The position numbers were made by a program, and so were the translations under genes. Source: Synechococcales cyanobacterium CNB (GTDB lineage: Bacteria > Planctomycetota > Phycisphaerae > Phycisphaerales > UBA1924). From it: a stretch of DNA of 64,000 nucleotides. The DNA lies in assembly GCA_030263455.1 (NCBI GenBank), contig SZOZ01000002.1, positions 310,001-374,000 on the forward strand, written 5' to 3'. Under the pieces are notes generated by a model. It had not been told where the DNA came from. It saw only the letters and a list, made by a program, of their open reading frames with translations, and did no database searches. This document shows, piece after piece, positions 1 through 64,000 of the stretch (position 1 is its first letter; each line of letters opens with the position of its first letter).

Positions 1-2
1 CG

Positions 3-839
3 ATCGTGGCGTCCGCGGGGACGGTCGAGTACAAGGGCCTGACGATCGGCCTCTGCTGCCCCGGGTGCGGGGAGCAGTTCCTCTCGTGGGACGAGGCCCG
101 CAAGGATGAGTTCGTGGCGCTCGCCAGGGCGAGGCGCGAGCCGGGGCAGGAGCAGCACGGCGCGAATGCTGAAAAGCAACCCGAGACGGGCGCGGCCGCC
201 GACGCGGAGCCGTGGACGGATCTGTACACGCTCGGGACGTGCCCGATCTCGGGGCGGAAGCTCGGCTCGATGGGCGATCCCGTGGTGAAGCGCTACGACG
301 GGCGCGAGGTCCGATTCTGCTGCTCGGGGTGCATCGAACGGTTCGAGGCCGACCCGGCGGCAGCATGGAAGAAGGTGGACGAGGCGATGATCAAGGACCA
401 GCGACCGTTCTACCCGCTGGAGACATGCGTTGTTTCGGACGAGCCGCTGAAGGAGGACGGGCGGGACGTGGCCACAGAGGTCGTGTTCAACAACCGGCTG
501 GTGCGGCTGTGCTGCCGGAGCTGCGTCAAGGAGTTTCGGGCGGACCCCCGCGCGTTGATGAAGAAACTCGACAAGGCCGCGGCGGACGCGCAGCGGAAGG
601 ACTACCCCCTGACGACGTGCATCGTGGCGGGGGGCGAGTTGGGATCGATGGGCGAGCCGTCGGAGATGGTGGTCGCCGGTCGGCTGCTGCGGTTCTGCTG
701 CGCGAGTTGCCACCCCAAGGTGAAGGCCGACCCGCTGCGTTACCTCCGGATCATCGACGAGGCGTGGCGCGCGAAGGGGCGATACTTGCCCGAGCGTGCG
801 GCGGACGAGCCTGCCCGTGAGAACCGCAAGAGCGACTGA
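3..839 (+). CDS. multi-TRASH/YHS-like metal-binding protein (5' end outside window)
   Basis: The reading frame is open to the left edge, so the N-terminus is missing; the GTG at 6 need not be the start. The visible 277 or so residues hold four copies of a small Cys module. A C-C-x-x-C element followed by an aromatic residue recurs (LCCPGCGEQF, FCCSGCIERF, LCCRSCVKEF, FCCASCHPKV). In the last three copies it is preceded by a Thr-Cys turn (TCPISG, TCVVSD, TCIVAG). This spacing resembles TRASH/YHS zinc-ribbon-like metal-binding domains. No catalytic domain is visible, and the linker at about residues 40-65 is low complexity. It converges on nosL with only 21 bases between the stops, so a role in copper or other metal handling for NosZ is plausible but inferred from position and cysteines only. 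Confidence 0.7.
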   Translation: MVASAGTVEYKGLTIGLCCPGCGEQFLSWDEARKDEFVALARARREPGQEQHGANAEKQPETGAAADAEPWTDLYTLGTCPISGRKLGSMGDPVVKRYDGREVRFCCSGCIERFEADPAAAWKKVDEAMIKDQRPFYPLETCVVSDEPLKEDGRDVATEVVFNNRLVRLCCRSCVKEFRADPRALMKKLDKAAADAQRKDYPLTTCIVAGGELGSMGEPSEMVVAGRLLRFCCASCHPKVKADPLRYLRIIDEAWRAKGRYLPERAADEPARENRKSD

Positions 840-860
840 GAAGGGCGTTCTGACGATTCG

Positions 861-1358
861 TCAGGGCGCGGCGGAACCGAGGCGTTTCCATGCGGCGGCG
901 AAGGGCACGACGTCGCCCGAGGGCGCGCCGCTCGGAGTCGGCGGCCGCTGCGCCGCGAGTGTGGCGAGCACGGCATCCGCATCGGAACGTGCGCCGAACG
1001 CGGCGGCATTCGAGCCCATCGGGGTGCGCAAGTCGCGGGAGAAGATGAACTGGGCGGTCTCGGTCTTTAGCCACGCGCCGGTGGCGTAGTCGTGCGACCA
1101 GCGAGCGATGATCTCGCCGGCGTGCTCGTTCTCGAAGTTGACCTGGCAGTTGAAGTCGTCGAACAGGCGCGGTTCGGGGCCGCGTGGGCCGGGAACGATG
1201 GTCGCGGTCGCCCACCGGGCGTCGCTGATGATCATGTTGCACTCGGCGCAGACGTCGTAACCGAGCCGGATGGCGGGCGGGCCGTCGGTGGCCTGATTGC
1301 CGCACCCGCCCAGCGAGAGGAGGGACACCGCGACGAGCGTGATTGCGTGATGTTTCAC
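861..1358 (-). CDS. nosL: NosL copper-delivery lipoprotein
   Basis: A 165-residue putative lipoprotein of the NosL family, which binds Cu(I) and supplies copper for NosZ maturation. I chose the GTG at 1358 because GGAGG lies 8 nt before it and it overlaps the nosY stop as GTGA. An upstream ATG at 1442 would add 28 residues with no signal character. The N-terminus has a hydrophobic stretch ending in LGGC, a lipobox. The family signature follows as CAECNMIISD (about residue 45), a Cys-x-x-Cys-x-Met copper site, and then an FDDFNCQ segment. It is the last gene of the nos run. A small palindrome, CTGACG-ATT-CGTCAG, overlaps its stop codon (850-864) at the convergent junction and may act as a weak terminator. 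Confidence 0.9.
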   Translation of the reverse strand: MKHHAITLVAVSLLSLGGCGNQATDGPPAIRLGYDVCAECNMIISDARWATATIVPGPRGPEPRLFDDFNCQVNFENEHAGEIIARWSHDYATGAWLKTETAQFIFSRDLRTPMGSNAAAFGARSDADAVLATLAAQRPPTPSGAPSGDVVPFAAAWKRLGSAAP

Positions 1359-2254
1359 GGCGAGTTCCTCCGAGCGAAGAGGAGCGTGGCCAGGGCGAGA
1401 GGAACGGCAGCCCACGCGGCGACGGTAGCGGCGAGGACCCAAGGGAGGGCACGGCCCAGCGTGAAAGAGGCGTACGCGCCGACGGGGCCGAGAACGTCAA
1501 GCGAGGCGTTCATGTTCACGATGACGGCCATCTTGAACGATTGCATGGGGTTGAGGATCGCCAGGCCGAAGATCTCCTGGACGCGCAGTCGGAAGAGGAT
1601 GGAGCTTGCCATGAGTCCGAGGTCGCTGACGAAGACGAGCGCAAGCCAGACGAACAGAGCGATGCCCGTGGCGACCGCGGAGCGGCGCGAGACGACGGAG
1701 ATGAGGACGCCAACCGAGAGCATGGCGAGCGCGAGCAGCGCGGTGAAGGCGACGAGCAGGGCGTAGGCGGCGATGCCGACGCCCCCGGCACGCCACGCGA
1801 GGACGGCCGCGCTGACACCGAAACCGATGCAGAGTGAGCAGACGAGCGCGGCGGCGAGGCCCGCGTACTTGCCGAGGATGACCTGCGTGCGCGACACCGG
1901 CTGGGCGAGGAGATAGATGAGTGTGCCTCGCTCGCGTTCACCGGCGATCGCGCCCGCTCCGGCGGTGAGCGCCATGAGCGGAACGACGAGCATGATGAGG
2001 TTGAGCAGTCCCGCGGCGGTGCGCCCGAAACCGGCGAAGCCGTGGGAACCGACGCCGCTGAGCGAGAGGAACGAGACGCCGACGGCGAGCACGGTGAAGG
2101 CGACCGTGTAGAGGAGGAACCAGCGGCTGGCGATGGCGTCGCGGAACTCGCGGCGGGCGAACGCCGCCAGCCCGCCGAGGAAGGAACGGGCGGGGGTCGC
2201 GGCACTCGCGGCGCCGCGACGATTCGCGAGGGCGGAAGGAGCGACCGTGGTCAT
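1355..2254 (-). CDS. nosY: NosY ABC-2 type permease
   Basis: A 299-residue polytopic inner-membrane protein, the permease partner of NosF in the NosDFY complex that matures the CuZ centre of nitrous oxide reductase. About six hydrophobic segments are visible, starting with WFLLYTVAFTVLAVGVSFLS near residue 45. The segment AGERERGTLIYLLAQPVSR (about residues 105-125) is the conserved cytoplasmic coupling element of this ABC-2 family. The start at 2254 is an ATG overlapping the nosF stop as ATGA, so translation is probably coupled. The N-terminal 30 residues are Ala-rich and poorly conserved-looking. Confidence 0.88.
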   Translation of the reverse strand: MTTVAPSALANRRGAASAATPARSFLGGLAAFARREFRDAIASRWFLLYTVAFTVLAVGVSFLSLSGVGSHGFAGFGRTAAGLLNLIMLVVPLMALTAGAGAIAGERERGTLIYLLAQPVSRTQVILGKYAGLAAALVCSLCIGFGVSAAVLAWRAGGVGIAAYALLVAFTALLALAMLSVGVLISVVSRRSAVATGIALFVWLALVFVSDLGLMASSILFRLRVQEIFGLAILNPMQSFKMAVIVNMNASLDVLGPVGAYASFTLGRALPWVLAATVAAWAAVPLALATLLFARRNSP

Positions 2255-3132
2255 GCCGTCACCTCCGGAAAGTGAACGTCGTCGAGCACCTCGATGTCGC
2301 GGACCTCGATGCGATGACGGGCCAGCGCGCTGATCGGCTCGGCCTTGCGGTCGCGCGCGACGGCAACACACAGCCCGTCGCCGTTGAGGTGGACGGCGTG
2401 ACCGGCCCGGCGGAGCGCCTCGGCGGCGTCCTCCTCCCGAGCCATCGCCAGGTGCAGGCGGATGACCTGCACCGGCTTCTCGGTGGGCCAGACTTCCGCG
2501 GGCGTGGTGTCTCGCTCGATGCGGCCGCGTTCGAGGACGAGGACGCGATCGGCCAGGGCGATGACCTCGTCCGGCCGGTGCGAGGCGAAGATGAGCGTCT
2601 TGCCCGCCTGCTTGAGGGCGCGGAGGGTGTGGACGACCTCGCCGCGACCGGCTGCGTCGAGGTTGGAGGTCGGCTCGTCGAGGACGATGAGGGGGGGGTC
2701 GCTGAGCAAGGCAATGGCGAGCGCGAGGCGCTGCTTCATGCCGCCGGAGAGGTCGCGGACACGCTTGCGTTCGTGGCCGGTGAGTCCGACGGCGGCAAGA
2801 GCCTGGGCCGCGGTCGCGGGGGTTGCGCGGCGCAGTCCCGCGAAGAAGCCCATCGCGGAGGCGAGGCGGACGTCGTCGTGGAAGGCGAGTTCCTGCGGGA
2901 CGTAGCCGGCGAGAGCGCGAGCGTGGCGGCCGCGGCGGCGAACGTCGATGCCGCCGACGGTGGCGCGCCCCTTGAACCGACAGACACCGAGGAGGCAGCG
3001 GATGAGGGTTGTCTTGCCCGCGCCGTTGCTGCCCCAGAGAGCGAGCGACGCGCCGTCGGCGAGTTCGAAGGAGACGTTCGCAACGGCCGTGATGCGTCCG
3101 AACTTCTTGGTGATGTTCGTTGCGGTGATCAT
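2251..3132 (-). CDS. nosF: NosF ABC transporter ATPase
   Basis: A 293-residue ATPase subunit of NosDFY. Walker A is GSNGAGKTT (residues 34-42), the signature is LSGGMKQR (near 130), and Walker B is LIVLDEP followed by a switch His in FASHRPDE. The C-terminal 80 residues form the small extra domain typical of copper/NosF-type ATPases. The start overlaps the nosD stop (ATGA) and the stop overlaps nosY, so nosD, nosF and nosY form an unbroken translational chain. Confidence 0.9.
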   Translation of the reverse strand: MITATNITKKFGRITAVANVSFELADGASLALWGSNGAGKTTLIRCLLGVCRFKGRATVGGIDVRRRGRHARALAGYVPQELAFHDDVRLASAMGFFAGLRRATPATAAQALAAVGLTGHERKRVRDLSGGMKQRLALAIALLSDPPLIVLDEPTSNLDAAGRGEVVHTLRALKQAGKTLIFASHRPDEVIALADRVLVLERGRIERDTTPAEVWPTEKPVQVIRLHLAMAREEDAAEALRRAGHAVHLNGDGLCVAVARDRKAEPISALARHRIEVRDIEVLDDVHFPEVTA

Positions 3133-4532
3133 GCGTGGTGTCCCTCCGGAGTCGGCAAGGCGCGACGTTCGCGCCCGAGGGCGAACACCGTGCCGATGGC
3201 CGAGAGCAGCAGACCGGCGGCGAGCGCGGCAAGGGGCGCCCGTGATCGCGGAGCGTCGGCGATCTCCGACCCTATCGTGGGCGGCCGGGCGAGAGGCGCG
3301 GGATCGACGAGCATGGGCACGGGGCGCAGTTCGGGCAGCGCACGGGCTGTGAACTCGATGGCGCGCTGGGCCGGGCTGTGGACGAAGAGGCGGAGGTTCG
3401 GCTCCGCTGTCAGCATGGCGCCGAAGAGGCTGCGCGGCTCGTAGGCCGTGTCGCCGACGCCGTCGGAGTCGAGGTCGATCCCTGCGTAGTCGGACCAGTA
3501 GTTGCCGACGCCGTCCCGGGAGAAGGTGTTGTTGGCGAGTTGACCGCGACCGTGGGCGGTGGCGGGTTCCTCGTTCTCGATGAAGGCGTTGGCGACAAAG
3601 ACGTTGCTGTGCGTGTTGGGCGTCGCGAGGAGGCCGATCTCGTTGAAGGCGATCATGTTGGACTCGAAGAGTCCGGTGGATCCGACGGAGGAGGGGCTGT
3701 TGTCGACGTAGACGCCGACGCGGTTGGCGAGCATGGCGTTGCCGCGAATGACGATGTCGTCGCAGTCCTTCAGCCCCAGGCCGTAGCCGCTCGCGCCGCG
3801 GTTGTTGAGCATCCGGTTGTCGATGAGGGTGATGCGGTTGCTGTACATGAGGTAGACGCCGACGGAGTTGCCTGACAGGATGTTGCGGGAGAGGGTGGTG
3901 TCATGCGTGTACATGAAGTGGAGGCCGTAGCGGCTCCCGGTCACGGTGTTCCGCTCGACGCGCAGGTTCTCGGAGTACCAGAAGACGATGTCGCGCGATT
4001 GATGGACGGCGTTGTCCGTGATGGTGCAATCGTGGCTCCACCAGAGGCGGATGCCGTCGCCCCGGCGTTCGGGGTCGAGGGGTTTGCACCGGACGACATT
4101 GTCGCGGATGACGGAGCCTGGCGCTTCGCGCAGGTCGATGCCGTAGAGCGCGTCCTCGACACGGTTGGACTCGATGGTGACCGGGCCGGTGATGGCCCTG
4201 ATCGCTGCGGACTCGCCCGAGACGTCGTCGCCCGAAGCGCGAACGGTGCATCCGCGGAGGGTGACGTCCGCCGCGGCGATTTCGATGACGGTGCCGCGGC
4301 CGAGGCCGTCGAAGACGGCCCTGCCGCCGCCGTCGAGCGTGACGGGCTTGCGGATGACGAGGTTGCCCTCGTAGACGCCGGGAGGAACGCGGATGACGGA
4401 GCCTGGCGAAGCGGCGTCGATCATCGCTGCGACGGCGGCGACGGGCTGACGCTGCGGATCGGACGACCGCTGCGGCGCCGCGGCGCACGCGGAGGCGAAC
4501 AGGCACAGGATGATCCCCCGAAAGAGGCGCAT
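3129..4532 (-). CDS. nosD: NosD periplasmic beta-helix copper-maturation protein
   Basis: A 467-residue exported protein with a right-handed beta-helix (NosD/CASH repeats, roughly residues 40-380). Short turns with NNRIxx, GVYLMYSN and GVYVDNS-type patterns repeat every 22-24 residues. It works with NosF and NosY in building the copper-sulfur site of NosZ. The N-terminus (MRLFRGIILCLFASAC) is a signal peptide, possibly of lipoprotein type, although the ASAC box is only fair. The C-terminus carries an extra hydrophobic helix (APLAALAAGLLLSAIGTVFA) before a short basic tail, so the protein may be membrane-anchored. Its ATG shares one base with the upstream stop (TGATG). Confidence 0.9.
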   Translation of the reverse strand: MRLFRGIILCLFASACAAAPQRSSDPQRQPVAAVAAMIDAASPGSVIRVPPGVYEGNLVIRKPVTLDGGGRAVFDGLGRGTVIEIAAADVTLRGCTVRASGDDVSGESAAIRAITGPVTIESNRVEDALYGIDLREAPGSVIRDNVVRCKPLDPERRGDGIRLWWSHDCTITDNAVHQSRDIVFWYSENLRVERNTVTGSRYGLHFMYTHDTTLSRNILSGNSVGVYLMYSNRITLIDNRMLNNRGASGYGLGLKDCDDIVIRGNAMLANRVGVYVDNSPSSVGSTGLFESNMIAFNEIGLLATPNTHSNVFVANAFIENEEPATAHGRGQLANNTFSRDGVGNYWSDYAGIDLDSDGVGDTAYEPRSLFGAMLTAEPNLRLFVHSPAQRAIEFTARALPELRPVPMLVDPAPLARPPTIGSEIADAPRSRAPLAALAAGLLLSAIGTVFALGRERRALPTPEGHHA

Positions 4533-5209
4533 CACGTGCTCCTGCCGTTGACCACGGCGGCCTGCTGCCGGACCAGCGGCAGGTAGGCGCGCCGGTGGAA
4601 GTAGAGGGAGACAATGAGGATGAGCGACGCGGCGGTCGCCAGGTACAGCCCGATGCCCGGCGTGGCGATGGTCACGAACTGCCCGATGCCGCCGCGGCCG
4701 AGCGCGGTGGGTACAAAGGGCTTGACGGCGTTGGAGAGGGGCGCGTCGGGGTCGAGGTTGAGGCCGAAGTGCCGCATCCAGAGCTGGAGGTCCACGAGGA
4801 AGACGACGGGGAAGAAGACCACGGGCGCGACGAGCAGCACGGCCCATCGGCTGTGGATATAGGCGGCGAGTTCGAGGAGAACGACGAAGGCGATCATGAT
4901 GAAGACGCCGACCTCGCGTTCGAGCTGCGCGGCTTCATAGAGGGAACGCATGCCGATGTAGTGGTTGAGGCCGTCGATCTCGGCGACGTCGCCGGTGAGG
5001 TGGTTGAGATAGGCGGTCATGTGGAGGCCGCTGGGGTACTGGGGAGCCTGGAGCTCCATGTGCCAGTAGGGCAGGAACAGGGAGACCAGGAGGAGGATGC
5101 GCGCGACGAGCAGAAGGAATCCGGGCGTTCCGTAGCGGAGGGATCGCTTCCAGGTCTCTTCGGGGCTGACACGAGGTCCGATGATGCGTTCGATGAAGCC
5201 GAGACTCAA
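4532..5209 (-). CDS. nosB: NosB-like membrane protein of clade II nos clusters
   Basis: A 225-residue integral membrane protein with about four hydrophobic helices, lying between nosZ and nosD. That is the position of nosB in clade II (atypical) N2O-reducer clusters such as that of Wolinella. The most conserved-looking part is the loop after helix 1, with YPSGLHMTAYLNHLTGDVAE and then IDGLNHYIGM, rich in His and likely exposed outside the membrane. I chose the TTG at 5209 because AAGGAG lies 7 nt upstream. The GTG at 5281 would add 24 polar residues and has no ribosome-binding site. The biochemical role of this family is not settled; its presence is a marker of clade II operons. Confidence 0.75.
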   Translation of the reverse strand: MSLGFIERIIGPRVSPEETWKRSLRYGTPGFLLLVARILLLVSLFLPYWHMELQAPQYPSGLHMTAYLNHLTGDVAEIDGLNHYIGMRSLYEAAQLEREVGVFIMIAFVVLLELAAYIHSRWAVLLVAPVVFFPVVFLVDLQLWMRHFGLNLDPDAPLSNAVKPFVPTALGRGGIGQFVTIATPGIGLYLATAASLILIVSLYFHRRAYLPLVRQQAAVVNGRST

Positions 5210-5298
5210 GGGCGCGCTCCTTGCTCGCTGGTGTGCTTGGGTGTGCGAAGACCGAGCGGAAACCTCGCCGGGCGTTCTCACGCTCGGCGAGGGTCGGG

Positions 5299-7275
5299 TC
5301 AGTTGGGTTCGACCATGAGGTAGCCCATCATCTCAAGGTGAAGGGCGGAGCAGAACTCGGAGCAGTAGTAGGGGAAGACGCCGGGGGTGTCGGCGATGAA
5401 CTCGACGGTGACGGTCTCACCGGGTTCGAGGCTGACGGCGATGTTGTAGCCCGGGACGGCGAAGCCATGGACGGCGTCGACGGCGCGTTCGAGGCTGGTC
5501 ATGCGCCAAATGACCGTGTCGCCCTGCTTGACCTTGACGTGATCGGGGTTGAACTGGCTGCGGACGACGGTCATCCAGACCTCAACGGTGCTGCCTTCGC
5601 GCGTGACGCGTTCCATGCCCTTCTTCGGCGCCATGGGGTCGATGCGCTGCTTGTGGGGATCCCAGCCGACTTCGGGGTAGATGCTCCATGGCTTGAGGAG
5701 GTCGGCGCGGATGATCTGGGCGTAGTGCGGCTCTCCGAAACCGATGGGCATGTCGTAGATGACGGGCATGTTGGCGCCCTGACCCGAGATGTCGATGAGC
5801 TGGAAGTTCTGGGCGAGCAGCGGGCCGGGGTGGAGGAAGCGATCGACGGACCACTTGTTGAAGGAGACGAGGTAGCGGCCGAGCGGGTTGACGGTGTCGC
5901 CGTGGACCGCGCCGAGGTGTCCGACGTTGTACTGGACGGGGGTCTTGTGGACGAGGGTCCAGTCCGGCTCGGGCGTGCCCTTGCCGTACTCGCCGCCGAG
6001 GGTCCAGCGAGCGATGGCGGAGTCGAGGAAGAGCGAGGTGTAGGCGTAGCCGTCGCTGCCGAACTGGGTGTGGAGCGGCCCGAGGCCGACTTCAACGCGA
6101 GCCTCGACAACGGCGTCGAACTCGAGGATCGGGATGCCGTAGTCGTCGCTGCCGGAGTAGGTCTTGTTGGCGATGGCTCGCTTGATCTTCTCAGCGGAGT
6201 AGACGGTGACGTGCGGGTCGAGTTTGCCGGCGACGACGATGAAGTCGCCCCTGGGCGCCACGTCGACGCCGTGCGGGCTGCGCGGCTCGGGCGTGAGGTA
6301 GAGCAGCCCTTCGGCGATGGAGGTCTCGATGGGGATGACGGGGAAGCCGAACTGCTCCTTCGCGCCGCCCGCACGGAAGACGGCCTCGGCCTTCTTCCAG
6401 TCGACGATGTGGAGCAGGTCCGTGGCGTTGCGGCTGACGCCGGCCTCGAAGGGTGGTTTCTTGTCCTGAACGCCGCCGGTCGCCAGCTCGGTGTTCAGGG
6501 AGTTGATGAAGATGAAGCCGTCGCTGGCGAGCTTGCCCGCGTCCACGATGTCCTGCCAGTAGGGCGGGAGTTCCAGGGCGAAGGACTCTCCGGGGACGAT
6601 GCGGCCCTGCTTGCGGTCGAACTTCCAGAAGATCACGCAGCCGCGGTGCGTCTCCTTGTACTTGTCCATGGTGGCGTACTCCCATCCGAAGGGAACGCCG
6701 TACTGCGAACTCTCGATGACGTACTCCGTGTTGGGCGTGACGCACAGGCCGTGGTTGCTGACGGTGAGCGGGTTCTTGAGGATCTGCTTGGTTTCGAAGT
6801 CGCGCAGGTCGATGACGGCGACGCGGGAGTTGACCTTGTCGTTGATGAAAAGCCATTCGCCGTCGTAGTCGCCGTTGGTTTCGGAGAGCGCGGGGTGGTG
6901 GGTGTCACCCCAGAGGTTGGGCTTGCCCGCGACGTTGCCCTGGGCGAGCACGTCGTTCCCCACGCCGTAGCCCCACCCCTGCCAAGGCTCGGGAGTGAAG
7001 ACGGCGATGGTGCGGATGAGGCGCATGGAGGGGACGCCGATGACGTGGACCTGCCCGCTGTGCCCGCCCGACGAGAAGATGACGAACTCGTCCTTCATGC
7101 CGCTGGGCGTGTAGGTCTTGGCTGCGGCGAGGAGGTCGGCCGTGCTCAGGCCTCGCGCCTGGGCCACCTTCTGCACGTCGGCCATGGATTGCGCGCCGGC
7201 GTGCCCGGCGAGCAGACCGAGCGCGGCGACGGATGCCGCGACAGCGGTACGGATGGGGATCGGAGCGTGTTTCAT
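5299..7275 (-). CDS. nosZ: nitrous oxide reductase NosZ, clade II type
   Basis: A 658-residue periplasmic copper enzyme that reduces N2O to N2. The leader (hydrophobic core VAASVAALGLLAGHAGA) has no twin-arginine motif. Export by Sec rather than Tat is a hallmark of clade II NosZ. The N-terminal seven-bladed propeller carries the CuZ histidines, for example GDTHHPALSE (about residue 125), NHGLCV, PHGVDVAP, GPLHTQFG and NVGHLGAVHGDT. The C-terminal cupredoxin domain holds CuA: a His in VHGF and then CSEFCSALHLEMMG, the C-x3-C-x3-H-x2-M ligand set. The start at 7275 follows AAGGAG at 6 nt. It lies 64 bases downstream of the cytochrome gene and is probably co-transcribed with it. Confidence 0.95.
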   Translation of the reverse strand: MKHAPIPIRTAVAASVAALGLLAGHAGAQSMADVQKVAQARGLSTADLLAAAKTYTPSGMKDEFVIFSSGGHSGQVHVIGVPSMRLIRTIAVFTPEPWQGWGYGVGNDVLAQGNVAGKPNLWGDTHHPALSETNGDYDGEWLFINDKVNSRVAVIDLRDFETKQILKNPLTVSNHGLCVTPNTEYVIESSQYGVPFGWEYATMDKYKETHRGCVIFWKFDRKQGRIVPGESFALELPPYWQDIVDAGKLASDGFIFINSLNTELATGGVQDKKPPFEAGVSRNATDLLHIVDWKKAEAVFRAGGAKEQFGFPVIPIETSIAEGLLYLTPEPRSPHGVDVAPRGDFIVVAGKLDPHVTVYSAEKIKRAIANKTYSGSDDYGIPILEFDAVVEARVEVGLGPLHTQFGSDGYAYTSLFLDSAIARWTLGGEYGKGTPEPDWTLVHKTPVQYNVGHLGAVHGDTVNPLGRYLVSFNKWSVDRFLHPGPLLAQNFQLIDISGQGANMPVIYDMPIGFGEPHYAQIIRADLLKPWSIYPEVGWDPHKQRIDPMAPKKGMERVTREGSTVEVWMTVVRSQFNPDHVKVKQGDTVIWRMTSLERAVDAVHGFAVPGYNIAVSLEPGETVTVEFIADTPGVFPYYCSEFCSALHLEMMGYLMVEPN

Positions 7276-7339
7276 GGGTTTCTCCTTCATGCGATGCGCT
7301 GACGGGTGGAGTGAATCCGGTCGTCCGCCACGACGGCGG

Positions 7340-8206
7340 TCATTGCTGGAGCGTGCGGATGAACGTGATGATGTCGGCGATCTGGTCGTCGGTGAGGGCG
7401 GGATTACCGCCCTTGGGAGGCATGTCGATCCCCGTCGTGTTCTCGGCGTCCCAGACGGGCCGGCCAGACTTGACGAAGGTGAGAAGTTCGGCGTCCGACT
7501 TGGAAGCGATGAAGTCGCTCGCCTTGAGCGGCTTGCCCAGCCCTTCCATGCCCTCACCTCGCGCGCCGTGGCACGCGGAGCAGGAAGCGATGAAGAGCTC
7601 GTACCCTACGCCGCCGACTTCCGCACCGCCGGCGGCCTGTTCACCGTCCGCACCGTTGAGAGCCTTGGTGTTCCACGCCTCGACGGAGACGGTCGGCGCC
7701 TTCGGATCCTGGATGGCGCGGAGGAAGGTAACGACAGCAGTGAGCCTGACGTCGTCGATGCCCTGCGCGCCGCGCGCGGGCATGAGAGTGCCGCTCGTGT
7801 TCGCAGGGTCGGTGGGGAGCCGCCCGTTAACGAGCAGGTCGAACAGCTCACTGTCGCTCGCGCCCTGAACGAACGCGCTGTTGCGGAGCGGTTTGCCGAG
7901 CCGGGGAAGGCCCTCGCCGGTCTTCCCGTGGCAGAGCGCGCACGCCCCGAGGTAGGTCGTTTCGCCGAGGGCGATCTCGCGCGGCTCGACGCCGAGAGCA
8001 GCCGCTTCAACGCTCCAGGGAGGCGGGGGGGGCTTTGGCTGGCCCAACACCATCAAGGCAAGGATGGCTGGAAGCGTGGCTGTCAGGATCGCCGACGCAC
8101 CGACGATGTGCCAGCGGTACGGATCGGCGGGAGGCGAGCGACGGGCGCCGCGGACGGGCGTGCGTGCGGGTCGCTCGAACGTGGGAAGCGTGTCGGTGGA
8201 GGTCAT
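7340..8206 (-). CDS. membrane-anchored di-haem cytochrome c, likely NosZ electron donor
   Basis: A 288-residue protein with an N-terminal membrane helix (about residues 33-52, after a positively charged tail) and two cytochrome c domains. Each has a C-x-x-C-H haem site, CALCH near 90 and CSACH near 205, and a distal Met (GTLMPARG and GIDMPPKGG). Both domains end in the usual helix (TAVVTFLRAI and IADIITFIRTL), suggesting a duplication. It is the first gene of the nos run. Clade II clusters commonly encode c-type cytochromes (nosC1/nosC2), so it probably passes electrons from the quinol pool to NosZ. That assignment rests on domain type and position. Confidence 0.85.
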   Translation of the reverse strand: MTSTDTLPTFERPARTPVRGARRSPPADPYRWHIVGASAILTATLPAILALMVLGQPKPPPPPWSVEAAALGVEPREIALGETTYLGACALCHGKTGEGLPRLGKPLRNSAFVQGASDSELFDLLVNGRLPTDPANTSGTLMPARGAQGIDDVRLTAVVTFLRAIQDPKAPTVSVEAWNTKALNGADGEQAAGGAEVGGVGYELFIASCSACHGARGEGMEGLGKPLKASDFIASKSDAELLTFVKSGRPVWDAENTTGIDMPPKGGNPALTDDQIADIITFIRTLQQ

Positions 8207-8246
8207 GGCAGGTTCTCACTGATCGTGGGTGCGGGGTATTGTGTAG

Positions 8247-8270
8247 TAATGGATGCAAATATGCGGTTTT
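8247..8270. promoter_or_regulatory. possible Rrf2-type operator before the nos run
   Basis: An AT-rich island about 40 bases upstream of the cytochrome c start. It contains TAATGGAT, which is identical to eight bases of the palindrome in front of the rrf2 gene (8781-8804), followed by a weakly matching second half (AATATGC). The shared half-site and its place suggest the nos genes and rrf2 answer to the same regulator. The second half is degenerate, so this is tentative. Confidence 0.3.
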
Positions 8271-8295
8271 AGCCTAGGGCACGGACCGAATGTGG

Positions 8296-8763
8296 TCAAC
8301 AGAATCCACATTTCACTCCGAAGTGTGAGCGTGAGGGTGCGAAGATCCGTTGCGTGAGACGGTCATGGAGACAGGGAATCGGCCCCTGGCGTCGCACAGC
8401 GGGCGGATGCCGCCGTTGCCGTCGAGAAGGTCGGATAGGGATGTTGAGGCGAAGGTCCGCTCGGCACGGGCCAACGATGCCGAGGGGGCAGCGTTCGATG
8501 CGCTGGATAGGCGTGTCGGACGCCCGGAGAATGTCGAGAACGCTGATAGCTGACGGAACCTTGGCGAGGGCGAAGCCGCCGTTGGTGCCACGGTGCGCGG
8601 TGAGAAGGTCGTGCTTCGCCAGGGTGCGCAGAATCTTCTGGAGGTAGCCGACCGGGACGCGTGTCGCCTCGGCGATCTCCTGAGCGGAGGCGGGGCTGTC
8701 CGTCGCCCGAGAAGCGAGGAAGACGGCGGCCCGGAGTGCGTATTCGGCGGTTTGCGAGATCAT
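8296..8763 (-). pseudogene. Rrf2-family regulator with internal deletion and frameshift
   Basis: Residues 1-85 are a clean Rrf2 winged-helix domain (ISQTAEYALRAAVFLAS, then VPVGYLQKILRTL and RGTNGGFALA) ending in IERCPLGI. From there the frame loses family character and ends in a basic tail at residue 155. The next frame resumes the family sequence at once, with LARAERTFASTSLSDLLDG and then RPLCD. About 16-17 codons that normally lie between these points, including the middle cluster-ligand Cys (a CPLH-type motif), are absent, and the junction is out of frame. The start is the ATG at 8763; a TTG two codons earlier is in frame. Beside nos genes, an NO- or iron-sulfur-sensing NsrR-like role is the natural guess for the ancestor. 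Either the gene is decaying, it makes a cluster-less repressor, or there is a sequence error. Confidence 0.75.
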
Positions 8764-8780
8764 GGCCAACCTTCAGACCA

Positions 8781-8804
8781 ATAATGGATTTCCAGATACA
8801 TTAT
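8781..8804. promoter_or_regulatory. Rrf2-type palindromic operator
   Basis: A 24-bp imperfect palindrome lies 17 bases upstream of the rrf2 start. The left arm is ATAATGGATTT and the right arm AGATACATTAT, separated by CC; nine of eleven arm positions pair. Its AT-richness stands out against the surrounding GC-rich sequence. Rrf2 proteins such as NsrR and IscR bind palindromes of this general size and often repress their own gene, so autoregulation is likely. Confidence 0.5.
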
Positions 8805-8955
8805 CGTCTTGATTCGGAGGAAGGTCAAGCAACCCGACTCTGAAATCAATGGCGTTGTAGTTCGTATTATGTTTGGATAATCTGCGCCAACATGCCACAC
8901 AGCGGGGTCGCACCGAACACCCCGGCAGTGTTGCTGCTTTGGCACCAGAAGGAGG

Positions 8956-10263
8956 TCAGCGATCGGCTGCAACCCGGTCGATCAGGAGCAAGGCTCGGCG
9001 GAGGACGGGGCGGTCCTGGATCGGGCCGAACTCGCCGGGGTCGATGGTAATGCGGAGGGTGCGGTCGGTGCGGGCGGGGCTGGGGAGGAGGGCATCAAGG
9101 CGAGCGATGGGTCTCTCGCCGTTGACGCGGATGCGGGTGATCTCTCGCTCGGGGATGCCTGGCGCGGTGACCGAGACCACGACTTCGCAGTCGCCCCAGA
9201 CCCAAGAGGCGGGTGGGAGTTCGACCGTGGCCGCGAGTCGGGATGAGCCGCGGGGGAGCGGCCACTGGGTGTCGATGGGGCCGGGGAAGACGAGGTCGCC
9301 CGCGCCGAGCGGGGCATCGGCGATGCGCTCGACGGAGGGGGGGGGCACGCGGGCCGCACCGGCGTGCGATTCGACGGGCGGGATCGACGCGAGTGGGACG
9401 AGCGAGCCGGCGTCGAATGCGATCGCGGCGATCTGGGAGGCAGAGATCGAGGCAACAGGACCGGCGGAGCCCGAGACGTCGTCCGAGGCGAGTTCGGCGC
9501 GCCCCGTGATGGAGACGGTAATGGACGAGAGGGCGAGCACGCTGCCGTCCGCGAGCCAGACGGCTGGGCCGTCGAGGGACGCGGGCGGGTTGGCGAGTTC
9601 GACCATCCCGGCACGCGCGATCGGGATGACGGCATGGGAGCCGCCGGAGTCGAGCACGATCTCGGGGCCGATGCGCTCGACGAAACCCTGCACGCGGTCG
9701 CCGTTGGTGAGCGTGATGGTGTCGTCGATCGGGGGGGGTCGGGCGGTCCAGGGGGAGGCAAGCGCGACGGCACGCACGCGTTCGAGGTCCACGTCGAGGG
9801 TGCCGAAGAGGGCGTGTTCCCAGCGGACGCGGCCATCGGCGGCGGGTGCTTCGGCGAGGCGGCCCGGCAACCTCTGGCCGTCGGTAAGGACGAGCATCCC
9901 AGGAGCGGACTCGTCGATCTGCGGCTCGTCGGGCTGCACTTCAAGACGGAGGAAGCGTTCGTACCAGCCGGGGACCGTTGCGGCGTCGAAGCGGGCACGG
10001 CTGGTGATGCGCAGCAGCGCGAGTTGACGGTCGAGCGGCTCGGTGCGAGCGAGGCCGATCTCGTCCACGAAGGAGACGGCTCGGTCGGTGATCGCGGCCA
10101 GCTCGACGCGGCGTTCTCGCAGGTCGCGGTCGATCAGGATGAAGGGGGGATCGGCGGCGGCGGGGAGCGAGAGCAAAGGGATCAGGAACGAACAACGAAG
10201 AGCAAACTTCCGAGCGGCCGGATCGGCTGTTCGCTGTTCGTTGTTTGCTGTTCGCTTTGCCAT
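8956..10263 (-). CDS. secreted protein of unknown function
   Basis: A 435-residue protein I do not recognise. The start at 10263 gives a hydrophilic N-terminus (MAKRTANNEQRT) and then a hydrophobic stretch (FALRCSFLIPLLSLPAAA) that looks like a signal peptide. The body holds at least two copies of a short beta motif of the type LTDGQRLPGRL and LTNGDRVQGFV, each followed by Ile/Val strands. This suggests small beta-barrel repeats. The first codons lie in a run of near-repeated heptamers (GTTCGCT-like, about 10228-10260), which explains the odd N-terminal sequence. It follows the prenyltransferase-fold gene by 20 bases and is the last gene of the DUF58/BatA-type operon. Confidence 0.6.
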   Translation of the reverse strand: MAKRTANNEQRTADPAARKFALRCSFLIPLLSLPAAADPPFILIDRDLRERRVELAAITDRAVSFVDEIGLARTEPLDRQLALLRITSRARFDAATVPGWYERFLRLEVQPDEPQIDESAPGMLVLTDGQRLPGRLAEAPAADGRVRWEHALFGTLDVDLERVRAVALASPWTARPPPIDDTITLTNGDRVQGFVERIGPEIVLDSGGSHAVIPIARAGMVELANPPASLDGPAVWLADGSVLALSSITVSITGRAELASDDVSGSAGPVASISASQIAAIAFDAGSLVPLASIPPVESHAGAARVPPPSVERIADAPLGAGDLVFPGPIDTQWPLPRGSSRLAATVELPPASWVWGDCEVVVSVTAPGIPEREITRIRVNGERPIARLDALLPSPARTDRTLRITIDPGEFGPIQDRPVLRRALLLIDRVAADR

Positions 10264-10283
10264 GCCGGTCCTGCTCACGGATT

Positions 10284-11357
10284 CTACTTCTGGAAAATCG
10301 GCAGATACCGCTTGGGCATTTGGAGAATGATGAGGCTCATGGCGGTGGCGTAGGCGTTTCCGACGGAGCGGTCCTCCCAGGAGCCGTCGTTGTTCTGGGA
10401 GGCGATGAGTTCGGCTCGGACGGCGGGCCACCAGTCTGCCCAGGGCTGACCGCCGGCGAGGTACATGGCTTGGACGGCGTAGTAGTGGCCGTACCAGTAG
10501 TGGGCGCGGCTCTGCTCGCGACCCGGAAATGCATTCACATTGAGGTATTCGATGCCTCGCTCGATGGCGCGGTCCTCGTAGATGCCCGCGTAGTAGAGGC
10601 TGGCGACACCCGCGGCCGTACGCGGCCATCCGCTCTGACCGGAGTCGAGCTGGTACTTGAACCCGCCGTCGGCGTTCTGGCACCGGCGGACGTACTCGAC
10701 GGCGCGGTCGATGACGGCTTTGTCCACCTCGATGCCCGCGTTCCGTGCGGATCGGAGCGCCATGATCTGGCAGATGGTGACGGAGACGTCGGCATCGTAG
10801 GGGACGGGGTTGTATCGCCAGCCGCCCTCCTGGTTCTGGGAGAGCTCGATGAGGCGCACGGCCTTGACGAGGGTGTCATACACACGATCGGCCATCGCGG
10901 TATCGCCGCCGCCGGCGGTCATGCCGTAGACCTCCCCGAGGAAGAGGGCGGCGAAGCCGTGGCCGTACATGGGCCCGTTGGCGGCTTCTGAGGCGATCAG
11001 CCCGTTCTCGTTGGAGCAGGAGAGGACGTATTCGAGACCGCGAGCGACGACCTCGCCGTGCGGGCCGCGGCCGGGCAGGTTGCCGTCGGCCATGAGCGCG
11101 ATGCAGGCGAGCGCGGTGATGGCGACGTTGCGTCCGAAGCGACCGGATCCGATGCTGCCGTCGGGATTCTGTTGGGAGACGAGGTAGGCGGTGCCGCGCT
11201 CGACGGCGCGGTCGAGCGCGGGGTTGATCTCGTTGGGGAGGACGCTGTTCTGGGCGATAGAGGGGGGGGCGATGATGAGGAGAAAGAAGAGGAAGAAGAT
11301 GAAGGGGGCCTGAAAGGCACAGCCCCGGAGTTGTGATCGGAGAGCGTTGAGGATCAT
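10284..11357 (-). CDS. secreted prenyltransferase/squalene-cyclase-fold repeat protein
   Basis: A 357-residue exported protein. After a signal peptide (PFIFFLFFLLIIAPPSIAQ) come repeated Q-N-x-D-G-S/G-W/F units: QQNPDGSIGSG, CSNENGL, SQNQEGGWRYN, CQNADGGFKYQ and SQNNDGSWED. These are the QW-like repeats of the alpha-alpha barrel shared by squalene cyclases and prenyltransferases. Catalytic DxDD or zinc-binding residues of real cyclases or transferases are not apparent, so enzyme activity is doubtful. Planctomycete proteins of this kind sit at the end of BatA/DUF4175 operons, as here. The start overlaps the upstream stop as ATGA. Confidence 0.7.
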   Translation of the reverse strand: MILNALRSQLRGCAFQAPFIFFLFFLLIIAPPSIAQNSVLPNEINPALDRAVERGTAYLVSQQNPDGSIGSGRFGRNVAITALACIALMADGNLPGRGPHGEVVARGLEYVLSCSNENGLIASEAANGPMYGHGFAALFLGEVYGMTAGGGDTAMADRVYDTLVKAVRLIELSQNQEGGWRYNPVPYDADVSVTICQIMALRSARNAGIEVDKAVIDRAVEYVRRCQNADGGFKYQLDSGQSGWPRTAAGVASLYYAGIYEDRAIERGIEYLNVNAFPGREQSRAHYWYGHYYAVQAMYLAGGQPWADWWPAVRAELIASQNNDGSWEDRSVGNAYATAMSLIILQMPKRYLPIFQK

Positions 11358-12064
11358 CGTTCGCGCTCCTCGGCGAGGCGCTTGTAGTAGGCTTCGGTAA
11401 GGCGCTGATAGAGCGTGCTGAAGCGGTCGGAGGAGCCTTGCACGAGAGCCTCGCGGACGCGCTCGGGGAGCGCGCCCCATGCCGCGAGGTCGGCCACCGC
11501 GGCGGGGTTCAGCGGGCCGTCCCGGCGCGCCGGCGGATCGACCTCAGCCTGGTTATCGCGGCCGCCGGGACGCTGCGCGGAACGCTGCGCCGGCTGCTGC
11601 TGCGCCTGCTGCTCGGTGTTCTGCTGGCTGCGGGACTGCGATCGCGACTGCTGGCGTCGGTTCTGGGCGTCGGCGATGAGTTTGTCGAGTTTGCGGATGG
11701 CGTCTTCCTGCATGCGCTGGGTGACGACACCGGTGTCGCCCGCGGTGTCGAGACGCGCGGCGGTCTCGCCCATGAGCCGCACCGCCTCGACGAAGGCCTC
11801 GGCGATCTCCTCCCCGGAGAGGAGACGGTCGAGTTCGGTGGTGCGGTCCTGCGCGGGTTCATCGGCGGGCTTGTCGGACGGCAGGCCGAGGAGTTCGTCG
11901 AGGTCGGGGAGGGCGTCGCGCTCGGGCTGCGGCTCGGGCTTGTCGGCTTCCTGGGCGAAAGAGGAGGGGGTGAACAGGATGAGAGAGAGCAAGAGCAGGA
12001 AGACGGGGCCTGCAATGCCCCGCCCCGAGGTCGGGAAGGCGCGTCGGGATGGGGTGTGTGTCAT
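11354..12064 (-). CDS. secreted Gln-rich protein of DUF4175-type operon
   Basis: A 236-residue exported protein with a signal peptide (FLLLLSLILFTPSSFAQ). A helical region follows at about 55-125 (LDRLLSGEEIAEAFVEAVRL), then a low-complexity Gln/Arg/Ser linker at about 130-165. A conserved-looking C-terminal block has AAWGALPERVREALVQGSSD and YQRLTEAYYKRLAEE. That final block, a W-G-x-L-P motif followed by an aromatic-rich helix, resembles the end of DUF4175-associated proteins. The function is unknown. It overlaps both neighbours by four bases, so it should be made together with the large membrane protein before it. Confidence 0.6.
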   Translation of the reverse strand: MTHTPSRRAFPTSGRGIAGPVFLLLLSLILFTPSSFAQEADKPEPQPERDALPDLDELLGLPSDKPADEPAQDRTTELDRLLSGEEIAEAFVEAVRLMGETAARLDTAGDTGVVTQRMQEDAIRKLDKLIADAQNRRQQSRSQSRSQQNTEQQAQQQPAQRSAQRPGGRDNQAEVDPPARRDGPLNPAAVADLAAWGALPERVREALVQGSSDRFSTLYQRLTEAYYKRLAEERER

Positions 12065-15000
12065 CGCTGGCCCTCCCGCTGCTGCGGTTGGGGACGTTGA
12101 GGCGGCGCCTGCTGCATGACGGCCTGCACGAGTGCCTCGCCGCGCGTGGCGAGTTCGCGCTGCAGCTCGACGAGACGGGCCTTCTCGCCGGGGTCTGGCC
12201 GTACGTCGGCGTCGAGCTCGCGCGTCCAGTCGGCGGCCTCCTGCTGCATCTCGCGGAGGATGCGGAGTTCGGCGATGGGCGGAATGAGGGGAGGGGAGCC
12301 GCCGGACTGGGCGCCCCCCTCGCCGCCGGAGTCCTGCTCCTGCTCGCGGAAGTCGCGTTCCTGCTGGGCCTCGTTCAGGGCTTCGACGAGCGAGCGGAGC
12401 AGGCGCACGGCCGCGGCCTGGTTGCGCGTGACGGTCGTGTCGGCTTCTCCGGCGCGGAGCCGCTGGGCCGCGGCGGAGGTCGCTGACTCCAGCCGCGAGT
12501 GCGCGTACTCGACGACGATGGTATCGGCAAGGCCCTCGGTCTGGTCCCGGAGTTCGACGAGGCGGGCGCGGACGGCGTCCTGCCGCTCGCCGATGCCGCG
12601 CACGACAGCACGATCGCGGCGCGTGAGCTCAGCGCCCACGAACGGCTCGGTCTCGGCGAGCAGGGTCGCCTGCTGTTCGAGCAGTTCCCGGTAGGCTGCG
12701 CGGAGTTCAGAACGCTGGCGGGTCGCGTCGCGCTCGGCGGCTTCGCGGTCGGCTCGCTCGGCCTCCTCCTTGGCCTGCACGAGCCGGTTCAGGCTCAGTT
12801 GCTCGTGCTCGCGGGCCGCGTCGGCGTCCACGGGCGAGCGGCGCAGCGCGACGACAGCAGACTCCTGCGCGCGGGCGGCCTCCTCGACGAGCGAAGCGAC
12901 GGCCGCGAGGTCGTTCTGCGCGGTCGTGATCTGGTCCAGCACCGAGAGCGTGTTGAGATGCAGCGCAAGCATCCCCGAGTCCAGCCCTTCGAAAGCGTTC
13001 AGCGGGACGGCCTCTTCGAGTGAAGCCAGGGCGCGCTCCTGCCGCACGATCAGGGCTTCGAGCGATTCGATGACACTGGCGAGGACACGACGCAAGGCCT
13101 CATCGCGGTTGCGCTGCGCATTCTCGACGTCGTCGAGCATCCGCTGGAGCGACTCGGCGGCACGCTGCTGCTGCTCGGCGGCGGTCTGCATCCGGTTCTG
13201 CTCCGCCTGGTCCGCGGCGTCTTCGAGACGGTCGGCGACCTGCTCCTGCCGGCCACGCGTGGCGGCGTCACGCATGGCTTGGGCTTGAGCGGGGTCGGCG
13301 CGTTCCAGTTGCCGCGCCCGCTCGCTCAGTTCGTCGATGGCCTGCTGGGCGCGCTGGGCGGCCTCTCGCTGGGCCTCGACGATGCGCTCGAGCTCGGCCC
13401 GCTGCTGCGCGGAGAGTTCGCTCAGTTCCCGGCCGACCGTCTCGTTGCCGAGGCGACGGGTGCGATCGGTGATCTCGCGCTGGTCCGCAATGAGGCGTTC
13501 GAGCGTGCGCCGGGCGACCCAAGCGTCCTCACCGCGGTCGAGCATCTCGATGAGCGCGGAAAGGTTGTCGCGCGTACGGGCCTGCTCTTCGGCGATGGCC
13601 CCCATGGCCCGCTCGTCAGGCTCGGCGGCATCGCCCGCTTCGCGCGCGGCATCGAGGCGACGACGCTCGGTTTCGAGCGCCCGAGCGGCCTCGCGGGCGG
13701 CGTCCGAGGCATCGGCAAGCAGGCCGTCGGCGTCGTCGAGCGTGCCCGAGAGCGACGGGTCGTCGAGGGCGTTGCGGCGGACGCGCTCGGCGAGCATGTC
13801 GACGGCCCGACGTTGCTGCGCGATGCGCTCGGGGAGCGAAGCCTGCCGGCGCGCGGCGTCGTCGGTCGGGCCGAGCGTCTCGGTCTGGCGCTGAGCAGCG
13901 GCCTGCTCGGCGTCGAGCTGGATGGCGGCGCGGCGCAGAGCGGTCAGTTCGGCCCGTACCTGCTCCATCAGTTCGGCCTCGCTGATGATGCGCAGGCGGC
14001 GCGGGGCCGAGCGAGTCGGGGCGCGCTCCGCACCGCTCGCCGAGTAGGCGTCGGCGGCAAGGGCGGTGATCCAGAGTTCGTCGCCCGGACGCAGCTCGAG
14101 CGTGGCGAGGTCGAGCGTCGTCTGCACGCGGGCCTCGCGCGGCATGGCGTCGGTCCAGGCGAGTTCCGCGGCGCGGAGGGGAGGGGCGACTGGCTCGGGA
14201 GGCGCCCCGACGGAGCCTGCGGGCGGGCGAGCGTGCTGATGCTCGACCGCCGCCCAGGCGACGCCGACGTCATCGCGCCCTTCACCCGCGACGGGCACGA
14301 GGGCGGTGGGCAGGACGGTCTCGTCGCGCGGCGGCTCGGTGACCACCGCGCCAGGCGGTGCATCGGCGACGACTTCGAGGGTGAAGACCGGCTCCTCGGC
14401 CGAGGCGAGACCGTGGCGGTCGATGAGCGTGAGCGGAACGCGCTCGGTGGCGTCGAGGATGAACGAGCGGCGGATGACTCTCTCGGTCGCGCCCGACTCC
14501 CACCCCTCGGGCGGCGGAACCGGCTTGTTGAGCGCAACTTCGAGGTCCACGCGCGAGCCGGCGAGGATGGGAGAGAGAACGGCACGCTCGTCCGCGCCCC
14601 GCCCGAGAGGAACCGCGCCCGCGAGAACGCCTCCCGCGGCGAGTTCTGCGTAGGGGGGGGGCGAGACGACGGCGGACGCCGACTCGACGGCTGGCCGGCG
14701 CGCGAGCAGGACGCGACGCGGCTCGGTGCGCTCGTCCTCGGTCTCGAACCAGTACTCGATCCACGCCTGCGCGCCGTCTGCGGTAAGCTCGCGGGCTGCC
14801 GGCTCGACCAGCCGCTCGAAGAGTTCGCCCTCGACCGCGCCCTCGGGTGTCGGCGTCACGTCGTTGCGCAACTGGCTGCGCATCAGGACGCGCTGCGTCG
14901 GCCCGGGGCCGACAGGACCGATCGTGCGGTAGCGTGCGGCAACGGCCGTCTCGCCCGGCGCGCGGTTCGTGCGGGTCAGCAGCACGCGCAGCGGGAGCGT

Positions 15001-15681
15001 CTCGTCGTCCGGCTGCACCGTGAGCAGCGTCGCGTCCGCGAGTGCGGTGCGGCGGGGCCACTCCACCCCCGCCCACGGCGTGAGGATGCGCTTCGCACCG
15101 ATCGCGGCCAGTTCGGGGCGCGCGGCGGCGAGCGCGAGGACAGCCGCCAGCACGGCGACGAACCACGCCAAGCTGCGCAACATCGTCGCGGGTGCGAGGA
15201 TCGCGGATGCACGCACGCTCGCGAACCGGCCGCGGGCGTCGGCGGACAGCTCAGCGGCCAGCGTGCGTTGCAGATCGTCGGCCGGGGACGCGGGGTCGGC
15301 GAGCTCGAGCGCGGAGGCGAGCACGCCGGACAGACCCGCGCGGCACCCCATCTCGGATCGCTCGACCCGGAGCGCGATCTCCGTGAGCGAGGGTCGGAAG
15401 CGAAACGCGGGCATGAGCACGCGGACAACTGCCCATGTCAGGGCGACCAGGCCGAGGGCGAGCAGGGCTAGACGGATTGCTGCTGGTGTTCGAAGAGCGA
15501 AGTCGGCCAACCCCAGACCCGCAATGGCGGCAAGTACCGCGCCGGACAGGATGGATACCGCGCCGGCGATGAGAAAGGCCCGGGAAAACCCTCGAATACG
15601 AGCGAGAGATAGCCGGACGGGGTCGCTCTCCCGTGACCGGTCCCCTTGGATGCCGCGGCGGTCGTCCATGCGGCGGTTCAC
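12061..15681 (-). CDS. DUF4175-like membrane protein with long coiled coil
   Basis: A 1206-residue protein. Two N-terminal membrane helices (about residues 35-90) and a third near 165-190 (WFVAVLAAVLALAAARPELA) anchor it. A periplasmic-type beta-rich part follows (about 200-500), and then several hundred residues of Ala/Arg/Glu/Gln-rich heptads (about 560-1150) that must form long coiled coils. The arrangement matches DUF4175-type proteins of planctomycetes and proteobacteria, whose function is unknown. The start is a GTG at 15681 with only a weak ribosome-binding site; the ATG at 15669 is also possible. The upstream gene ends 95 bases away. It probably forms a membrane complex with the two exported proteins after it. 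Confidence 0.65.
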   Translation of the reverse strand: MNRRMDDRRGIQGDRSRESDPVRLSLARIRGFSRAFLIAGAVSILSGAVLAAIAGLGLADFALRTPAAIRLALLALGLVALTWAVVRVLMPAFRFRPSLTEIALRVERSEMGCRAGLSGVLASALELADPASPADDLQRTLAAELSADARGRFASVRASAILAPATMLRSLAWFVAVLAAVLALAAARPELAAIGAKRILTPWAGVEWPRRTALADATLLTVQPDDETLPLRVLLTRTNRAPGETAVAARYRTIGPVGPGPTQRVLMRSQLRNDVTPTPEGAVEGELFERLVEPAARELTADGAQAWIEYWFETEDERTEPRRVLLARRPAVESASAVVSPPPYAELAAGGVLAGAVPLGRGADERAVLSPILAGSRVDLEVALNKPVPPPEGWESGATERVIRRSFILDATERVPLTLIDRHGLASAEEPVFTLEVVADAPPGAVVTEPPRDETVLPTALVPVAGEGRDDVGVAWAAVEHQHARPPAGSVGAPPEPVAPPLRAAELAWTDAMPREARVQTTLDLATLELRPGDELWITALAADAYSASGAERAPTRSAPRRLRIISEAELMEQVRAELTALRRAAIQLDAEQAAAQRQTETLGPTDDAARRQASLPERIAQQRRAVDMLAERVRRNALDDPSLSGTLDDADGLLADASDAAREAARALETERRRLDAAREAGDAAEPDERAMGAIAEEQARTRDNLSALIEMLDRGEDAWVARRTLERLIADQREITDRTRRLGNETVGRELSELSAQQRAELERIVEAQREAAQRAQQAIDELSERARQLERADPAQAQAMRDAATRGRQEQVADRLEDAADQAEQNRMQTAAEQQQRAAESLQRMLDDVENAQRNRDEALRRVLASVIESLEALIVRQERALASLEEAVPLNAFEGLDSGMLALHLNTLSVLDQITTAQNDLAAVASLVEEAARAQESAVVALRRSPVDADAAREHEQLSLNRLVQAKEEAERADREAAERDATRQRSELRAAYRELLEQQATLLAETEPFVGAELTRRDRAVVRGIGERQDAVRARLVELRDQTEGLADTIVVEYAHSRLESATSAAAQRLRAGEADTTVTRNQAAAVRLLRSLVEALNEAQQERDFREQEQDSGGEGGAQSGGSPPLIPPIAELRILREMQQEAADWTRELDADVRPDPGEKARLVELQRELATRGEALVQAVMQQAPPQRPQPQQREGQR

Positions 15682-15776
15682 CGTCCCTGGTCCTTCATAC
15701 AGGAAGTTCGTCCGCAGAACAGCGTCGGGTTCTCAGAAAATGCCCCACGGGCCGGTTGGGGCGTTGGGAGGAGCGG

Positions 15777-18149
15777 TCAGGCGAGGCGGATGAGCCGTCG
15801 GCCGACCCATTCGATCGTCAGGAGGAAGACGAGGATGGCGAGCACGATTGGCCGGTCCCAGAGGGTTTCGACGTCCGGGGTGCCGTCGAGGATCAGTTCG
15901 CGGTTGGGAAGGATGGTGGTCAGGTCGGCGAGGGCGTCGGGCTGGATGACAGCACCGTCGGTCTGCTCTGCGAGAGCCGCAAGCGTGGCGTGATCGGCCT
16001 GGGGTGTGCGGAGTTCGTCGTCCGGGAGGGCGACGCGAACCTCCGCCGAGAGGGCGAGGCCGGCCAGGATCGGGTCGTCGGCGACGACGCGGTAGACGCC
16101 CGGCTCGGCGGGAACCCAGGTCGCGGTGTAGGCGCCGGGCGCGCCGGCGGGTGTCGCCTCGTCGGGCGCGAGCGTGAGCCGGACCGGTGGCGCGGGGGGT
16201 TCGCCGGGGCGAGGCTCACGCTCGACGCGCACGCGAAGCGAGGCGGGGCGCAGGTCGGCGAGGGACTGATCGGCGAGCCGCAGGGAGACCTGAACGGCCT
16301 GATCGACGGCGGCGCGGGGGGGGGAGGCTTCGATGACGGCGGCGCGCCCGCCGCGGGCGAGGCTGTCGCGCCCGAGAAGGCGGACGAGCGGGAGCCAGAA
16401 GCGTTCGGTGAGGGCTTCGCCGCGGCCGTAGCGCCAGCGCCAGGTCTCGTCGGTGGCGACGTAGACGACGCGCCCCGCGCCGTATCGCATGGTGACGACG
16501 AGGGGGGGGGCCGAGGAGAGGTCGCGGTCGAGCGGGTCCGGCGTCCACTCGGAGGCGGGAAGAGCGACGGCGAGCACCTCCGCCGTCGGCTTGAGTTGTG
16601 AGCGGTCGAGGCGCTGCGCCCAGCGGAGGAGGCTCCAGCCGGTAGCGGGGTCGGAAAGGTGTGCGGGCCAGCCGCGCTCGGCGGCGTCGTCGAGGCGGAG
16701 GACGCCGAGGCGCTCGCCGCGCTCGGTACGGGCCATGGTGACGGGTCCATCGAAGGACCGGACCAAGCCGGACGCGCCGGCGCGGGGAGAGAGCGTGAAC
16801 GGGAGCAGGTCGGCGAGCGGGGTGTTGCGCCAGGACTCGGGGGTCGCGCCGGGGCCGGCGATCCAGAGCAGTCCGCCGCCGCGGTTCGCGACGTGGTCGC
16901 GGAGGTTCTCGAGTTGTTCAGCGCTGAAGTTGTCGGAGCGCAAGTCGCCGAGGATGACGGCGTCGAACTCGGCCCAGTCCTCCGTGGAACGTGGCATGCG
17001 CGTGAGGGCGACGTCGCCTTCCTGGATGGAACGCCGGCTCGTGGCGAGGAGCGTGGCGGAGGAGCGGATGGATTCCTCGCGCACGAGCAGGTCCTTGACG
17101 TAGCGGTACTCCCAGCGCGGGTAGCCGTCGAAGTAAACGACGCGGAGAGGGCTGTCGTCGAGTTCGAGCGTGAGGCTCCGGGCGTTGTTCGCATCGGAGA
17201 GGTCCGGCACGTCAGGGATGACGCGGACGCTCCAGCGTGCTTCGCCCGCTGCCTCGGGGCGGGTGAAGAGGACAACTTCGGTCGGCGTCCCCTCGGCGAC
17301 CTCGACGCGGCGCTCGTCGAGGGTGCGGCCTGTGCGTTCGTCGATGAGGCGCACGACGGCGGGCGTAGCGTCGCCGCCGCCCACCTGCTCAACGGTCACG
17401 GTGACGGGCACCGTGTCGCGGACGAACGCGGCGGTCGGCGCATCCGCCGCGGTGACCGCGAGGTCGCTCGACGGCGTCGCACTGCCGAGAGGAACGGCGT
17501 AGATGCCGATGCGCTCGGCCCGCAGGCGGCGGAGCAGGGTGCGGTCCGGCTCGTCGGCTGAGCGGCCGTCGGAAACGATGACGATGCCGCTAACCGGGCG
17601 TGCGGCGACGCGTTGCGCGGCCTGTGCCAGCGCGGCGCCGATGGCGGTGCGACGCCCCTCCGCGTCGCTCAGGCGCACGCCGTGCTGGTCCGAGGCCAGG
17701 TCGTACGCGCCAGCATCGAAGCCGAGCCAGAGGATGTTGTGCTCATCGGCGAGGGACTGCCACGCGGGCCAGGAGCGGCGCAGGGCATCGGAGAGTTGCT
17801 CATCGCGCGTGCGGCGGCCCGGAGCGTCGGGGATGGTCATCGAGGCCGAGCGGTCGAGCAGCACGACGACCCAGTCGCGCTCCACCCGGCGGTTCTCACG
17901 GACGAGGTGCGGCCCGGCCGCGAGCAGCACAAGAACGAGCAACGTGAGCCACCGAACGCCGGCGAGGACGGCGCGCGGCGCACGCGGGCCGACGAGGCGC
18001 GAGTACGACCATGCGGCGAACCCGGCGGCGGCGAGCGTGACAACGGCCCACCCCCAGGCGGGCATCGGGCGTTCGAGGGCGAAGCGAACGCCCTCCTCCC
18101 CGGGTCGGAGGGCGGAGAGTCCGAAGAGTTGGACGAGGAGATCGTTCAC
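15777..18149 (-). CDS. membrane protein with von Willebrand A domain and amidotransferase-like domain
   Basis: A 790-residue protein with two N-terminal membrane helices (about 33-50 and 63-82) and one at the C-terminus (PIVLAILVFLLTIEWVGRRL). The vWA domain follows helix 2 and has the metal-site motif DRSASM (D-x-S-x-S) near residue 99 and IVIVSDGRSAD further on. In the second half a class I glutamine-amidotransferase-like fold (VILGDLRSDNFSAEQLENLR, then GGGLLWIAGPGA) lacks an obvious catalytic Cys. This is the usual domain set of BatA-operon partners in planctomycetes. Its start overlaps the upstream gene by four bases. Confidence 0.75.
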   Translation of the reverse strand: MNDLLVQLFGLSALRPGEEGVRFALERPMPAWGWAVVTLAAAGFAAWSYSRLVGPRAPRAVLAGVRWLTLLVLVLLAAGPHLVRENRRVERDWVVVLLDRSASMTIPDAPGRRTRDEQLSDALRRSWPAWQSLADEHNILWLGFDAGAYDLASDQHGVRLSDAEGRRTAIGAALAQAAQRVAARPVSGIVIVSDGRSADEPDRTLLRRLRAERIGIYAVPLGSATPSSDLAVTAADAPTAAFVRDTVPVTVTVEQVGGGDATPAVVRLIDERTGRTLDERRVEVAEGTPTEVVLFTRPEAAGEARWSVRVIPDVPDLSDANNARSLTLELDDSPLRVVYFDGYPRWEYRYVKDLLVREESIRSSATLLATSRRSIQEGDVALTRMPRSTEDWAEFDAVILGDLRSDNFSAEQLENLRDHVANRGGGLLWIAGPGATPESWRNTPLADLLPFTLSPRAGASGLVRSFDGPVTMARTERGERLGVLRLDDAAERGWPAHLSDPATGWSLLRWAQRLDRSQLKPTAEVLAVALPASEWTPDPLDRDLSSAPPLVVTMRYGAGRVVYVATDETWRWRYGRGEALTERFWLPLVRLLGRDSLARGGRAAVIEASPPRAAVDQAVQVSLRLADQSLADLRPASLRVRVEREPRPGEPPAPPVRLTLAPDEATPAGAPGAYTATWVPAEPGVYRVVADDPILAGLALSAEVRVALPDDELRTPQADHATLAALAEQTDGAVIQPDALADLTTILPNRELILDGTPDVETLWDRPIVLAILVFLLTIEWVGRRLIRLA

Positions 18150-20413
18150 GTCGCCGCCTCCGAGGGGGGGGCTGTCCGTGGAACGGTCGCGTGGCTGGCG
18201 AAGCGGGCGACGGCGAGTTCGGCCAGCGCGACGAGCGCGGCCGCGACGAGCAGCGGCAGGCTGAGCGGCGTTGCGGGGTCGTCGTCGCCGAGGCTCGCGG
18301 CGGACTCGCCCTGCTGGGCGGTCGTGCCGTCATCGAGCGTGCGCGTGTCGCGCCCGGGGGTCGCCGCGCCGAGCCAGCGGCGCACCTCGTCGGGGGGGGT
18401 GATGTCGGTGCGTGAGGCGCGAGTGTCCGGGTTGACGAGGATCGTGCCGCGCCCGACACCATCACGGTCGAGCGCACGCCACGCGGCTGCACGCCTGAGC
18501 GGTTGCGCCGCGCGGCCCGACTCGACCGCCACCGTTGTGCCTTCGTGCGAGCGAAGCTCGACGGCGGAAGGCGGCACGGCGGGCACGGACCCGGCGGGTG
18601 ACACCCACGCACCGCCCGCGCGGCCGACACCTTGCCGGACGATCTCCTGCAGGAGCGGCACCGTCAGCGGACGAGCGGGAAGGTCGGTCCAATCAAGGTC
18701 GAGCGCGGAGGCGATGTAGACGATCACGCCGCGCGAGGGGGGGGCGTTCTCGATCTGCTCGGGTCGCGCCGCGAGGACGAGGGGTGTGCCGTCCGAGAGC
18801 GTAAGCACGGCGTGCCCCGCCCCCCGGGCGGGATCGGCCGCGAGCACGCGCGAGACGTGCACCGGCGCTGCGAGGTGCGTCAACTCACCCGCGAGCAGGG
18901 CGAGCAGGTCGAGTTCACCCGCTGCGGGCCGTTCGGCCGCGATCGTGCCCGTGTCGAGCGTGCGAGGTTCGCGTTCGACGGTCCAGTCGAGCGAGAAGGC
19001 TTCGAGCATGAGGTCAGGCCAGGTCTGTGCGCCGTCGCGCGCGGCCGGGGTGACGACCACGAGGCCGCCCGAGTCGGCGAACGCACGCAGGCGCGCCCAC
19101 GCCGCGGAGTCGATCGCGTCCGGTTCGAGGACGAAGACGGCGTCCGCGCCCGCGAGGCGCGGGGCATCGACGGCGCGAGGGTCGATCTCCGACACCCGCA
19201 CGCGGCCTACGGGCGCGCCGAAGCGGTCGGCGGCGGGTTCGAGAGCGAGGCGTGCCCAGTCGGCGGGCGCGAAGGCGTCGATCGTCGGTCGCGTGCCGCC
19301 GCGGCGCGTGCCGATGAGTGCGACGCGCAGCTCGTCGCGCAGCGCGATCGAGACCAGGCGGGAGTCGTCGCGTTGCAGGGCGTCAGGGTCGATCTCGGCG
19401 CGGAGCACTACAGAGGTTGCCCCTTCACGCAGCGCGGGAGCGAGGCGTTCGAGTTCGAGGGGGACGCTCGCGGTCGCCTGGCTCTGGCCCGGCGACCAGC
19501 GGACGGAAGTCTCGCCGACGAGGGTCGCGTCGCCGACGCGGGCGGATTCGGCGAAGAGGCGCACGGTGGTCGCGGCGGCGGTAGCGGTGGCGGGGCCGAA
19601 CCGGTGGAGGTCAGCACGCACCTGGGTCGATCCCGCAGGGGCCGCCGCGCTCTCGGGACCGGCTGCGCCCGCGAGGATGACGGGCCGGAGCGGTTCGAGC
19701 GCGACGAGCGCGATGTTCGACACGGGCATGCGAGCGGGCGCGGTCGTCGTGATCGTGGCGCGGCGCGGGAGTTCGGGGAGGCGCTCGGCATCGCGCACAG
19801 AGCCTGCGAGAAAGTCGCTCAGGACGGCGACAAGGGGTCGGTCCTGGCCTTCGGGACCGAGGTCCGCCGCGATGCGCGAGAACGCGCCGGCAAAGTCGGC
19901 GGGCGCATCGGTCGGCGTGAGCGTTCCGACGAGGCGGCGGATCGAGCCGAGGTCGGACGAGGGGGGAACGACGGGCGCGTCGGCGGGCGCGCCGAGCGTG
20001 AGGAGCGCGGCCCGGTCGCCGCGAGAGGCGTCGAGCGTCCTGAGGATCGCCTCCGCTGCGGCCTTGTGGCGCGCGAGTGCGGTCGTGCCGCTCTCATCGG
20101 ACGCCCCGCTCGTGAGGCTGTCGTCAATCACGAGATAGACGGTGCGCGGGCCCGGGCCGGCGATCCCGGCTCGGCCGGCGAGCGGGCGCGCGAGCGCGAA
20201 GGCGATGAGCGCGATGAGCAGGCATCGCAGGGCGAGCAGGAGCATTTGTTCGAGGCGGAGGCGGCGCTTCTGCTGGCGGTAGGCCTCGATGAGGAACCGC
20301 ATCGCGGCCCAGCGCACGGGCCGCCGGCGCCGGCGCATGAGAAAGTGAATGATGATCGGCGCGGCGATGCACGCGAGTCCGGCGGCAAGGAGGGCGGGAT
20401 GAAGAACGCTCAT
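18146..20413 (-). CDS. BatA-type membrane protein (aerotolerance-operon N-terminal domain)
   Basis: A 755-residue protein. It opens with the BatA N-terminal module: helix 1 (HPALLAAGLACIAAPIIIHF), an arginine stretch, RRPVRWAAMRFL, and helix 2 (LLLALRCLLIALIAFALARP). A vWA-like domain follows with VIDDSLTSG in place of the canonical D-x-S-x-S, so the metal site looks incomplete. A further amidotransferase-like region (ADAVFVLEPDAI, then GLVVVTPAARDG) and a C-terminal helix (PLLVAAALVALAELAVA) complete it. It lies 7 bases after the DUF58 gene and overlaps the next by ATGA. Bat proteins are linked to cell-envelope stress in other bacteria; the exact job here is unknown. Confidence 0.75.
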   Translation of the reverse strand: MSVLHPALLAAGLACIAAPIIIHFLMRRRRRPVRWAAMRFLIEAYRQQKRRLRLEQMLLLALRCLLIALIAFALARPLAGRAGIAGPGPRTVYLVIDDSLTSGASDESGTTALARHKAAAEAILRTLDASRGDRAALLTLGAPADAPVVPPSSDLGSIRRLVGTLTPTDAPADFAGAFSRIAADLGPEGQDRPLVAVLSDFLAGSVRDAERLPELPRRATITTTAPARMPVSNIALVALEPLRPVILAGAAGPESAAAPAGSTQVRADLHRFGPATATAAATTVRLFAESARVGDATLVGETSVRWSPGQSQATASVPLELERLAPALREGATSVVLRAEIDPDALQRDDSRLVSIALRDELRVALIGTRRGGTRPTIDAFAPADWARLALEPAADRFGAPVGRVRVSEIDPRAVDAPRLAGADAVFVLEPDAIDSAAWARLRAFADSGGLVVVTPAARDGAQTWPDLMLEAFSLDWTVEREPRTLDTGTIAAERPAAGELDLLALLAGELTHLAAPVHVSRVLAADPARGAGHAVLTLSDGTPLVLAARPEQIENAPPSRGVIVYIASALDLDWTDLPARPLTVPLLQEIVRQGVGRAGGAWVSPAGSVPAVPPSAVELRSHEGTTVAVESGRAAQPLRRAAAWRALDRDGVGRGTILVNPDTRASRTDITPPDEVRRWLGAATPGRDTRTLDDGTTAQQGESAASLGDDDPATPLSLPLLVAAALVALAELAVARFASHATVPRTAPPSEAAT

Positions 20414-20420
20414 GGCTCGC

Positions 20421-21437
20421 TCACCCGTACTTGCTCCGCTTGATCTGGGCGTTCCGGCGGGCGACGAATGCGGCGAGGGGTGGGCCGAGCCAGTCGTGGG
20501 TGTCCACGAGCTGGTAGTCGAAGCCGAACGACCGCGTGATCTTTTCGACGCGCCCGACGTGGGCGTTGATCGAGTCGAGGTATGCCCTGCGGATCGCGCG
20601 CGGGTCCACGCGGAGCACGGCCTCGCCCTCCAGCCCCTCAAAGGGCGCGGACTCGGCAAACTCGAACGTGCGCTCCGCGCGGTCAAGCACCTGGAACACG
20701 ATCAGGTCGTGCCCGCGGTGCTTGATGCGAGCGAACGCGGCACGGATGCGTTCCGGGTCTTCGAAGAAGTCGCTGATAAGGACGATCAGACAGCGGTTGG
20801 TGATCTTGGCGAGCGTCTGGTCGGTGGCGCGAGCAAGGTCGGTCGGTCGATCGACCGGGTGCGTGGAGAGCGCGCCGACGACCTGCCGCCACGTGGCGGT
20901 CGAGGAGGAGCGCCGCACCATCGCCCGGACCTCATCGGCGAAGACCACGACGCCCGCGCGGTCACCCTGGCGGAGCGTGACGTAGCACATCGCGGCGGCA
21001 AGAGCGGTGGCATGGTCGAACTTGCTCCAGTAGTCGCGCCCGTCGAGGCTCGTCTTGCGCCCGACCCCGGAGGCCTCGGCGAAGGATCGGCTGCCGTAGT
21101 CCATCGAGCCGGAGGCGTCCACCATCGCCACAAGGTCGAGGTTGGTCTCCTGCTGGTACTGCTTGAGGTGGAGCTTGTCGGAGCGTGCGAAGACCTTCCA
21201 GTCGAGGTGGCGCAGGTCGTCGCCGGCGACGTAGGGGCGGTGCTGGGCGAACTCGACGCTGAAGCCCTGGTAGGGTGAGCGGTGCTGGCCGCTCATCACG
21301 CCCTCGACGATCATCTTCGCCCGCAACTCGAAGGTACGCAGGCGCGCGAGCGTCTGCGGGTGCAGGTAAAGCGACGCGTCCTGCTCGGGCAGGCGGACGC
21401 GGTCGGCGCGGGGGCGATCGGGCTTCTGGTCGGGCAT
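20421..21437 (-). CDS. DUF58 (vWA-like) protein, first gene of BatA-type operon
   Basis: A 338-residue cytoplasmic protein of the DUF58 family. The family hallmark HRSPYQGFSVEFAQHRPYVA is followed by GDDLRHLDWKVFARSDKLHL and YQQETNLD (about residues 55-110). A vWA-type metal site VDASGSM follows, and LIVLISDFFED lies further on. DUF58 genes normally sit between a MoxR AAA ATPase gene and batA; no MoxR is visible in this window. The ATG at 21437 fits the family start and has TACCAT 8 nt upstream (21446-21451), suggesting a leaderless transcript that opens the seven-gene operon. Confidence 0.85.
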   Translation of the reverse strand: MPDQKPDRPRADRVRLPEQDASLYLHPQTLARLRTFELRAKMIVEGVMSGQHRSPYQGFSVEFAQHRPYVAGDDLRHLDWKVFARSDKLHLKQYQQETNLDLVAMVDASGSMDYGSRSFAEASGVGRKTSLDGRDYWSKFDHATALAAAMCYVTLRQGDRAGVVVFADEVRAMVRRSSSTATWRQVVGALSTHPVDRPTDLARATDQTLAKITNRCLIVLISDFFEDPERIRAAFARIKHRGHDLIVFQVLDRAERTFEFAESAPFEGLEGEAVLRVDPRAIRRAYLDSINAHVGRVEKITRSFGFDYQLVDTHDWLGPPLAAFVARRNAQIKRSKYG

Positions 21438-21445
21438 CCGTCCGG

Positions 21446-21451
21446 ATGGTA
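21446..21451 (-). promoter_or_regulatory. -10-like box TACCAT before the DUF58 gene
   Basis: TACCAT ends 8 nt before the ATG. It is one of eight TANNNT boxes in this window placed 5-8 nt before a start codon. No clear -35 is seen. Confidence 0.4.
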
Positions 21452-21459
21452 TCGGGCCG

Positions 21460-21489
21460 GGGCGGGGCGCGCCGCGAGCGCGCCCGCCC
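21460..21489 (-). terminator. GC-rich hairpin after the phzF-like gene
   Basis: GGGCGGGGCGCG and CGCGCCCGCCC flank a 7-nt loop, forming a long stem with one bulged base directly after the stop at 21490. There is no T run, so it may be a pause or protective hairpin rather than a true intrinsic terminator. Confidence 0.35.
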
Positions 21490-22278
21490 TCAGACGGCGA
21501 TCGTGCCTTCGAGGTAGGTAACGGCACGGCCGGCGAGGTGAACGCGGTCGCCGTTCATGGTGCAGCGGAGTTCGCCGCCGCGCTTGGAGACCTGGTGGGC
21601 GGTGAGCGATCGCTTGCCGAGGCGTTTGGACCAGTAGGGCGTGAGGGTGCAGTGGGCGGAGCCGGTGACGGGGTCTTCATCGACGCCGAGGCTCGGGGCG
21701 AAGAAACGGCTGACGAAATCGTGCCCCGCGCCCGGCGCGGTGACGATCACGCCGTAGCCGTTGAGGGCAGCGATGCGCTTGAAGTCGGGCCGCAGGCCCA
21801 GCACGTCCTTCTTCGATTCAAACACGGCGAGGAGGTCGCGCGAGCGGTAGCACTCGCTGGGGCGCGCGCCGAGGGCCTCGACGAGGTCGGGCGTGATCTC
21901 GACCGGATCGGGGTTCCACGCGGGGAAGTCGAGGGCGATCGCGCCGTTCTCGCGCGAGACGGGCAGCAGGCCGGACCTGCTCTCGAAAACGACGCGGTCG
22001 CCCTTGTGCCCGCGGTGGTTGAGGAGGACGTGGGCCGCGGCGAGCGTGGCATGCCCGCACAGGTCCACCTCGGTCGTGGGCGTGAACCAACGGATGGCGA
22101 AGTCCGCGCCCGGCACGGTGGCCGGCCCGACGAAGGCAGTCTCGGAGAGGTTGTTCTCGCGGGCGATGGCCTGCATCACGTCGTCGCCGATCCAGGAGTC
22201 GAGGAGCACCACGGCAGCCGGGTTCCCGCGGAAGGTCTGCCCGGTGAACGCATCGACCTGGAACAGCGGCAGGCTCAT
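21490..22278 (-). CDS. PhzF-family isomerase-like protein
   Basis: A 262-residue protein of the PhzF fold. The N-terminus FQVDAFTGQTFRGNPAAVVL and then NLSETAFV carry the conserved Asn-Pro and the family Glu. DLCGHATLAAAHVL is the second hallmark, and DPVTGSAHCTLTPYW the C-terminal-half repeat of it. Members isomerise small acids, with PhzF in phenazine synthesis the best known, but most are uncharacterised; no phenazine genes are present. The leader contains AAGGAGG close to the ATG and a TAGGAT box about 30 nt upstream (22309-22314), a conventional arrangement. The homogentisate dioxygenase gene ends 59 bases upstream and may be co-transcribed. Confidence 0.85.
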   Translation of the reverse strand: MSLPLFQVDAFTGQTFRGNPAAVVLLDSWIGDDVMQAIARENNLSETAFVGPATVPGADFAIRWFTPTTEVDLCGHATLAAAHVLLNHRGHKGDRVVFESRSGLLPVSRENGAIALDFPAWNPDPVEITPDLVEALGARPSECYRSRDLLAVFESKKDVLGLRPDFKRIAALNGYGVIVTAPGAGHDFVSRFFAPSLGVDEDPVTGSAHCTLTPYWSKRLGKRSLTAHQVSKRGGELRCTMNGDRVHLAGRAVTYLEGTIAV

Positions 22279-22337
22279 GGCTCGGCCCTCCTTGGTTGAC
22301 TCGTCGGCATCCTACAGCGCCTGCCCGCGAGGCGGCG

Positions 22338-23603
22338 TCAGGTCCAGACGTTCGTGGTTCCGCCGTTGTCTCGCTTCTCCCCCGGAGCGTGGTGGTCCGC
22401 TCGCCAGGACTCGGGGTAGTGCGGGTCGTCGAGTTCGAGCGCAGCCTTGGTGGGGAAGAGCGGGCGGAAGGTGTCGCACATGACGGCGAGTTCGTCGGTG
22501 TGCGTCTTGCCGAGGCTCTTCTCGACGGTGCCGGGATGCGGGCCGTGCGGGATGCCCTGCGGGTGGAGGCTGATCGAGCCGGACTCGATCCCGCGCCGGG
22601 CCTTGTAGTTGCCCTCGACGTAGTAGAGCACCTCGTCGGAGTCGATGTTGGAGTGGTTGTAGGGGATGGGGATGGCCTCGGGGTGGAAGTCCAGCACGCG
22701 CGGGCAGAAGGAACAGATAACGAAGTTGTGGCCCTCGAAGGTCTGGTGGATGGGCGGTGGCATGTGGAGTTTGCCGACGATGGGGGCGAACTCGTCGATG
22801 TTGAAGAGATAGGGGTAGTAGCACCCGTCCCAGCCGACGACGTCGAGCGGGTGGTAGCCGTAGACATAGGAGTGGACGCAGTCCCGGGCCTTGATGCGGA
22901 CCTCGAACTCGCCGCGGTGGTCGTAGGTGAGGGGCAGCTCGGGGACGCGCAAGTCGCGCTCGCAGTAGGGCGCGTGTTCGAGGAACTGGGCGGTCTTCTT
23001 CGAGAGGTACCGAGGGGGGGGGAGGATGTGGCTGCCGTTGGCGGTCTCGAAGGCGATGAACTTGCCGAGGGGCATGTCGGCGCGGGTGAGGCCGGCGGGT
23101 CGTTCGTCGTCGCGCAGGGGGTTGAACTCGACGCGGTAGATGGTGCCCTTGGGGATGACGATGTAGTCCTTGGGCCGGAAACGGAGGGTGCCGAACATGG
23201 TGTGGACAACGCCCGACCCGTAATGGACGAAGAGGCACTCATCGCCCTGGCCGTTCTTGAAGTGGTAGTTCATCTGCTCGGCTGGGACGCAGACAGCCAT
23301 CTCGACGTCGGCGTTGCCGAGGACAACGACGCGACCCGTGACCGGGTCGCCCTTGGGCTTCATGGGGGCGGTCTTGAGGTGTCGCATGCGCATCACCTCG
23401 CACTCGACGTACTCGGGGCGCGTGACGTAGAGCGTCTTCCAGCCTGATACCTGCGTGGGCGGGTGGATGTGGTAGAGGGTGCTGGTGGGGCCGACGAAAC
23501 CGTCGGTGCCGAAGAGTTCCTCGGAGTAGAGCGCACCGTCGGGCCTGCGGAACTGGACGTGGCGCTTGGCGGGCAGCTCGCCGAGCTTCATGTAATAGGG
23601 CAT
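22338..23603 (-). CDS. hmgA: homogentisate 1,2-dioxygenase family protein
   Basis: A 421-residue cupin enzyme matching homogentisate dioxygenase over its full length. The family converts homogentisate to maleylacetoacetate in tyrosine/phenylalanine breakdown. The iron-site region is present: YNHSNIDSDEVLYYVEGN supplies a conserved His and Glu, and SLHPQGIPHGPHPG supplies the later His. GWDGCYYPYLFNIDEFAPIVG is the substrate-side stretch. Start at 23603: AGAGGA lies 7 nt before the ATG. The rest of the pathway (maleylacetoacetate isomerase, fumarylacetoacetase, HPD) is not in the window. The divergent gap to mscL is 153 bases. Confidence 0.88.
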   Translation of the reverse strand: MPYYMKLGELPAKRHVQFRRPDGALYSEELFGTDGFVGPTSTLYHIHPPTQVSGWKTLYVTRPEYVECEVMRMRHLKTAPMKPKGDPVTGRVVVLGNADVEMAVCVPAEQMNYHFKNGQGDECLFVHYGSGVVHTMFGTLRFRPKDYIVIPKGTIYRVEFNPLRDDERPAGLTRADMPLGKFIAFETANGSHILPPPRYLSKKTAQFLEHAPYCERDLRVPELPLTYDHRGEFEVRIKARDCVHSYVYGYHPLDVVGWDGCYYPYLFNIDEFAPIVGKLHMPPPIHQTFEGHNFVICSFCPRVLDFHPEAIPIPYNHSNIDSDEVLYYVEGNYKARRGIESGSISLHPQGIPHGPHPGTVEKSLGKTHTDELAVMCDTFRPLFPTKAALELDDPHYPESWRADHHAPGEKRDNGGTTNVWT

Positions 23604-23756
23604 CTCGCGGTCCTCTGGTCTCGGATCGTGCCGCCGGCCGCCGTCCGGGACGGCCGGTCGCCCCCGGTGTCGCGATTCTACGCGGGTTGTGCGGCGCCAC
23701 GGTAGACTCCGGGCTGCCCCGTTCGGGGCGAGAACGCACCACCACAGGAGAATCCC

Positions 23757-24185
23757 ATGCCTCTGATCCGAGAGTTCCGTGAGTTCGCGCTGCGCGGGAA
23801 CGTCGTGGACATGGCGGTCGGGATCGTGATCGGGGCGGCCTTCACGGGCGTCGTGAAGGCGCTCGTGGACAAGGTGATGATGCCTCCCATCGGCCTTCTC
23901 ATGGGCGGCGTGGACTTCGCGGAGAAGCGGCTCGTGCTGCGGGAAGCGGTCGTCGATGCCGCGGGAGCGGTGTCGACGCCCGCCGTGACGATCGGCTACG
24001 GCGAGTTCATCAACGCGCTCATCAACCTGCTGATCGTCGCGCTCGCGCTGTTCATCGTGGTGAAGGCGATGAACGAGGCGAAGCGCCGGTTCGAGAAGGA
24101 AAAGCAGGCCGCGCCACCGCCCGCACCGCCGGAGGACGTGACGCTGCTGCGGGAGATCCGCGACCTGCTCCGCCAGCGGTCCTGA
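23757..24185 (+). CDS. mscL: large-conductance mechanosensitive channel MscL
   Basis: A 142-residue two-helix channel subunit that opens under membrane tension to release solutes. REFREFALRGNVVDMAVGIV and IGAAFTGVVKALVDKVMMPP are the N-terminal amphipathic helix and first transmembrane helix with its Gly-rich pore face. Helix 2 is FINALINLLIVALALFIVVK, and a charged C-terminal helix (PPEDVTLLREIRDLL) forms the cytoplasmic bundle. AGGAG lies 6 nt before the ATG. A TAGACT box at 23703-23708, 48 nt upstream, could be its -10 element. It converges on the next gene with a 6-base gap. Confidence 0.95.
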   Translation: MPLIREFREFALRGNVVDMAVGIVIGAAFTGVVKALVDKVMMPPIGLLMGGVDFAEKRLVLREAVVDAAGAVSTPAVTIGYGEFINALINLLIVALALFIVVKAMNEAKRRFEKEKQAAPPPAPPEDVTLLREIRDLLRQRS

Positions 24186-24191
24186 GCCGAC

Positions 24192-24536
24192 TCACGAGCG
24201 GGCCTGGCGGGCGCGCAGGTCGTACATCCCGTCGGCGAGCGAGAGGGCGGCGAGGACAGCCAGCGCGATCGCCATGAGCGTGTGCCGCACCTCGAAGTGC
24301 ATGACGGCCGCGAGGCCGAGCAGCGCGGCTGCGCCGACGAACGGGCGCACGCGCGCCGGCGGCAGCGTGCAGAGCAGCACGGTGGCGATGATCGCGCCGT
24401 TGACCCAGGAGTTCAGCGGCCGGAAAAAGCCGAACCACCAGACCGCGCCGTAGGCGAGCGAGATGACGGCCGCGCCGATGATGCGCCGGCCGATCGGGTC
24501 GGGGCGTGCCCTGCGCGTTGCTCCGTCTTCGCTCAT
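24192..24536 (-). CDS. small membrane protein of unknown function
   Basis: A 114-residue protein with a charged N-terminus and about four short hydrophobic segments (IIGAAVISLAYGAVWWFGFF, VNGAIIATVLLCTLPP, FVGAAALLGLAAVMHF, TLMAIALAVLAALSLADG). I recognise no family. It lies between mscL (convergent, 6 bases) and gmhA (upstream, 51 bases) and may be co-transcribed with gmhA. Confidence 0.6.
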   Translation of the reverse strand: MSEDGATRRARPDPIGRRIIGAAVISLAYGAVWWFGFFRPLNSWVNGAIIATVLLCTLPPARVRPFVGAAALLGLAAVMHFEVRHTLMAIALAVLAALSLADGMYDLRARQARS

Positions 24537-24587
24537 GTCGTGCCCCCGCTGCCCCAGCCTCGCCGACCCCCCACTGCCTCGCTGCCG

Positions 24588-25151
24588 TTACTCGCCGGCG
24601 AGCGCTCGCTCGACCCCCTCGACGATGCAGTGCAGGATGAGCATGTGCAGTTCCTGAATGCGGTCGCTGGTGTCGCCGGGGACGATCCATTCGAGGTCGC
24701 ACCGGGCGCGGAGCCGCCCGCCGTCGCCCCCGAGCAGGGCGACGGTGACGATGCCGCGCTCGCGTGCGGCCTCGACCGCCCGCACGACGTTCTCGGAGTT
24801 GCCGCTGGTGCTGAGCGCGAAGAGGACGTCGCCCTCGCGCCCGAGGGCCTCGACCCAGCGGCTGAAGACCCGCTCGTAGCCGTAGTCGTTCGCGGTGCAG
24901 GTGATGTGGCCGGGGTCGGTGCAGGCGATCGCGGGAAGGGCGGGGCGGTCGTGGCGGAAGCGGCCTGTGAGTTCCTCGCAGAAGTGCATGGCGTCGCAGG
25001 CCGAGCCTCCGTTGCCGCAAGCGAGCACCTTGCCCCCCGCGCCGAACCGCTCGGCGACGAGGGCGGCGGCCCGGGCGATGCGCTCGACGGCATCGGCGTC
25101 GGCGAGAAGCCGGTCAAGGGCGTCGCGGGCCTGGAGGAGCGATCGACGCAT
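24588..25151 (-). CDS. gmhA: phosphoheptose isomerase GmhA
   Basis: A 187-residue SIS-domain isomerase that converts sedoheptulose 7-phosphate to D-glycero-D-manno-heptose 7-phosphate, the first step of ADP-heptose synthesis for lipopolysaccharide core or glycan. Hallmarks are GGKVLACGNGGSACDAMHF, EELTGRF, FALSTSGNSENVV and DRIQELHMLILH, which hold the phosphate-binding Ser residues and the catalytic Glu and His. The ATG at 25151 matches the family N-terminus and has TACACT 6 nt upstream. A GTG 11 codons earlier is less likely. No other heptose gene is present here. Confidence 0.9.
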   Translation of the reverse strand: MRRSLLQARDALDRLLADADAVERIARAAALVAERFGAGGKVLACGNGGSACDAMHFCEELTGRFRHDRPALPAIACTDPGHITCTANDYGYERVFSRWVEALGREGDVLFALSTSGNSENVVRAVEAARERGIVTVALLGGDGGRLRARCDLEWIVPGDTSDRIQELHMLILHCIVEGVERALAGE

Positions 25152-25157
25152 AGGGGG

Positions 25158-25163
25158 AGTGTA
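25158..25163 (-). promoter_or_regulatory. -10-like box TACACT before gmhA
   Basis: TACACT stands 6 nt before the ATG at 25151, and no ribosome-binding site is visible. This is consistent with a leaderless gmhA mRNA. Confidence 0.45.
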
Positions 25164-25210
25164 CGGCGGGATCGTTGTTCTCACCCTTCAGAGCGAGGCT
25201 CGTTCCAGCC

Positions 25211-26170
25211 TCACCTGCGAGGGTGGTACTTGCGGTGGACGTCCTTGAGGTGGAAGCGGTCGACGTGGGTGTAGACCTGGGTGGTGGCGACATCGGCGTG
25301 GCCGAGGAGTTCCTGCACGGTGCGCAGGTCCGCGCCGCCCGCGAGCAGGTGGGTGGCGAAACTGTGGCGCAGGACGTGCGGATGGACGCCCTCCAGCCCC
25401 GCGGCCCGGGCGTGGCGGGTCACGATCTGCCAGACGGCGACGCGTTCGAGCGGGCGACCGGTGCGCGACAGGAAGACGCGGCCGAGGTCGCGCCCGTCCT
25501 CACGCACGAGGCGCGGGCGGCAGTCGGCGAGGTAGCGGTCGAGGGCGTCGCGGGCAGGCACGCCCATGGGCACGAGGCGCTGCTTGTCGCCCTTGCCTGT
25601 AACGCGGAGGACGCCGAGGTCGCGGACGAGGTCCGCGAGGGCGAGCGTTCCGACCTCGCTGGCGCGCAGGCCGCTGGCGTACAGGAGTTCGAGGATCGCC
25701 CGGTCGCGGATCCAGAGGGGGGGAGCGTCGTCCGGCGCGTCCGGGTCGGGGCGCGGGGCTGCGAGCAGGGCGCGCACCTGCTTCGGCGAGAGGACGCTGG
25801 GCAGGCGCTTCCAGCGCGTCGGCTGGTCGAGGTAGTCGGCGGGGTTCTCGGGGATGCGGCCCTGGGCGTGCAGCCAGCGGAAAAGCACCTTGATGGTCGC
25901 CAGGTGGCGGGCGACGGAAGAGGCCGCGAGGCTGCGGTCGCTGCTGAGCGAGGCGACGTGGGCGACGAGGGCGCGGGGCGTTACGTCGTCGGGCTTCTGA
26001 ACGCCCGCACGGCGGAGGTCGTCGAGCAGGTCGCGCAGGTCGCGGCCGTAGGCCTCGAGGGTGTTCGCGCTCAGGCCGCACTCGACGCGGAGGTAGGCGA
26101 GGAATGTGTCGCGCGTGCGCCGGAGAGCCGGGGGGAGGGTGTCGGTGGCTGGCTTGGTGCGCACGGGCAT
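25211..26170 (-). CDS. xerD: XerC/XerD-type tyrosine recombinase
   Basis: A 319-residue site-specific recombinase. The N-terminal SAM-like DNA-binding domain (FLAYLRVECGLSANTLEAYG, residues 24-105) is followed by the catalytic domain. Its residues are Arg in SGLRASE, the Lys in VTGKGDKQR, HVLRHSFATHLLAGG (H-x-x-R), LGHADVATTQ and the nucleophile Tyr in QVYTHVD. The length and lack of extra domains fit the housekeeping XerC/XerD pair, which resolves chromosome dimers at dif. XerD versus XerC is judged by similarity only. A 78-bp repeat copy begins 12 bases upstream of its start. Confidence 0.85.
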   Translation of the reverse strand: MPVRTKPATDTLPPALRRTRDTFLAYLRVECGLSANTLEAYGRDLRDLLDDLRRAGVQKPDDVTPRALVAHVASLSSDRSLAASSVARHLATIKVLFRWLHAQGRIPENPADYLDQPTRWKRLPSVLSPKQVRALLAAPRPDPDAPDDAPPLWIRDRAILELLYASGLRASEVGTLALADLVRDLGVLRVTGKGDKQRLVPMGVPARDALDRYLADCRPRLVREDGRDLGRVFLSRTGRPLERVAVWQIVTRHARAAGLEGVHPHVLRHSFATHLLAGGADLRTVQELLGHADVATTQVYTHVDRFHLKDVHRKYHPRR

Positions 26171-26181
26171 CGGTGCTGAAG

Positions 26182-26259
26182 GATCGGCGCGCCGGAGCGT
26201 GCGGGGCGAGAGGTTGGACGGAGCGAGAGGGGGAGTGGCCCAGGCGGGACGCCTGTGCC
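26182..26259 (+). repeat. direct repeat copy A bordering the MauE-like cassette
   Basis: This 78-bp segment matches 28235-28313 in the same orientation at roughly 80-85 % identity by eye. It shares GAGAGGT, GGACGGAGCGAGA and an identical 19-base tail CAGGCGGGACGCCTGTGCC. The tail is an imperfect palindrome (GGCCCAGGCG, then GGA, then CGCCTGTGCC; one mismatch). Confidence 0.75.
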
Positions 26260-26453
26260 TTGAGCGTCATTCACCAAGGAATGCGGTAATCCGTCGAAGG
26301 CATGCGACCGAGTCACGCATCCCCCGACCAACCGTCTACCAAGAGCACCCGGCCTCGATGCGTCTCCAGTGGCACAACTGCGCTTCGGTGGTACCAACTG
26401 GTTCGGCCGATCCACCCAAACATGCTCCTACCGATGATCGGGGATGAGGCGCG
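26260..26453. other. non-coding stretch upstream of the cassette
   Basis: The 318 bases between xerD and the MauE-like reading frame hold the repeat copy at their left end and the promoter at their right end. Between them I see no gene-like frame. The base composition looks clearly less GC-rich than the surrounding genes. Confidence 0.5.
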
Positions 26454-26482
26454 TTGCCTGCTTGACCCCCCATTGGTACTCT
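26454..26482 (+). promoter_or_regulatory. sigma-70-like promoter of the MauE-like cassette
   Basis: TTGCCT (26454-26459), a 17-base spacer, and TACTCT (26477-26482) stand 6 nt before the ATG at 26489. It is the best -35/-10 pair in the window and would give a leaderless or nearly leaderless transcript. Confidence 0.5.
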
Positions 26483-26488
26483 GGGGTC

Positions 26489-26963
26489 ATGATCGCGGAT
26501 CGAGTCCGAGCCTTGCAGCGGGAACGTACTGGCCCTTCCCGTTTGGTTAGGGGGGGGGGCGCTCTGTTGCGACCTGCTTGTCGGCGCGGTCTTCGTGCTT
26601 GCCGGAGTGCTGAAGTGGCTGCATCCTGCGCCTGCGAAGCACTTTGTTGAGCAGTTGACTTCGATGCAGCTGCCAACTGTGGGCGTGATCACTGTCGGCC
26701 TCTTCGAGTGGGTATTGGGGTTGCTGCTTCTTGCCGGCCGCTGACCGGTCTTTGCAAGCAGCATGGCCGGGCTGATACTCGCGCTCTTCAGCGGCATTCT
26801 GGGCGTCGCATACTTCCGCGGCATTCACGATTCCTGCCCTTGCCTTGGTGCTTCCACCTCGATCCCAACGGCGCTCGCCCGGAACGGAGTGCTGCTCTGC
26901 CTGATCGTTGTCGCGTTTCTGTCCCACCACACCACACTCATGAAGAGAGGAACTCCACGATGA
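26489..26963 (+). pseudogene. MauE/DoxX-like redox membrane protein, frameshifted and interrupted
   Basis: Three pieces together make one MauE-like protein. The ATG at 26489 opens a frame (MIADRVRALQRER) that runs into a ten-G tract at 26550-26559. Removing one G joins it to the next frame, which reads LLVGAVFVLAGVLKWLHP and VGLFEWVLGLLLLAGR, the first helices of the family. A TGA at 26742-26744 then interrupts it. The same frame continues with MAGLILALFSGILGVAYFRG, a Cys pair in HDSCPCLGA and RNGVLLCLIVVAFL, and ends at 26963. MauE-like proteins act with thiol-redox partners, and MauE is needed for the disulfide-rich subunit of methylamine dehydrogenase. Its end overlaps the Cys-rich gene as ATGA, so the two were once coupled. 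Confidence 0.65.
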
Positions 26964-27301
26964 CGTACCGTGTTCGACTCTTGATCAGCACCTTGGCCGC
27001 CTGTGCCCTTTGCTCCCTCACCCTCGCGTGCTATGCATCCATCGAGGACGAGGTGTTTGCCATCGAAGACAACGGTCTCGACTCGGCCGGGTTCGGCCGG
27101 CAATCATGCGGCGGCTGGTGCGGGAACACATGGTTCGAGATCTCGACCTGCCTGAACAGCCAGAAATGCTGCGGGTGGTACACCTGCGGGGCGTCCGGTG
27201 CGACCGGACAGAACACCTGCTGCAACTCGGGCATGGTCTGCAGCGATGGACGCCAGACGACACCTCCTTCGGCACCGCGTTGCCTCACCTCCGGTTCGTG
27301 A
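26960..27301 (+). CDS. small Cys-rich exported protein, probable lipoprotein
   Basis: A 113-residue protein. The ATG at 26960 has GAGAGGAA about 6 nt upstream. The N-terminus is a signal peptide, STLAACALCSLTLAC, whose last Cys could be lipidated. The mature part of about 85 residues has eleven Cys in patterns such as CGGWCG, KCCGWYTC and NTCCNSG, resembling a knotted extracellular peptide. No conserved enzyme domain is visible. It is coupled upstream to the MauE-like frame and downstream (TGATG) to a lipoprotein gene. The number of Cys makes disulfide bonding almost certain if it is exported; the function is unknown. Confidence 0.6.
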   Translation: MTYRVRLLISTLAACALCSLTLACYASIEDEVFAIEDNGLDSAGFGRQSCGGWCGNTWFEISTCLNSQKCCGWYTCGASGATGQNTCCNSGMVCSDGRQTTPPSAPRCLTSGS

Positions 27302-28128
27302 TGGCGGCGTCTGACGCTGCCACAGTTGTACGACGCATTGCGGTGGCGGCGGCGGTTGTGCTTACCGTCGCTGCCCTGCTTGTCAGCGCGTGTCGCACGC
27401 CTGAAGCACCGGCTGGACGCGCGCGGCCGGAGCACGAGTCGCGTCAAGCCTGGCTCGATCCTCGGACCACAAACCGCGATGCTCTGCAGGCCGTTCTGGA
27501 TGCCCTGTGCGCGCCGATGCTCAACCAAGGCGGAACCAATCACGAAGCCGCCTTGGACTTCAACGCTCCTCGGGATCTGTACGAGTGTGCGCGAGCTGTT
27601 CTCCTGTCCTTGCTTTCCGGCGACTCGACCCCGTACCTCGTTACGATGTCGGCGCGCGCCGCCACGATCGACCACCCGATGTGCCTGGCGATCGCTGAGG
27701 ACTGGTCCGAGTGGCGGCTGATCCACCCGCTCGACACGTCGCACATGGACGACGCACACCTGTTTCAGACGCTGTGGTCGGAACGTTCCACACGGAGGAT
27801 GGACATCCACGCTCTGGACCAGCAGTGGGCGGAGATCGGCGTAGGCATGTCCGTCGATTACACACGAGACAGATGGCCATACGAAGGGGTGCGCGCGTCG
27901 ATGAGCGTGTTTATCCCCCCTACCGGCCGTCTCTCAGCGTCCGAAGGCCAGAGGATCGACGGTACGCCATCCTCCGCCCACGTTACTGTGCGCGTGGTCT
28001 ATGGCGATGGACAAGCGGGAATGCTTCGTGTTAACTTCTTCTACGATACGACTGCGGGGCGGTGGTACCCAATCACCCTAAGCGTCGCGTCTGACTCGCT
28101 TGAGCAGTGGCCGTTCCCGTTCTTTTAG
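27301..28128 (+). CDS. lipoprotein of unknown function
   Basis: A 275-residue protein with a clear lipoprotein leader (VAAAVVLTVAALLVSAC, Cys near residue 27). The mature part has no repeat or motif I can name. It is a mixed alpha/beta sequence with FQTLWSERSTRRMDIHALDQ in the middle and a C-terminal strand-rich end (AHVTVRVVYGDGQAGMLRVN) typical of periplasmic domains. Its ATG shares a base with the stop of the Cys-rich gene. Codon choice and GC content look less extreme than in neighbouring operons, in keeping with an acquired cassette. Confidence 0.6.
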   Translation: MAASDAATVVRRIAVAAAVVLTVAALLVSACRTPEAPAGRARPEHESRQAWLDPRTTNRDALQAVLDALCAPMLNQGGTNHEAALDFNAPRDLYECARAVLLSLLSGDSTPYLVTMSARAATIDHPMCLAIAEDWSEWRLIHPLDTSHMDDAHLFQTLWSERSTRRMDIHALDQQWAEIGVGMSVDYTRDRWPYEGVRASMSVFIPPTGRLSASEGQRIDGTPSSAHVTVRVVYGDGQAGMLRVNFFYDTTAGRWYPITLSVASDSLEQWPFPFF

Positions 28129-28234
28129 GTCTCGATATGAGGCCACGGGGTCGTGACGGCGTTCTGTGCGCCCCATGTCCACGCACCGTCGGTACCTGCT
28201 CGTGCGAATCGGCAGGGTGGAGCGCGTTGAGGGA

Positions 28235-28313
28235 GATCATCGCGCCGGGGCGGGCGGAGCGAGAGGTCGGACGGAGCGAGATGAAGAACGGGCACAGGCG
28301 GGACGCCTGTGCC
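28235..28313 (+). repeat. direct repeat copy B, downstream border of the cassette
   Basis: Partner of the repeat at 26182-26259. Here the palindrome is perfect: GGCACAGGCG, loop GGA, CGCCTGTGCC (28291-28313). It begins 106 bases after the lipoprotein stop. Confidence 0.75.
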
Positions 28314-28329
28314 ACCGGGAGGGGGGTGG

Positions 28330-28359
28330 AAAGAAAAACGCCCCGGCGCGGGCCGGGGC
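28330..28359 (-). terminator. intrinsic terminator of the first flagellin gene
   Basis: On the minus strand GCCCCGGC and GCCGGGGC pair around a 4-nt loop and are followed by GTTTTTCTTT. This is a textbook hairpin with a T run, about 60 bases after the flagellin stop at 28421. Confidence 0.85.
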
Positions 28360-28381
28360 GAGTGGGGTTGGAGGAGAGGAG

Positions 28382-28398
28382 GCGGGCAGGACGCCCGC
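28382..28398. repeat. short palindrome after the flagellin stop
   Basis: GCGGGC, loop AGGAC, GCCCGC lies between the flagellin stop and its terminator. Its core GGC-AGGAC-GCC resembles the palindrome of the 79-bp repeat (GGCG-GGA-CGCC), so it may be a relative of that element. No gene occurs between 28129 and 28420; the stretch holds this palindrome, the terminator and repeat copy B. Confidence 0.45.
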
Positions 28399-28420
28399 TC
28401 CGTATATGGGTTCAGAAGGA

Positions 28421-29956
28421 TCAGCCAAGGAGGGCCAGGGCGGCCTGCGGCTGCGAGTTGGCGAGCGCCAGAACCTGGGTCGAGGCCTGGGCGAGGATCT
28501 GCGAGCGGGTCAGCTCGGCGGTCTCGGAGGCGAAATCGGCGTCGCGGATCGAGCTCTCGGCGGCGGCGGTGTTCTCGACCGCGATGCCGAGGGAGCGGAT
28601 GGTGGCGCCGACGGTGTTCTTCTGGAAGGCGCCGAGGCGTCCGCGGGCTGCGGAGATCTGGGCGATGGCCTCGCCGACGATCTTCTGGGCGGACGTGCCG
28701 TCGCTATCGACGATGTTGTAGGCGCGGCCGGCGGCGAGGTCGTTGAGGAAGCCGATACTGCTGTTGCCGAGCTTGCGGACCGCGAAGTCCGCGATGCCGA
28801 GGGAGACCTTGCCGGCGATGTCGACGGAGCCGGCGAGCTGGAAGGACGCGCCGCCGCCGGTGATGGTGAAGGCGGAGAGGGTCTGGAGCGACTGGGCGTC
28901 GGCGGTGGCGAGAGTGACCTCGAGGTCGAGGGTGTCGGTGTTGATGCGTGCGGTCTTGCCGCGCGAGGTGGCCGCGATGCCGTTGATGTTGATGCCGACG
29001 TCCTGACCGGAGTCGCGGAGACCGTTGGCGGCGGTGTTGGAGTCGAACTTGGCGGCGATCGTGGTGTTGACGGTGGAGGCGTCGTCGGACTCGAAGTGAT
29101 AGATGCCGAGGTTGTCGTCGCCGTTCTGGATGCCGGCGTCATTGACGACCTTGACGGAGACGAACTCGTTGGAGCCGAAGCCGTCGCTCTTGATGGTGAA
29201 GCCGCCGGTGAAGGCGCCCTCGGCAGCGACCGAGGCGACGAGGCCGGTCACGTCGGTGAAGCTGTTGATGTTGGCGACGATGGTGGCGAGCGAGGTGTTG
29301 GAGGCGAAGGAAAGCTCGCGGCTTCCCTTGCTGCCGGTGATCTCGATGGTGAAGTTGCCGGCGTTCGCGCCTCCGAAGTTCAGCGCGGTGCCGCCCATGG
29401 AGAGGAACATGATGCCCTGCTGGGCGGACTGGGTCACGACGAGGTCGACGCCGAGGCTGGAGCCGGTGAACTTGGCGGCGTTGATGCGGTAGTCGGTGAT
29501 GGCCGACGAGACGCTCTCGACCGTGAAGTCCATGTTGCCGTTCAGGAGCTTCATGCCCTGGAAGGCGGTGCTGCTGGAGATGCGGTCGATGGTCTGGAGG
29601 ATGGAGTCGATCTGGAGCTGGTTCGCCTGACGCTCGTCCTGAGAGAGGCCGGCGGAGTTCGAGCTGGCGGTGAGGAGGCCCTGGAGCTCGGTGAGCAGAC
29701 CGGAGATCTCCTGCAGACCGCCCTCGGCGATGTTCACGACCTGATCGGCACGCTGGGCGTTGGCGATCGCGGCGTTCGTCGCCTTGAGTTCGGCGCGGAG
29801 GGCCTCGGAGGCGATCAGCCCCGCGGGGTCGTCCTTCCCGCGGTTGATCCGCAGGCCGGTGCTCAGCCGCTCGAGCGACTTGCTGAGGTTCGAGTTGTTC
29901 AGGCCGAGCACGCGCTGGGCCACCAGGGACTGAACGTTCGTGTTGATCCGACTCAT
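28421..29956 (-). CDS. flagellin
   Basis: A 511-residue filament protein. The N-terminal D0/D1 region (MSRINTNVQSLVAQRVLGLN, LSKSLERLSTGLRINRGKDD, PAGLIASE) and C-terminal D1/D0 region (ESSIRDADFASETAELTRSQ, ending ANSQPQAALALLG) are canonical. The variable centre (about 150-400) contains a flagellin IN-type module (GSRELSFASNTSLATIVANI). It lacks a signal peptide, as expected for type III export. It is the last gene of the flagellar run, 336 bases after the other flagellin and followed by a strong terminator. CACGGAGGA precedes the ATG. Confidence 0.93.
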   Translation of the reverse strand: MSRINTNVQSLVAQRVLGLNNSNLSKSLERLSTGLRINRGKDDPAGLIASEALRAELKATNAAIANAQRADQVVNIAEGGLQEISGLLTELQGLLTASSNSAGLSQDERQANQLQIDSILQTIDRISSSTAFQGMKLLNGNMDFTVESVSSAITDYRINAAKFTGSSLGVDLVVTQSAQQGIMFLSMGGTALNFGGANAGNFTIEITGSKGSRELSFASNTSLATIVANINSFTDVTGLVASVAAEGAFTGGFTIKSDGFGSNEFVSVKVVNDAGIQNGDDNLGIYHFESDDASTVNTTIAAKFDSNTAANGLRDSGQDVGININGIAATSRGKTARINTDTLDLEVTLATADAQSLQTLSAFTITGGGASFQLAGSVDIAGKVSLGIADFAVRKLGNSSIGFLNDLAAGRAYNIVDSDGTSAQKIVGEAIAQISAARGRLGAFQKNTVGATIRSLGIAVENTAAAESSIRDADFASETAELTRSQILAQASTQVLALANSQPQAALALLG

Positions 29957-29960
29957 GGGG

Positions 29961-29969
29961 TCCTCCGTG
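29961..29969 (-). promoter_or_regulatory. ribosome-binding site with CsrA-like GGA motifs (flagellin 1)
   Basis: CACGGAGGA, 4 nt before the ATG, is identical to the nonamer before the second flagellin (31843-31851). It contains two GGA triplets over the ribosome-binding site, the place where CsrA blocks flagellin translation in FliW/CsrA systems. Confidence 0.5.
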
Positions 29970-30232
29970 CGCTGATCTGGGACGGGGCTGTCCGTTCCAA
30001 CCGTCCGTTTGTCGTGGTCGCCGCAACGAGCAGCCGACCCACGGCCCCCGACGGAAACGCACCGTCGCGGAACCGACCCGGAACGCCCGGGCGATCACGC
30101 TCGGCTCCACCTGCCGGGGGAAACCGAGGTTCAGGTGGGATCGGATGCGGCGGGAGGTCGGTTGAGTCCGCCTTGAGACTTCGTGACGCCTTTTCTTGCG
30201 TTCACCCGGAAGCCGGGGCGTCTGGAGCGCAC
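29970..30232. other. intergenic leader region between the two flagellin genes
   Basis: No gene-like frame is seen. On the minus strand a stem GGACGG/CCGTCC encloses two GGA triplets close to the flagellin start. A second stem, CCACCTG/CAGGTGG, spans about 30108-30140. A stretch TCAAGGCGGACTCAACCGAC near 30160-30180 faintly resembles a flagellar sigma-28 promoter but the match is weak. The separate leader suggests flagellin 1 also has its own promoter. Confidence 0.35.
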
Positions 30233-30258
30233 AAAGACGCCCCGCCCTGGGGGGCGGG
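30233..30258 (-). terminator. terminator of the second flagellin gene
   Basis: On the minus strand CCCGCCC and GGGCGGG pair around a short loop (plus-strand stem at 30241-30247 and 30252-30258), followed by GCGTCTTTGT. The T run is short, so read-through into flagellin 1 is possible. Confidence 0.6.
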
Positions 30259-30292
30259 ACGTGTGTCGGATCGGCGGATGGTCCGATAAGAA

Positions 30293-31837
30293 TCAGCCGA
30301 GCAACTGGAGAACCTGCTGCGCCTGCTGGTTGGCGATCGTGAGCACGGTCGCGCCGGCCGAGGCGAGGATCTGGGCACGGTTCAGTTGCGAAGTCTCGAG
30401 GGCGAAGTCCGCGTCGCGGATGGCGGAACTGCTTGCGCTCAGGTTCTCGAACGCGGCCTGCATCGAGCGGACGTTGGTCTGCACCACGTTGCGCTCGAAG
30501 GCGCCGAGTCGGCCTCGGAGGACCGATGTCTCGTCGATTGCGGCGGCGATGACCTGGTTCGCCCCCGTGAAGTCGTTGCGTGCCATCGAAGCGGTGATGG
30601 AGTTCTCACCACCTGACTTGAGCGAGGAGAGGAACGCGAGGGTGCCGTTGATGAGCGTCGCGCCGAGGTTCGAGGCGGCGACGGAGGGAATGCCGACGTT
30701 GATCTGCTGCTGGATGGAGACCTCGGGACCGACCTGGAACATCGCCCCGCCGCCGGTGACGTAGAAGGTGCTGCTGGAGGAGGTCGGGTCGGTGGCGAAG
30801 TCGGCGTCGAGGAGGAGGTCCACGCCGAGGGTCTGGGTGCTGAGTTTGACGCGGAGTCCGTTGCCGCTGCCGACGATGCCGTTGACGAGCGCAGAGACGT
30901 CCTGTCCCTTGTCGCGTGTGGCGGTGATGACGTCGGTCCAGGGGAACCCGCCGGTGTAGTCGGGCATGGGGACGCCATCGTTGAACTTGTGCAGGATCCA
31001 AGCGTCGTCGCTGGGGTTGTTGGGCGGGTTGAGGCGCTTGACGGAGACGAAGGCGGCAGAGCCGTAGTCCACGCTGCTGAAGACGACGCCGGAGTTGACG
31101 TCGCCGTTGATGAGTTGTGCCTTGACGCCCGTGGCGGAGGAAAGCTTGTTGATGGCGTTGGCGACGTCGGAGAGCGGGATGCCGGAGGCGAAGGTGAGCA
31201 CCTGGACGCCCTTGGGTCCGGCGATCTCGAGTGTGACGGTGGAGAGCACCTCGCCCGGGGGCGTGGTGCCGCCGTTGTAGAAGAGGTTGCCGGTCTGGGC
31301 GGAGGCGATGACGTCCACGTCGACCTGGATGGCGGCGTTGCCGACGAAGCTGGCGTGGGTGATGCGGGCGTGGTCGATGGCGCTGGGAGCGAGTCCCGAG
31401 AGCGTGTAGTCGAGGGAGCCGTTGAGGAGCTTGAGACCGCCGAAGGTGGCGGTATTGCTGATGCGGGTGATGGAGTCGATGGCCGAGTCGATCTGGAGCT
31501 GGTTGGCGTTGCGCTCGTCCTCGGAGTTTGCGCCGGTGTTGGCGGCCTCGACGATGAGGGCACGGATGGAGTTCAGCAGGTCGTTCACCTCGGCGAGGGA
31601 GGCCTCGGTCGTGGCGATGACGTTGCTGGAGCGCTCCGCGTTGCGCAAGGCCTGGCGCACGCCCTCGAGGTCCGATCGGATGCGCTCGGACGTGATGAGG
31701 CCCGCCGGGTCGTCGCTGCCGCGGTTGATCCGCAGCCCGGTGGACAGGCGTTCGAGCCTCAACCCCAGTTCCGCGTTGGTGGAGCGCAGGTGCGCCTGCG
31801 CGATCATGCTGGGGATGTTCGTGTTGATCCTAGCCAT
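30293..31837 (-). CDS. flagellin
   Basis: A 514-residue second flagellin, clearly diverged from the one at 28421. Shared ends are MARINTNIPSMIAQAHL, LRLERLSTGLRINRGSDD and the C-terminal SSAIRDADFALETSQLNRAQ with ANQQAQQVLQLLG. The central domain again has the IN-type motif (GVQVLTFASGIPLSDVANAI) and further divergent strands. GGAGG lies 6 nt before the ATG. Only 42 bases separate it from csrA, so csrA and this flagellin are probably co-transcribed. Two different flagellins suggest a composite filament. Confidence 0.93.
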   Translation of the reverse strand: MARINTNIPSMIAQAHLRSTNAELGLRLERLSTGLRINRGSDDPAGLITSERIRSDLEGVRQALRNAERSSNVIATTEASLAEVNDLLNSIRALIVEAANTGANSEDERNANQLQIDSAIDSITRISNTATFGGLKLLNGSLDYTLSGLAPSAIDHARITHASFVGNAAIQVDVDVIASAQTGNLFYNGGTTPPGEVLSTVTLEIAGPKGVQVLTFASGIPLSDVANAINKLSSATGVKAQLINGDVNSGVVFSSVDYGSAAFVSVKRLNPPNNPSDDAWILHKFNDGVPMPDYTGGFPWTDVITATRDKGQDVSALVNGIVGSGNGLRVKLSTQTLGVDLLLDADFATDPTSSSSTFYVTGGGAMFQVGPEVSIQQQINVGIPSVAASNLGATLINGTLAFLSSLKSGGENSITASMARNDFTGANQVIAAAIDETSVLRGRLGAFERNVVQTNVRSMQAAFENLSASSSAIRDADFALETSQLNRAQILASAGATVLTIANQQAQQVLQLLG

Positions 31838-31842
31838 GACAA

Positions 31843-31851
31843 TCCTCCGTG
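31843..31851 (-). promoter_or_regulatory. ribosome-binding site with CsrA-like GGA motifs (flagellin 2)
   Basis: CACGGAGGA, 5 nt before the flagellin ATG, is identical to the nonamer before flagellin 1 and a plausible CsrA target overlapping the ribosome-binding site. Confidence 0.5.
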
Positions 31852-31879
31852 ATTGAGGCTAAGTGCGTGCTGCGCGCGG

Positions 31880-32212
31880 TCATCGAGCGCGTGGCGCGGC
31901 CGGCGTCGGCGCGGTCGCGGCGGTCTGGGGACGGACGGGACGTGCGAGTTCCGCGGCGCGCGAGCGAACGCCCGCCCGCGCCGGCCCGGGTTGGATGGTC
32001 TGGCTGAGCAGTTGGGCGTCCCCGCCGTCGAGGCGAGACGCCTGCTCGTTCTCGCGTCGGATGGCCTCGTAGACCTCCTTGCGATGAACGGCGATGGTCG
32101 TCGGCGCGGTGATGCCGAGGCGGACCTTGTCGCCCCGGATGTCGACGACCGTGATCTCGATCACGTCTCCGATCATGATCGTCTCGTCGCGCTGACGGGA
32201 AAGAACGAGCAT
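31880..32212 (-). CDS. csrA: translational regulator CsrA with extended C-terminus
   Basis: A 110-residue protein whose first 60 or so residues are a complete CsrA: MLVLSRQRDETIMIGDVIEI, VRLGITAP and IAVHRKEVYEAIRREN. CsrA dimers bind GGA in hairpin loops and, in flagellated bacteria with FliW, repress flagellin translation until FliW is freed. The extra 45-residue tail is Ala/Pro/Arg-rich and looks disordered. An extended tail is typical of FliW-regulated CsrA proteins, where it carries the FliW contact, though here it is longer than usual. GGAG lies 8 nt before the ATG. It sits between fliW and flagellin. Confidence 0.95.
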   Translation of the reverse strand: MLVLSRQRDETIMIGDVIEITVVDIRGDKVRLGITAPTTIAVHRKEVYEAIRRENEQASRLDGGDAQLLSQTIQPGPARAGVRSRAAELARPVRPQTAATAPTPAAPRAR

Positions 32213-32275
32213 GGGTCGGCTCCTTCGGCCTCCGTGCCGGCGGGTCGCCGCGGCACGCGGGAAAGTGCGTCGTGC

Positions 32276-32294
32276 GGGGGCGTCCTTCGCCCCC
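32276..32294 (-). promoter_or_regulatory. AAGGA-loop hairpin upstream of csrA
   Basis: On the minus strand a 7-bp stem (GGGGGCG paired with CGCCCCC) presents the loop AAGGA, 63-81 nt upstream of the csrA start. GGA in a hairpin loop preceded by A is the CsrA recognition form, so this may be an autoregulatory site. Confidence 0.5.
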
Positions 32295-32317
32295 CGAGCC
32301 GGAAGAACACAATCGAC

Positions 32318-32764
32318 TCACGCGGAGGCGGCTCGCGGCGCGGGCGCGACCTTCATCAGGGCGTGCCGCGTCGTCCACCGCTTCTCCGCGAGCACGAGCT
32401 GCTCGCCCGCGCGGGTCAGCGTGTTGATGACCAGGGGGCCTTGCAGATTGCCCGTCAGGGTCTGGTCCACTTTGTTCACGATCACGAACACCTGCGAGTC
32501 CTCGAGGCGGGACAGCCCGAGTTCGGCCATCTGCTCGGGACGGATGGGCACGGAGTAGTCGGGCACGAACAGGCTCGGATCGGTGACGACGAACGCCAGT
32601 TCCGGGTCGTCGAGCGACTGGAGCCAGAAGAAGCAGGCGTCTTCTCCGGGTTCGAGGAGGCAGTAGCGCGTGTGCTCGGGGAACCCGAGCAGCCCGCGCG
32701 GGAAGGTGATCACGCGGTCCTCCGCGATCTCGATCACCCCGAAGCGAGTGGTACGCACTTCCAT
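32318..32764 (-). CDS. fliW: flagellar assembly factor FliW
   Basis: A 148-residue protein matching FliW: MEVRTTRFGVIEIAEDRVIT, FPRGLLGFPEHTRYCLLEPG, FFWLQSLDDPELAFVVTDP and LTGNLQGPLVIN. FliW binds flagellin and, when flagellin is exported, is released to bind and inhibit CsrA. This closes a homeostatic loop for filament production. Here fliW, csrA and flagellin are consecutive. The tail (VAPAPRAASA) is Ala/Pro-rich. Confidence 0.95.
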   Translation of the reverse strand: MEVRTTRFGVIEIAEDRVITFPRGLLGFPEHTRYCLLEPGEDACFFWLQSLDDPELAFVVTDPSLFVPDYSVPIRPEQMAELGLSRLEDSQVFVIVNKVDQTLTGNLQGPLVINTLTRAGEQLVLAEKRWTTRHALMKVAPAPRAASA

Positions 32765-32804
32765 GGGCGCGCTCCGTCGTTCGGCCTGTCGTCAACGTTC
32801 GAGC

Positions 32805-32825
32805 CCCGGTCGTCCTTCGACCGGG
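32805..32825 (-). promoter_or_regulatory. AAGGA-loop hairpin upstream of fliW
   Basis: A perfect 8-bp stem (CCCGGTCG paired with CGACCGGG) has the loop AAGGA on the minus strand, 40-61 nt upstream of the fliW ATG. The loop is identical to the one before csrA although the stems differ, as expected if the loop is what matters. Confidence 0.55.
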
Positions 32826-32923
32826 CGACGTCCTGTCGTGCTCGGCCCGCGGCCGCGGCGGGCCATCCGATCCGGTTCCAATCGACTCGACCCGCTCACG
32901 CGGGCCGGGCCGGCATCCAACCC

Positions 32924-34999
32924 CTACCGAAGAAAGTCCAGGAGCGAGAGCGAGTTGGCCGCCGCGGCGACCTGAAGCCCAGCGCTCAGTTGCGTCTGGA
33001 GCAGCGCGAAACGCGAGGCGACCTCGGCGTAGTCGGCGTCGCGGAGCCGGCTGCGGAAGGTCTCGTCGAGCACGCGCCGCTGTTCCACCGTGTCCGCCTC
33101 CCGGTCCACCCGGGTCGAGTAGCCGCCCACGAGCGCCCGCGACTGCGCCAGCCGCTCGAGCGCACGCTCGATCCCCTCCGCAGCAACCGCTATGCCAGGC
33201 GTGTCATCCTTCAGCAGAGCCTCGCGGAGGTCGGCGAGGTGCGTGAAGATGCCGTCCACGCGCACCTTTGCGCGGTCCAATCCGATCAGACTTGCGCTGC
33301 CCGCGTCCCACCGCCCGTCCATCAGACCGAGCTGGAAGGCGGCAGGGTTGTTGTTGCGTGGCTCGACGGAGATGCGGTCGGTCATGCCGGGGTACGAGTC
33401 GTCCTGCGTGAGGACGATGCCGCCGGAGCCGTGGTCGGGGATCGAGGCTCGGAAGAGCGTCGTCGGGAAGCCTTGGGCGGCGAGCTGTGCCGCCGCCTGG
33501 GAGTTGATCGCGTCGAGGAGCGTGCCGACGGAGACTACGTCGGCGGGCCTGAGGTCGATCTCGATGGTGGTGCCGTTGCCGAGCCGGATGATGAACTCGA
33601 CGTCGAGGGCGGGGTCGGGGTCGCCGGTGTCGGGGTTGACGCCGCCGTCGGCGATGGAGACGCCTCGACCGTCGTTGAAGGCTTCGAGGCGGGTGCCGAG
33701 GTCGAGTGTGCGGATGCCGAGCCGGCTGGCAGTGGAACCGCCGCCGTCGGTGTCCTCGATGGCAAGGCCGGAGACCGCCCCCCCCGCGACGGTGTTCAGA
33801 ACGCTGAGCGTGCCGTCGGGGGCGATCTCGACGCGGAGACCGAGGCCCGCGCCTTCGATGAGATTCCGCATATCCTGCATCGAGGAGGCCGCGCTCAGGT
33901 CCACGGTGCGGGTGTGGCCGTGGGCGGAGAGGCGGATGGCGCCGAGAGGCGAGCCGCCGAGGCCGCGCAGAGCGTCGATGGGTGTGAGCCAGGTCAGTCG
34001 CGGGTTGGTCTCGAGGCCTTGGCCGGCGGTGGGCGTGAAGACGAACGAGGCATCGTCGGCCAGGCCGAGGTCGCGGGCGGTCGAGCCTGCGCCGGTGTCG
34101 AAGAAGCGGAGTTGTGGTCCTGAGCCGCCCGGATCGACGAGGTCGATCGTGATCGCACCGTCGGCGACGCCGACGCCCGCTGGGCCGAGGATGGTTCTGC
34201 CGGTCTGGGTCTCATGCTGTCGGAGAGCGGCGGTGAGGCGCGCGGCGACGTGGCCGACGGTATCAGCTGAGGCAAGATCGACACTGACGCGCGGGCCATC
34301 GTCGTAGGAGAACTCGACGATGCCGCGGTCGATGCCGAGGCCGCGCGCGCCGTCGAGGTCGGCGAGGCGTGTGTCGAGCGTGAGTCCCGGGTTGAGGTCG
34401 GCCGTCCCCCGGACGCGGGCGGAGGCGGAGCCGAGCGGCCCGTTGTCACCGAGGGTGAGCCGGACGGAGTCGCCCAGGCCGAGGTCGGCGAGCATCCCCC
34501 CCCCGGAGGCACGGAAGCGGAAGCCGCCGAGGAAGGACTCGACGGGCGCGCTGCCGGGCGTGTCGCCCGCGAAGACGTGCCCCAGGATGGTGGAGGTGTT
34601 GGCGAGACGGAGCAAGCCCGAGGTGAGCGACTCGATGATCGTCGCCTGCGTGGCGCGCTCTTCGGGGTTCGAGCCGATGCCGATCTGGGCCTGCGCGGTG
34701 GACTTGGCTTCGAGCAGCAGGTCCTGAGCCTGCGAGAGCGCGTCGTCGAGCGTGGCGAGCGTGCTCCGGGCGGCGTCGAGATTGCGGGACCGCTGCTCGG
34801 TCCGCGCCAGCCGGCTCTCGAGTTCGAGGAGCGCGGCGGCCTTCACGGCGTCGTCGCTGGGACGGATGACGGCCAGGCCCGTGCTGAGCTGCTCGGTGAC
34901 GCGGAAGAGAGCGAGATTCGTGCGGTTGATCTGCGCGACGCCCACGCGGGCCGCGAGCATGTTCGGCACACGGGTCAGGCTCGACGGGATCATGCTCAT
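32924..34999 (-). CDS. flgL: hook-filament junction protein FlgL, unusually long
   Basis: A 691-residue HAP3. Its ends are flagellin-like: ARVGVAQINRTNLALFRVTE, QLSTGLAVIRPSDDAVKAAA, and at the C-terminus FRSRLRDADYAEVASRFALL with AAANSLSLLDFLR. FlgL is usually 300-400 residues. The extra length is a central insertion (about 170-600) with at least three repeats of a flagellin IN-like module, for example IGAIRLSAHGHTRTVDLSAA, DLRPADVVSVGTLLDAI and GIVEFSYDDGPRVSVDLASA. The two flagellins carry the same kind of module, so the junction zone probably matches the filament surface. The start is the ATG at 34999 with a weak ribosome-binding site; another ATG follows two codons later. Confidence 0.85.
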   Translation of the reverse strand: MSMIPSSLTRVPNMLAARVGVAQINRTNLALFRVTEQLSTGLAVIRPSDDAVKAAALLELESRLARTEQRSRNLDAARSTLATLDDALSQAQDLLLEAKSTAQAQIGIGSNPEERATQATIIESLTSGLLRLANTSTILGHVFAGDTPGSAPVESFLGGFRFRASGGGMLADLGLGDSVRLTLGDNGPLGSASARVRGTADLNPGLTLDTRLADLDGARGLGIDRGIVEFSYDDGPRVSVDLASADTVGHVAARLTAALRQHETQTGRTILGPAGVGVADGAITIDLVDPGGSGPQLRFFDTGAGSTARDLGLADDASFVFTPTAGQGLETNPRLTWLTPIDALRGLGGSPLGAIRLSAHGHTRTVDLSAASSMQDMRNLIEGAGLGLRVEIAPDGTLSVLNTVAGGAVSGLAIEDTDGGGSTASRLGIRTLDLGTRLEAFNDGRGVSIADGGVNPDTGDPDPALDVEFIIRLGNGTTIEIDLRPADVVSVGTLLDAINSQAAAQLAAQGFPTTLFRASIPDHGSGGIVLTQDDSYPGMTDRISVEPRNNNPAAFQLGLMDGRWDAGSASLIGLDRAKVRVDGIFTHLADLREALLKDDTPGIAVAAEGIERALERLAQSRALVGGYSTRVDREADTVEQRRVLDETFRSRLRDADYAEVASRFALLQTQLSAGLQVAAAANSLSLLDFLR

Positions 35000-35012
35000 G
35001 GTGGTCGCTCGG

Positions 35013-36749
35013 TCAGAGGATGGACATGAGGGAGTCGAGGAGCTGGTCGGCAAGGGCGATGACGCGGGCCGCGCCCTGGTACTGCTTCTGGAAGTTGAGG
35101 AGGTTCATGGACTCTTCGTCGAGGCTGACGCCGCTGACGGAAGCGCGCTGGGCATCGAGGCTGTCGCGGACGACGCGGGCCGCCTCGGCGCGGAGCTGAG
35201 CGGCCTGCGTCGAGACCGCGACGGTCTGCACGGCGTCGGACCATGCGGCGCGGAGCGTGCGCCCGCCCAAGCCTTCGATCGCCGTGTCCTGAAGGCCTGC
35301 GATGCGGAGCGCGGTGGCGTTCTCGACGAACCGCCCGTCAACCATCGCGCCCGTCATCAGACGCGAGGGATTGGCGGCGAGGTCGGATCGAACACCGACG
35401 TCCGAAGCGTCTCGCCCGGTGAAGAAGGCGTTCACACCGAGCGTAGCGAGCACGCCCGAGGTGTCGTCGGAGAACGAGAAGTCGTAGCCTGTGCCGGCGG
35501 CGACACGGAGCCGGCCGTCCGGCGTGAAGCCCGCGGAGAGATTGCCGACCGCGTTCAGCGCGGCAGCGATGGATTCGGCGGACGTGTCGTCGGCGAACCC
35601 GCTTGTGCCGGACGCCGTGATGCCGTCGAGATCGACGCCGATGCGAACGGATTGGACGAGACCGGTGGCGACGTGGCGGACGTTGACGAGGAAGCCGCCG
35701 GTGCGCGGGGCGAAGGGGAGCGAGGCGAGAGCGGAGTTCGCGGGATCGTTGAGCGCGAGCGAGCGATCGGCGGGCGAGAGTCGGAGTTCGGAGGACGTAT
35801 CGGGAAGTCCCGAGGCGTTCGTGCCGGTCGCGTGCGCGCCATTGACGGCAAAAATGAGTTGGGTGGCGACGGTGTCGAGGGCGTCGATCGTGCGGGTGAT
35901 GCCGTCACCGCGCGCCGTGAGGAGGCCCCCGATGCGTCCACCGCTCGGCCTGACCTCCTGGCCGCTGCTGCGGATGGTGACCCGGACCTGCGTGACGCCG
36001 TCGATGGTGACCTGGCGCATCTCCAGCCCGCGCGCCGTGCCGCCGAGCACGACGGGGGAGGAGCCGATGAGGACGTCGTATCGGCCATCGGGCTGCTCGA
36101 CGACGTTCACGTCGATCATCTCGGCGAGCTGGCCGACGAGCAGGTCTCGCTGGTCGCGCAGGTCGTTGGCGGTGCGAACCCCCTGTTCGGCATCGGCGAT
36201 CGTGCGGTTGATCTCGGCGATGCGGTCCAGCAGGCTTGACGCCTGGGCGACCTCTCCGGCGAGTTGGCCGTCGATCTGCGCGCGGGTCGCGCCGAGGTCG
36301 GAGCGCAGGCGGCGGACGGAGTCCGCCAGTTGCAGGCCGCGCTGCACCACGACCGCGCTGGACTCGGTGAGGTTCGCCCGCTCGGACCATGCGTTGAAAA
36401 AGGCGGCGAGCTCGGAGGACAGGTCGAAGCCGCTGAGTTCGTTGAGCGCGCTCTCGACGGCGGACATGGACTGGAAGCGCTGCTCGGCGGCGGCGTGCTC
36501 GGACATGCTCCCCCACGAGCGGGCGAGGAGAGCCTCGTTGACCTGGCGGCGGACGTCCTGCACGATGACGCCGCGCCCGATGGTGCCCCCGTTGCCGATG
36601 GCGACGCCCCGGATGGGCGAAAGGTGCGCGACCTGCCGCGAGTAGCCCGGAGTCGCGGCGTTGGCGATGTTGTTCGCGGCGACCTGGATGCCGGCCTGCG
36701 CCGCGTGCAGGGCGGACTGAGAAGCGAGCATGGCAGCGGTCAGGCTCAC
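35013..36749 (-). CDS. flgK: hook-filament junction protein FlgK
   Basis: A 578-residue HAP1. The rod/hook-type N-terminus (MLASQSALHAAQAGIQVAAN, NIANAATPGYSRQVAHL) and C-terminus (GVSLDEESMNLLNFQKQYQG, then ARVIALADQLLDSLMSIL) are diagnostic. In between lies the FlgK helical domain with SAVESALNELSGFDLSSELA and variable domains. I chose the GTG at 36749 because GGAGG lies 5 nt before it and the sequence then begins VSLTAAML; an upstream in-frame start would add 10 residues without support. It joins the hook to FlgL and the filament. Confidence 0.93.
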   Translation of the reverse strand: MSLTAAMLASQSALHAAQAGIQVAANNIANAATPGYSRQVAHLSPIRGVAIGNGGTIGRGVIVQDVRRQVNEALLARSWGSMSEHAAAEQRFQSMSAVESALNELSGFDLSSELAAFFNAWSERANLTESSAVVVQRGLQLADSVRRLRSDLGATRAQIDGQLAGEVAQASSLLDRIAEINRTIADAEQGVRTANDLRDQRDLLVGQLAEMIDVNVVEQPDGRYDVLIGSSPVVLGGTARGLEMRQVTIDGVTQVRVTIRSSGQEVRPSGGRIGGLLTARGDGITRTIDALDTVATQLIFAVNGAHATGTNASGLPDTSSELRLSPADRSLALNDPANSALASLPFAPRTGGFLVNVRHVATGLVQSVRIGVDLDGITASGTSGFADDTSAESIAAALNAVGNLSAGFTPDGRLRVAAGTGYDFSFSDDTSGVLATLGVNAFFTGRDASDVGVRSDLAANPSRLMTGAMVDGRFVENATALRIAGLQDTAIEGLGGRTLRAAWSDAVQTVAVSTQAAQLRAEAARVVRDSLDAQRASVSGVSLDEESMNLLNFQKQYQGAARVIALADQLLDSLMSIL

Positions 36750-36759
36750 ACGATCCTCC

Positions 36760-37263
36760 TCACGACACCACGTCCACACCGCTCACGACGACGCGCCCGG
36801 TCTCGACCCGGCCTGCGCGGCCGTAGGTGCCCGCGTGGCTCAGTCGGCGGTGGACCTGCTGGATCAGCCCGTCCATGTGCGAGACGAGCGCGGTAAACGT
36901 CTCTCTCAGTTGGGCACGCTCGCGGCCGGCACGCTCGACCAGCGGCCGCAGTGCGGCGGCGGCGCGTTCGAGCACGTCGCGCGCGGGCGCGGGAAGCCCC
37001 GCGGCGAGCGTGGCGATCGGGATCGATGCCGCGTCCGGACCCGCGAGCCGTTCGACCGCGGCGCGGCGCGCGGCGTCGGCTTCTTCGATCCTGGCGAGGG
37101 CGGCCAGGTGAGCGCGAGTGGCGGATTCGACACCCCTCGGGTCGGCGCGCCGCGCCGCCTCTCGCTGGGACTCGATCGCTTCCAGCAGCGCGCCGTGGGC
37201 GTCGGCGAGGGCACGCAGCGCCGCCTCCAGGTCCGCGGCCGCGTTCATGCGGGCGTCATGCAT
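36760..37263 (-). CDS. flgN: FlgN-type flagellar export chaperone
   Basis: A 167-residue, almost entirely helical protein directly before flgK, which is the usual place of the FlgN chaperone for FlgK and FlgL. Heptad-like helices cover residues 5-115 (LEAALRALADAHGALLEAIE). The C-terminal part has LVSHMDGLIQQVHRRLSHAG and then a Y-G-R-A-G-R segment as in FlgN proteins. The ATG at 37263 has AGGAG 9 nt upstream and overlaps the end of the rod-binding protein gene. The family call rests on position and the C-terminal segment, as sequence identity is low in this family. Confidence 0.75.
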   Translation of the reverse strand: MHDARMNAAADLEAALRALADAHGALLEAIESQREAARRADPRGVESATRAHLAALARIEEADAARRAAVERLAGPDAASIPIATLAAGLPAPARDVLERAAAALRPLVERAGRERAQLRETFTALVSHMDGLIQQVHRRLSHAGTYGRAGRVETGRVVVSGVDVVS

Positions 37264-37717
37264 GGCCGTCCACTCCTCTCCGTGCCGGATCGCCACCCGC
37301 GCCGACCGAACGCCGGAGCAGATCGTGTGCCAGGCGGTCCACGATGGGCAGGCGTGCTGCACGCACGATGTCGTGCGCGACTCTCGAGTCCAGAAGCGCA
37401 CGGAACTGCTTCTCGCCGGGGCCGGGCGCGAACGGCGGGGCCGCACCGTCGGACTCGCGCTGTCGCTTGAGCACCGGCTCGACGAAGGTGATGGCGACGA
37501 GCTTCTCGGCGGTCTCACGGGCGGACGCTCGCGTTCCATCCGGCCTGCGCTCGGCGATCGAGAGCGACTCGGCGAACGTGCGCTGGGCGTCGGCCAGCAA
37601 CGGGTCCGTGAACGACGGCAGCCGGACCGCTCCCTGACGGTCGCGGCTCGTTGGCGCGCCCACGATGCGGGTCGGCATCGTACCGGCGGCGATCGGGTTG
37701 AGCGGGAGCGTCGGCAC
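37256..37717 (-). CDS. flgJ: rod-binding protein (FlgJ N-terminal domain)
   Basis: A 153-residue protein corresponding to the rod-binding half of FlgJ, without the muramidase half, as in many non-enterobacterial flagellates. Key segments are ETAEKLVAITFVEPVLKRQR and PGEKQFRALLDSRVAHDIVR with IVDRLAHDLLRR, which fit the rod-binding domain. It would cap the rod during assembly in the periplasm. The assumed start is the GTG at 37717; an ATG 13 codons later is an alternative. It lies directly after flgI with 4 bases between. Confidence 0.8.
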   Translation of the reverse strand: MPTLPLNPIAAGTMPTRIVGAPTSRDRQGAVRLPSFTDPLLADAQRTFAESLSIAERRPDGTRASARETAEKLVAITFVEPVLKRQRESDGAAPPFAPGPGEKQFRALLDSRVAHDIVRAARLPIVDRLAHDLLRRSVGAGGDPARRGVDGHA

Positions 37718-37721
37718 GGCG

Positions 37722-38813
37722 TCAGTCCACGATGAGTTCAGCGTGCAGGTTGCCGCTCTTGGCGAGCTGCTGGATGATGGTGATCTGGTCGGCGGGCGGG
37801 ATGTCGAGCTGCTTGAAGGCCGTGAGGAGATCCTGGAGCCGGGCCGCGTCGGCGGGCCGCGCGCCGGTGGATAGCCCCGCCCAGCGCGTGCGGTCGATCA
37901 GCGGGTCGATCTCGGTGGGCACAGGGGGGGGTATCGTCGTCGTGATGGTCAGGCCGTTGTGCGTGATGGCGACGGGGCTGATGCGCACGTCCGCGGTCAT
38001 CACGATCGAGCCGGTCGCGCTGTTGACGATCACGCGGGCCGGCAGGCGCAGGAGCGCGACGTCGATCGGCGTCGCCAGGATCTCGGCGATGAACGGGGCG
38101 GGGTCAGCCCGTTCGACCTCGGGAATCTCGACGCGGATCGTGCGGTCGTCCATCGCCCGGGCGATGCGCCGCTCGCCCGCGACGGGCGCATTGAAGTACG
38201 TGTCGTTGATCGTGCCCGCGATCTGGCTCACCGAGGCGTAGCCGCGGAAGGGCGGGTCGAGCACGAGGTCGAGGCGCCCGGTCGGCGCGTCGGCCTTCAC
38301 GTCGCGGGTGAGCTTCGCTCCCATTCGCACGCGGGCGCGGGTGGGCACGGACGAGTCCTCGAGCGTCACCGGCCCGTACGCCATGGCGTAGAGCGGCGAG
38401 CCGGGCGTCGGGCCTTGGAGTGGGGTGATGAAGAGTTCGCCGCCGCGCAGCGAGGATGCGCTGCCGACGACGGAGACGGTGGCGTCGAGCGCGTCGTTGA
38501 CGCGTGCGCCTCCGGGTGGGATGGAGCAGGTGACCATGACAAGAGCGACGCTCTTGGTGCGTTCGAGGGTCTTGTAGTCGGGGATGGGGTTGCCGCTGTT
38601 GCGGAAGACCTCGGCGAGTTGCTGGGCGAGTGCGAGGTCCTTGCCCGAGTCGCCCGTGCCGCTGAGGCCGATGACGAGGCCCAGGCCGCGCAGCACGAAC
38701 TCGCTCTCGTCGGCGAAGCGAGTGAGTTCGCGGACGGTGGTCTTGCCGGTCTGCGCCGCGGCCGCGCCGGCAAGGCAGGCGAGAGCAGCGAGGAGGGTGA
38801 ACAGTCGTGGCAC
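37722..38813 (-). CDS. flgI: flagellar P-ring protein FlgI
   Basis: A 363-residue periplasmic ring protein. The signal peptide (LFTLLAALACLAGAAAAQ) is followed by the conserved LRGLGLVIGLSGTGDSGKDL and KSVALVMVTCSIPP. Further hallmarks are NDALDATVSVVGSASSLRGG, LQGPTPG and the C-terminal ARLQDLLTAFKQLDIPPADQ. FlgI forms the bushing round the rod in the peptidoglycan layer together with FlgA and FlgH. It starts at a GTG with GGAG 7 nt upstream, 21 bases after flgH. Confidence 0.95.
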   Translation of the reverse strand: MPRLFTLLAALACLAGAAAAQTGKTTVRELTRFADESEFVLRGLGLVIGLSGTGDSGKDLALAQQLAEVFRNSGNPIPDYKTLERTKSVALVMVTCSIPPGGARVNDALDATVSVVGSASSLRGGELFITPLQGPTPGSPLYAMAYGPVTLEDSSVPTRARVRMGAKLTRDVKADAPTGRLDLVLDPPFRGYASVSQIAGTINDTYFNAPVAGERRIARAMDDRTIRVEIPEVERADPAPFIAEILATPIDVALLRLPARVIVNSATGSIVMTADVRISPVAITHNGLTITTTIPPPVPTEIDPLIDRTRWAGLSTGARPADAARLQDLLTAFKQLDIPPADQITIIQQLAKSGNLHAELIVD

Positions 38814-38834
38814 GATGCGGCTCCGTGCGGCGGG

Positions 38835-39524
38835 TCAGAAGTTGAAGATGGACTCGAAGACGCGGGGGATCAGCCCCTTCTTCGTGGCGCGGCTGAGGTC
38901 GCCGTCGGTGGACTGGACGACGGTCAGCCCGGCGAGTTGCGAAGAGGTGATGGTATTGTTCGTCGTGACGTCCTCGCGTCGGCACGAGCCGGAGAGGACG
39001 ATCGTCTGCACCTCGCGGTCCTTGACGATCTGCTTGCGGGCCTCGAGGACGAGCGTGCCGTTGGGCTTGACGTCGATGACCTCGGCGGTGATGCGGGCGA
39101 TGAAGCGGTCGCTGCGCCGGGCGTTGCCCTCGCTGTTGAACTCGTGCCCGCCGCTGAGGTCGAGACGCATGGTGCGCTGAGAGTCGCCGTTCTCGAACTG
39201 TCCCTGGATGAGGTGACGCAGGCTCGGGAACTGCCTGAGCGCGGCCTGGATGTCGTACTCCTTCTCGGTCTCCAGCTTCTGCTGCGACTCGCTCCGGCTC
39301 GTCTCGTCGATGATGATGGTGACAAGATCATGGATGGCGAACTCGCGCGGCATGGGCGGATGCACGAACGAGAGGCTCACGGCGCGCAGCGCCGCGTGCG
39401 GGTCGATCTTGCCGGGCGTGTCACGCTGCACCTCGCTCTCGCGGGTGAAGAAGCTCTGCGCAAGCGCGGGGGCCGCGAGACCCGCCAGGACAACGGCGGC
39501 GGCGAGCGTGCGTGCGGGTTTCAT
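38835..39524 (-). CDS. flgH: flagellar L-ring protein FlgH without lipobox
   Basis: A 229-residue outer-membrane ring protein: HDLVTIIIDETSRSESQQKL, ITAEVIDVKPNGTLVLEARK and REVQTIVLSGSCRREDV are family hallmarks. FlgH is normally a lipoprotein. Here the leader (TLAAAVVLAGLAAPALAQ) ends in an ordinary signal-peptidase I site with no Cys, so the ring must be held in the outer membrane without a lipid anchor. The ATG at 39524 has GGAGG upstream and overlaps the flgA stop (ATGA). Presence of L- and P-rings implies a diderm envelope. Confidence 0.93.
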   Translation of the reverse strand: MKPARTLAAAVVLAGLAAPALAQSFFTRESEVQRDTPGKIDPHAALRAVSLSFVHPPMPREFAIHDLVTIIIDETSRSESQQKLETEKEYDIQAALRQFPSLRHLIQGQFENGDSQRTMRLDLSGGHEFNSEGNARRSDRFIARITAEVIDVKPNGTLVLEARKQIVKDREVQTIVLSGSCRREDVTTNNTITSSQLAGLTVVQSTDGDLSRATKKGLIPRVFESIFNF

Positions 39525-40561
39525 CGTGCGTCCTCCCTTGCGGCGGCGACGGTCGCCGAGCCGGCCCAAGCAACCGCGCGCCCGCGCGCGCTCATCCGCG
39601 CGGCGAAGGTCCGCCGCTTGCCGTCAACCGATTCGAACCGAACCACGTCACCGACGCGCCCGGCCTCGACCGCACGGGCGATCTCGGTGACGACGACGCT
39701 GGGGGAGACCGCGGAGATCGTCACGAGGTCGCCCTTGTTCACGACGATGGGCGCGTCGAGGGCGTCCACGGTCAGCAGCTCGCCCGGCTCGATGCGGCCG
39801 CGGACGGCCGCGCCGATCGCATCCGCGGGCGTGGCGACGCGCACGCCCGGCGCAAGCCAGTGTTCGTCGCCGGTCACGTCGGCGGCGGTCACGATCTCGC
39901 CTCGGCGGAGCGAGCGTGAGGCGACGAGCGCGTGGCGTCGCACCAGCACGCCGACGCGGACGGTCCCCGTGGCGACGATGCCGTCCGCGTCGTAGACGCG
40001 GACGGCGAGGGGCAGCCGGTCGGAGCGGCCGGTGGGCTGGACTTCAACAACGCGGTCGGCGGTGGGCGTGGCGAGCAGGTCGGCGTCGCTGCCCTCGAAG
40101 GAGAGGCGCAGGTCGGCGGGATCGACGCCGAGAATCCAGGCGATGCGCGCGGCGACGTGCCCGCGCACGGTCGGCTCGCCGACGTAGCGGCGCGCGTCGG
40201 GCGCGGGGTCCTCGGCGGGTCTCGAGGGCCGGTCGGCGGCGGCGGGCGGCGCGTGCGCCCGCACGTGACACGCCGCCCCGCGGATGGTGGCGAGTTCGGC
40301 CAGCGTCTCGTCGTTGGCGGCGATGGCGGCGCGAACAGCGTCCGCGTCGATCCGCACCCAGCCGGACGCGAGCGCCATCGTGTCCGGCGCGACGACGACG
40401 CGGGCGAGCGCGTCCGCGCCGGCACCGGCAAGCTCGGCGACGTCGCCGAGCAGCGCGGGCCGGCCAGGCTCGATGCGCACCGAGCCGCGCAGCGCGATCT
40501 CCTGCGCCGGCGCGATGGCGGCGGCGAGGGCGAGCATCAGGATGGCGAACGTTCGGTTCAT
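39521..40561 (-). CDS. flgA: flagellar P-ring assembly chaperone FlgA
   Basis: A 346-residue periplasmic protein with a signal peptide (MNRTFAILMLALAAAIAPAQ). The C-terminal half is the SAF-type domain of FlgA: ASRSLRRGEIVTAADVTGDE, AIGAAVRGRIEPGELLTVDA and VVNKGDLVTISAVSPSVVV. The N-terminal half is longer than in enteric FlgA and has an Ala/Pro-rich linker near 100-125. It assists FlgI ring formation. The order flgG, flgA, flgH, flgI is common to many bacteria. Confidence 0.88.
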   Translation of the reverse strand: MNRTFAILMLALAAAIAPAQEIALRGSVRIEPGRPALLGDVAELAGAGADALARVVVAPDTMALASGWVRIDADAVRAAIAANDETLAELATIRGAACHVRAHAPPAAADRPSRPAEDPAPDARRYVGEPTVRGHVAARIAWILGVDPADLRLSFEGSDADLLATPTADRVVEVQPTGRSDRLPLAVRVYDADGIVATGTVRVGVLVRRHALVASRSLRRGEIVTAADVTGDEHWLAPGVRVATPADAIGAAVRGRIEPGELLTVDALDAPIVVNKGDLVTISAVSPSVVVTEIARAVEAGRVGDVVRFESVDGKRRTFAARMSARGRAVAWAGSATVAAAREDAR

Positions 40562-40580
40562 GCGGCGTAGTGGTCGAGCG

Positions 40581-41390
40581 TCAGCGGCGGAGTTGCGCGA
40601 CGGAGCGGAGCGTCTCGTCGGCGGTGCGGATGGTCTGGCTGTTCATCTCGAAGGCGCGCTGCGTGCGGATGAGTTCGATCAGTTCTCGCGTGGGATCGAC
40701 GTTGGAGGCTTCGATCATGCCCTGGATGAGCCGGCCCCGGTTCTCGAGGCCCGGCTCGCCGAGGATGGGCGGCCCGCTGGCGGCGGACTCGACGTAGAGG
40801 TTCTCGCCGATCTGCTTGAGGCCGGCGGGGTTGACGAAGGTGGCGATCTCGATCTGGCCGACTTCCTGCGGCTCGGCCTCGCCGGGGATGGCGACAAAGA
40901 CGCGGCCGGTCGAGTCGATGTCGATGGAGAGGGCGTCGGCCGGGATCTGGATCGACGGATCGACACGCCTGCCCTGGTCGTTGGCGAGGACGAGTTCGCC
41001 GTCGGCGTTCACGTCGAAGTTGCCGGCGCGGGTGTAGGCGACGCCGCCGGAGCCGAGGTCGTCCTGGACGCGGACCTGGAAGAACCCGATGCCGTCGATC
41101 ATGACGTCGAGGGTGCGGTTGGTCGTGAGTGGCGCGCCCTGGGAGAAGTCGAGTTGCGTGCCGCTGACCTTGACGCCCAGGCCGACGTAGAGGCCGGTCG
41201 GCCTCTGGTCGCCGTTGGCGTTCTCGACGCCGGGCTGGGCGCGCTCGACGTAGATCAGGTCCTGGAAGTTGGCGCGGCTGGACTTGTAGCCGGCGGTGTT
41301 GACGTTCGCCAGGTTGTTGGCGATGACGTCGAGTTGTGTGTTGAGCGCGCTCAACCCCGAGGCGGCGGACTGGAGTGCGATGCTCGCCAT
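40581..41390 (-). CDS. flgG: flagellar distal rod protein FlgG
   Basis: A 269-residue rod protein. The N-terminal motif SGLSALNTQLDVIANNLANV with NTAGYKSSRANFQDLIY and the C-terminal LIQGMIEASNVDPTRELIEL with IRTQRAFEMNSQTIRTAD are canonical. The length is close to the usual 260. It is exported by the flagellar type III system and has no signal peptide. It follows flgF by 24 bases. Confidence 0.95.
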   Translation of the reverse strand: MASIALQSAASGLSALNTQLDVIANNLANVNTAGYKSSRANFQDLIYVERAQPGVENANGDQRPTGLYVGLGVKVSGTQLDFSQGAPLTTNRTLDVMIDGIGFFQVRVQDDLGSGGVAYTRAGNFDVNADGELVLANDQGRRVDPSIQIPADALSIDIDSTGRVFVAIPGEAEPQEVGQIEIATFVNPAGLKQIGENLYVESAASGPPILGEPGLENRGRLIQGMIEASNVDPTRELIELIRTQRAFEMNSQTIRTADETLRSVAQLRR

Positions 41391-41414
41391 GGCCCGTTGT
41401 TCCCCTTGCCGCGT

Positions 41415-42194
41415 TCAGGCCACGCGGCCCAGCCGGTTGATCGCCTGGTCCATGATGCGGTCGTGGTACGTCATCAGGCCGATGTTGGCCTGGGCCGCCT
41501 GGGCGGCGTCCTGGATCTGCATGAGCACGCGGATCTCGTCCACCGAGGACTCCTCGACGGAACCCTGGACGATGCGACCGGACGCCCGCGTGCGCGATGC
41601 GGCCGCGGTTGCGTCCTGCACAAAGAGGCCGGGGCCGTCCTTGCGCAGGGAGCGCAGGTCCGACACGCGCGCGAGCGCCAACTGCGCAACGGCGGTGTCG
41701 CCCTGCTTCACCGTGCCGTCGGGTGCGATGGAGATGCTGCCGGACTCGGTCAGGCGGATCTCGCGGTTGCCGGTGTCAAGGACAGGAAGGCCGCTGGCCG
41801 CGGTCACCAGCCGACCTCGGCCGTCGAGAGCCAGTCGTCCGTCGCGCGTCAGGCGAACTCGATCCGTCGTGCCGCTGCCCGCGACTCGGACAACCAGGAA
41901 GCCTTCTCCCTCCACGGCGACGTCGAGCGGGTTGCCGGTGGCGCGGAGCACACCCTGGCGAAACGCGACTCGATTGGGCGCGAGTTGCGCGCCGCCCCCG
42001 AGCCGTTCGAGCAGGTCGTTCGAGGGCCAGGCGGGCAGGTTGTCCTCGAGTCGGACGGGGTCGCGCTGGCGAGTGATCGCGATGTCGGGCTTGAAGCCGA
42101 TGGTGTCGAGGTTGGCGAGGTTGCCGGCGAGAAGGTCCTGCCTGTAGAGGGCGGTGAGTGCGCCCGAAGCCGAGATGGAGAGGCCGTGGTTCAC
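41415..42194 (-). CDS. flgF: flagellar proximal rod protein FlgF
   Basis: A 259-residue rod protein related to FlgG but with the shorter, divergent ends of FlgF: SISASGALTALYRQDLLAGN with LANLDTIGFKPDIA, LDVAVEGEGFLVVR in the middle, and QGSVEESSVDEIRVLMQIQD with MTYHDRIMDQAINRLGRV at the end. It starts at a GTG with GGAAG 6 nt upstream. As first gene of the thirteen-gene flagellar run it should carry the main promoter in the 129 bases upstream. Confidence 0.88.
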   Translation of the reverse strand: MNHGLSISASGALTALYRQDLLAGNLANLDTIGFKPDIAITRQRDPVRLEDNLPAWPSNDLLERLGGGAQLAPNRVAFRQGVLRATGNPLDVAVEGEGFLVVRVAGSGTTDRVRLTRDGRLALDGRGRLVTAASGLPVLDTGNREIRLTESGSISIAPDGTVKQGDTAVAQLALARVSDLRSLRKDGPGLFVQDATAAASRTRASGRIVQGSVEESSVDEIRVLMQIQDAAQAAQANIGLMTYHDRIMDQAINRLGRVA

Positions 42195-42260
42195 GCCGCG
42201 CTTCCGTGACGACGCCGGGGCGCGTGGCGTGCGCTCCCGAACGGGTCCGGCGAGCGACTC

Positions 42261-42275
42261 TCAATCGGCGTGCCA
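42261..42275 (-). promoter_or_regulatory. sigma-54-like promoter before flgF
   Basis: On the minus strand TGGCACG, four bases, TTGA lies 67-81 bases upstream of the flgF start. It matches the sigma-54 consensus TGGCACG-N4-TTGC except for the last base of the -12 element. That base is usually important, so the site is only a candidate. Confidence 0.35.
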
Positions 42276-42323
42276 GAGTGGAAGGGCGGGCCGGACGCGC
42301 ACGTTGTGCGCTCTCGCCTGCAT

Positions 42324-43742
42324 CTACATCTGGTAAGGCGTCTCGACGAGTGCGGCCTCGACACGGCGCAAGTGCTTTTCGAATCCCGCGCGGCCCATCA
42401 GCCCGAAGGTCGCCTGTTTGCCGGTCTCGACGGCGGGCTGGTCGTAGGCGTCCACGTTCAGCATCAGGCCCGCGTAGGCGGTCGCCACTTCCCAGAGACA
42501 GATGAACTCGCCGACGTGCCGCTCGTCCACCCGGGGGAAGCGGATCGTGTAGTTCGGCCGCTGGCTCTCGACCAAGGCGTACTCGGTGGCCCGCTTCTCG
42601 GCGTTGATGAGTGTGCCGAGCGTCCTGCCTTCGAGGTAGGCGATCGCCGCCACGCCGAGGCCGGCGGGGATGGGCACGTCGCGGCCGAAGTCCCCCACTT
42701 CGAGGAAGCCGATGACCTTGTCGTTCGGCCCCTCACGGTAGAGCTGAATCTGCGAGTGCTGGTCCGTCGCGCCCAGGGCCTTGATGGGCGTGAAGCCGGC
42801 GAAGACCTCCTCGCCCTGGCGGTCCACACGCTTGCCGAGGCTCTCGGCCCACAACTGCCGGAACCAGTCCGCGAAGCCGTAGAGCGCGTTGCAGTAGGGC
42901 ATGAGGACGTGGTTGGGCTTGCCCTTGCGGGTGCCGAGCTCGACGAGCAGGAAGGCGAGCATGGCGGCGGGGTTCTTCAGCAGGTCCGGGTCCGAGCAGC
43001 GGCGGTCCATGTCGGCCGCACCGTCGAGCAGGGCCGCGCCGTCGATGCCGCACATGACCGCACTGAACAGCCCGACGGGGGAGAGGACGCTGAACCGCCC
43101 CCCCACGCCCTCGGGCACCGGCAGCGTGTCGTAGCCCTCGGCGTCGCAGATGGCCCGCATGGTGCCGCGCTCGGGGTCGGTGATGGCGACGACGTTCTCC
43201 TTCGCCCGCGGGCCGAGAGCATCTGCCAGCATGGCGCGGACGATCATGAACTGGGCCGCGGTCTCGGCGGTCTCGCCGGACTTGCTGACGACGTTGAAGA
43301 GCGTGCGTTCGAGGCCGCCGTGCCCGGCGCAGAAGTCGAGCGTCGCGCCGAAATGGGCCGGGTCCACGTTGTCGAGCACGAACAGCCGCGGCAGCCCCCC
43401 GCGCTCCTCGCTCGTGAGCAGGTTCCAGGTCGGCGGGCGGAGGGCGGACTGCAGCGCCGCGTTGCCGAGCGCGGAGCCGCCGATGCCGAGCACGACGAGG
43501 TTGTCGTAGTGCCCGCGCCGGCGCTCGGCCGCGGCGTGGACGGCGGCGAGGTGCGCGGAGCGCATCGGGTTGAAGGGCAGTTCGCGCCACCGTTCCCACC
43601 CCGAGCCGCGCGACGCGGCGAGCAGCCCGGTCAGGTGGGCGCAGGCGGCGTGGCCCTCCGCGCCGGGCTGGAGGCGGGCGGGGTCGAGGCCATGCGGCCC
43701 CACGCGGTCGGCGAGGCAGTTGGCGTAGTCGAGCGTGAGCAT
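42324..43742 (-). CDS. pgi: glucose-6-phosphate isomerase
   Basis: A 472-residue glycolytic enzyme interconverting glucose 6-phosphate and fructose 6-phosphate. Hallmarks of the SIS-type fold are VVLGIGGSALGNAALQSAL, FNVVSKSGETAETAAQFMI, VGGRFSVLSPVGLFSA, DQHSQIQLYREGPNDK and the C-terminal DQPAVETGKQ with the catalytic Lys. The length matches the compact bacterial form (about 450 residues) rather than the 550-residue enteric one. The ATG at 43742 has TATCCT 6 nt upstream and no ribosome-binding site. Divergent from ppa, with 46 bases between the start codons. Confidence 0.95.
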   Translation of the reverse strand: MLTLDYANCLADRVGPHGLDPARLQPGAEGHAACAHLTGLLAASRGSGWERWRELPFNPMRSAHLAAVHAAAERRRGHYDNLVVLGIGGSALGNAALQSALRPPTWNLLTSEERGGLPRLFVLDNVDPAHFGATLDFCAGHGGLERTLFNVVSKSGETAETAAQFMIVRAMLADALGPRAKENVVAITDPERGTMRAICDAEGYDTLPVPEGVGGRFSVLSPVGLFSAVMCGIDGAALLDGAADMDRRCSDPDLLKNPAAMLAFLLVELGTRKGKPNHVLMPYCNALYGFADWFRQLWAESLGKRVDRQGEEVFAGFTPIKALGATDQHSQIQLYREGPNDKVIGFLEVGDFGRDVPIPAGLGVAAIAYLEGRTLGTLINAEKRATEYALVESQRPNYTIRFPRVDERHVGEFICLWEVATAYAGLMLNVDAYDQPAVETGKQATFGLMGRAGFEKHLRRVEAALVETPYQM

Positions 43743-43748
43743 GCGCGG

Positions 43749-43754
43749 AGGATA
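43749..43754 (-). promoter_or_regulatory. -10-like box TATCCT before pgi
   Basis: TATCCT is 6 nt from the pgi ATG. It shares a 46-base divergent region with the ppa box, so both promoters overlap back to back. Confidence 0.45.
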
Positions 43755-43776
43755 CCGCGTGGAGCGCGGCCCGCGC

Positions 43777-43782
43777 TACCCT
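43777..43782 (+). promoter_or_regulatory. -10-like box TACCCT before ppa
   Basis: TACCCT is 6 nt from the ppa ATG, and no ribosome-binding site is present. It mirrors the arrangement at pgi. Confidence 0.45.
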
Positions 43783-43788
43783 CCCGCC

Positions 43789-44352
43789 ATGATCCATCCG
43801 TGGCACGACGTGACGCCGGCCGTCCCCGGGCACCCGCTGCCCGGGGTCTTCCGCGCGGTGATCGAGATCCCCAAAGGCTCCGGGAACAAGTACGAGTTGG
43901 ACAAGGGCTCGGGGATGCTGATGCTCGACCGCGTGCTCTCCAGCGCGGTCTACTACCCCGCGAACTACGGGTTCCTGCCGCAGACGCTGGCCGAGGACGG
44001 TGACCCGCTGGACGTGCTGGTCTTCTGCGCCGAGAAGATCGAGCCGATGTGCCTGTGCGCCGCCCGCGCGGTCGGGATGATGACGATGATCGACGACGGG
44101 CAGCCGGACCACAAGATCATCTCGGTGCTGGTGAACGACCCCGAGTACGCCGACTACCGCAAGGCGAGCGACTTCCCCCGGCACACCTTCAAGATGCTGC
44201 GCCGGTTCTTCGAGGACTACAAGACCCTCGAGGGCAAGGAGGTCGAGGTGGACGAGGTGATGCCCGCGGAGGTCGCGTACGCCATCATCGAGGATGCCCT
44301 CGCCCGCTACGACACCGCCCGCCGCACCGGCGGGGCGAAGGGGATGTTCTGA
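43789..44352 (+). CDS. ppa: inorganic pyrophosphatase, class I
   Basis: A 187-residue soluble enzyme splitting pyrophosphate to phosphate. The active-site set is visible: VIEIPKGSGNKYELDKGSGM, YYPANYGFLPQTLAEDGDPL with the D-x-D-P-L-D-V-L-V motif, and YKTLEGKEVEVDEV. The ATG at 43789 gives the usual N-terminus. An in-frame upstream start at 43735 would run back over the pgi start and is unlikely. Confidence 0.95.
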   Translation: MIHPWHDVTPAVPGHPLPGVFRAVIEIPKGSGNKYELDKGSGMLMLDRVLSSAVYYPANYGFLPQTLAEDGDPLDVLVFCAEKIEPMCLCAARAVGMMTMIDDGQPDHKIISVLVNDPEYADYRKASDFPRHTFKMLRRFFEDYKTLEGKEVEVDEVMPAEVAYAIIEDALARYDTARRTGGAKGMF

Positions 44353-44494
44353 GGGACGGCGGGAGGGGCCGAGGGGCTTCTGCTCCTTGGGGCGGGGTCT
44401 TGTGGGCCGCATCGGTGGCCCCGGACCGGGGGAACATCCCCGCCTTTGCGCAGTCCGTGCGCTGCGGACGGCCCGTTCCCTAGCGCGAACGGAA

Positions 44495-44641
44495 GGTTCG
44501 CGCGCGCGAAGATGAGGTTCGCGCGCGCGAAGACGAGGTTCGCGCGCGCGAAGACGAGGTTCGCGCGCGGGGACGCGACCTTCGCGCTCGCGGAAACGCC
44601 GCTCGCGCGGGCGAGCCGGACCTTCGCCCGCCGGATTCGGC
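44495..44641. repeat. 21-bp tandem repeat, seven units
   Basis: Seven consecutive 21-base units start GGTTCGCGCGCG (first four) or a degenerate form of it. Units 1-3 are nearly identical and units 4-7 progressively diverged. Because 21 is a multiple of three, both strands stay open: plus reads FARAKMR, FARAKTR (twice), FARGDAT, FALAETP, LARASRT, FARRIRP, and minus reads units such as FARANLV. A 91-codon plus frame (44446-44721, TTG start) and a minus frame cover it, but neither has a ribosome-binding site or a recognisable domain. The rest of 44353-44698 between ppa and the LOG gene shows no gene. Confidence 0.75.
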
Positions 44642-44698
44642 CCGCCACCCCTGCCACCCCCTCTGCCCTCGCCCCCTCCGCACCCCCTCGCGGGTGGC

Positions 44699-45829
44699 TC
44701 ACTCCGGCTCGAACTCGTTGATGCGGTCGATGAGGGCTCGCACCAGGCCGAACTTGTGGCGGGTGTGGACGAAGGCGAGGCGCGGGAGGTCGAGGTGGTC
44801 GTCCTCGGCGTCGAAGGGGCCGCACGGCTCGATGCGGCCCTTCCTGACCAGCACGCCGAACTCGTCGTTGAGCCGCTCGACGTCGCGCCGGTGCAGCGGG
44901 CGCTGCAGCCGGATCACGAAGGTATCGCGCACGTAGCGCGAGGAGTGGTAGGTGCGGTAGAAGCGCAGCACGTGCTCGACGCCCTCGCGGGGGGTGGCCG
45001 CGATCGTGTAGAGGTTCAGGTCCTCGGGGCTGATGAAGCCGCCCGCGAGCAGGGCCTCGCGCACGAAGCGGTCGAACTGCGCCCAGTACGACGGCGCGCC
45101 CGGCCCGCGCTCGCCCTCGACGAGCACGATCGGGATCATCGAGGCCTTGCCGGTCTGCACGAGCGTGAGCGTCTCGTAGGCCTCGTCGAGCGTGCCGAAG
45201 CCGCCGGGGAAGAGGGCCACCGCCTCGGCCTGCGAGAGGAACATCAGCTTGCGCGTGAAGAAGTAGCGGAAGTGGATGAGCTTCTCGTCGCCGGCGATCA
45301 CGTCGTTGGCGGTGGTCTCGAAGGGCAGGCGGATGGCGACGCCGAACGACGCGCCGCGCCCGGGGCCGACGTGCCCCGCCTTCATGATGCCGTCGCCCGC
45401 GCCGGTGATCGCCATCCAGCCCGCCTCGGCCATGAGGCGGCCGAACTCGACGGCGGCGGCGTAGTCGGGGTGCGTCTCGGGCGTGCGGGCCGAGCCGAAG
45501 ATCGAGACCTTGTGCGGCCGCGCGTACTGCCCGAAGACACGGAAGGCGTAGCGGAGCTCCTTGACGGCGGCGGTCATCAGCTTCAGCTCGCCGGTGTCGC
45601 GCCCGTCGGGGATGAGCTTGAGGGCGGCCGTCATCAGGTCGCGCACGAGTCGGGCGTCGAAGGCGTCGCACTCGCGCCCGGCGACCTCCGCGATGAGCGC
45701 GTCCAGCGCGGCCTGCACGCCGGGATCGTCGGCGCGCTTCTGGCGCGGCATCTCCGGCGGCGCGGCGCTCTCGTCGCGGGGCGCGGTGTCGGCGGGCGGG
45801 TCGAGTTCCTGGCGGTTGTGCTCGGTCAT
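44699..45829 (-). CDS. LOG-family protein (Rossmann, lysine-decarboxylase-like)
   Basis: A 376-residue protein. A helical N-terminal extension of about 100 residues precedes the LOG domain. The domain has KVSIFGSARTPETHPDY, GWMAITGAGDGIMKAGHVGP and the hallmark VALFPGGFGTLDEAYETL, which contains PGGxGTxxE. LOG proteins are nucleoside-5'-monophosphate phosphoribohydrolases, often mislabelled lysine decarboxylases. The long form with flanking domains resembles the PpnN type, but I cannot confirm that. The ATG at 45829 overlaps the stop of the AsmA-like gene (ATGA), so both are made from one mRNA. Confidence 0.82.
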   Translation of the reverse strand: MTEHNRQELDPPADTAPRDESAAPPEMPRQKRADDPGVQAALDALIAEVAGRECDAFDARLVRDLMTAALKLIPDGRDTGELKLMTAAVKELRYAFRVFGQYARPHKVSIFGSARTPETHPDYAAAVEFGRLMAEAGWMAITGAGDGIMKAGHVGPGRGASFGVAIRLPFETTANDVIAGDEKLIHFRYFFTRKLMFLSQAEAVALFPGGFGTLDEAYETLTLVQTGKASMIPIVLVEGERGPGAPSYWAQFDRFVREALLAGGFISPEDLNLYTIAATPREGVEHVLRFYRTYHSSRYVRDTFVIRLQRPLHRRDVERLNDEFGVLVRKGRIEPCGPFDAEDDHLDLPRLAFVHTRHKFGLVRALIDRINEFEPE

Positions 45830-48800
45830 GGACGGTCCCGCTCGTCCTCGGGAGGTGGAGGGTAGGCGGGAGGCTCGGGCGCGACGGGCGGCACGACCTG
45901 ACGCAGCTTGGAACGCCATGCGGGCGTGACCCGCCAGCGCCGCTCGGCCTCCTCCCGGGCGTCACGCTCGAGCCGGCGCAGGTGCTCCTCGGACTCGGAG
46001 AGCCGCCGTCCGGCGAGGCGCGCGAGCAGCTGGCGCGTGCCGGTGAACTGCTCGGCCGTGATGCGCGGCTCGCCCAGCGTGCCCCGGACGGCAGTGGTGA
46101 TGATCTCGTCACGCATCGCCTCGATCACCGGGCTGAGCAACGGGACGCGGCGCGTGCGCCGTGAGTTGAAGCGCAGGTCGAGCTCGGCCCGGGGCCAGGA
46201 CATGGAGCCGAAGCCCACGATCTCGACGCTCGGCGCGCTGACGAGCAGGCGTTCGAAGAAGACCGAGCCGTCGCGCACGTAGAACTCGGCCTCGGCGAGC
46301 GAGAGCGTGTCGCCGGTGGGCACCGCGAGGTTGCTGAACTCGATGAGCGGGAGCATGAGGGGCAGGTCGAGGACGCGGGCGCCGCGGTCGCCCGTGACGA
46401 TGACCTGGCCGCGGCCTGTGGTGCGCCGCGGCTCGCCGATGCGTCCGGCGACGTCGAGCGAGGCGCACAGCGCGCCGCCCCAGCGCGTCTCCGGCTCGTC
46501 GCTCGGGGGGGGGCGGTCGCCCGCGAGCAGGGCGAGGTCGGCTCGCTCGCGGTCCCAGTCGGCGAGAACAGCGACGAGAGGCACGTCCACGAGGCGCAAC
46601 TGGGCCTCGAAGTCGCGGCCGGGGGCGTCGCCGCGAAGCGGATGGACGACAGCCGCGCCGGTCATGCGGCCGCCGTGGCAGTGCGCGACGATGAGGGGAA
46701 CGACGACGCGGCGTTCGTCGGTGCCGCTCTCGACACGGGCACGCCCGTCGGTCATGTCGATGCCGGCGACGCGGAGCGAGTCCGCGGCAAGATCGACGCG
46801 AAACTCCGGGGAGGGGAGCTCGGGCGTGCGCTCGGCCCGGAAACCCACGACGCCCTTGACGTGCGTGACGGGCGCGCCGACGTTCAGCGAGGCGTCGGCG
46901 AACGAGAGCAGGCCGGTGGTTCTGAACCGCGCCGGCGTGCCCGCCGCGTCGGCGACGATCGAGAGTTCGACGGAGCGCGCCGTCAACGGGCCGTCGACGG
47001 CGATGGCGAGCGCGCGGAGCATCTCGTCGATCTCGGGCGGCAGGAGCGCTCGGTGGGCATCGGCGAGGCCCGCGGGGCTGTCGAGCGAGATCGACGCACT
47101 GAGGCTGATGGCGTCGGGCCGCGGCACGACCCAGGAGCCGTCGAGCCAGAGCGTCCACCCGTCCGCCCGGCAGACGATGTGTTCGACGCGCCCCTCGCTT
47201 CTCGTGAAGGTGACGCTGCCGGAGACTCCGGGCCAGTGCGCCTCGACGCCCCGGCTGGTGAGCGAGAGCGACCTCGGGCTGATCGTGCCGCGCACGTCGA
47301 AGTCCGTGCCCTCGGCGTCGATCGCCGGCGCGGGAGGGGTGAGTTGCAGCAGCGCATCGAACCGCCCGCGGGGGTTGAGGGCGTCCAGCGTGTCGGCGGT
47401 TTCGCCGGGGATGGCGGCGCGAAGGACGCGGCGCGTCAGACCGTGCTCGAAGCCCCAGCCCTCGGCATGGACGGCGAGCGAGTGCCCGTCGCCCCAGCGG
47501 CCTCGCATGGGAAAGCGGCCGTCAGCGACAAGCCGACCCGCGTCCTCGCCGGCAAAGGCGACGGACGCGCGCACGTTGTCGAGCACGACCTCCTCCGCGC
47601 CGATCGGCTCGGCGCGAACGACGCCCGTGAGCGTGTCGAGGAGGACGCGGCCGTCGAGGGCGTCGAAGGCGAGCGCCTCGCCGCCGGTTACAACGACGGC
47701 GGCGGAACCGAGCGAATCGACGGTCCCGGAGAACGACGCGATGCCGTCAACGATGCCCGCGGGCCTGTAGCGAGCGCGAAGGTCGGCGATGGCCGCGCCG
47801 CCGTTCGGCGAGAAGACCGAGGCCGCGTCCTCGATGGCGAGCGAGAGGTCGAGACTTCGCGCCTCGACGGAAGCGGTGAAGGTTGTCGGCGTGTTCGTGC
47901 CCTCGGGTGCGAAGCGCACGTCGGCGTCGATGAATGCGCTGCCCGTCGCACGCCCTGGCGAAGCGGGCGGTACGGCCGCGGCGAGCCGCAGCGCCAGCCG
48001 CTCCTGCGTGACCGCGACCGTGCCCGTCAGACCGCGCAGACCGAACGGCTCGGCCCCCGATTCGCGCGGCGCGTGCAGCGGCGAGGCCTCGACGCCTTCG
48101 AGCGCGGCGTCCACGCTGAAGGCGAGCGCGCCGTCCTCGCGCGGCCAGATGTTGGCGACGCAGTCCATCGAGCCGCGCAGCCGCATGTCGGTGAGGATGC
48201 GCTTGAGGCTGACGCCCTCGCCGGTGGGCCGGTCGGCGGGGCCGGGGAGGGCGTGGATGAGCCGCGCGTCGATCGGGAAGGCCTGGGCGATGATCTCGAC
48301 CTCCGGCGGGACGTCGAGGTCGGTCGAGACGTCGGCGGAGGCGGCGACCTCGGCGCGACCCCCGGCAGCACCGGTGAACTCGCCCCGTTCGAGGACGGCG
48401 TAGCGCTCGTCGATGACGACGACGGCGCCGCGCGCGACCATGGGGAGCGGGAAGTGCTCGGGCACAAGCCCAGCGCGCGGCAGGCGCACCTCGATCGTGC
48501 GCTCGTAGTCGGTCTCGTCGCCCTCCTCGCGCGTGACGTGGACACGCACGCCCGCACTCGCGCCGAACTCAAAGACCGGCGCTTCGAGGGCGCGCCGAGC
48601 GGCGATGAGCTCCTCGACTTGCGCTTCTCCCGGCGGCGAGGGGCTTTGCTCAATCTCCGCGACGCGGCGGCGGAGTTCTTCCGCCCGCGCCGGCGTGAGC
48701 ACCAGCCCGAGCGCGACGATCTCCTCGTAGCGCTCGCGGCTGAAGAGCGCCTCGACGAGCCTGCGGCGCCCCTCGCTCATCGCCGCGAGCAGCGTGCCGT

Positions 48801-50232
48801 CCACCGGCACATCCTCGACCTCGACGACGATGTCCACCGAGGCGCCGACGCGCGGCGGGCGGATGACGCCCGAGGCCCGAAGCCGCGCCCCGGTCGGCGC
48901 GACCGCGGTGACGCGCTCGACGCGGATCTCGTGCTCATCGAAGGTCGTGCGCCCTTCGAGCGAGCCGAAGCGGTAGGGGAAGTCGACGAACGAGGCCGTG
49001 CCCTCGCGCACGTCGAGCACGCCGCGGACGATGACCGGCGCGGGCTGGCCGTCCGTCGGCTCGGCGCGGCTGACGCGCACCTCGGCATCGACCAGGCCCG
49101 TCGGGTTCGAGAAGTTGCCGAGCCAGCGGCGCGCGATCTCCGGCGCGAGCGGGATGAGCGCCGGCTGCTCCTCCATGCGGAACCCGCGCGTCGTCAGCAC
49201 GCATTCAAACGGCGAGTCCGGCTCGAAGCCCGTGTAGATCAGTCGCGTGTCGTAGCGCAGGTCGCCCACGATGCCCGTGAGCACCGCCACGAACCCGTCC
49301 GTCGTGAAGGCGATGCTCCCGCTCGTGTCGTGCATGCGAACGCGCTTGCCCTCGTCCTCGAAGGGGAGCGTCAGGGCGACGCGCTCGAGGTCCACGCGCG
49401 CCAGCACGCCTGTCGCCGGGTCGTAACTGAAGCTCGCCCCCGCAACCGCGCCGCGCAGATCCATCGCCTCAAAGACGCGGCGGAACCGGCTCGGGACCGC
49501 GGACGGCGACCACTGCTCCAGCAGCACGCGCTCCAGCGAGAGCGAGAGCCGGCCGTCCTTGTCCACCGCGCCGCTGAGCGCGATCGGCGACCGCCCCCCC
49601 CCGGGCGGTGCGGCCTCGCGCAGCGTGATCGTGTACCCCTCGTGCGAGGGGTCGGGCAGCGGCGTCACCTCACCCATCAGCGGCACACGCAGAAGCGCGG
49701 TGTACGGCACGCCGGGCACGCCGTGCTCGCCCAGTTCCAGTGCCGCCTCGCGCGTCGAGACCTTCGGCAGCACGAGCGCGCCATCCTTGCCCGACGGCGC
49801 TGGCAGGCGCAGCACGCCCGCGTTCAGCGTGCCGTCCGCGTCCGAGACGCTCAGGCGTACGAGCGGGCGGTCGAGGTGCAGCCGCTCGACGACGGGCGAG
49901 CCGGAGAAGATCGAGAGCCAGCGGACATCCGCTTCGAGACGGTCGGCCTCGAAGACGGTGCCCGCCGGGCCGTCGATGCCGGGCACGCGCACACGCACGC
50001 CGCGCAACGTGTGCGTGCCGCCCAGCCCGAGCCGCACCGAATCGGCTTCGACCTTTGCCCCCAGCGTGCGACCGAGCGACGGCAGCACGAGCCATGCCGC
50101 CACGGGCGAACGGGTCGCCACGAGCACCGCACCGAGCAGCACGACAGGCACCGCCGCGGCGACGACCCACCTGCGCCTGTGCGGCCTGCGGGCAGAGGGC
50201 TGGGACGGCTTGTCGGCGCGTGGTCGCTTCAT
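45826..50232 (-). CDS. giant AsmA-like inner-membrane protein
   Basis: A 1468-residue protein. An arginine-rich N-terminus and a single membrane helix (WVVAAAVPVVLLGAVLVATR, residues 22-41) precede about 1400 residues dominated by beta strands. These have repeated short motifs of the type GxVxF/V, as in AsmA, TamB and YhdP. The C-terminal block (GRGQVIVTGDRGARVLDLPL, IEFSNLAVPTGDTLSLAEAE, VEIVGFGSMSWPRAELDLRF) is the AsmA C-terminal region of planctomycetes. Such proteins are thought to bridge the periplasm and carry phospholipid to the outer membrane. A Glu/Arg-rich tail ends it. A TAGGAT box lies about 21 nt upstream of the ATG. Confidence 0.75.
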   Translation of the reverse strand: MKRPRADKPSQPSARRPHRRRWVVAAAVPVVLLGAVLVATRSPVAAWLVLPSLGRTLGAKVEADSVRLGLGGTHTLRGVRVRVPGIDGPAGTVFEADRLEADVRWLSIFSGSPVVERLHLDRPLVRLSVSDADGTLNAGVLRLPAPSGKDGALVLPKVSTREAALELGEHGVPGVPYTALLRVPLMGEVTPLPDPSHEGYTITLREAAPPGGGRSPIALSGAVDKDGRLSLSLERVLLEQWSPSAVPSRFRRVFEAMDLRGAVAGASFSYDPATGVLARVDLERVALTLPFEDEGKRVRMHDTSGSIAFTTDGFVAVLTGIVGDLRYDTRLIYTGFEPDSPFECVLTTRGFRMEEQPALIPLAPEIARRWLGNFSNPTGLVDAEVRVSRAEPTDGQPAPVIVRGVLDVREGTASFVDFPYRFGSLEGRTTFDEHEIRVERVTAVAPTGARLRASGVIRPPRVGASVDIVVEVEDVPVDGTLLAAMSEGRRRLVEALFSRERYEEIVALGLVLTPARAEELRRRVAEIEQSPSPPGEAQVEELIAARRALEAPVFEFGASAGVRVHVTREEGDETDYERTIEVRLPRAGLVPEHFPLPMVARGAVVVIDERYAVLERGEFTGAAGGRAEVAASADVSTDLDVPPEVEIIAQAFPIDARLIHALPGPADRPTGEGVSLKRILTDMRLRGSMDCVANIWPREDGALAFSVDAALEGVEASPLHAPRESGAEPFGLRGLTGTVAVTQERLALRLAAAVPPASPGRATGSAFIDADVRFAPEGTNTPTTFTASVEARSLDLSLAIEDAASVFSPNGGAAIADLRARYRPAGIVDGIASFSGTVDSLGSAAVVVTGGEALAFDALDGRVLLDTLTGVVRAEPIGAEEVVLDNVRASVAFAGEDAGRLVADGRFPMRGRWGDGHSLAVHAEGWGFEHGLTRRVLRAAIPGETADTLDALNPRGRFDALLQLTPPAPAIDAEGTDFDVRGTISPRSLSLTSRGVEAHWPGVSGSVTFTRSEGRVEHIVCRADGWTLWLDGSWVVPRPDAISLSASISLDSPAGLADAHRALLPPEIDEMLRALAIAVDGPLTARSVELSIVADAAGTPARFRTTGLLSFADASLNVGAPVTHVKGVVGFRAERTPELPSPEFRVDLAADSLRVAGIDMTDGRARVESGTDERRVVVPLIVAHCHGGRMTGAAVVHPLRGDAPGRDFEAQLRLVDVPLVAVLADWDRERADLALLAGDRPPPSDEPETRWGGALCASLDVAGRIGEPRRTTGRGQVIVTGDRGARVLDLPLMLPLIEFSNLAVPTGDTLSLAEAEFYVRDGSVFFERLLVSAPSVEIVGFGSMSWPRAELDLRFNSRRTRRVPLLSPVIEAMRDEIITTAVRGTLGEPRITAEQFTGTRQLLARLAGRRLSESEEHLRRLERDAREEAERRWRVTPAWRSKLRQVVPPVAPEPPAYPPPPEDERDRP

Positions 50233-50317
50233 CGGACGGAGGGTGCCGACATCATCCTACTGGCCAGATCGCTCCCGGGTTGACGACGCAGTTCGGGCTT
50301 CGTGCGGAGGCGACTCG

Positions 50318-51292
50318 TCACCGCCCTGCCTGCATCTCGTCCCGCACGCGGATGAGCAGGTCGCGCGTGGCGACAATGCCGGCCGGCTCCGGGAGACGCG
50401 TGCCCTCATACTCCACGCCGACGTACCCGTCGTAGCCCGCGTCCACGACGATCCGCAACATGCGACGGTAGTCGGTCCCGGTCTCGTTCCCCTGCTCGTC
50501 GAAGTCATGGCTCTTCGCGCTCACCGCCTTGGCGAAGGGCATGAGTTCGGCGACCCCCTTGTAGCGGTCGTACTGCTCGTCCTTCGTGAGGTTGAAGTTG
50601 CCGAAGTCCGGCAGTGTGCCGCAGTTCGGGTGGTCCACCAGGCGGATGACGCCGGAGAGCCACTCTCCGTTGGAGGAGAGGCCGCCGTGGTTCTCGACGA
50701 TGACGTTCAGGCCGCGCTGCGCGCCGAGTTCCGTCAGTTTGCGCAAGCCGTCCGCTGCCAGCCGCTGCTGCTCCTCGTAGGTTCCCTGGCTCGCGGCGTT
50801 CACGCGGATGGAGTGGCACCCGAGGAACGCGGCCGCGTCCATCCACGGCACGTGGTTGCGGACGGCCTCGGTGCGCTTGCTGGTGTCGGGGTGACCGACC
50901 TCGCCCAGCCGATCGCACATGATGAGCAGGCTGCGCACGCCCGCCTCGTCGGCGCGACGCTTCATCTCGGCGAGGTAGTCCGCGTCGCGCACGCGGTCGA
51001 AGAAGAACGTGTTGACGTACTCGACCGCGTCCAGCCCGAACTCCTCGCGGGTGCGCCGCGCGAAGTCGAGATTGTCCATCTCCTTGGCGAAGAGCGTACG
51101 GTGCAGCGACCACTGCGCCAGCGAAATGCTGAAGAGTTGCTTCGGGGCCACGGGTCGCTCCTCCGGCTCGGCCGGCTGCGTCGCGACGGCCTGCTGACGG
51201 TCCGTTCGTCGCGCGCACGCCGCCAGCCCCGCACACGCGACCGCGGCCGTGCACGCGCCAAGAAACCGGCGACGCTCGATGCTCTGACTCAT
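50318..51292 (-). CDS. exported sugar-phosphate isomerase/epimerase-like TIM barrel
   Basis: A 324-residue protein. The leader [21 protein letters not shown] combines a twin-arginine-like RRRFLG with a lipobox, so it is probably a Tat-exported lipoprotein. The rest is a xylose-isomerase-like TIM barrel: [72 protein letters not shown] and [11 protein letters not shown]. The metal-binding Glu, His and Asp positions of the family appear present. The substrate is unknown; planctomycetes have many paralogues for unusual sugars. The ATG at 51292 has GGAGG 4 nt upstream. Confidence 0.8.
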
Positions 51293-51330
51293 GCCGCCTC
51301 CTCGGGTCGGTCGCCAGCATACACACCGCG

Positions 51331-51795
51331 TCATCGCGCCCCATCCCCAGCCAGCCAGTCCGGGAGCGCCGCGGGTCTGCCGTCGCGGTCGATGCACGCC
51401 AGCGTCGTCGAAGCCGTCGCCAGCAGTTCGCCCGGCGCGTGAGGGGTTCCGTCGGTGCGCTCCAGCAGCCGCAACTCGTACTCGTGCTCGATCTTCACGC
51501 GGCTCGAACCCATGACGCGCGTCGTGAGTTCGAGCAGGTCGTCGTAGCGGGCCGGCCGCTTGTAGCGCGCATCGAGACGCACGATCGCCAGCAGCACACC
51601 CGCACGCTCCAGCGCGGCGTAGGAAAGGCCGCACGCCCGGAGCAACTCCGTGCGTCCCATCTCGAACCACGGCACGTAGGCGGCGTGGTGCGCGACGCCC
51701 ATCGGGTCGCACTCGCAGTAGCGCACGCGAACGGGGATCGTGCCCAGGGTCGGCACGGGGTGGTCGGGCGTCGGCGGAGGCGATCGGCGGGACAC
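51331..51795 (-). CDS. acyl-CoA thioesterase, YbgC/4HBT family
   Basis: A 154-residue hotdog-fold protein. [20 protein letters not shown] is the 4HBT signature with the catalytic Asp, and [16 protein letters not shown] and [18 protein letters not shown] follow. It should hydrolyse small acyl-CoA thioesters; in proteobacteria YbgC belongs to the tol-pal operon, which is absent here. The start is uncertain. I prefer the GTG at 51795 because TAGAGT stands 5 nt upstream and it leaves a short Pro-rich lead-in. Confidence 0.82.
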
Positions 51796-51800
51796 GCCGG

Positions 51801-51806
51801 ACTCTA
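51801..51806 (-). promoter_or_regulatory. -10-like box TAGAGT before the thioesterase
   Basis: TAGAGT is 5 nt from the GTG at 51795, a member of the TANNNT-start set. Confidence 0.35.
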
Positions 51807-52236
51807 TCGGCGGCCTCGGCGCAAAGCCGCCGCGGCGGGTGGACGACCCGCTGCACCGGGTGGCGGTCTGTGCTTGGGGGTGTTCCCGCCGCGGCGGAGA
51901 GACGAGAGCTGGGGGTGGCCGGCGGCGGGCGCGTTCCCCTCCGAACGCACCTCGCCGCCGATCCCCCGGGAATGGCGGGAGCGGGGCCCACTCACGACCC
52001 CCGCCCCGCCTGATAGCCGGCCGCCGGTACGGGTCGTCGGGGGCGAGGACTCGCGTCTCCGGTCGGCCGACTCGACAGCCAGCACGGTGGGGGGCTTGCT
52101 CGCCCCTCCGTGTCAAGGTGCGTAATTCACGGGAACGAGGGGACAGTGTTCGCGCAAAAAAAGTGTGACCCGCGACGGCACAGGCTGTGCGGTGCGGGCG
52201 GACGATCCCAACCACTCGACCGGGGGAACGCCCCCC
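51807..52236. other. intergenic region between divergent thioesterase and GNAT genes
   Basis: About 430 bases in which I see no convincing gene. Open frames exist on both strands but have no ribosome-binding site and no family resemblance, and are rich in Arg, Pro and Gly as expected of random GC-rich sequence. An A run (near 52155) and a short inverted GCACAG-GC-TGTGC lie towards the right end. Confidence 0.5.
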
Positions 52237-52242
52237 TACAGT
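52237..52242 (+). promoter_or_regulatory. -10-like box TACAGT before the GNAT gene
   Basis: TACAGT is 8 nt from the ATG at 52251, with no ribosome-binding site. Confidence 0.4.
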
Positions 52243-52250
52243 CTCCGCTT

Positions 52251-52823
52251 ATGCCGCAGACCGGAGCCTTGCCGAGCCAGCCGACCGAGCGACCAGCCCT
52301 CGAAACAGGGCGGGTGGTCGTGCGCCGGTTCATGACCGGCGACCCGATCGGCGAGATCACTGCCCTGCTGCACCGCGCCTACGCGGGGCAGACGGCGATG
52401 GGCCTGCGCCCGCTCGCCGGTCGGCAGGACGACAAGACCACGCTCGACCGCGTGCTGAACAGCGAGTGCTACCTAGCCCTGCTCCCCCACGAGGACGGCA
52501 CGGAACGCATCGTCGGCGTCATCCTGTTCAAGGAGCACGAACGCGTGGCGTTTCCCGATCTCTTCCTGCGGCCGGACGTGGCGCACTTCGCCATGTTCGG
52601 CGTCGAGCCGGAGTTGCAGGGGCTGGGCATCGGGCGGCTGCTGCTGGCGAAGTGCGAGGAGCGCGCGCGCGAGATCGGCGCGACGGAACTCGCCCTGAGC
52701 ATGGCCGAGCCGGACGGGGCGCTGAGGGCGTACTACGAACGCCGCGGGTACCGCTTCGTCTGCCACTGGCAGTGGCCGTACACGAACTACCGGAGTTGCA
52801 TCCTGAGCAAGCGGGTGGGGTGA
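52251..52823 (+). CDS. GNAT-family N-acetyltransferase
   Basis: A 190-residue protein with the GNAT fold. FAMFGVEPELQGLGIGRLLL is the acetyl-CoA-binding motif A (Q-x-x-G-x-G), ATELALSMAEPDGALRAYYE follows, and RRGYRFVCHWQW is the C-terminal strand. The first 45 residues are a variable substrate-side region. The acceptor is unknown. It is followed after 146 bases by a secreted-protein gene with its own ribosome-binding site. Confidence 0.82.
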   Translation: MPQTGALPSQPTERPALETGRVVVRRFMTGDPIGEITALLHRAYAGQTAMGLRPLAGRQDDKTTLDRVLNSECYLALLPHEDGTERIVGVILFKEHERVAFPDLFLRPDVAHFAMFGVEPELQGLGIGRLLLAKCEERAREIGATELALSMAEPDGALRAYYERRGYRFVCHWQWPYTNYRSCILSKRVG

Positions 52824-52969
52824 GGGATCGGCGGGGCGAACTTTGTTGTTTGCATCGCCTTGCCAGCCCCGCATCCTCGTTGCATATTGACCCCGTGGGC
52901 CACGGGTTCCCGGCTTGCCCCGCGCGGGCCGGGTGGTGGGAGCGCCACACACACAACAGGAGAACGACG

Positions 52970-54440
52970 ATGGCGGCAACGAGCATGAAGGGCTTCGCGG
53001 AGCGATCTCTTTCGGTGATTCGTTCGGGGGGGGGTTAGGGTCGTGGCCGCGCTGGCCGTGGCGGGGGGCGTCGGTGCCGGGGAGAGGGCGTGGGGGCAGC
53101 AGAAGATTCCGACGTTCAAACCCCCTGCCACATTCAACACCTTCGGCGTGAACCCGTTCGGGCTTGCGGCTGGTGACATCGTTTCTGATGAGCCTGGCCA
53201 GCTTGACGGCTACCCTGACGTCGTCGTCGCGAACGGCGGCTTCGACCTCAACACGTTCGAGCCGAACGCGCAGGGCACGGTCACGATCTTCCGCAACACG
53301 AAGAACTGGAACAACCCGGCGAACGGGCTTGAGATCGAGCAGATCATCAGCTTCCCGAACTCTTCGCCTCGTCGCGTCGCGCTCGTCGACATGACCGGCA
53401 ACGGCGTCCTCGACCTCGTGGTGAGCGCGAGCGTTCCCGACCAGTGGAACCAGCAGCCGACGGACACCTGGGGCGTCTACGTCTTCATCAACAACGGCGG
53501 CACGTTCTCTCTCAAGAAGCACGTCGAGACCCCGATGCCCGTCAGCGGCCTCGCCGTCGCCGACTTCGACAACGACGGCCTCAACGACGTGGCGGTGTGC
53601 GTGGACTTCGCGCTGTTCACGTCCGGCGCAGGCGAGAGCGACTTCGTCTACGTTCTCCAGAACAATCCCAACGACCCTGGGGATCTGCTCCCCAAGGCGC
53701 CCATCTCACTCAACATGGAGCAGTACACCAGTTACGACTCCCCGACGGTCCTGCTCGCGGGGGACTTCCACAAGACGCCCGGCGCGCCGCGCAAGGACAT
53801 CGTGGCCGCCCACTTCATGGCGGCGAACCCCTCCGCGCTCTCGGTCCTGACCGGGCTTGGCAGCTGGCAGTTCTCGCCGGCCAATCACGACAACCCGTGC
53901 GCGCCCCTGTGGACCGTGACGTTCTTCGACGCGGTCACCGGGCGCTTCACGTCCGGCTCGCTCCAGGAGGACATCGCGGCCATCCAGGCATCCGGCGGCA
54001 GCCTGCACGTGCTGCACGGCAACGTCAACGGCACGTTCAACTTCGACTGCACAACGCCGTTCTCCACGGACGTCTACGATGACACCGCAACGGCCGCCTG
54101 CCTGCCCGGACTCCCGATGGTCGCGAACTGGCGTGGCGTTGCCCTCGGCAGCCTCAACGGCGGCACGAAGCCCGACCTCGTCACCACGCTCCCGCACAAC
54201 GCGAACGAGAGTTACGTCACGCTCCTGCTCGGCAACGGCGACGGCACGTTCCAGTACGTGCGCACGGACTGCCGGTACCACGTGCAGGTGAACGGCACCC
54301 GGTCGATCCAGGCGGTCTGCGCCGATCTCACGCAGAGCGGCTTCGACGACATCATCGTCGCGAACCACGACGCGCCGGTCGGCCAGCCGCACACGATCAG
54401 CGTCCTCATCAACAAGATGACCATCGGGTGGGTGCCGTGA
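52970..54440 (+). CDS. secreted FG-GAP/VCBS-repeat protein, leader frameshifted at a G9 tract
   Basis: The ATG at 52970 has AGGAG 7 nt upstream and opens MAATSMKGFAERSLSVIRSG, but a nine-G tract (53026-53034) leads to TAG at 53036. Dropping one G joins it in frame to VRVVAALAVAGGVGAGERAW, completing a normal signal peptide. About 460 residues then run to 54440. That body carries FG-GAP-like beta-propeller repeats with calcium-type loops: DGYPDVVVANGGFD, NGVLDLVVSAS, DFDNDGLNDVAVCVD and GGTKPDLVTTL. As sequenced the protein would need slippage at the G tract or a GTG at 53043, which gives a poor leader. It overlaps the next gene (TGATG). Confidence 0.75.
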
Positions 54441-55648
54441 TGAGCAGACGGACGATGACACCGCGCCTTCCGCGGCTTGCGGCCGCACTCCTCGCCGCCG
54501 TCGTTGCGCCGGCAACGGCGTGCGCGCAGAATGCTACGTTCACAGGCATCGGATTCCTGAACCAGGAATCACGCGGCAGTTGGGTGTACGGCCTTTCCGC
54601 CGACGGATCAACCCCCGTCGGCGACAGCCGCTACAGCGACGGACTGGGTGGGTTCCAGGCGATGCGCTGGCGCGCCGAGACCGGCATCGAAGGGCTGGGG
54701 CTCCTCTCCGACACGGCGAGGAACAGCACCGCCTTCGGCGCGTCCACGAACGGCGGCGTGATCGTCGGCGCGGGCAACTCCGACCCCGGCTGGCAGGCCT
54801 TCCGCTGGACCGAGTCCGGCGGCATGGTCGGGCTGGGCGACCTCCCCGGCGGCGACTTCTGGAGCCAGGCCAAGGCCGTCTCCGGCGACGGCTCCATCGT
54901 TGTCGGCTCCAGCCGCGGGGGGGGTGCGAGCAACGGACTGGCCGAAGCCTTCCGCTGGACCGAGCAGACCGGCATGGTCGGGCTCGGATTCCTCCCCGGC
55001 GGCTCGTACAAGAGCAGTTCAGCATCGGGAATATCCGACGACGGCAAGGTGATCGTCGGCGGCAGCAACTCGGCGGAAGGCGGACGAGCCTTCCGATGGA
55101 GCGAGGAGACTGGCATGGTCAGTCTCGGCACGCTCCCGGACGGATTCGGAAGTGGAGCGACCGCCATCTCGCCCAACGGGCATTTCGTTGTCGGTCAGAG
55201 CGCGGTCAAGGAGTCGAACGGCAACTTCACCCGCGCGTTCATCTGGTCTGAGGACGCCGGGATGACCGCGCTGCCCAACCTGCCCGTGGACTATCTCGGA
55301 CTTGTGAGCCGGGTGGCCGACGTCGCCGACGACGGCACCGCGGTCGGCTCGACGGACGTGGTGTATCACGACTACTCCGGCCGCACCTACGCCACGGTCT
55401 GGCTCGCCGGCAAGGAAGCCGTCACCATCGAGGCGCTCCTGCTCGACTACGGCATCGACGTGCTCGCTATGGGCTGGCAGCTCGAGTTCGCCTACGGCGT
55501 CTCCGCCGACGGCCGCACCATCGCCGGCCACGGCCTCAGCCCAAACGGCTTCTACGAAGGCTGGATCGCCCACATCCCCATCCCAACGCCGCACTCGCTG
55601 GCGATCTTCGCGCTCGCGGTGGTCTTTGGGCCGCGCCGTTCGCGTTGA
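54440..55648 (+). CDS. secreted HAF-repeat protein with PEP-CTERM-like tail
   Basis: A 402-residue exported protein. After a signal peptide (LAAALLAAVVAPATACAQ) come five or so HAF repeats, each with A-F-R-W and G-x-x-x-L-G-x-L-P: AFRWTESGGMVGLGDLPGGD, AFRWTEQTGMVGLGFLPGGS and AFRWSEETGMVSLGTLPDGF, with the pattern SGDGSIVVGSS between them. The C-terminus reads IPTPHSLAIFALAVVFGP and then RRSR: a Pro-rich motif, a hydrophobic helix and a basic end, as in PEP-CTERM-type sorting signals. This points to surface or matrix export through an exosortase. The ATG overlaps the preceding stop. Confidence 0.8.
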   Translation: MSRRTMTPRLPRLAAALLAAVVAPATACAQNATFTGIGFLNQESRGSWVYGLSADGSTPVGDSRYSDGLGGFQAMRWRAETGIEGLGLLSDTARNSTAFGASTNGGVIVGAGNSDPGWQAFRWTESGGMVGLGDLPGGDFWSQAKAVSGDGSIVVGSSRGGGASNGLAEAFRWTEQTGMVGLGFLPGGSYKSSSASGISDDGKVIVGGSNSAEGGRAFRWSEETGMVSLGTLPDGFGSGATAISPNGHFVVGQSAVKESNGNFTRAFIWSEDAGMTALPNLPVDYLGLVSRVADVADDGTAVGSTDVVYHDYSGRTYATVWLAGKEAVTIEALLLDYGIDVLAMGWQLEFAYGVSADGRTIAGHGLSPNGFYEGWIAHIPIPTPHSLAIFALAVVFGPRRSR

Positions 55649-55683
55649 ACCTCACTCCGCCTGCGCGGCCGAAGCCCCCCCAC

Positions 55684-57789
55684 TCACCCCCGCACGCCGC
55701 GCCAGATCGCGCCGAGCAGCAGCACCAGAAGCGGCATGCCCGCGGCCAGGCCCCAGCGCAGGGCGAGCAGGTCGCGGTCGGCGAGGGGGCGGATGCGCGG
55801 GGTCGAGCGGGCCTCCGCGCTGCGGGCGATGAGCGATTCCTGCCCCGCCAGCCACCAGACCGAGGCTTCGAGCAGTTCCGCGTTGCCGGGGTAGGCGGGG
55901 ACGAGGCGGCCCTCGGCCTCGCGCCGCTCGAACACGACCTGATCGACGTGCCAGTTGTTCGAGCCGACCACGACCAGCCGCAGCGGGCCGCGCTCGCTCG
56001 CCGCGGCCACCAGCCACGGGCCGTCGCGGTGGTCGCGGGCCTCGTCGAAGGCGGGCGGGTCGGGGAGGTACGGGCGCTGGGCGCGCGGCGTCTGCCACAG
56101 CCTCAGCCACTGCGACTCGCGCCACGCGCCGCGATCGGCGTCGATGCGCAGGAGCTCGGTGACGGTCGCGCCGGAGCCTGCTTCGTCGGCGCGACGCAGC
56201 GCGACAGGCCAGACAAGTGCGATGCCGAGGTTGCGCACGGCCGCGCCGATCGGGTGCTCGCCCCCGGTCGGGATGACGAGGTGGTCGGTGAGGACGACGC
56301 GACCGGTGGGGAGCACTTCGTCGCGGAGGATGGGTGTGCCGGAGAGGGCTTCGAGGCCGAAGCGCTTGAGAACGGCGGCGACCGGGTCCGGCTGGCCGTA
56401 GGTCGGCATGACGGAAGGGTTGAGCGAGAGGAGGATGGGCATGCCGTCGTCGGCGAGGCGTTCGAGGGCGCGGCCGAGCGTTGCGGCGCGCTCCGCGCCG
56501 GGCTTGTCGGCGGGCGTGCGCGAGGACGCGCTGCTGTCGGGCGAGATCACGACGTAGACGACGGGGCGCGAGCCGATGCGGTCGCGGTCGGTCGTGTGCG
56601 GCGGGTCGGGTTCGAGGACGGGCGCCCACTCGAGCACGTCGATGCCGCGGCGTTCGAGGCGCTCGATGGCGTGCGTGAAGACGGGGAGGGTGCGCGTGAA
56701 GCGGGTGGCCTCGCCGTGGACGATGACGACGACGGGGCGGTCCGGCTCGACGAGCGAGGCGAGCGCTCCGGCGACGAGTTCCTGCGCACGGGCTCGCGTG
56801 TCGGCGCGGACGGCAGTCTCGCTCGGGGCGAGGAGCGAGGCGGCGTCCACGGCCGCGATGCCCACCCCCGCCGGGCCGATGGCGAGCAACGCCTCGGCCG
56901 ATTCGAGCGCGCCCGCCACGCGCAGCACGCCGGGGCGAGGCAGGCGGCGCAGGGCGTCGGCCGTCGCGGCTGCCCGGTCGCGGTGCGGGGCGACCGCGCC
57001 GGCGATCGGGCGGGCGGCGTCGGCAGCGGCGGGGGGCGAGCCGCCCACGGCGAAGCGGGCGGACTCCTGCGCGACGGCGGCGAGTTCGGCGGAACGCTCG
57101 GCGAGGGCGTCGGCGAGGATCGGAGCGGCCTCGTCAGGGCGCGGCAACGCGACGCCCCCCCCCTGCTGCGGGGTGACGGCAGCCCCGGCGCGACGCGCGG
57201 CGTCGCGGAGTTGACGGGCCGCGAGCCGAGCGACGGCCGACCGCTCCTCGAAGAAGCGGCGGTTGTTGGCGTCGGCGTCGGCGACCGGCTCGATGAGCGA
57301 GGCGACGTGCGCCAGGGCCGGCGCGAGCGTGCCTTCGAGCCAGTCGGCGAGTTCGCCGGCGAACGCACCTGCCTCGGCGATGCGTGCGGACTGCGACTCC
57401 AGTTCCGGTCGGTCGCGCTCCACGAGCCGATCCACCAGGCGGCGGTACTCCTCGACGCCGGTGGGCGAGCCGGCGTCGATGCGCGTCACCCCGACGGCGT
57501 CGCCGGCGCGGGCGACCAGGTCCAGCACGTCGCCGACGGCGCGCCACGCCTGCGGATCGGCGGCGCGGCGGTCGGCAACCAGCACGATTTCGAAGCCCCC
57601 CCCCGCCTGCGCCGCCCGGTCAATCGCACCCGAGAGGCGCGGCGCGAGCGACTGATCGCCCGCCGCGGTCAGGTCCAGCCGGACGTCGAAGCGAGCGGCC
57701 AGCATCGCGGCGACCACGGCGACAGCGACCACCGCGAACACCGTCGCGGCTGTGATTGACGCCGGCACGAGGCGGCGCAGCACGCTCAT
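55684..57789 (-). CDS. GldG-like component of an ABC transport system
   Basis: A 701-residue membrane-anchored protein with one N-terminal helix (ITAATVFAVVAVAVVAAMLA) and one near the C-terminus (LLALRWGLAAGMPLLVLLLG). The large extracytoplasmic part has Ala/Arg-rich helices at about 120-330. An amidotransferase/IFT52-like fold follows (PVVYVVISPDS, GMPILLSLNPSVMPTYGQPD, GRVVLTDHLVIPTGGEHP). This matches GldG-type proteins encoded after an ABC-2 permease (GldF) and an ATPase (GldA). In Bacteroidetes these belong to gliding motility; in other phyla the role is unknown. GGAGG lies 5 nt before the ATG, which overlaps the permease stop. Confidence 0.75.
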   Translation of the reverse strand: MSVLRRLVPASITAATVFAVVAVAVVAAMLAARFDVRLDLTAAGDQSLAPRLSGAIDRAAQAGGGFEIVLVADRRAADPQAWRAVGDVLDLVARAGDAVGVTRIDAGSPTGVEEYRRLVDRLVERDRPELESQSARIAEAGAFAGELADWLEGTLAPALAHVASLIEPVADADANNRRFFEERSAVARLAARQLRDAARRAGAAVTPQQGGGVALPRPDEAAPILADALAERSAELAAVAQESARFAVGGSPPAAADAARPIAGAVAPHRDRAAATADALRRLPRPGVLRVAGALESAEALLAIGPAGVGIAAVDAASLLAPSETAVRADTRARAQELVAGALASLVEPDRPVVVIVHGEATRFTRTLPVFTHAIERLERRGIDVLEWAPVLEPDPPHTTDRDRIGSRPVVYVVISPDSSASSRTPADKPGAERAATLGRALERLADDGMPILLSLNPSVMPTYGQPDPVAAVLKRFGLEALSGTPILRDEVLPTGRVVLTDHLVIPTGGEHPIGAAVRNLGIALVWPVALRRADEAGSGATVTELLRIDADRGAWRESQWLRLWQTPRAQRPYLPDPPAFDEARDHRDGPWLVAAASERGPLRLVVVGSNNWHVDQVVFERREAEGRLVPAYPGNAELLEASVWWLAGQESLIARSAEARSTPRIRPLADRDLLALRWGLAAGMPLLVLLLGAIWRGVRG

Positions 57790-58508
57790 CGCCACCTCCT
57801 CGATTCGAGCGCGCCCCAGGCGAGCGCGAGGAAGCACGCCGCCCCGCTGACGAAGAACACGGCGTCCCCCAGACCGACGATCCCCTTGGCGAACTCGGCG
57901 ACTCGCCGCTGGATCGCGGCGGCGTAGAAGGCGTTCTGCGCCCACGCGGGGACGAAGTCGAGTCGCGTGCCGCTCGCCAGCAGCAGCGCGACCAGGAAGA
58001 AGAAGGTGAGCAGGAAGGCGAGCGTCTGGTTGCTCGTGAGGGCCGAGGCGAAGGTGCCGACCGCAAGGTACAGCCCGCCGAGCAGCAGCAGGCTCAGATA
58101 TCCCGCGACGATCGGCCCGGCCTCGGGGCGCGGGTCGGAAACGAGCCAGAGCGTGACAACAAACGCGAGCGTCGGCGCCAGCACCGCGATGAGGAACGCG
58201 AGCGCACCGAAATACTTGCCGAGCACAACGTGCGCGTCCGAGACCGGCGAGGTGACGAGCGCTTCGAGCGTGCCGGAGCGGGCCTCCTCGGCCAGCACGC
58301 GCATCGAGATCGCCGGCGTGACAGGGAGCATGAGCCACCCGGCGAGGGCGAAGAAGTCGCGCATGGTGGCCACGCCGCCGGGCTGGAGCGTGCCCGCAGC
58401 AAAGACGACGCCGGTGAGCGCCGCGTAGAGCGCGATGACGACCCAGCCGACCGGCAGCCTGAAAAAGGATCGGAACTCGCGCCCCGCAATGACTGCCGCC
58501 GCGCTCAT
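57786..58508 (-). CDS. GldF-like ABC-2 permease
   Basis: A 240-residue permease with about six membrane segments. The amphipathic N-terminus (VIAGREFRSFFRLPVGWVVI) and the conserved EEARSGTLEALVTSPVSD (about residues 75-92, the ATPase-coupling element) place it in the ABC-2/GldF group. It overlaps both neighbours by four bases, so ATPase, permease and GldG-like protein form one translational unit. Confidence 0.85.
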   Translation of the reverse strand: MSAAAVIAGREFRSFFRLPVGWVVIALYAALTGVVFAAGTLQPGGVATMRDFFALAGWLMLPVTPAISMRVLAEEARSGTLEALVTSPVSDAHVVLGKYFGALAFLIAVLAPTLAFVVTLWLVSDPRPEAGPIVAGYLSLLLLGGLYLAVGTFASALTSNQTLAFLLTFFFLVALLLASGTRLDFVPAWAQNAFYAAAIQRRVAEFAKGIVGLGDAVFFVSGAACFLALAWGALESRRWR

Positions 58509-59464
58509 GCCGCGTTCTCCCGTGCAGGGTCGGCGGCACGCAGCAGGCGCAGGAAGACATCCTCGAGCGAGGCGGGCCTGGCGGAGAGTTCACGCACGGG
58601 CACGCCCGCGCCGGCGAGCGCGGCCGCCATCGGCTCGCGCAGGTCGGGTGCGTCGGTGCCCGCCTCGACGGCGAGACGCCGCCAGTGTCCTTCGGTGCGT
58701 TCCTCTCGCACGGCGGCGACGCCCATGACGGCGCGCAGGGCAGGCTCCGCCTTGCGCGCCTCGTCGCGGGCTTCGACGATGTAGCGGGCTGGGCCGCCGT
58801 GCCGACGCACGAGCTCGGCGGGCGTGCCGTCGGCCAGGAGCATGCCACCGGCGATGATGAGCGCGCGTGAGCAGAGCCGCTCGACCTCGCCGAGGACGTG
58901 GGAACTGACGAGCACCGTGCGCGTGCGCCCGAGGTCGCGGATGAGTTCGCGCGTCTCGACCACCTGCGACGGGTCGAGCGCGCTCGTCGGCTCATCCAGC
59001 ACCAGCACGGGCGGGTCGTGGAGCAGCGCGGCCGCGAGGCCCACCCGCTGGCGGTAGCCGCGCGAGAGGTGCCCGACCCGCCTCCCCCGCACGGCCTCGA
59101 CGCGGCAGCGCTCCATCGCCGCCCCGATCGCGCGGGCGCGGTCGCGCGGGGCGATGCCGAACAGGCGCGCCCGGTAGCGCAGGAACCCGACGACGCTCAT
59201 CTCGGGGTAGAGGGGCGCGGCTTCGGGGAGATAGCCGAGACGGCGGCGCGCGTCGAGCGAGGCGCGGCGCGTGTCGAAGCCGGCGACCTCGACGGTGCCC
59301 ACGTCGGCGGGGAGGTAGCCGGTGATGATGCGGATGGTGGTGGACTTGCCCGCGCCGTTCGGCCCGAGCAGACCCGCGACCTGCCCAGGCTCGACGGTGA
59401 ACGACACGCCGCGGACGGCGCGGACCCGGCCGAAGGACTTGGCGATGCCGGCAACCCTGATCAT
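58505..59464 (-). CDS. GldA-like ABC transporter ATPase
   Basis: A 319-residue ATPase. Walker A is LLGPNGAGKSTT (near residue 33), the signature is LSRGYRQRVGLAAAL (Arg replaces the second Gly of LSGG), Walker B is LVLDEPTSALDPSQ, and the switch His is in VSSHVLGEVE. The C-terminal 90 residues are the extra domain of the multidrug/GldA-type ATPases, ending ASLEDVFLRLL. It is the first gene of the three-gene run and divergent from the PAS/GAF regulator, 127 bases apart. Confidence 0.88.
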   Translation of the reverse strand: MIRVAGIAKSFGRVRAVRGVSFTVEPGQVAGLLGPNGAGKSTTIRIITGYLPADVGTVEVAGFDTRRASLDARRRLGYLPEAAPLYPEMSVVGFLRYRARLFGIAPRDRARAIGAAMERCRVEAVRGRRVGHLSRGYRQRVGLAAALLHDPPVLVLDEPTSALDPSQVVETRELIRDLGRTRTVLVSSHVLGEVERLCSRALIIAGGMLLADGTPAELVRRHGGPARYIVEARDEARKAEPALRAVMGVAAVREERTEGHWRRLAVEAGTDAPDLREPMAAALAGAGVPVRELSARPASLEDVFLRLLRAADPARENAA

Positions 59465-59551
59465 GCAGGGGCACAGTAGCGGGGCCGGGCGAGCCGATGT
59501 CAAGAGGGCGACCCGCGCCGCGGGTCGGGCAGGAGGCCAGTGCCGCGGCCC

Positions 59552-59557
59552 TAGACT
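59552..59557 (+). promoter_or_regulatory. -10-like box TAGACT for the PAS/GAF regulator gene
   Basis: TAGACT stands 34 nt before the ATG at 59592. Unlike the leaderless set, this gene also has GGAGG in its leader. The same hexamer occurs before mscL (23703) and the GlmU-like gene (62526). Confidence 0.35.
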
Positions 59558-59591
59558 CTGTCGGGGTCCGCGAGGGAGGCACGCACACGCG

Positions 59592-61292
59592 ATGACGCCC
59601 GGGCGTCCGAAGTTGCTCATCGTCGGGGGTCCGAACGTTCCGGCCGAGGAACTGCGGGCTGCGCTCGCCGACCGGTACGAAGTCTCGTCGGGCGACCCTG
59701 AGTCGGCGGCGGAGGCCATCCGCGAGGGCGGGGTGCAGGCGCTGCTGGCGGACGCCGGGACACTCAGCCCGATCGGTGCGGACCTCGCGGCCGCGCCGGC
59801 GCTGGCGATGCTGGATTCGATCGGCGACGCCCTCTGCCTGGCCCGCGACGACGGGAGCGTCGTGTGGGCGAACGAGCGCTTCCGCTCGCTCGACTCGGCG
59901 GCCCAGGCAGAGATCGCGGGCGTGTGCGCGGCGGCAGCGCGGGTCTTTGCCGAAGCGCGCGGCGGAAAGGACGACGGCCAGCCTCCCACCTGCAAGTTCG
60001 ACGTGCTCGCGGACCAGGGCCGGCGCGTGCTCGAAGTCTACGTGACGCGGGTTGATCTCGGGGGCGAGGCGCGGCACGTGGCGGCGGTCGGGCGGGACGT
60101 GACGGCCGTGCGGCGCACCCAGCAGAAGATGGACGCGATCGACCGGGCCGGGAGCGAACTGGTCGGGTTCGAGGCCGACGCGGTGCGCCAGATGAACGCG
60201 ATCGAGCGGCTGCGGCTGCTCGAGAACAAGATCGTGCGCACAAGCCGCGAACTGCTGCATTTCGACAACTTCGCCATCCGGCTGATCGACGAGCGGACGC
60301 GGAAGCTGGAGATGGTGATGTGCTCGGGCATCCCGCCGGAGGTCGCGGACTTCGATCTTTACCCTGAACTGGAGGGGAGCGGGATCAGCGGGTACGTCGC
60401 GGCGACCGGGCGGAGTTACGTCTGCAAGGACACGGAGACAGACGAGAAGTTCCTGCCTGGGCTGGCCGGGGCGCGCAGCTCGCTCACCGTGCCGCTGCGG
60501 CTGCACGACAAGGTGATCGGCATCTGGGACATCGAGAGCCAGAAGCCGGGGGCGTTCACAGACGAGGACCGGCAGTTCGGCGAGATCTTCGCCCGCTATG
60601 TGGCGATCGCGCTGCACATGCTGGACCTGCTGGTCGTCGAGCGCAGCGCGGTGAACCAGTCGGTCAGCGGGCGCGTCGAGGGGGAACTGCGCGAGTGCCT
60701 CGAGGACATCATCTCCGAGGCGGAGTGGCTCAGCGGGTTCGCGGCCCGCGACCCCGAGACGGCCAGCCACGTGGCGCGGATCAAGGCGGACGTCGAGAAG
60801 ATCCGCGCCCGGGTGCGGAACGTGGCCGCCGGGCCGCAGACGCTGCTGGGCGCGGAGCGCGCGCTGGCGGTGCGCGAGAAGGACCCCGCGCTGGTGGGCA
60901 AGCGAGTGCTGGTGGCGGACGACGAGCCGAAGATCCGGCGCATCATCAGGGACGTGCTGCGCAACCGCGGCGCGACGGTGACGGTCTGCGAGAACGGCGC
61001 AGAGGCAATCGCCAGGCTGGAGGCGTGCGGTCGCGGCGAGGAGCCGCCGTATGACCTGGTGCTGTCGGACATCAAGATGCCGGACCGCAACGGGTACGAA
61101 GTGTTCAACACGGCGCGAACCTCGCTCCCGGGGGTGCCGGTGATCCTGATGACGGGGTTCGGGTACGATCCGCACCACTCGATCGTGCGCGCGAGCCAGG
61201 AAGGATTGCAGAGCGTGCTCTTCAAGCCCTTCCAGATCGAGCGGCTGATCGACGAGGCTCGCAAGGCCGTCACAGGCAGCGGGCAGGCCTGA
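59592..61292 (+). CDS. PAS-GAF-receiver response regulator
   Basis: A 566-residue cytoplasmic signalling protein. Residues 1-75 look like a degenerate receiver. A PAS-like domain follows (about 80-195: LAMLDSIGDALCLARDDGSV, then WANERF), and a GAF domain (about 220-375: ELEGSGISGYVAATGRSYVC, then LTVPLRLHDKVIGIWDIESQ). A helical linker comes next, and a complete receiver at the C-terminus has VLVADDEPKIRR, the phospho-acceptor Asp in LVLSDIKMPDRNGYEV and the Lys in LFKPFQ. There is no kinase ATPase domain and no DNA-binding domain, so output must pass through protein contact. The ATG at 59592 has GGAGG 12 nt upstream. Confidence 0.82.
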   Translation: MTPGRPKLLIVGGPNVPAEELRAALADRYEVSSGDPESAAEAIREGGVQALLADAGTLSPIGADLAAAPALAMLDSIGDALCLARDDGSVVWANERFRSLDSAAQAEIAGVCAAAARVFAEARGGKDDGQPPTCKFDVLADQGRRVLEVYVTRVDLGGEARHVAAVGRDVTAVRRTQQKMDAIDRAGSELVGFEADAVRQMNAIERLRLLENKIVRTSRELLHFDNFAIRLIDERTRKLEMVMCSGIPPEVADFDLYPELEGSGISGYVAATGRSYVCKDTETDEKFLPGLAGARSSLTVPLRLHDKVIGIWDIESQKPGAFTDEDRQFGEIFARYVAIALHMLDLLVVERSAVNQSVSGRVEGELRECLEDIISEAEWLSGFAARDPETASHVARIKADVEKIRARVRNVAAGPQTLLGAERALAVREKDPALVGKRVLVADDEPKIRRIIRDVLRNRGATVTVCENGAEAIARLEACGRGEEPPYDLVLSDIKMPDRNGYEVFNTARTSLPGVPVILMTGFGYDPHHSIVRASQEGLQSVLFKPFQIERLIDEARKAVTGSGQA

Positions 61293-61304
61293 TGCGAACG
61301 ACGC

Positions 61305-62519
61305 TCACGCGCCTGCCGCGCTCGCGTGCAGCGAGCGGATGCGAGCGAGATAGGCGTCGGTCGGCTCGATGTTCCGCCTTGCCATGACCGCCTGCACCAC
61401 TTCGAGGAACTTCGGCAGGCGGTACAGACGCTCGCCCTCGTCCGTCGCCCAGGCGAAGGGGCGCACGCATCCGGAAACGGGCCTGCTCGCCGCCCACATC
61501 GTCCCCAGATGCACCACCGCGCCCGTCATGATGCGCGTGCCGATCGCCGTCTTCGCGTGGTCGCCGATCATCGCGCCGAGAAAAGTCTCCCCGGTGCGCT
61601 CGTTCGGGCCGGCGGGATCGGCGCGGGCGATGACCTCGGCGTAGGTGTTCAGAAGGTTCGAGTTCGTGGTGCCCGCGCCGAGGTTCACCCACTCGCCGAC
61701 CCACGAATCGCCCAGGAAGCCCTCGTGCACCTTGTTCGCGTAGCCTTGGAAGACAACCCCAGCGACCTCCCCGCCCACGCGGCAGCAGCGGCCCACGCAG
61801 GTGTGCGCCCGCAGCACGGCGTGCTCGACGACGCGCGACTCCGGCCCGACATAACACGGTCCGACGATCACCGCTCCGGGCCGCACGATCGCCCCCGCGC
61901 CGATGGTGATGCGACCGCCCTCGGCGTCCAGCACCGCACCGGGCAGAACCTCCGCGTCCGGATCGATCTGCACGAACGAAGCGTCGCCGAGCACCGTCAC
62001 GCCCGCGGGCACATCGCGCGGGCGCGCATCGCGGGCGAGCAGGTCCAGGTCAAACTCGACGGCTTGGTCGCGCACGGCGCGGAAATGCCACGGGCGGCTC
62101 AGCAGCACCGACTCGTCCAACTCGACGCGCTCCGCACCACCGTCGTCGCCTTCGAGCAGGGCGCGGGCGGCGTCCGGCGCGAGCAGCGCGGCCACCACAT
62201 CCCCGCTCGCCGACTCGACCAGCGCCTGCCCCTCGCGCAGTAAGGCGAGTTGGCCAGGAGGCATCGGGCACCGGCCGTTCACGAGCAGGAGAGGTCCGGC
62301 GACACGCGCGGGGAGCCGGTTGATGGGCAGGTCGTGGCGTTCGCCGGTGATGGCCTCGAGTTCCGGCGGCACGAAGAGGGCGACGACGCGCAGATCCAGC
62401 GATGCCGTCACGCGGTGCAGCGTGCTCAGCGGGCCGAGGCGCACGTCGAAGACGGGGCGGAGGCCGGTGAGGGGTTCGAGCCGTGCACGGGCGTCGTCGA
62501 AGAAGACGGCGGAACGCAT
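61305..62519 (-). CDS. GlmU-like sugar nucleotidyltransferase/acyltransferase protein
   Basis: A 404-residue protein of the putative sugar-nucleotidyltransferase group common in planctomycetes and Bacteroidetes. The N-terminal half (RPVFDVRLGPLSTLHRVTAS, VNGRCPMPPG) is a diverged nucleotidyltransferase fold lacking the usual G-x-G-T-R-M loop. The C-terminal half is a left-handed beta-helix of hexapeptide repeats (GRITIGAGAIVRPGAVIVGP, then GDSWVGEWVNLGAGTTNSNL) as in GlmU. A role in UDP-GlcNAc or related sugar metabolism is likely but unproven. TAGACT is 6 nt before the ATG. MreD lies 35 bases upstream. Confidence 0.78.
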   Translation of the reverse strand: MRSAVFFDDARARLEPLTGLRPVFDVRLGPLSTLHRVTASLDLRVVALFVPPELEAITGERHDLPINRLPARVAGPLLLVNGRCPMPPGQLALLREGQALVESASGDVVAALLAPDAARALLEGDDGGAERVELDESVLLSRPWHFRAVRDQAVEFDLDLLARDARPRDVPAGVTVLGDASFVQIDPDAEVLPGAVLDAEGGRITIGAGAIVRPGAVIVGPCYVGPESRVVEHAVLRAHTCVGRCCRVGGEVAGVVFQGYANKVHEGFLGDSWVGEWVNLGAGTTNSNLLNTYAEVIARADPAGPNERTGETFLGAMIGDHAKTAIGTRIMTGAVVHLGTMWAASRPVSGCVRPFAWATDEGERLYRLPKFLEVVQAVMARRNIEPTDAYLARIRSLHASAAGA

Positions 62520-62525
62520 GAAGCC

Positions 62526-62531
62526 AGTCTA
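62526..62531 (-). promoter_or_regulatory. -10-like box TAGACT before the GlmU-like gene
   Basis: TAGACT is 6 nt from the ATG at 62519. It lies in the 35 bases between the mreD stop and this gene, so the gene can be expressed apart from mreCD. Confidence 0.45.
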
Positions 62532-62554
62532 CCGAACGAGGGAGTGCGAGTCGC

Positions 62555-63124
62555 TCAGGCGCGGCGGGCGATCTTCCGGTGGGTCGCCTGCTGCTGGAAG
62601 GCGAAGGTGGGCGTGAGCGGGATGAGCAGCAGGGAGAGGGCCAGCCCCGCCACGCCGGTGTAGGCGGACGCGCCGAAGCGCACAAGCAGTTCAGAGGCGG
62701 GAGCAAAGTCGACGGGATCGCCGTAGAGCGTTCGGACGGTCATGGCGGCGACGACGACGACGTGGGCAACGGCCGCGGCGAGCATCGACATGACCGCCAT
62801 GGTGAGCGGGTTGCCGCGGATGAGCACGCCGCGGAGGGTGAGGACCAGCTGGCCGCCGAGGAGGTAGCCGAGGGCGTACGGTCCGAGGATCGTTGCCGCC
62901 CCGCCGCCGGAGATCGGGTGTCGCCAGGTGAGGTCGACGAGCAGGCCGCAGGCGAGGCAGGCCCAGAGCGCGACACGGTGCGGCGCCCACAGGCAGACGA
63001 AGACGGCGAGCGGGAGGACAAAACTCGGCGCGAGGGCCTCGGGTCCGAGGCGCAGGGCGGGCCGGAGGCCCAGTTCGAGGCCGAGGGAGAACCACGCGGC
63101 GATGGCGAAGGTGAGCCAGTTCAC
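62555..63124 (-). CDS. mreD: rod shape-determining protein MreD
   Basis: A 189-residue membrane protein with about five helices (FVLPLAVFVCLWAPHRVALW, LWACLACGLLVDLTW and others). The motif CGLLVDLTWRHPISGGGAAT corresponds to the G-x-x-x-D...G motif of MreD. It overlaps the mreC stop as ATGA. With MreC it links the MreB cytoskeleton to cell-wall synthesis, so the organism probably builds peptidoglycan in an organised way. Confidence 0.82.
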   Translation of the reverse strand: MNWLTFAIAAWFSLGLELGLRPALRLGPEALAPSFVLPLAVFVCLWAPHRVALWACLACGLLVDLTWRHPISGGGAATILGPYALGYLLGGQLVLTLRGVLIRGNPLTMAVMSMLAAAVAHVVVVAAMTVRTLYGDPVDFAPASELLVRFGASAYTGVAGLALSLLLIPLTPTFAFQQQATHRKIARRA

Positions 63125-64000
63125 GGCCCGCCCCCCCCCTCGCCGGTTTCCTGCAGGATGCGAAGGACGACCTCGCTGACGCGCTCGAGGCGAACGGTCG
63201 GACGCACGGTGATGACGCGGCGCAGCGGGGCGTCCGGCGCGGGTTCGACCCGCTCGACCTGGCCGATGATGAGCATCTGCGCGCTCGGCGGCCAGACGGG
63301 ATCGGAGAGGCGGACGAGCTGCCCGGGCGCGACCTCCGGCGTGGGCCTGCCCTCGGGCGAGGCGGGGTACTCGACGTCACCGCGGAGCGTGCCGTCACCG
63401 ACGGGGGCAAGCCGGCAGAGCAGGCCGCCCTCGTCGGAAACCATGACGGTGCCGATGATCGAGCCGGCCTCGGGCGCGGTGATGGGTCGGACGTAGCAGA
63501 GCCGCTCGGCGGCGCGGTCCACGCGGCCGAGGAGTTGCACGCCCGCGACCGTGGCGACGGTGTTGCGCTCGACGCCGTGGCGTCGCCCCGCGCGCACGGT
63601 GAGCAGCGGGCTGGAGAGGTCGCTCGACGCGCCGACGACCGAGGCGGTGTAGAGGCGAAGCGGGAGCTCCGGGTTCAGCGCGATGCCGCCCTGGAGTTGA
63701 CGCACGAGTTCCCGCAGCCGCGCGTTCTCGTCGCGCACGCGGTGGTACAGCGTGGCGTAGTGGTCGCGTTGCTGTTCGAGTTCAGCGATCTCTTCCGTGG
63801 GCGAGCCGCCCGTGCGCGCCGGCGCGACCCACGCGGCCAGCGCCCGCAGCGGCTGGCTCACCGGCGCGGCGACGACGGCCGTGAGGTCGGCGAACCAGCC
63901 CGCGAAGGCCATGAAACGAACGGGCACGAGCGCCAGCACGACGAGCGCGGCGATCGTGATCGGCAGGAGCCGGCGCGAGGCAGCGGTCTGGCCCGGGCGT
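63121..64000 (-). CDS. mreC: rod shape-determining protein MreC (5' end outside window)
   Basis: The frame is open to the right edge of the window, so the N-terminus is cut. The first visible part is a basic stretch and a membrane helix (RRLLPITIAALVVLALVPV). A coiled coil follows (EIAELEQQRDHYATLYHRVR, then DENARLRELVRQLQ) and the two beta domains of MreC (LLTVRAGRRHGVERNTVATV, VRPITAPEAGSIIGTVMVSD, IIGQVERVEPAPD). MreC is the periplasmic scaffold of the elongation machinery. The gene order mreC, mreD is standard; mreB would be expected just outside. Confidence 0.88.
   Translation of the reverse strand, partial: RPGQTAASRRLLPITIAALVVLALVPVRFMAFAGWFADLTAVVAAPVSQPLRALAAWVAPARTGGSPTEEIAELEQQRDHYATLYHRVRDENARLRELVRQLQGGIALNPELPLRLYTASVVGASSDLSSPLLTVRAGRRHGVERNTVATVAGVQLLGRVDRAAERLCYVRPITAPEAGSIIGTVMVSDEGGLLCRLAPVGDGTLRGDVEYPASPEGRPTPEVAPGQLVRLSDPVWPPSAQMLIIGQVERVEPAPDAPLRRVITVRPTVRLERVSEVVLRILQETGEGGGGP

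Follow-up and report, generated by a model that had tools for sequence, protein, structure and literature searches.

A candidate phase-variable MauE operon with an exported ten-cysteine protein in a family of Planctomycetota

Phase variation by simple sequence repeats is a property of the contingency loci of Haemophilus, Neisseria and Campylobacter, and is best known from host-associated pathogens. Simple-repeat phase variation in Haemophilus has been described (PMC2651432, partial text). In the open-licence literature on phase variation in Planctomycetes and Phycisphaerae, as far as its available text extends, no description of a contingency locus from the phylum was found. The locus described here lies in a stretch of 64,000 nucleotides (the window) and shares with the known loci a 5′ tract of one repeated base or of short units, a unit length not divisible by three, a presumably exported function and, in some copies, out-of-frame alleles of otherwise open genes. 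Unlike them, it belongs to Planctomycetota, its tract is located in a MauE-type maturase gene preceding a Cys-rich protein, and different genera have different repeat types at the equivalent place; here it is known from assembled sequences alone.

The MauE protein of methylamine dehydrogenase (PF07291) offers a second comparison. The likeness extends to the family, to a membrane protein with a CxC motif and to an adjoining gene for a Cys-rich exported protein; however, no mau genes were seen among the neighbours read (xerC and flagellin in the window), and Pfam has no match for the Cys-rich partner. In Streptomyces, the candidate RiPP clusters of decRiPPter include some in which a mauE homologue adjoins a precursor with eight or more Cys, and a role of MauE in forming disulfide bridges is mentioned there as a speculation (PMC7794033, partial text). 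The arrangement of a mauE homologue beside a predicted Cys-rich precursor is common to both, but the Streptomyces clusters are machine-learning candidates, likened here by description. Short intergenic direct repeats in environmental bacteria are also represented by the TAACTGA repeats of Beggiatoaceae, which occur in 169 sets and were proposed as a post-transcriptional network (PMC4679880, partial text); unlike the repeats considered below, these consist of one fixed 7-mer. Over-represented G patterns have been reported in the planctomycete Isosphaera pallida (PMC4060949, partial text), and planctomycete G tracts are therefore no novelty in themselves.

The window is part of contig C2 of a 3.2-Mb genome in 17 contigs (G000). 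Three plus-strand genes are placed between a XerC-type tyrosine recombinase on the left (25211–26170, minus strand) and a flagellin on the right (28421–29956, minus strand), where they interrupt a run of minus-strand genes. Both this orientation break and the lower GC content noticed by the sequence-only reading were borne out: the GC of the unit is 0.625 vs. 0.704 for the remaining window, a drop found in all eight copies measured, and the GC3 of the three genes is 0.71, 0.79 and 0.72 vs. 0.92–0.95 for xerC and two flagellins. An Rfam search of positions 25000–29000 gave no match.

The body of the first gene (26562–26963, plus strand) scores 63.8 bits against Pfam MauE (cut-off 27) with the frames joined and an X placed at the stop. 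The G001, G213, G004 and G033 copies score 53.5–66.2 bits, and the match is above the cut-off in all five copies scanned (all except G002 and G035). A CxC motif, which we take to be the defining mark of the family, is present in the C-terminal half of all six aligned sequences and also in G035. The proposed MauE-like membrane protein was thus correctly placed as to family, but its gene lacks an open frame in the window; this break and the homopolymer at the start of the gene had escaped the sequence-only reading. The frame beginning at ATG 26489 (26489–26650, plus strand) passes through a tract of ten G (26550–26559; 13 G at the equivalent place in G001) and stops off frame after 53 codons, and the MauE body, split from it by this tract, lies in a different frame and carries an in-frame TGA (26742–26744). 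The MauE gene of the window is apparently off or decaying. Selenocysteine at the TGA was considered and rejected; a Cys stands there in G001 alone, with other amino acids in G002, G033, G213 and G004, and the codon is read as a stop. No match was found for the MauE profile in a sequence search of the PDB, nor for G001 MauE in defence and phage libraries.

The final TGA of MauE overlaps the ATG of the second gene (26960–27301, plus strand), which encodes an exported Cys-rich protein of 113 aa. Ten Cys of its mature part are invariant in all eight aligned Cys-rich proteins, window included. An exported protein with 11 Cys had been proposed; the precursor has 13 Cys, and a count of 11 would need cleavage just before C24. 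The third gene (27301–28128, plus strand) encodes an exported or membrane-anchored protein of 275 aa; unlike MauE, it and the Cys-rich gene have open frames in the window. Its description as a lipoprotein fits the lipobox-like LVSAC of the window and is not conserved, the close G001 homologue having LIGAR. Pfam gave no match for any of eight members of the Cys-rich family or any of eight members of the third family, and the window proteins are without a match in NCBIfam, PHROGs and PADLOC. The predicted structure of the Cys-rich protein is mostly beta (pLDDT 64.8), and that of the third protein has a pLDDT of 60.2; a structure search of both models against the PDB gave nothing at E 0.001 or better, and no fold is claimed. 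PDB sequence matches of the third-protein profile to FAP12 (E 0.0062) and two of the Cys-rich profile (E 0.15 and 0.55) were taken as chance.

The trio of MauE, exported Cys-rich protein and third exported or anchored protein recurs in seven genomes from five genera of the family; the MauE of the window was counted by hand, since its stop breaks the search pattern. These seven linked pairs support the suggested pairing of a MauE-like protein with a Cys-rich one. A 4-bp stop–start overlap of the two genes (ATGA or GTGA) is present in all seven, the window and G035 included. Translational coupling from MauE to the Cys-rich gene is uncertain because, in G000 and G001, the latter has an AGAGG/AAAGG site of its own just 5′ of its start. 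Codon-based comparison of G000 with its congener G001 gave omega values of 0.26, 0.17 and 0.29 for MauE, the Cys-rich and the third gene, with upper limits of 0.41, 0.29 and 0.40; by this measure, purifying selection acts on all three genes. The dS of the unit genes is 0.65–0.91 vs. 0.31–0.41 in the flanks, in line with either weaker codon bias or separate acquisition.

Related genomes show that the site may be filled or empty, as a check proposed by the sequence-only reading had envisaged. In G001, the three genes occupy the equivalent site between flagellin and xerC and are 74% identical. In the congener G002, flagellin directly adjoins xerC, and a copy of the unit is found elsewhere in the genome, as it is in other genera. 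The G002 match to the window stops near 26188–26197 and restarts near 28319–28336, and the terminator-like hairpin with a T run after the flagellin gene (28339–28360, minus strand) has its hairpin also at the G002 empty site. The three congeners are nearly equidistant (about 87–90% identity at this locus), so gain in G000 and G001 and loss in G002 are not separable from these three alone. Flagellin–xerC adjacency outside the genus favours a putatively empty ancestral site: flagellin is located about 110–270 bp from xerC in 15 of 28 xerC loci, and the adjacency also occurs in G004 and G062. A search of 61 genomes gave 30 xerC loci, of which these 28 lie outside the genus; the arrangement could be read in 15 of them and not in the other 13. 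An xerC match better than E 1e-66 was obtained in 57 of the 61 family genomes, and the match in the other four is no better than a paralogue would give.

Of 163 family genomes, 8 were matched by the Cys-rich profile (E 1e-5) and 18 by the third-protein profile. A Cys-rich gene lies just upstream in 11 of these 18 third-protein loci, with MauE as well in seven; in G035, G061 and G285 the Cys-rich protein beside the third gene is too divergent for the first Cys-rich profile. At the other seven loci, neither a Cys-rich nor a MauE gene was seen within 1,500 bp. In the phylum sample, the Cys-rich profile matched one of 392 genomes at E 1e-4, the window's own, with 12 candidates per genome scored and misses therefore possible. 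An order-wide single-sequence search gave 91 of 400 genomes at E 0.1 and eight at E below 1e-4, all eight in the family; the third protein was found in 14 of 400, again all in the family. No match was found in viral contigs searched with a four-row Cys-rich alignment. Judged from these genomes, the unit is variable in presence and place and patchy within the family. IS4/5-type transposase genes (DUF4096, DDE) adjoin the G004 unit (locus L139, 6868–7724).

A frameshift-capable simple repeat is present at the 5′ end of six of the seven MauE copies and of 7 of the 11 Cys-rich/third loci. These repeats are G10 in G000, G13 in G001, C12 in G002, a 10-mer repeated 2.6 times in G033, an 8-mer repeated 5.4 times in G213, an 8-mer repeated 14 times in G004 and a 13-mer repeated 4.4 times in G356, where the array precedes a Cys-rich gene that lacks MauE. 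The unit lengths (1, 1, 1, 10, 8, 8 and 13) are in no case a multiple of three. No such repeat was found in G035, which has MauE, nor in G061, G062 and G285, which do not. Each species is represented by one assembled sequence, and at least three of the genomes are metagenome-assembled.

The background consists of 13 arrays in 572,975 bases and 5 in 376,826, or 18 in 949,801 when pooled, and ranges from 0 in 57,733 bases (G033) to 5 in 86,770 (G002). The chance of overlapping an array is 0.0036 per random 200 bp and 0.025 per 1,500 bp; the latter serves as the cautious figure, since the scan of each locus took in about 1,500 bp of upstream sequence. With it, the binomial tail is 1.5e-9 for six of seven and 1.7e-9 for 7 of 11, and with G000 and G001 counted once it is 5e-8 for the MauE copies and 4e-8 for the Cys-rich/third loci, all at repeat thresholds set after the sequences had been seen. 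The arrays differ in individual weight. Those of G213 and G004 are the longest that pass the thresholds in all sampled sequence, and the G13 of G001 is the second longest G tract among those listed. G10 alone is ordinary in G000 (77 overlapping matches genome-wide), the C12 of G002 weighs less because that genome is rich in arrays, and the G033 array, at 2.6 units, is short. Other repeats seen are a G27 tract in G001 (C3, 131450–131476), either real or an assembly artefact; an octamer repeated 9.5 times between two genes that ORF reading suggests are for histidine biosynthesis (L178 on G001 C21, 10411–10486); and a 21-bp tandem repeat in the window (44494–44631), with a unit divisible by three.

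Five of the seven repeat-bearing copies have a promoter-like TTGNNN-(17–18)-TANNNT, an ATG 5–8 nt after it and the repeat 22–61 nt further on, inside the ORF. In the window, the element is TTGCCT-17-TACTCT (26454–26482, plus strand), 6 nt 5′ of the ATG, and is weak, sharing 7 of its 12 bases with the consensus when counted by hand; a strict consensus promoter scan of 26160–28440 gave no match. A looser pattern (TTGNNN-16..18-TANNNT-4..9-ATG) occurs in 46 of 10,000 random windows, the pattern having been chosen after the sequences had been seen. Neither form was found in G033, and only a relaxed one in G356. Read from the promoter-proximal ATG, the frame leads into MauE in G001 and G002 but not in G000, G213 and G004. 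MauE is open throughout in G001 and open in G033 and G035; in G213 and G004 it is out of frame only at the repeat and otherwise open. Gain or loss of repeat units in numbers that are not multiples of three would alter the reading frame in G000, G001, G002, G213 and G004. The best reading of these observations is an operon of maturase and Cys-rich protein that is switched by slippage, that is, phase-variable, and on balance we consider it somewhat probable.

The G000 and G002 copies bear on a different account, in which a horizontally acquired operon is decaying, several genomes carry MauE as a pseudogene and the repeats arose by neutral slippage in a leader of low constraint. G000 MauE has a second lesion, the TGA, and G002 MauE a later second frameshift of its own; these second lesions fit decay or assembly error, and the patchy family distribution would also be expected under decay. 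Against it stand the MauE omega of 0.26 (0.16–0.41, G000 vs. G001), the open genes of G001, G033 and G035, the restriction of damage to the repeat in G213 and G004, and the different repeat types at an equivalent place across genera, well above background. Decay appears unlikely.

The position of the arrays bears on whether MauE is tuned rather than switched, the repeats acting on transcription or mRNA start through leader length or spacing. The arrays of G033 and G356 begin close behind a −10-like element (in G033 by eye only) with no in-frame ATG before them, and in G004 a further two genes for exported proteins each carry a 13-mer array ahead of the ATG and behind a promoter-like element. 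Such tuning is nevertheless quite improbable, given that the array is 22–61 nt inside the ORF in five copies and that all seven unit lengths avoid multiples of three. The 13-mer arrays of G004 (L190 on C5, 1252–1289 and 3446–3481) follow TTGACA-17-TATGCT and precede two paralogous exported-looking proteins. The core of their unit matches the G356 array, and the repeat-at-start design may extend beyond the MauE operon.

The direct repeats around the window's unit, reported from the sequence alone, are real: they are 79 bp long (26182–26259 or 26260 and 28235–28313, plus strand) and 84% identical over query positions 1–78. Only these two full-length copies were found in the 3.2-Mb genome, the next matches being 35 and 23 bp. 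Both end in the same palindromic tail, as had been stated (26237–26259 and 28291–28313), but this tail is a dispersed palindrome. Its exact 18-mer AGGCGGGACGCCTGTGCC occurs four times in the G000 genome vs. none for a reversed control, and 12 further copies of the 26-bp GGCACAGGCGGGACGCCTGTGCCACC were read at unrelated sites in G000, G001, G002 and G019, a lower bound given that few candidates were scored per genome. Upstream of these 12 copies little is shared by eye, the longest partial matches being 35 bp and 42 bp. The palindrome GGCACAGGCGGGACGCCTGTGCCACC can form a hairpin with a 3-nt loop and is a possible terminator or REP-like element.

The repeats had suggested a cassette gained or lost by recombination between them. 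Their position around the G000 unit, degenerate tails at both ends of the G001 unit (flank match only 12 bp) and the absence of the unit from the G002 site agree with this. However, the G002 empty site keeps neither copy of the 79-bp repeat, the tail is dispersed, and flank-vs-flank comparison of the G002, G213, G004 and G062 units, the G033 and G356 contigs being too short, found no flanking direct repeat at any of the four. The palindrome is likewise absent at these four units and at G033 and G356, with little flank there. The repeats are thus not the unit's own ends in general, and insertion or excision through them is very improbable. A dispersed repeat and a fixed gene position in all relatives had been named as counter-evidence; the former was found for the tail, while the genes do not keep a fixed place.

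Slippage switching can be extended to a fuller mechanism, which is plausible and offered tentatively: slippage in the first codons of MauE would set, cell by cell, the folding or making of the ten-Cys protein, with the tract arising afresh, from different units, in several genera within a single family of Planctomycetota. In the phase-variable reading preferred above, the three-gene operon would move horizontally. Its MauE-family membrane thiol-disulfide protein would help to fold the secreted ten-Cys protein, presumably through disulfide formation, with the third exported or anchored protein as the probable partner of the pair. In most copies, the transcript may start at or beside the first ATG, as in leaderless expression, and a repeat with a unit that is not a multiple of three would lie within its first tens of bases. 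Slippage there would shift the MauE frame, and single cells in a population could switch MauE on and off; through the ATGA/GTGA overlap, switching may also alter translation of the Cys-rich protein. The products of the operon would serve a surface or secreted function.

Two protein families without a Pfam match come from this locus. Existing metagenome reads give direct access to the lengths of its repeats, which makes for a cheap test. If the phase-variable reading is true, protein maturation would be the target of a contingency locus in Planctomycetota, and fluctuating selection on a surface or secreted function would be indicated, for which predators, phages or neighbours are guesses.
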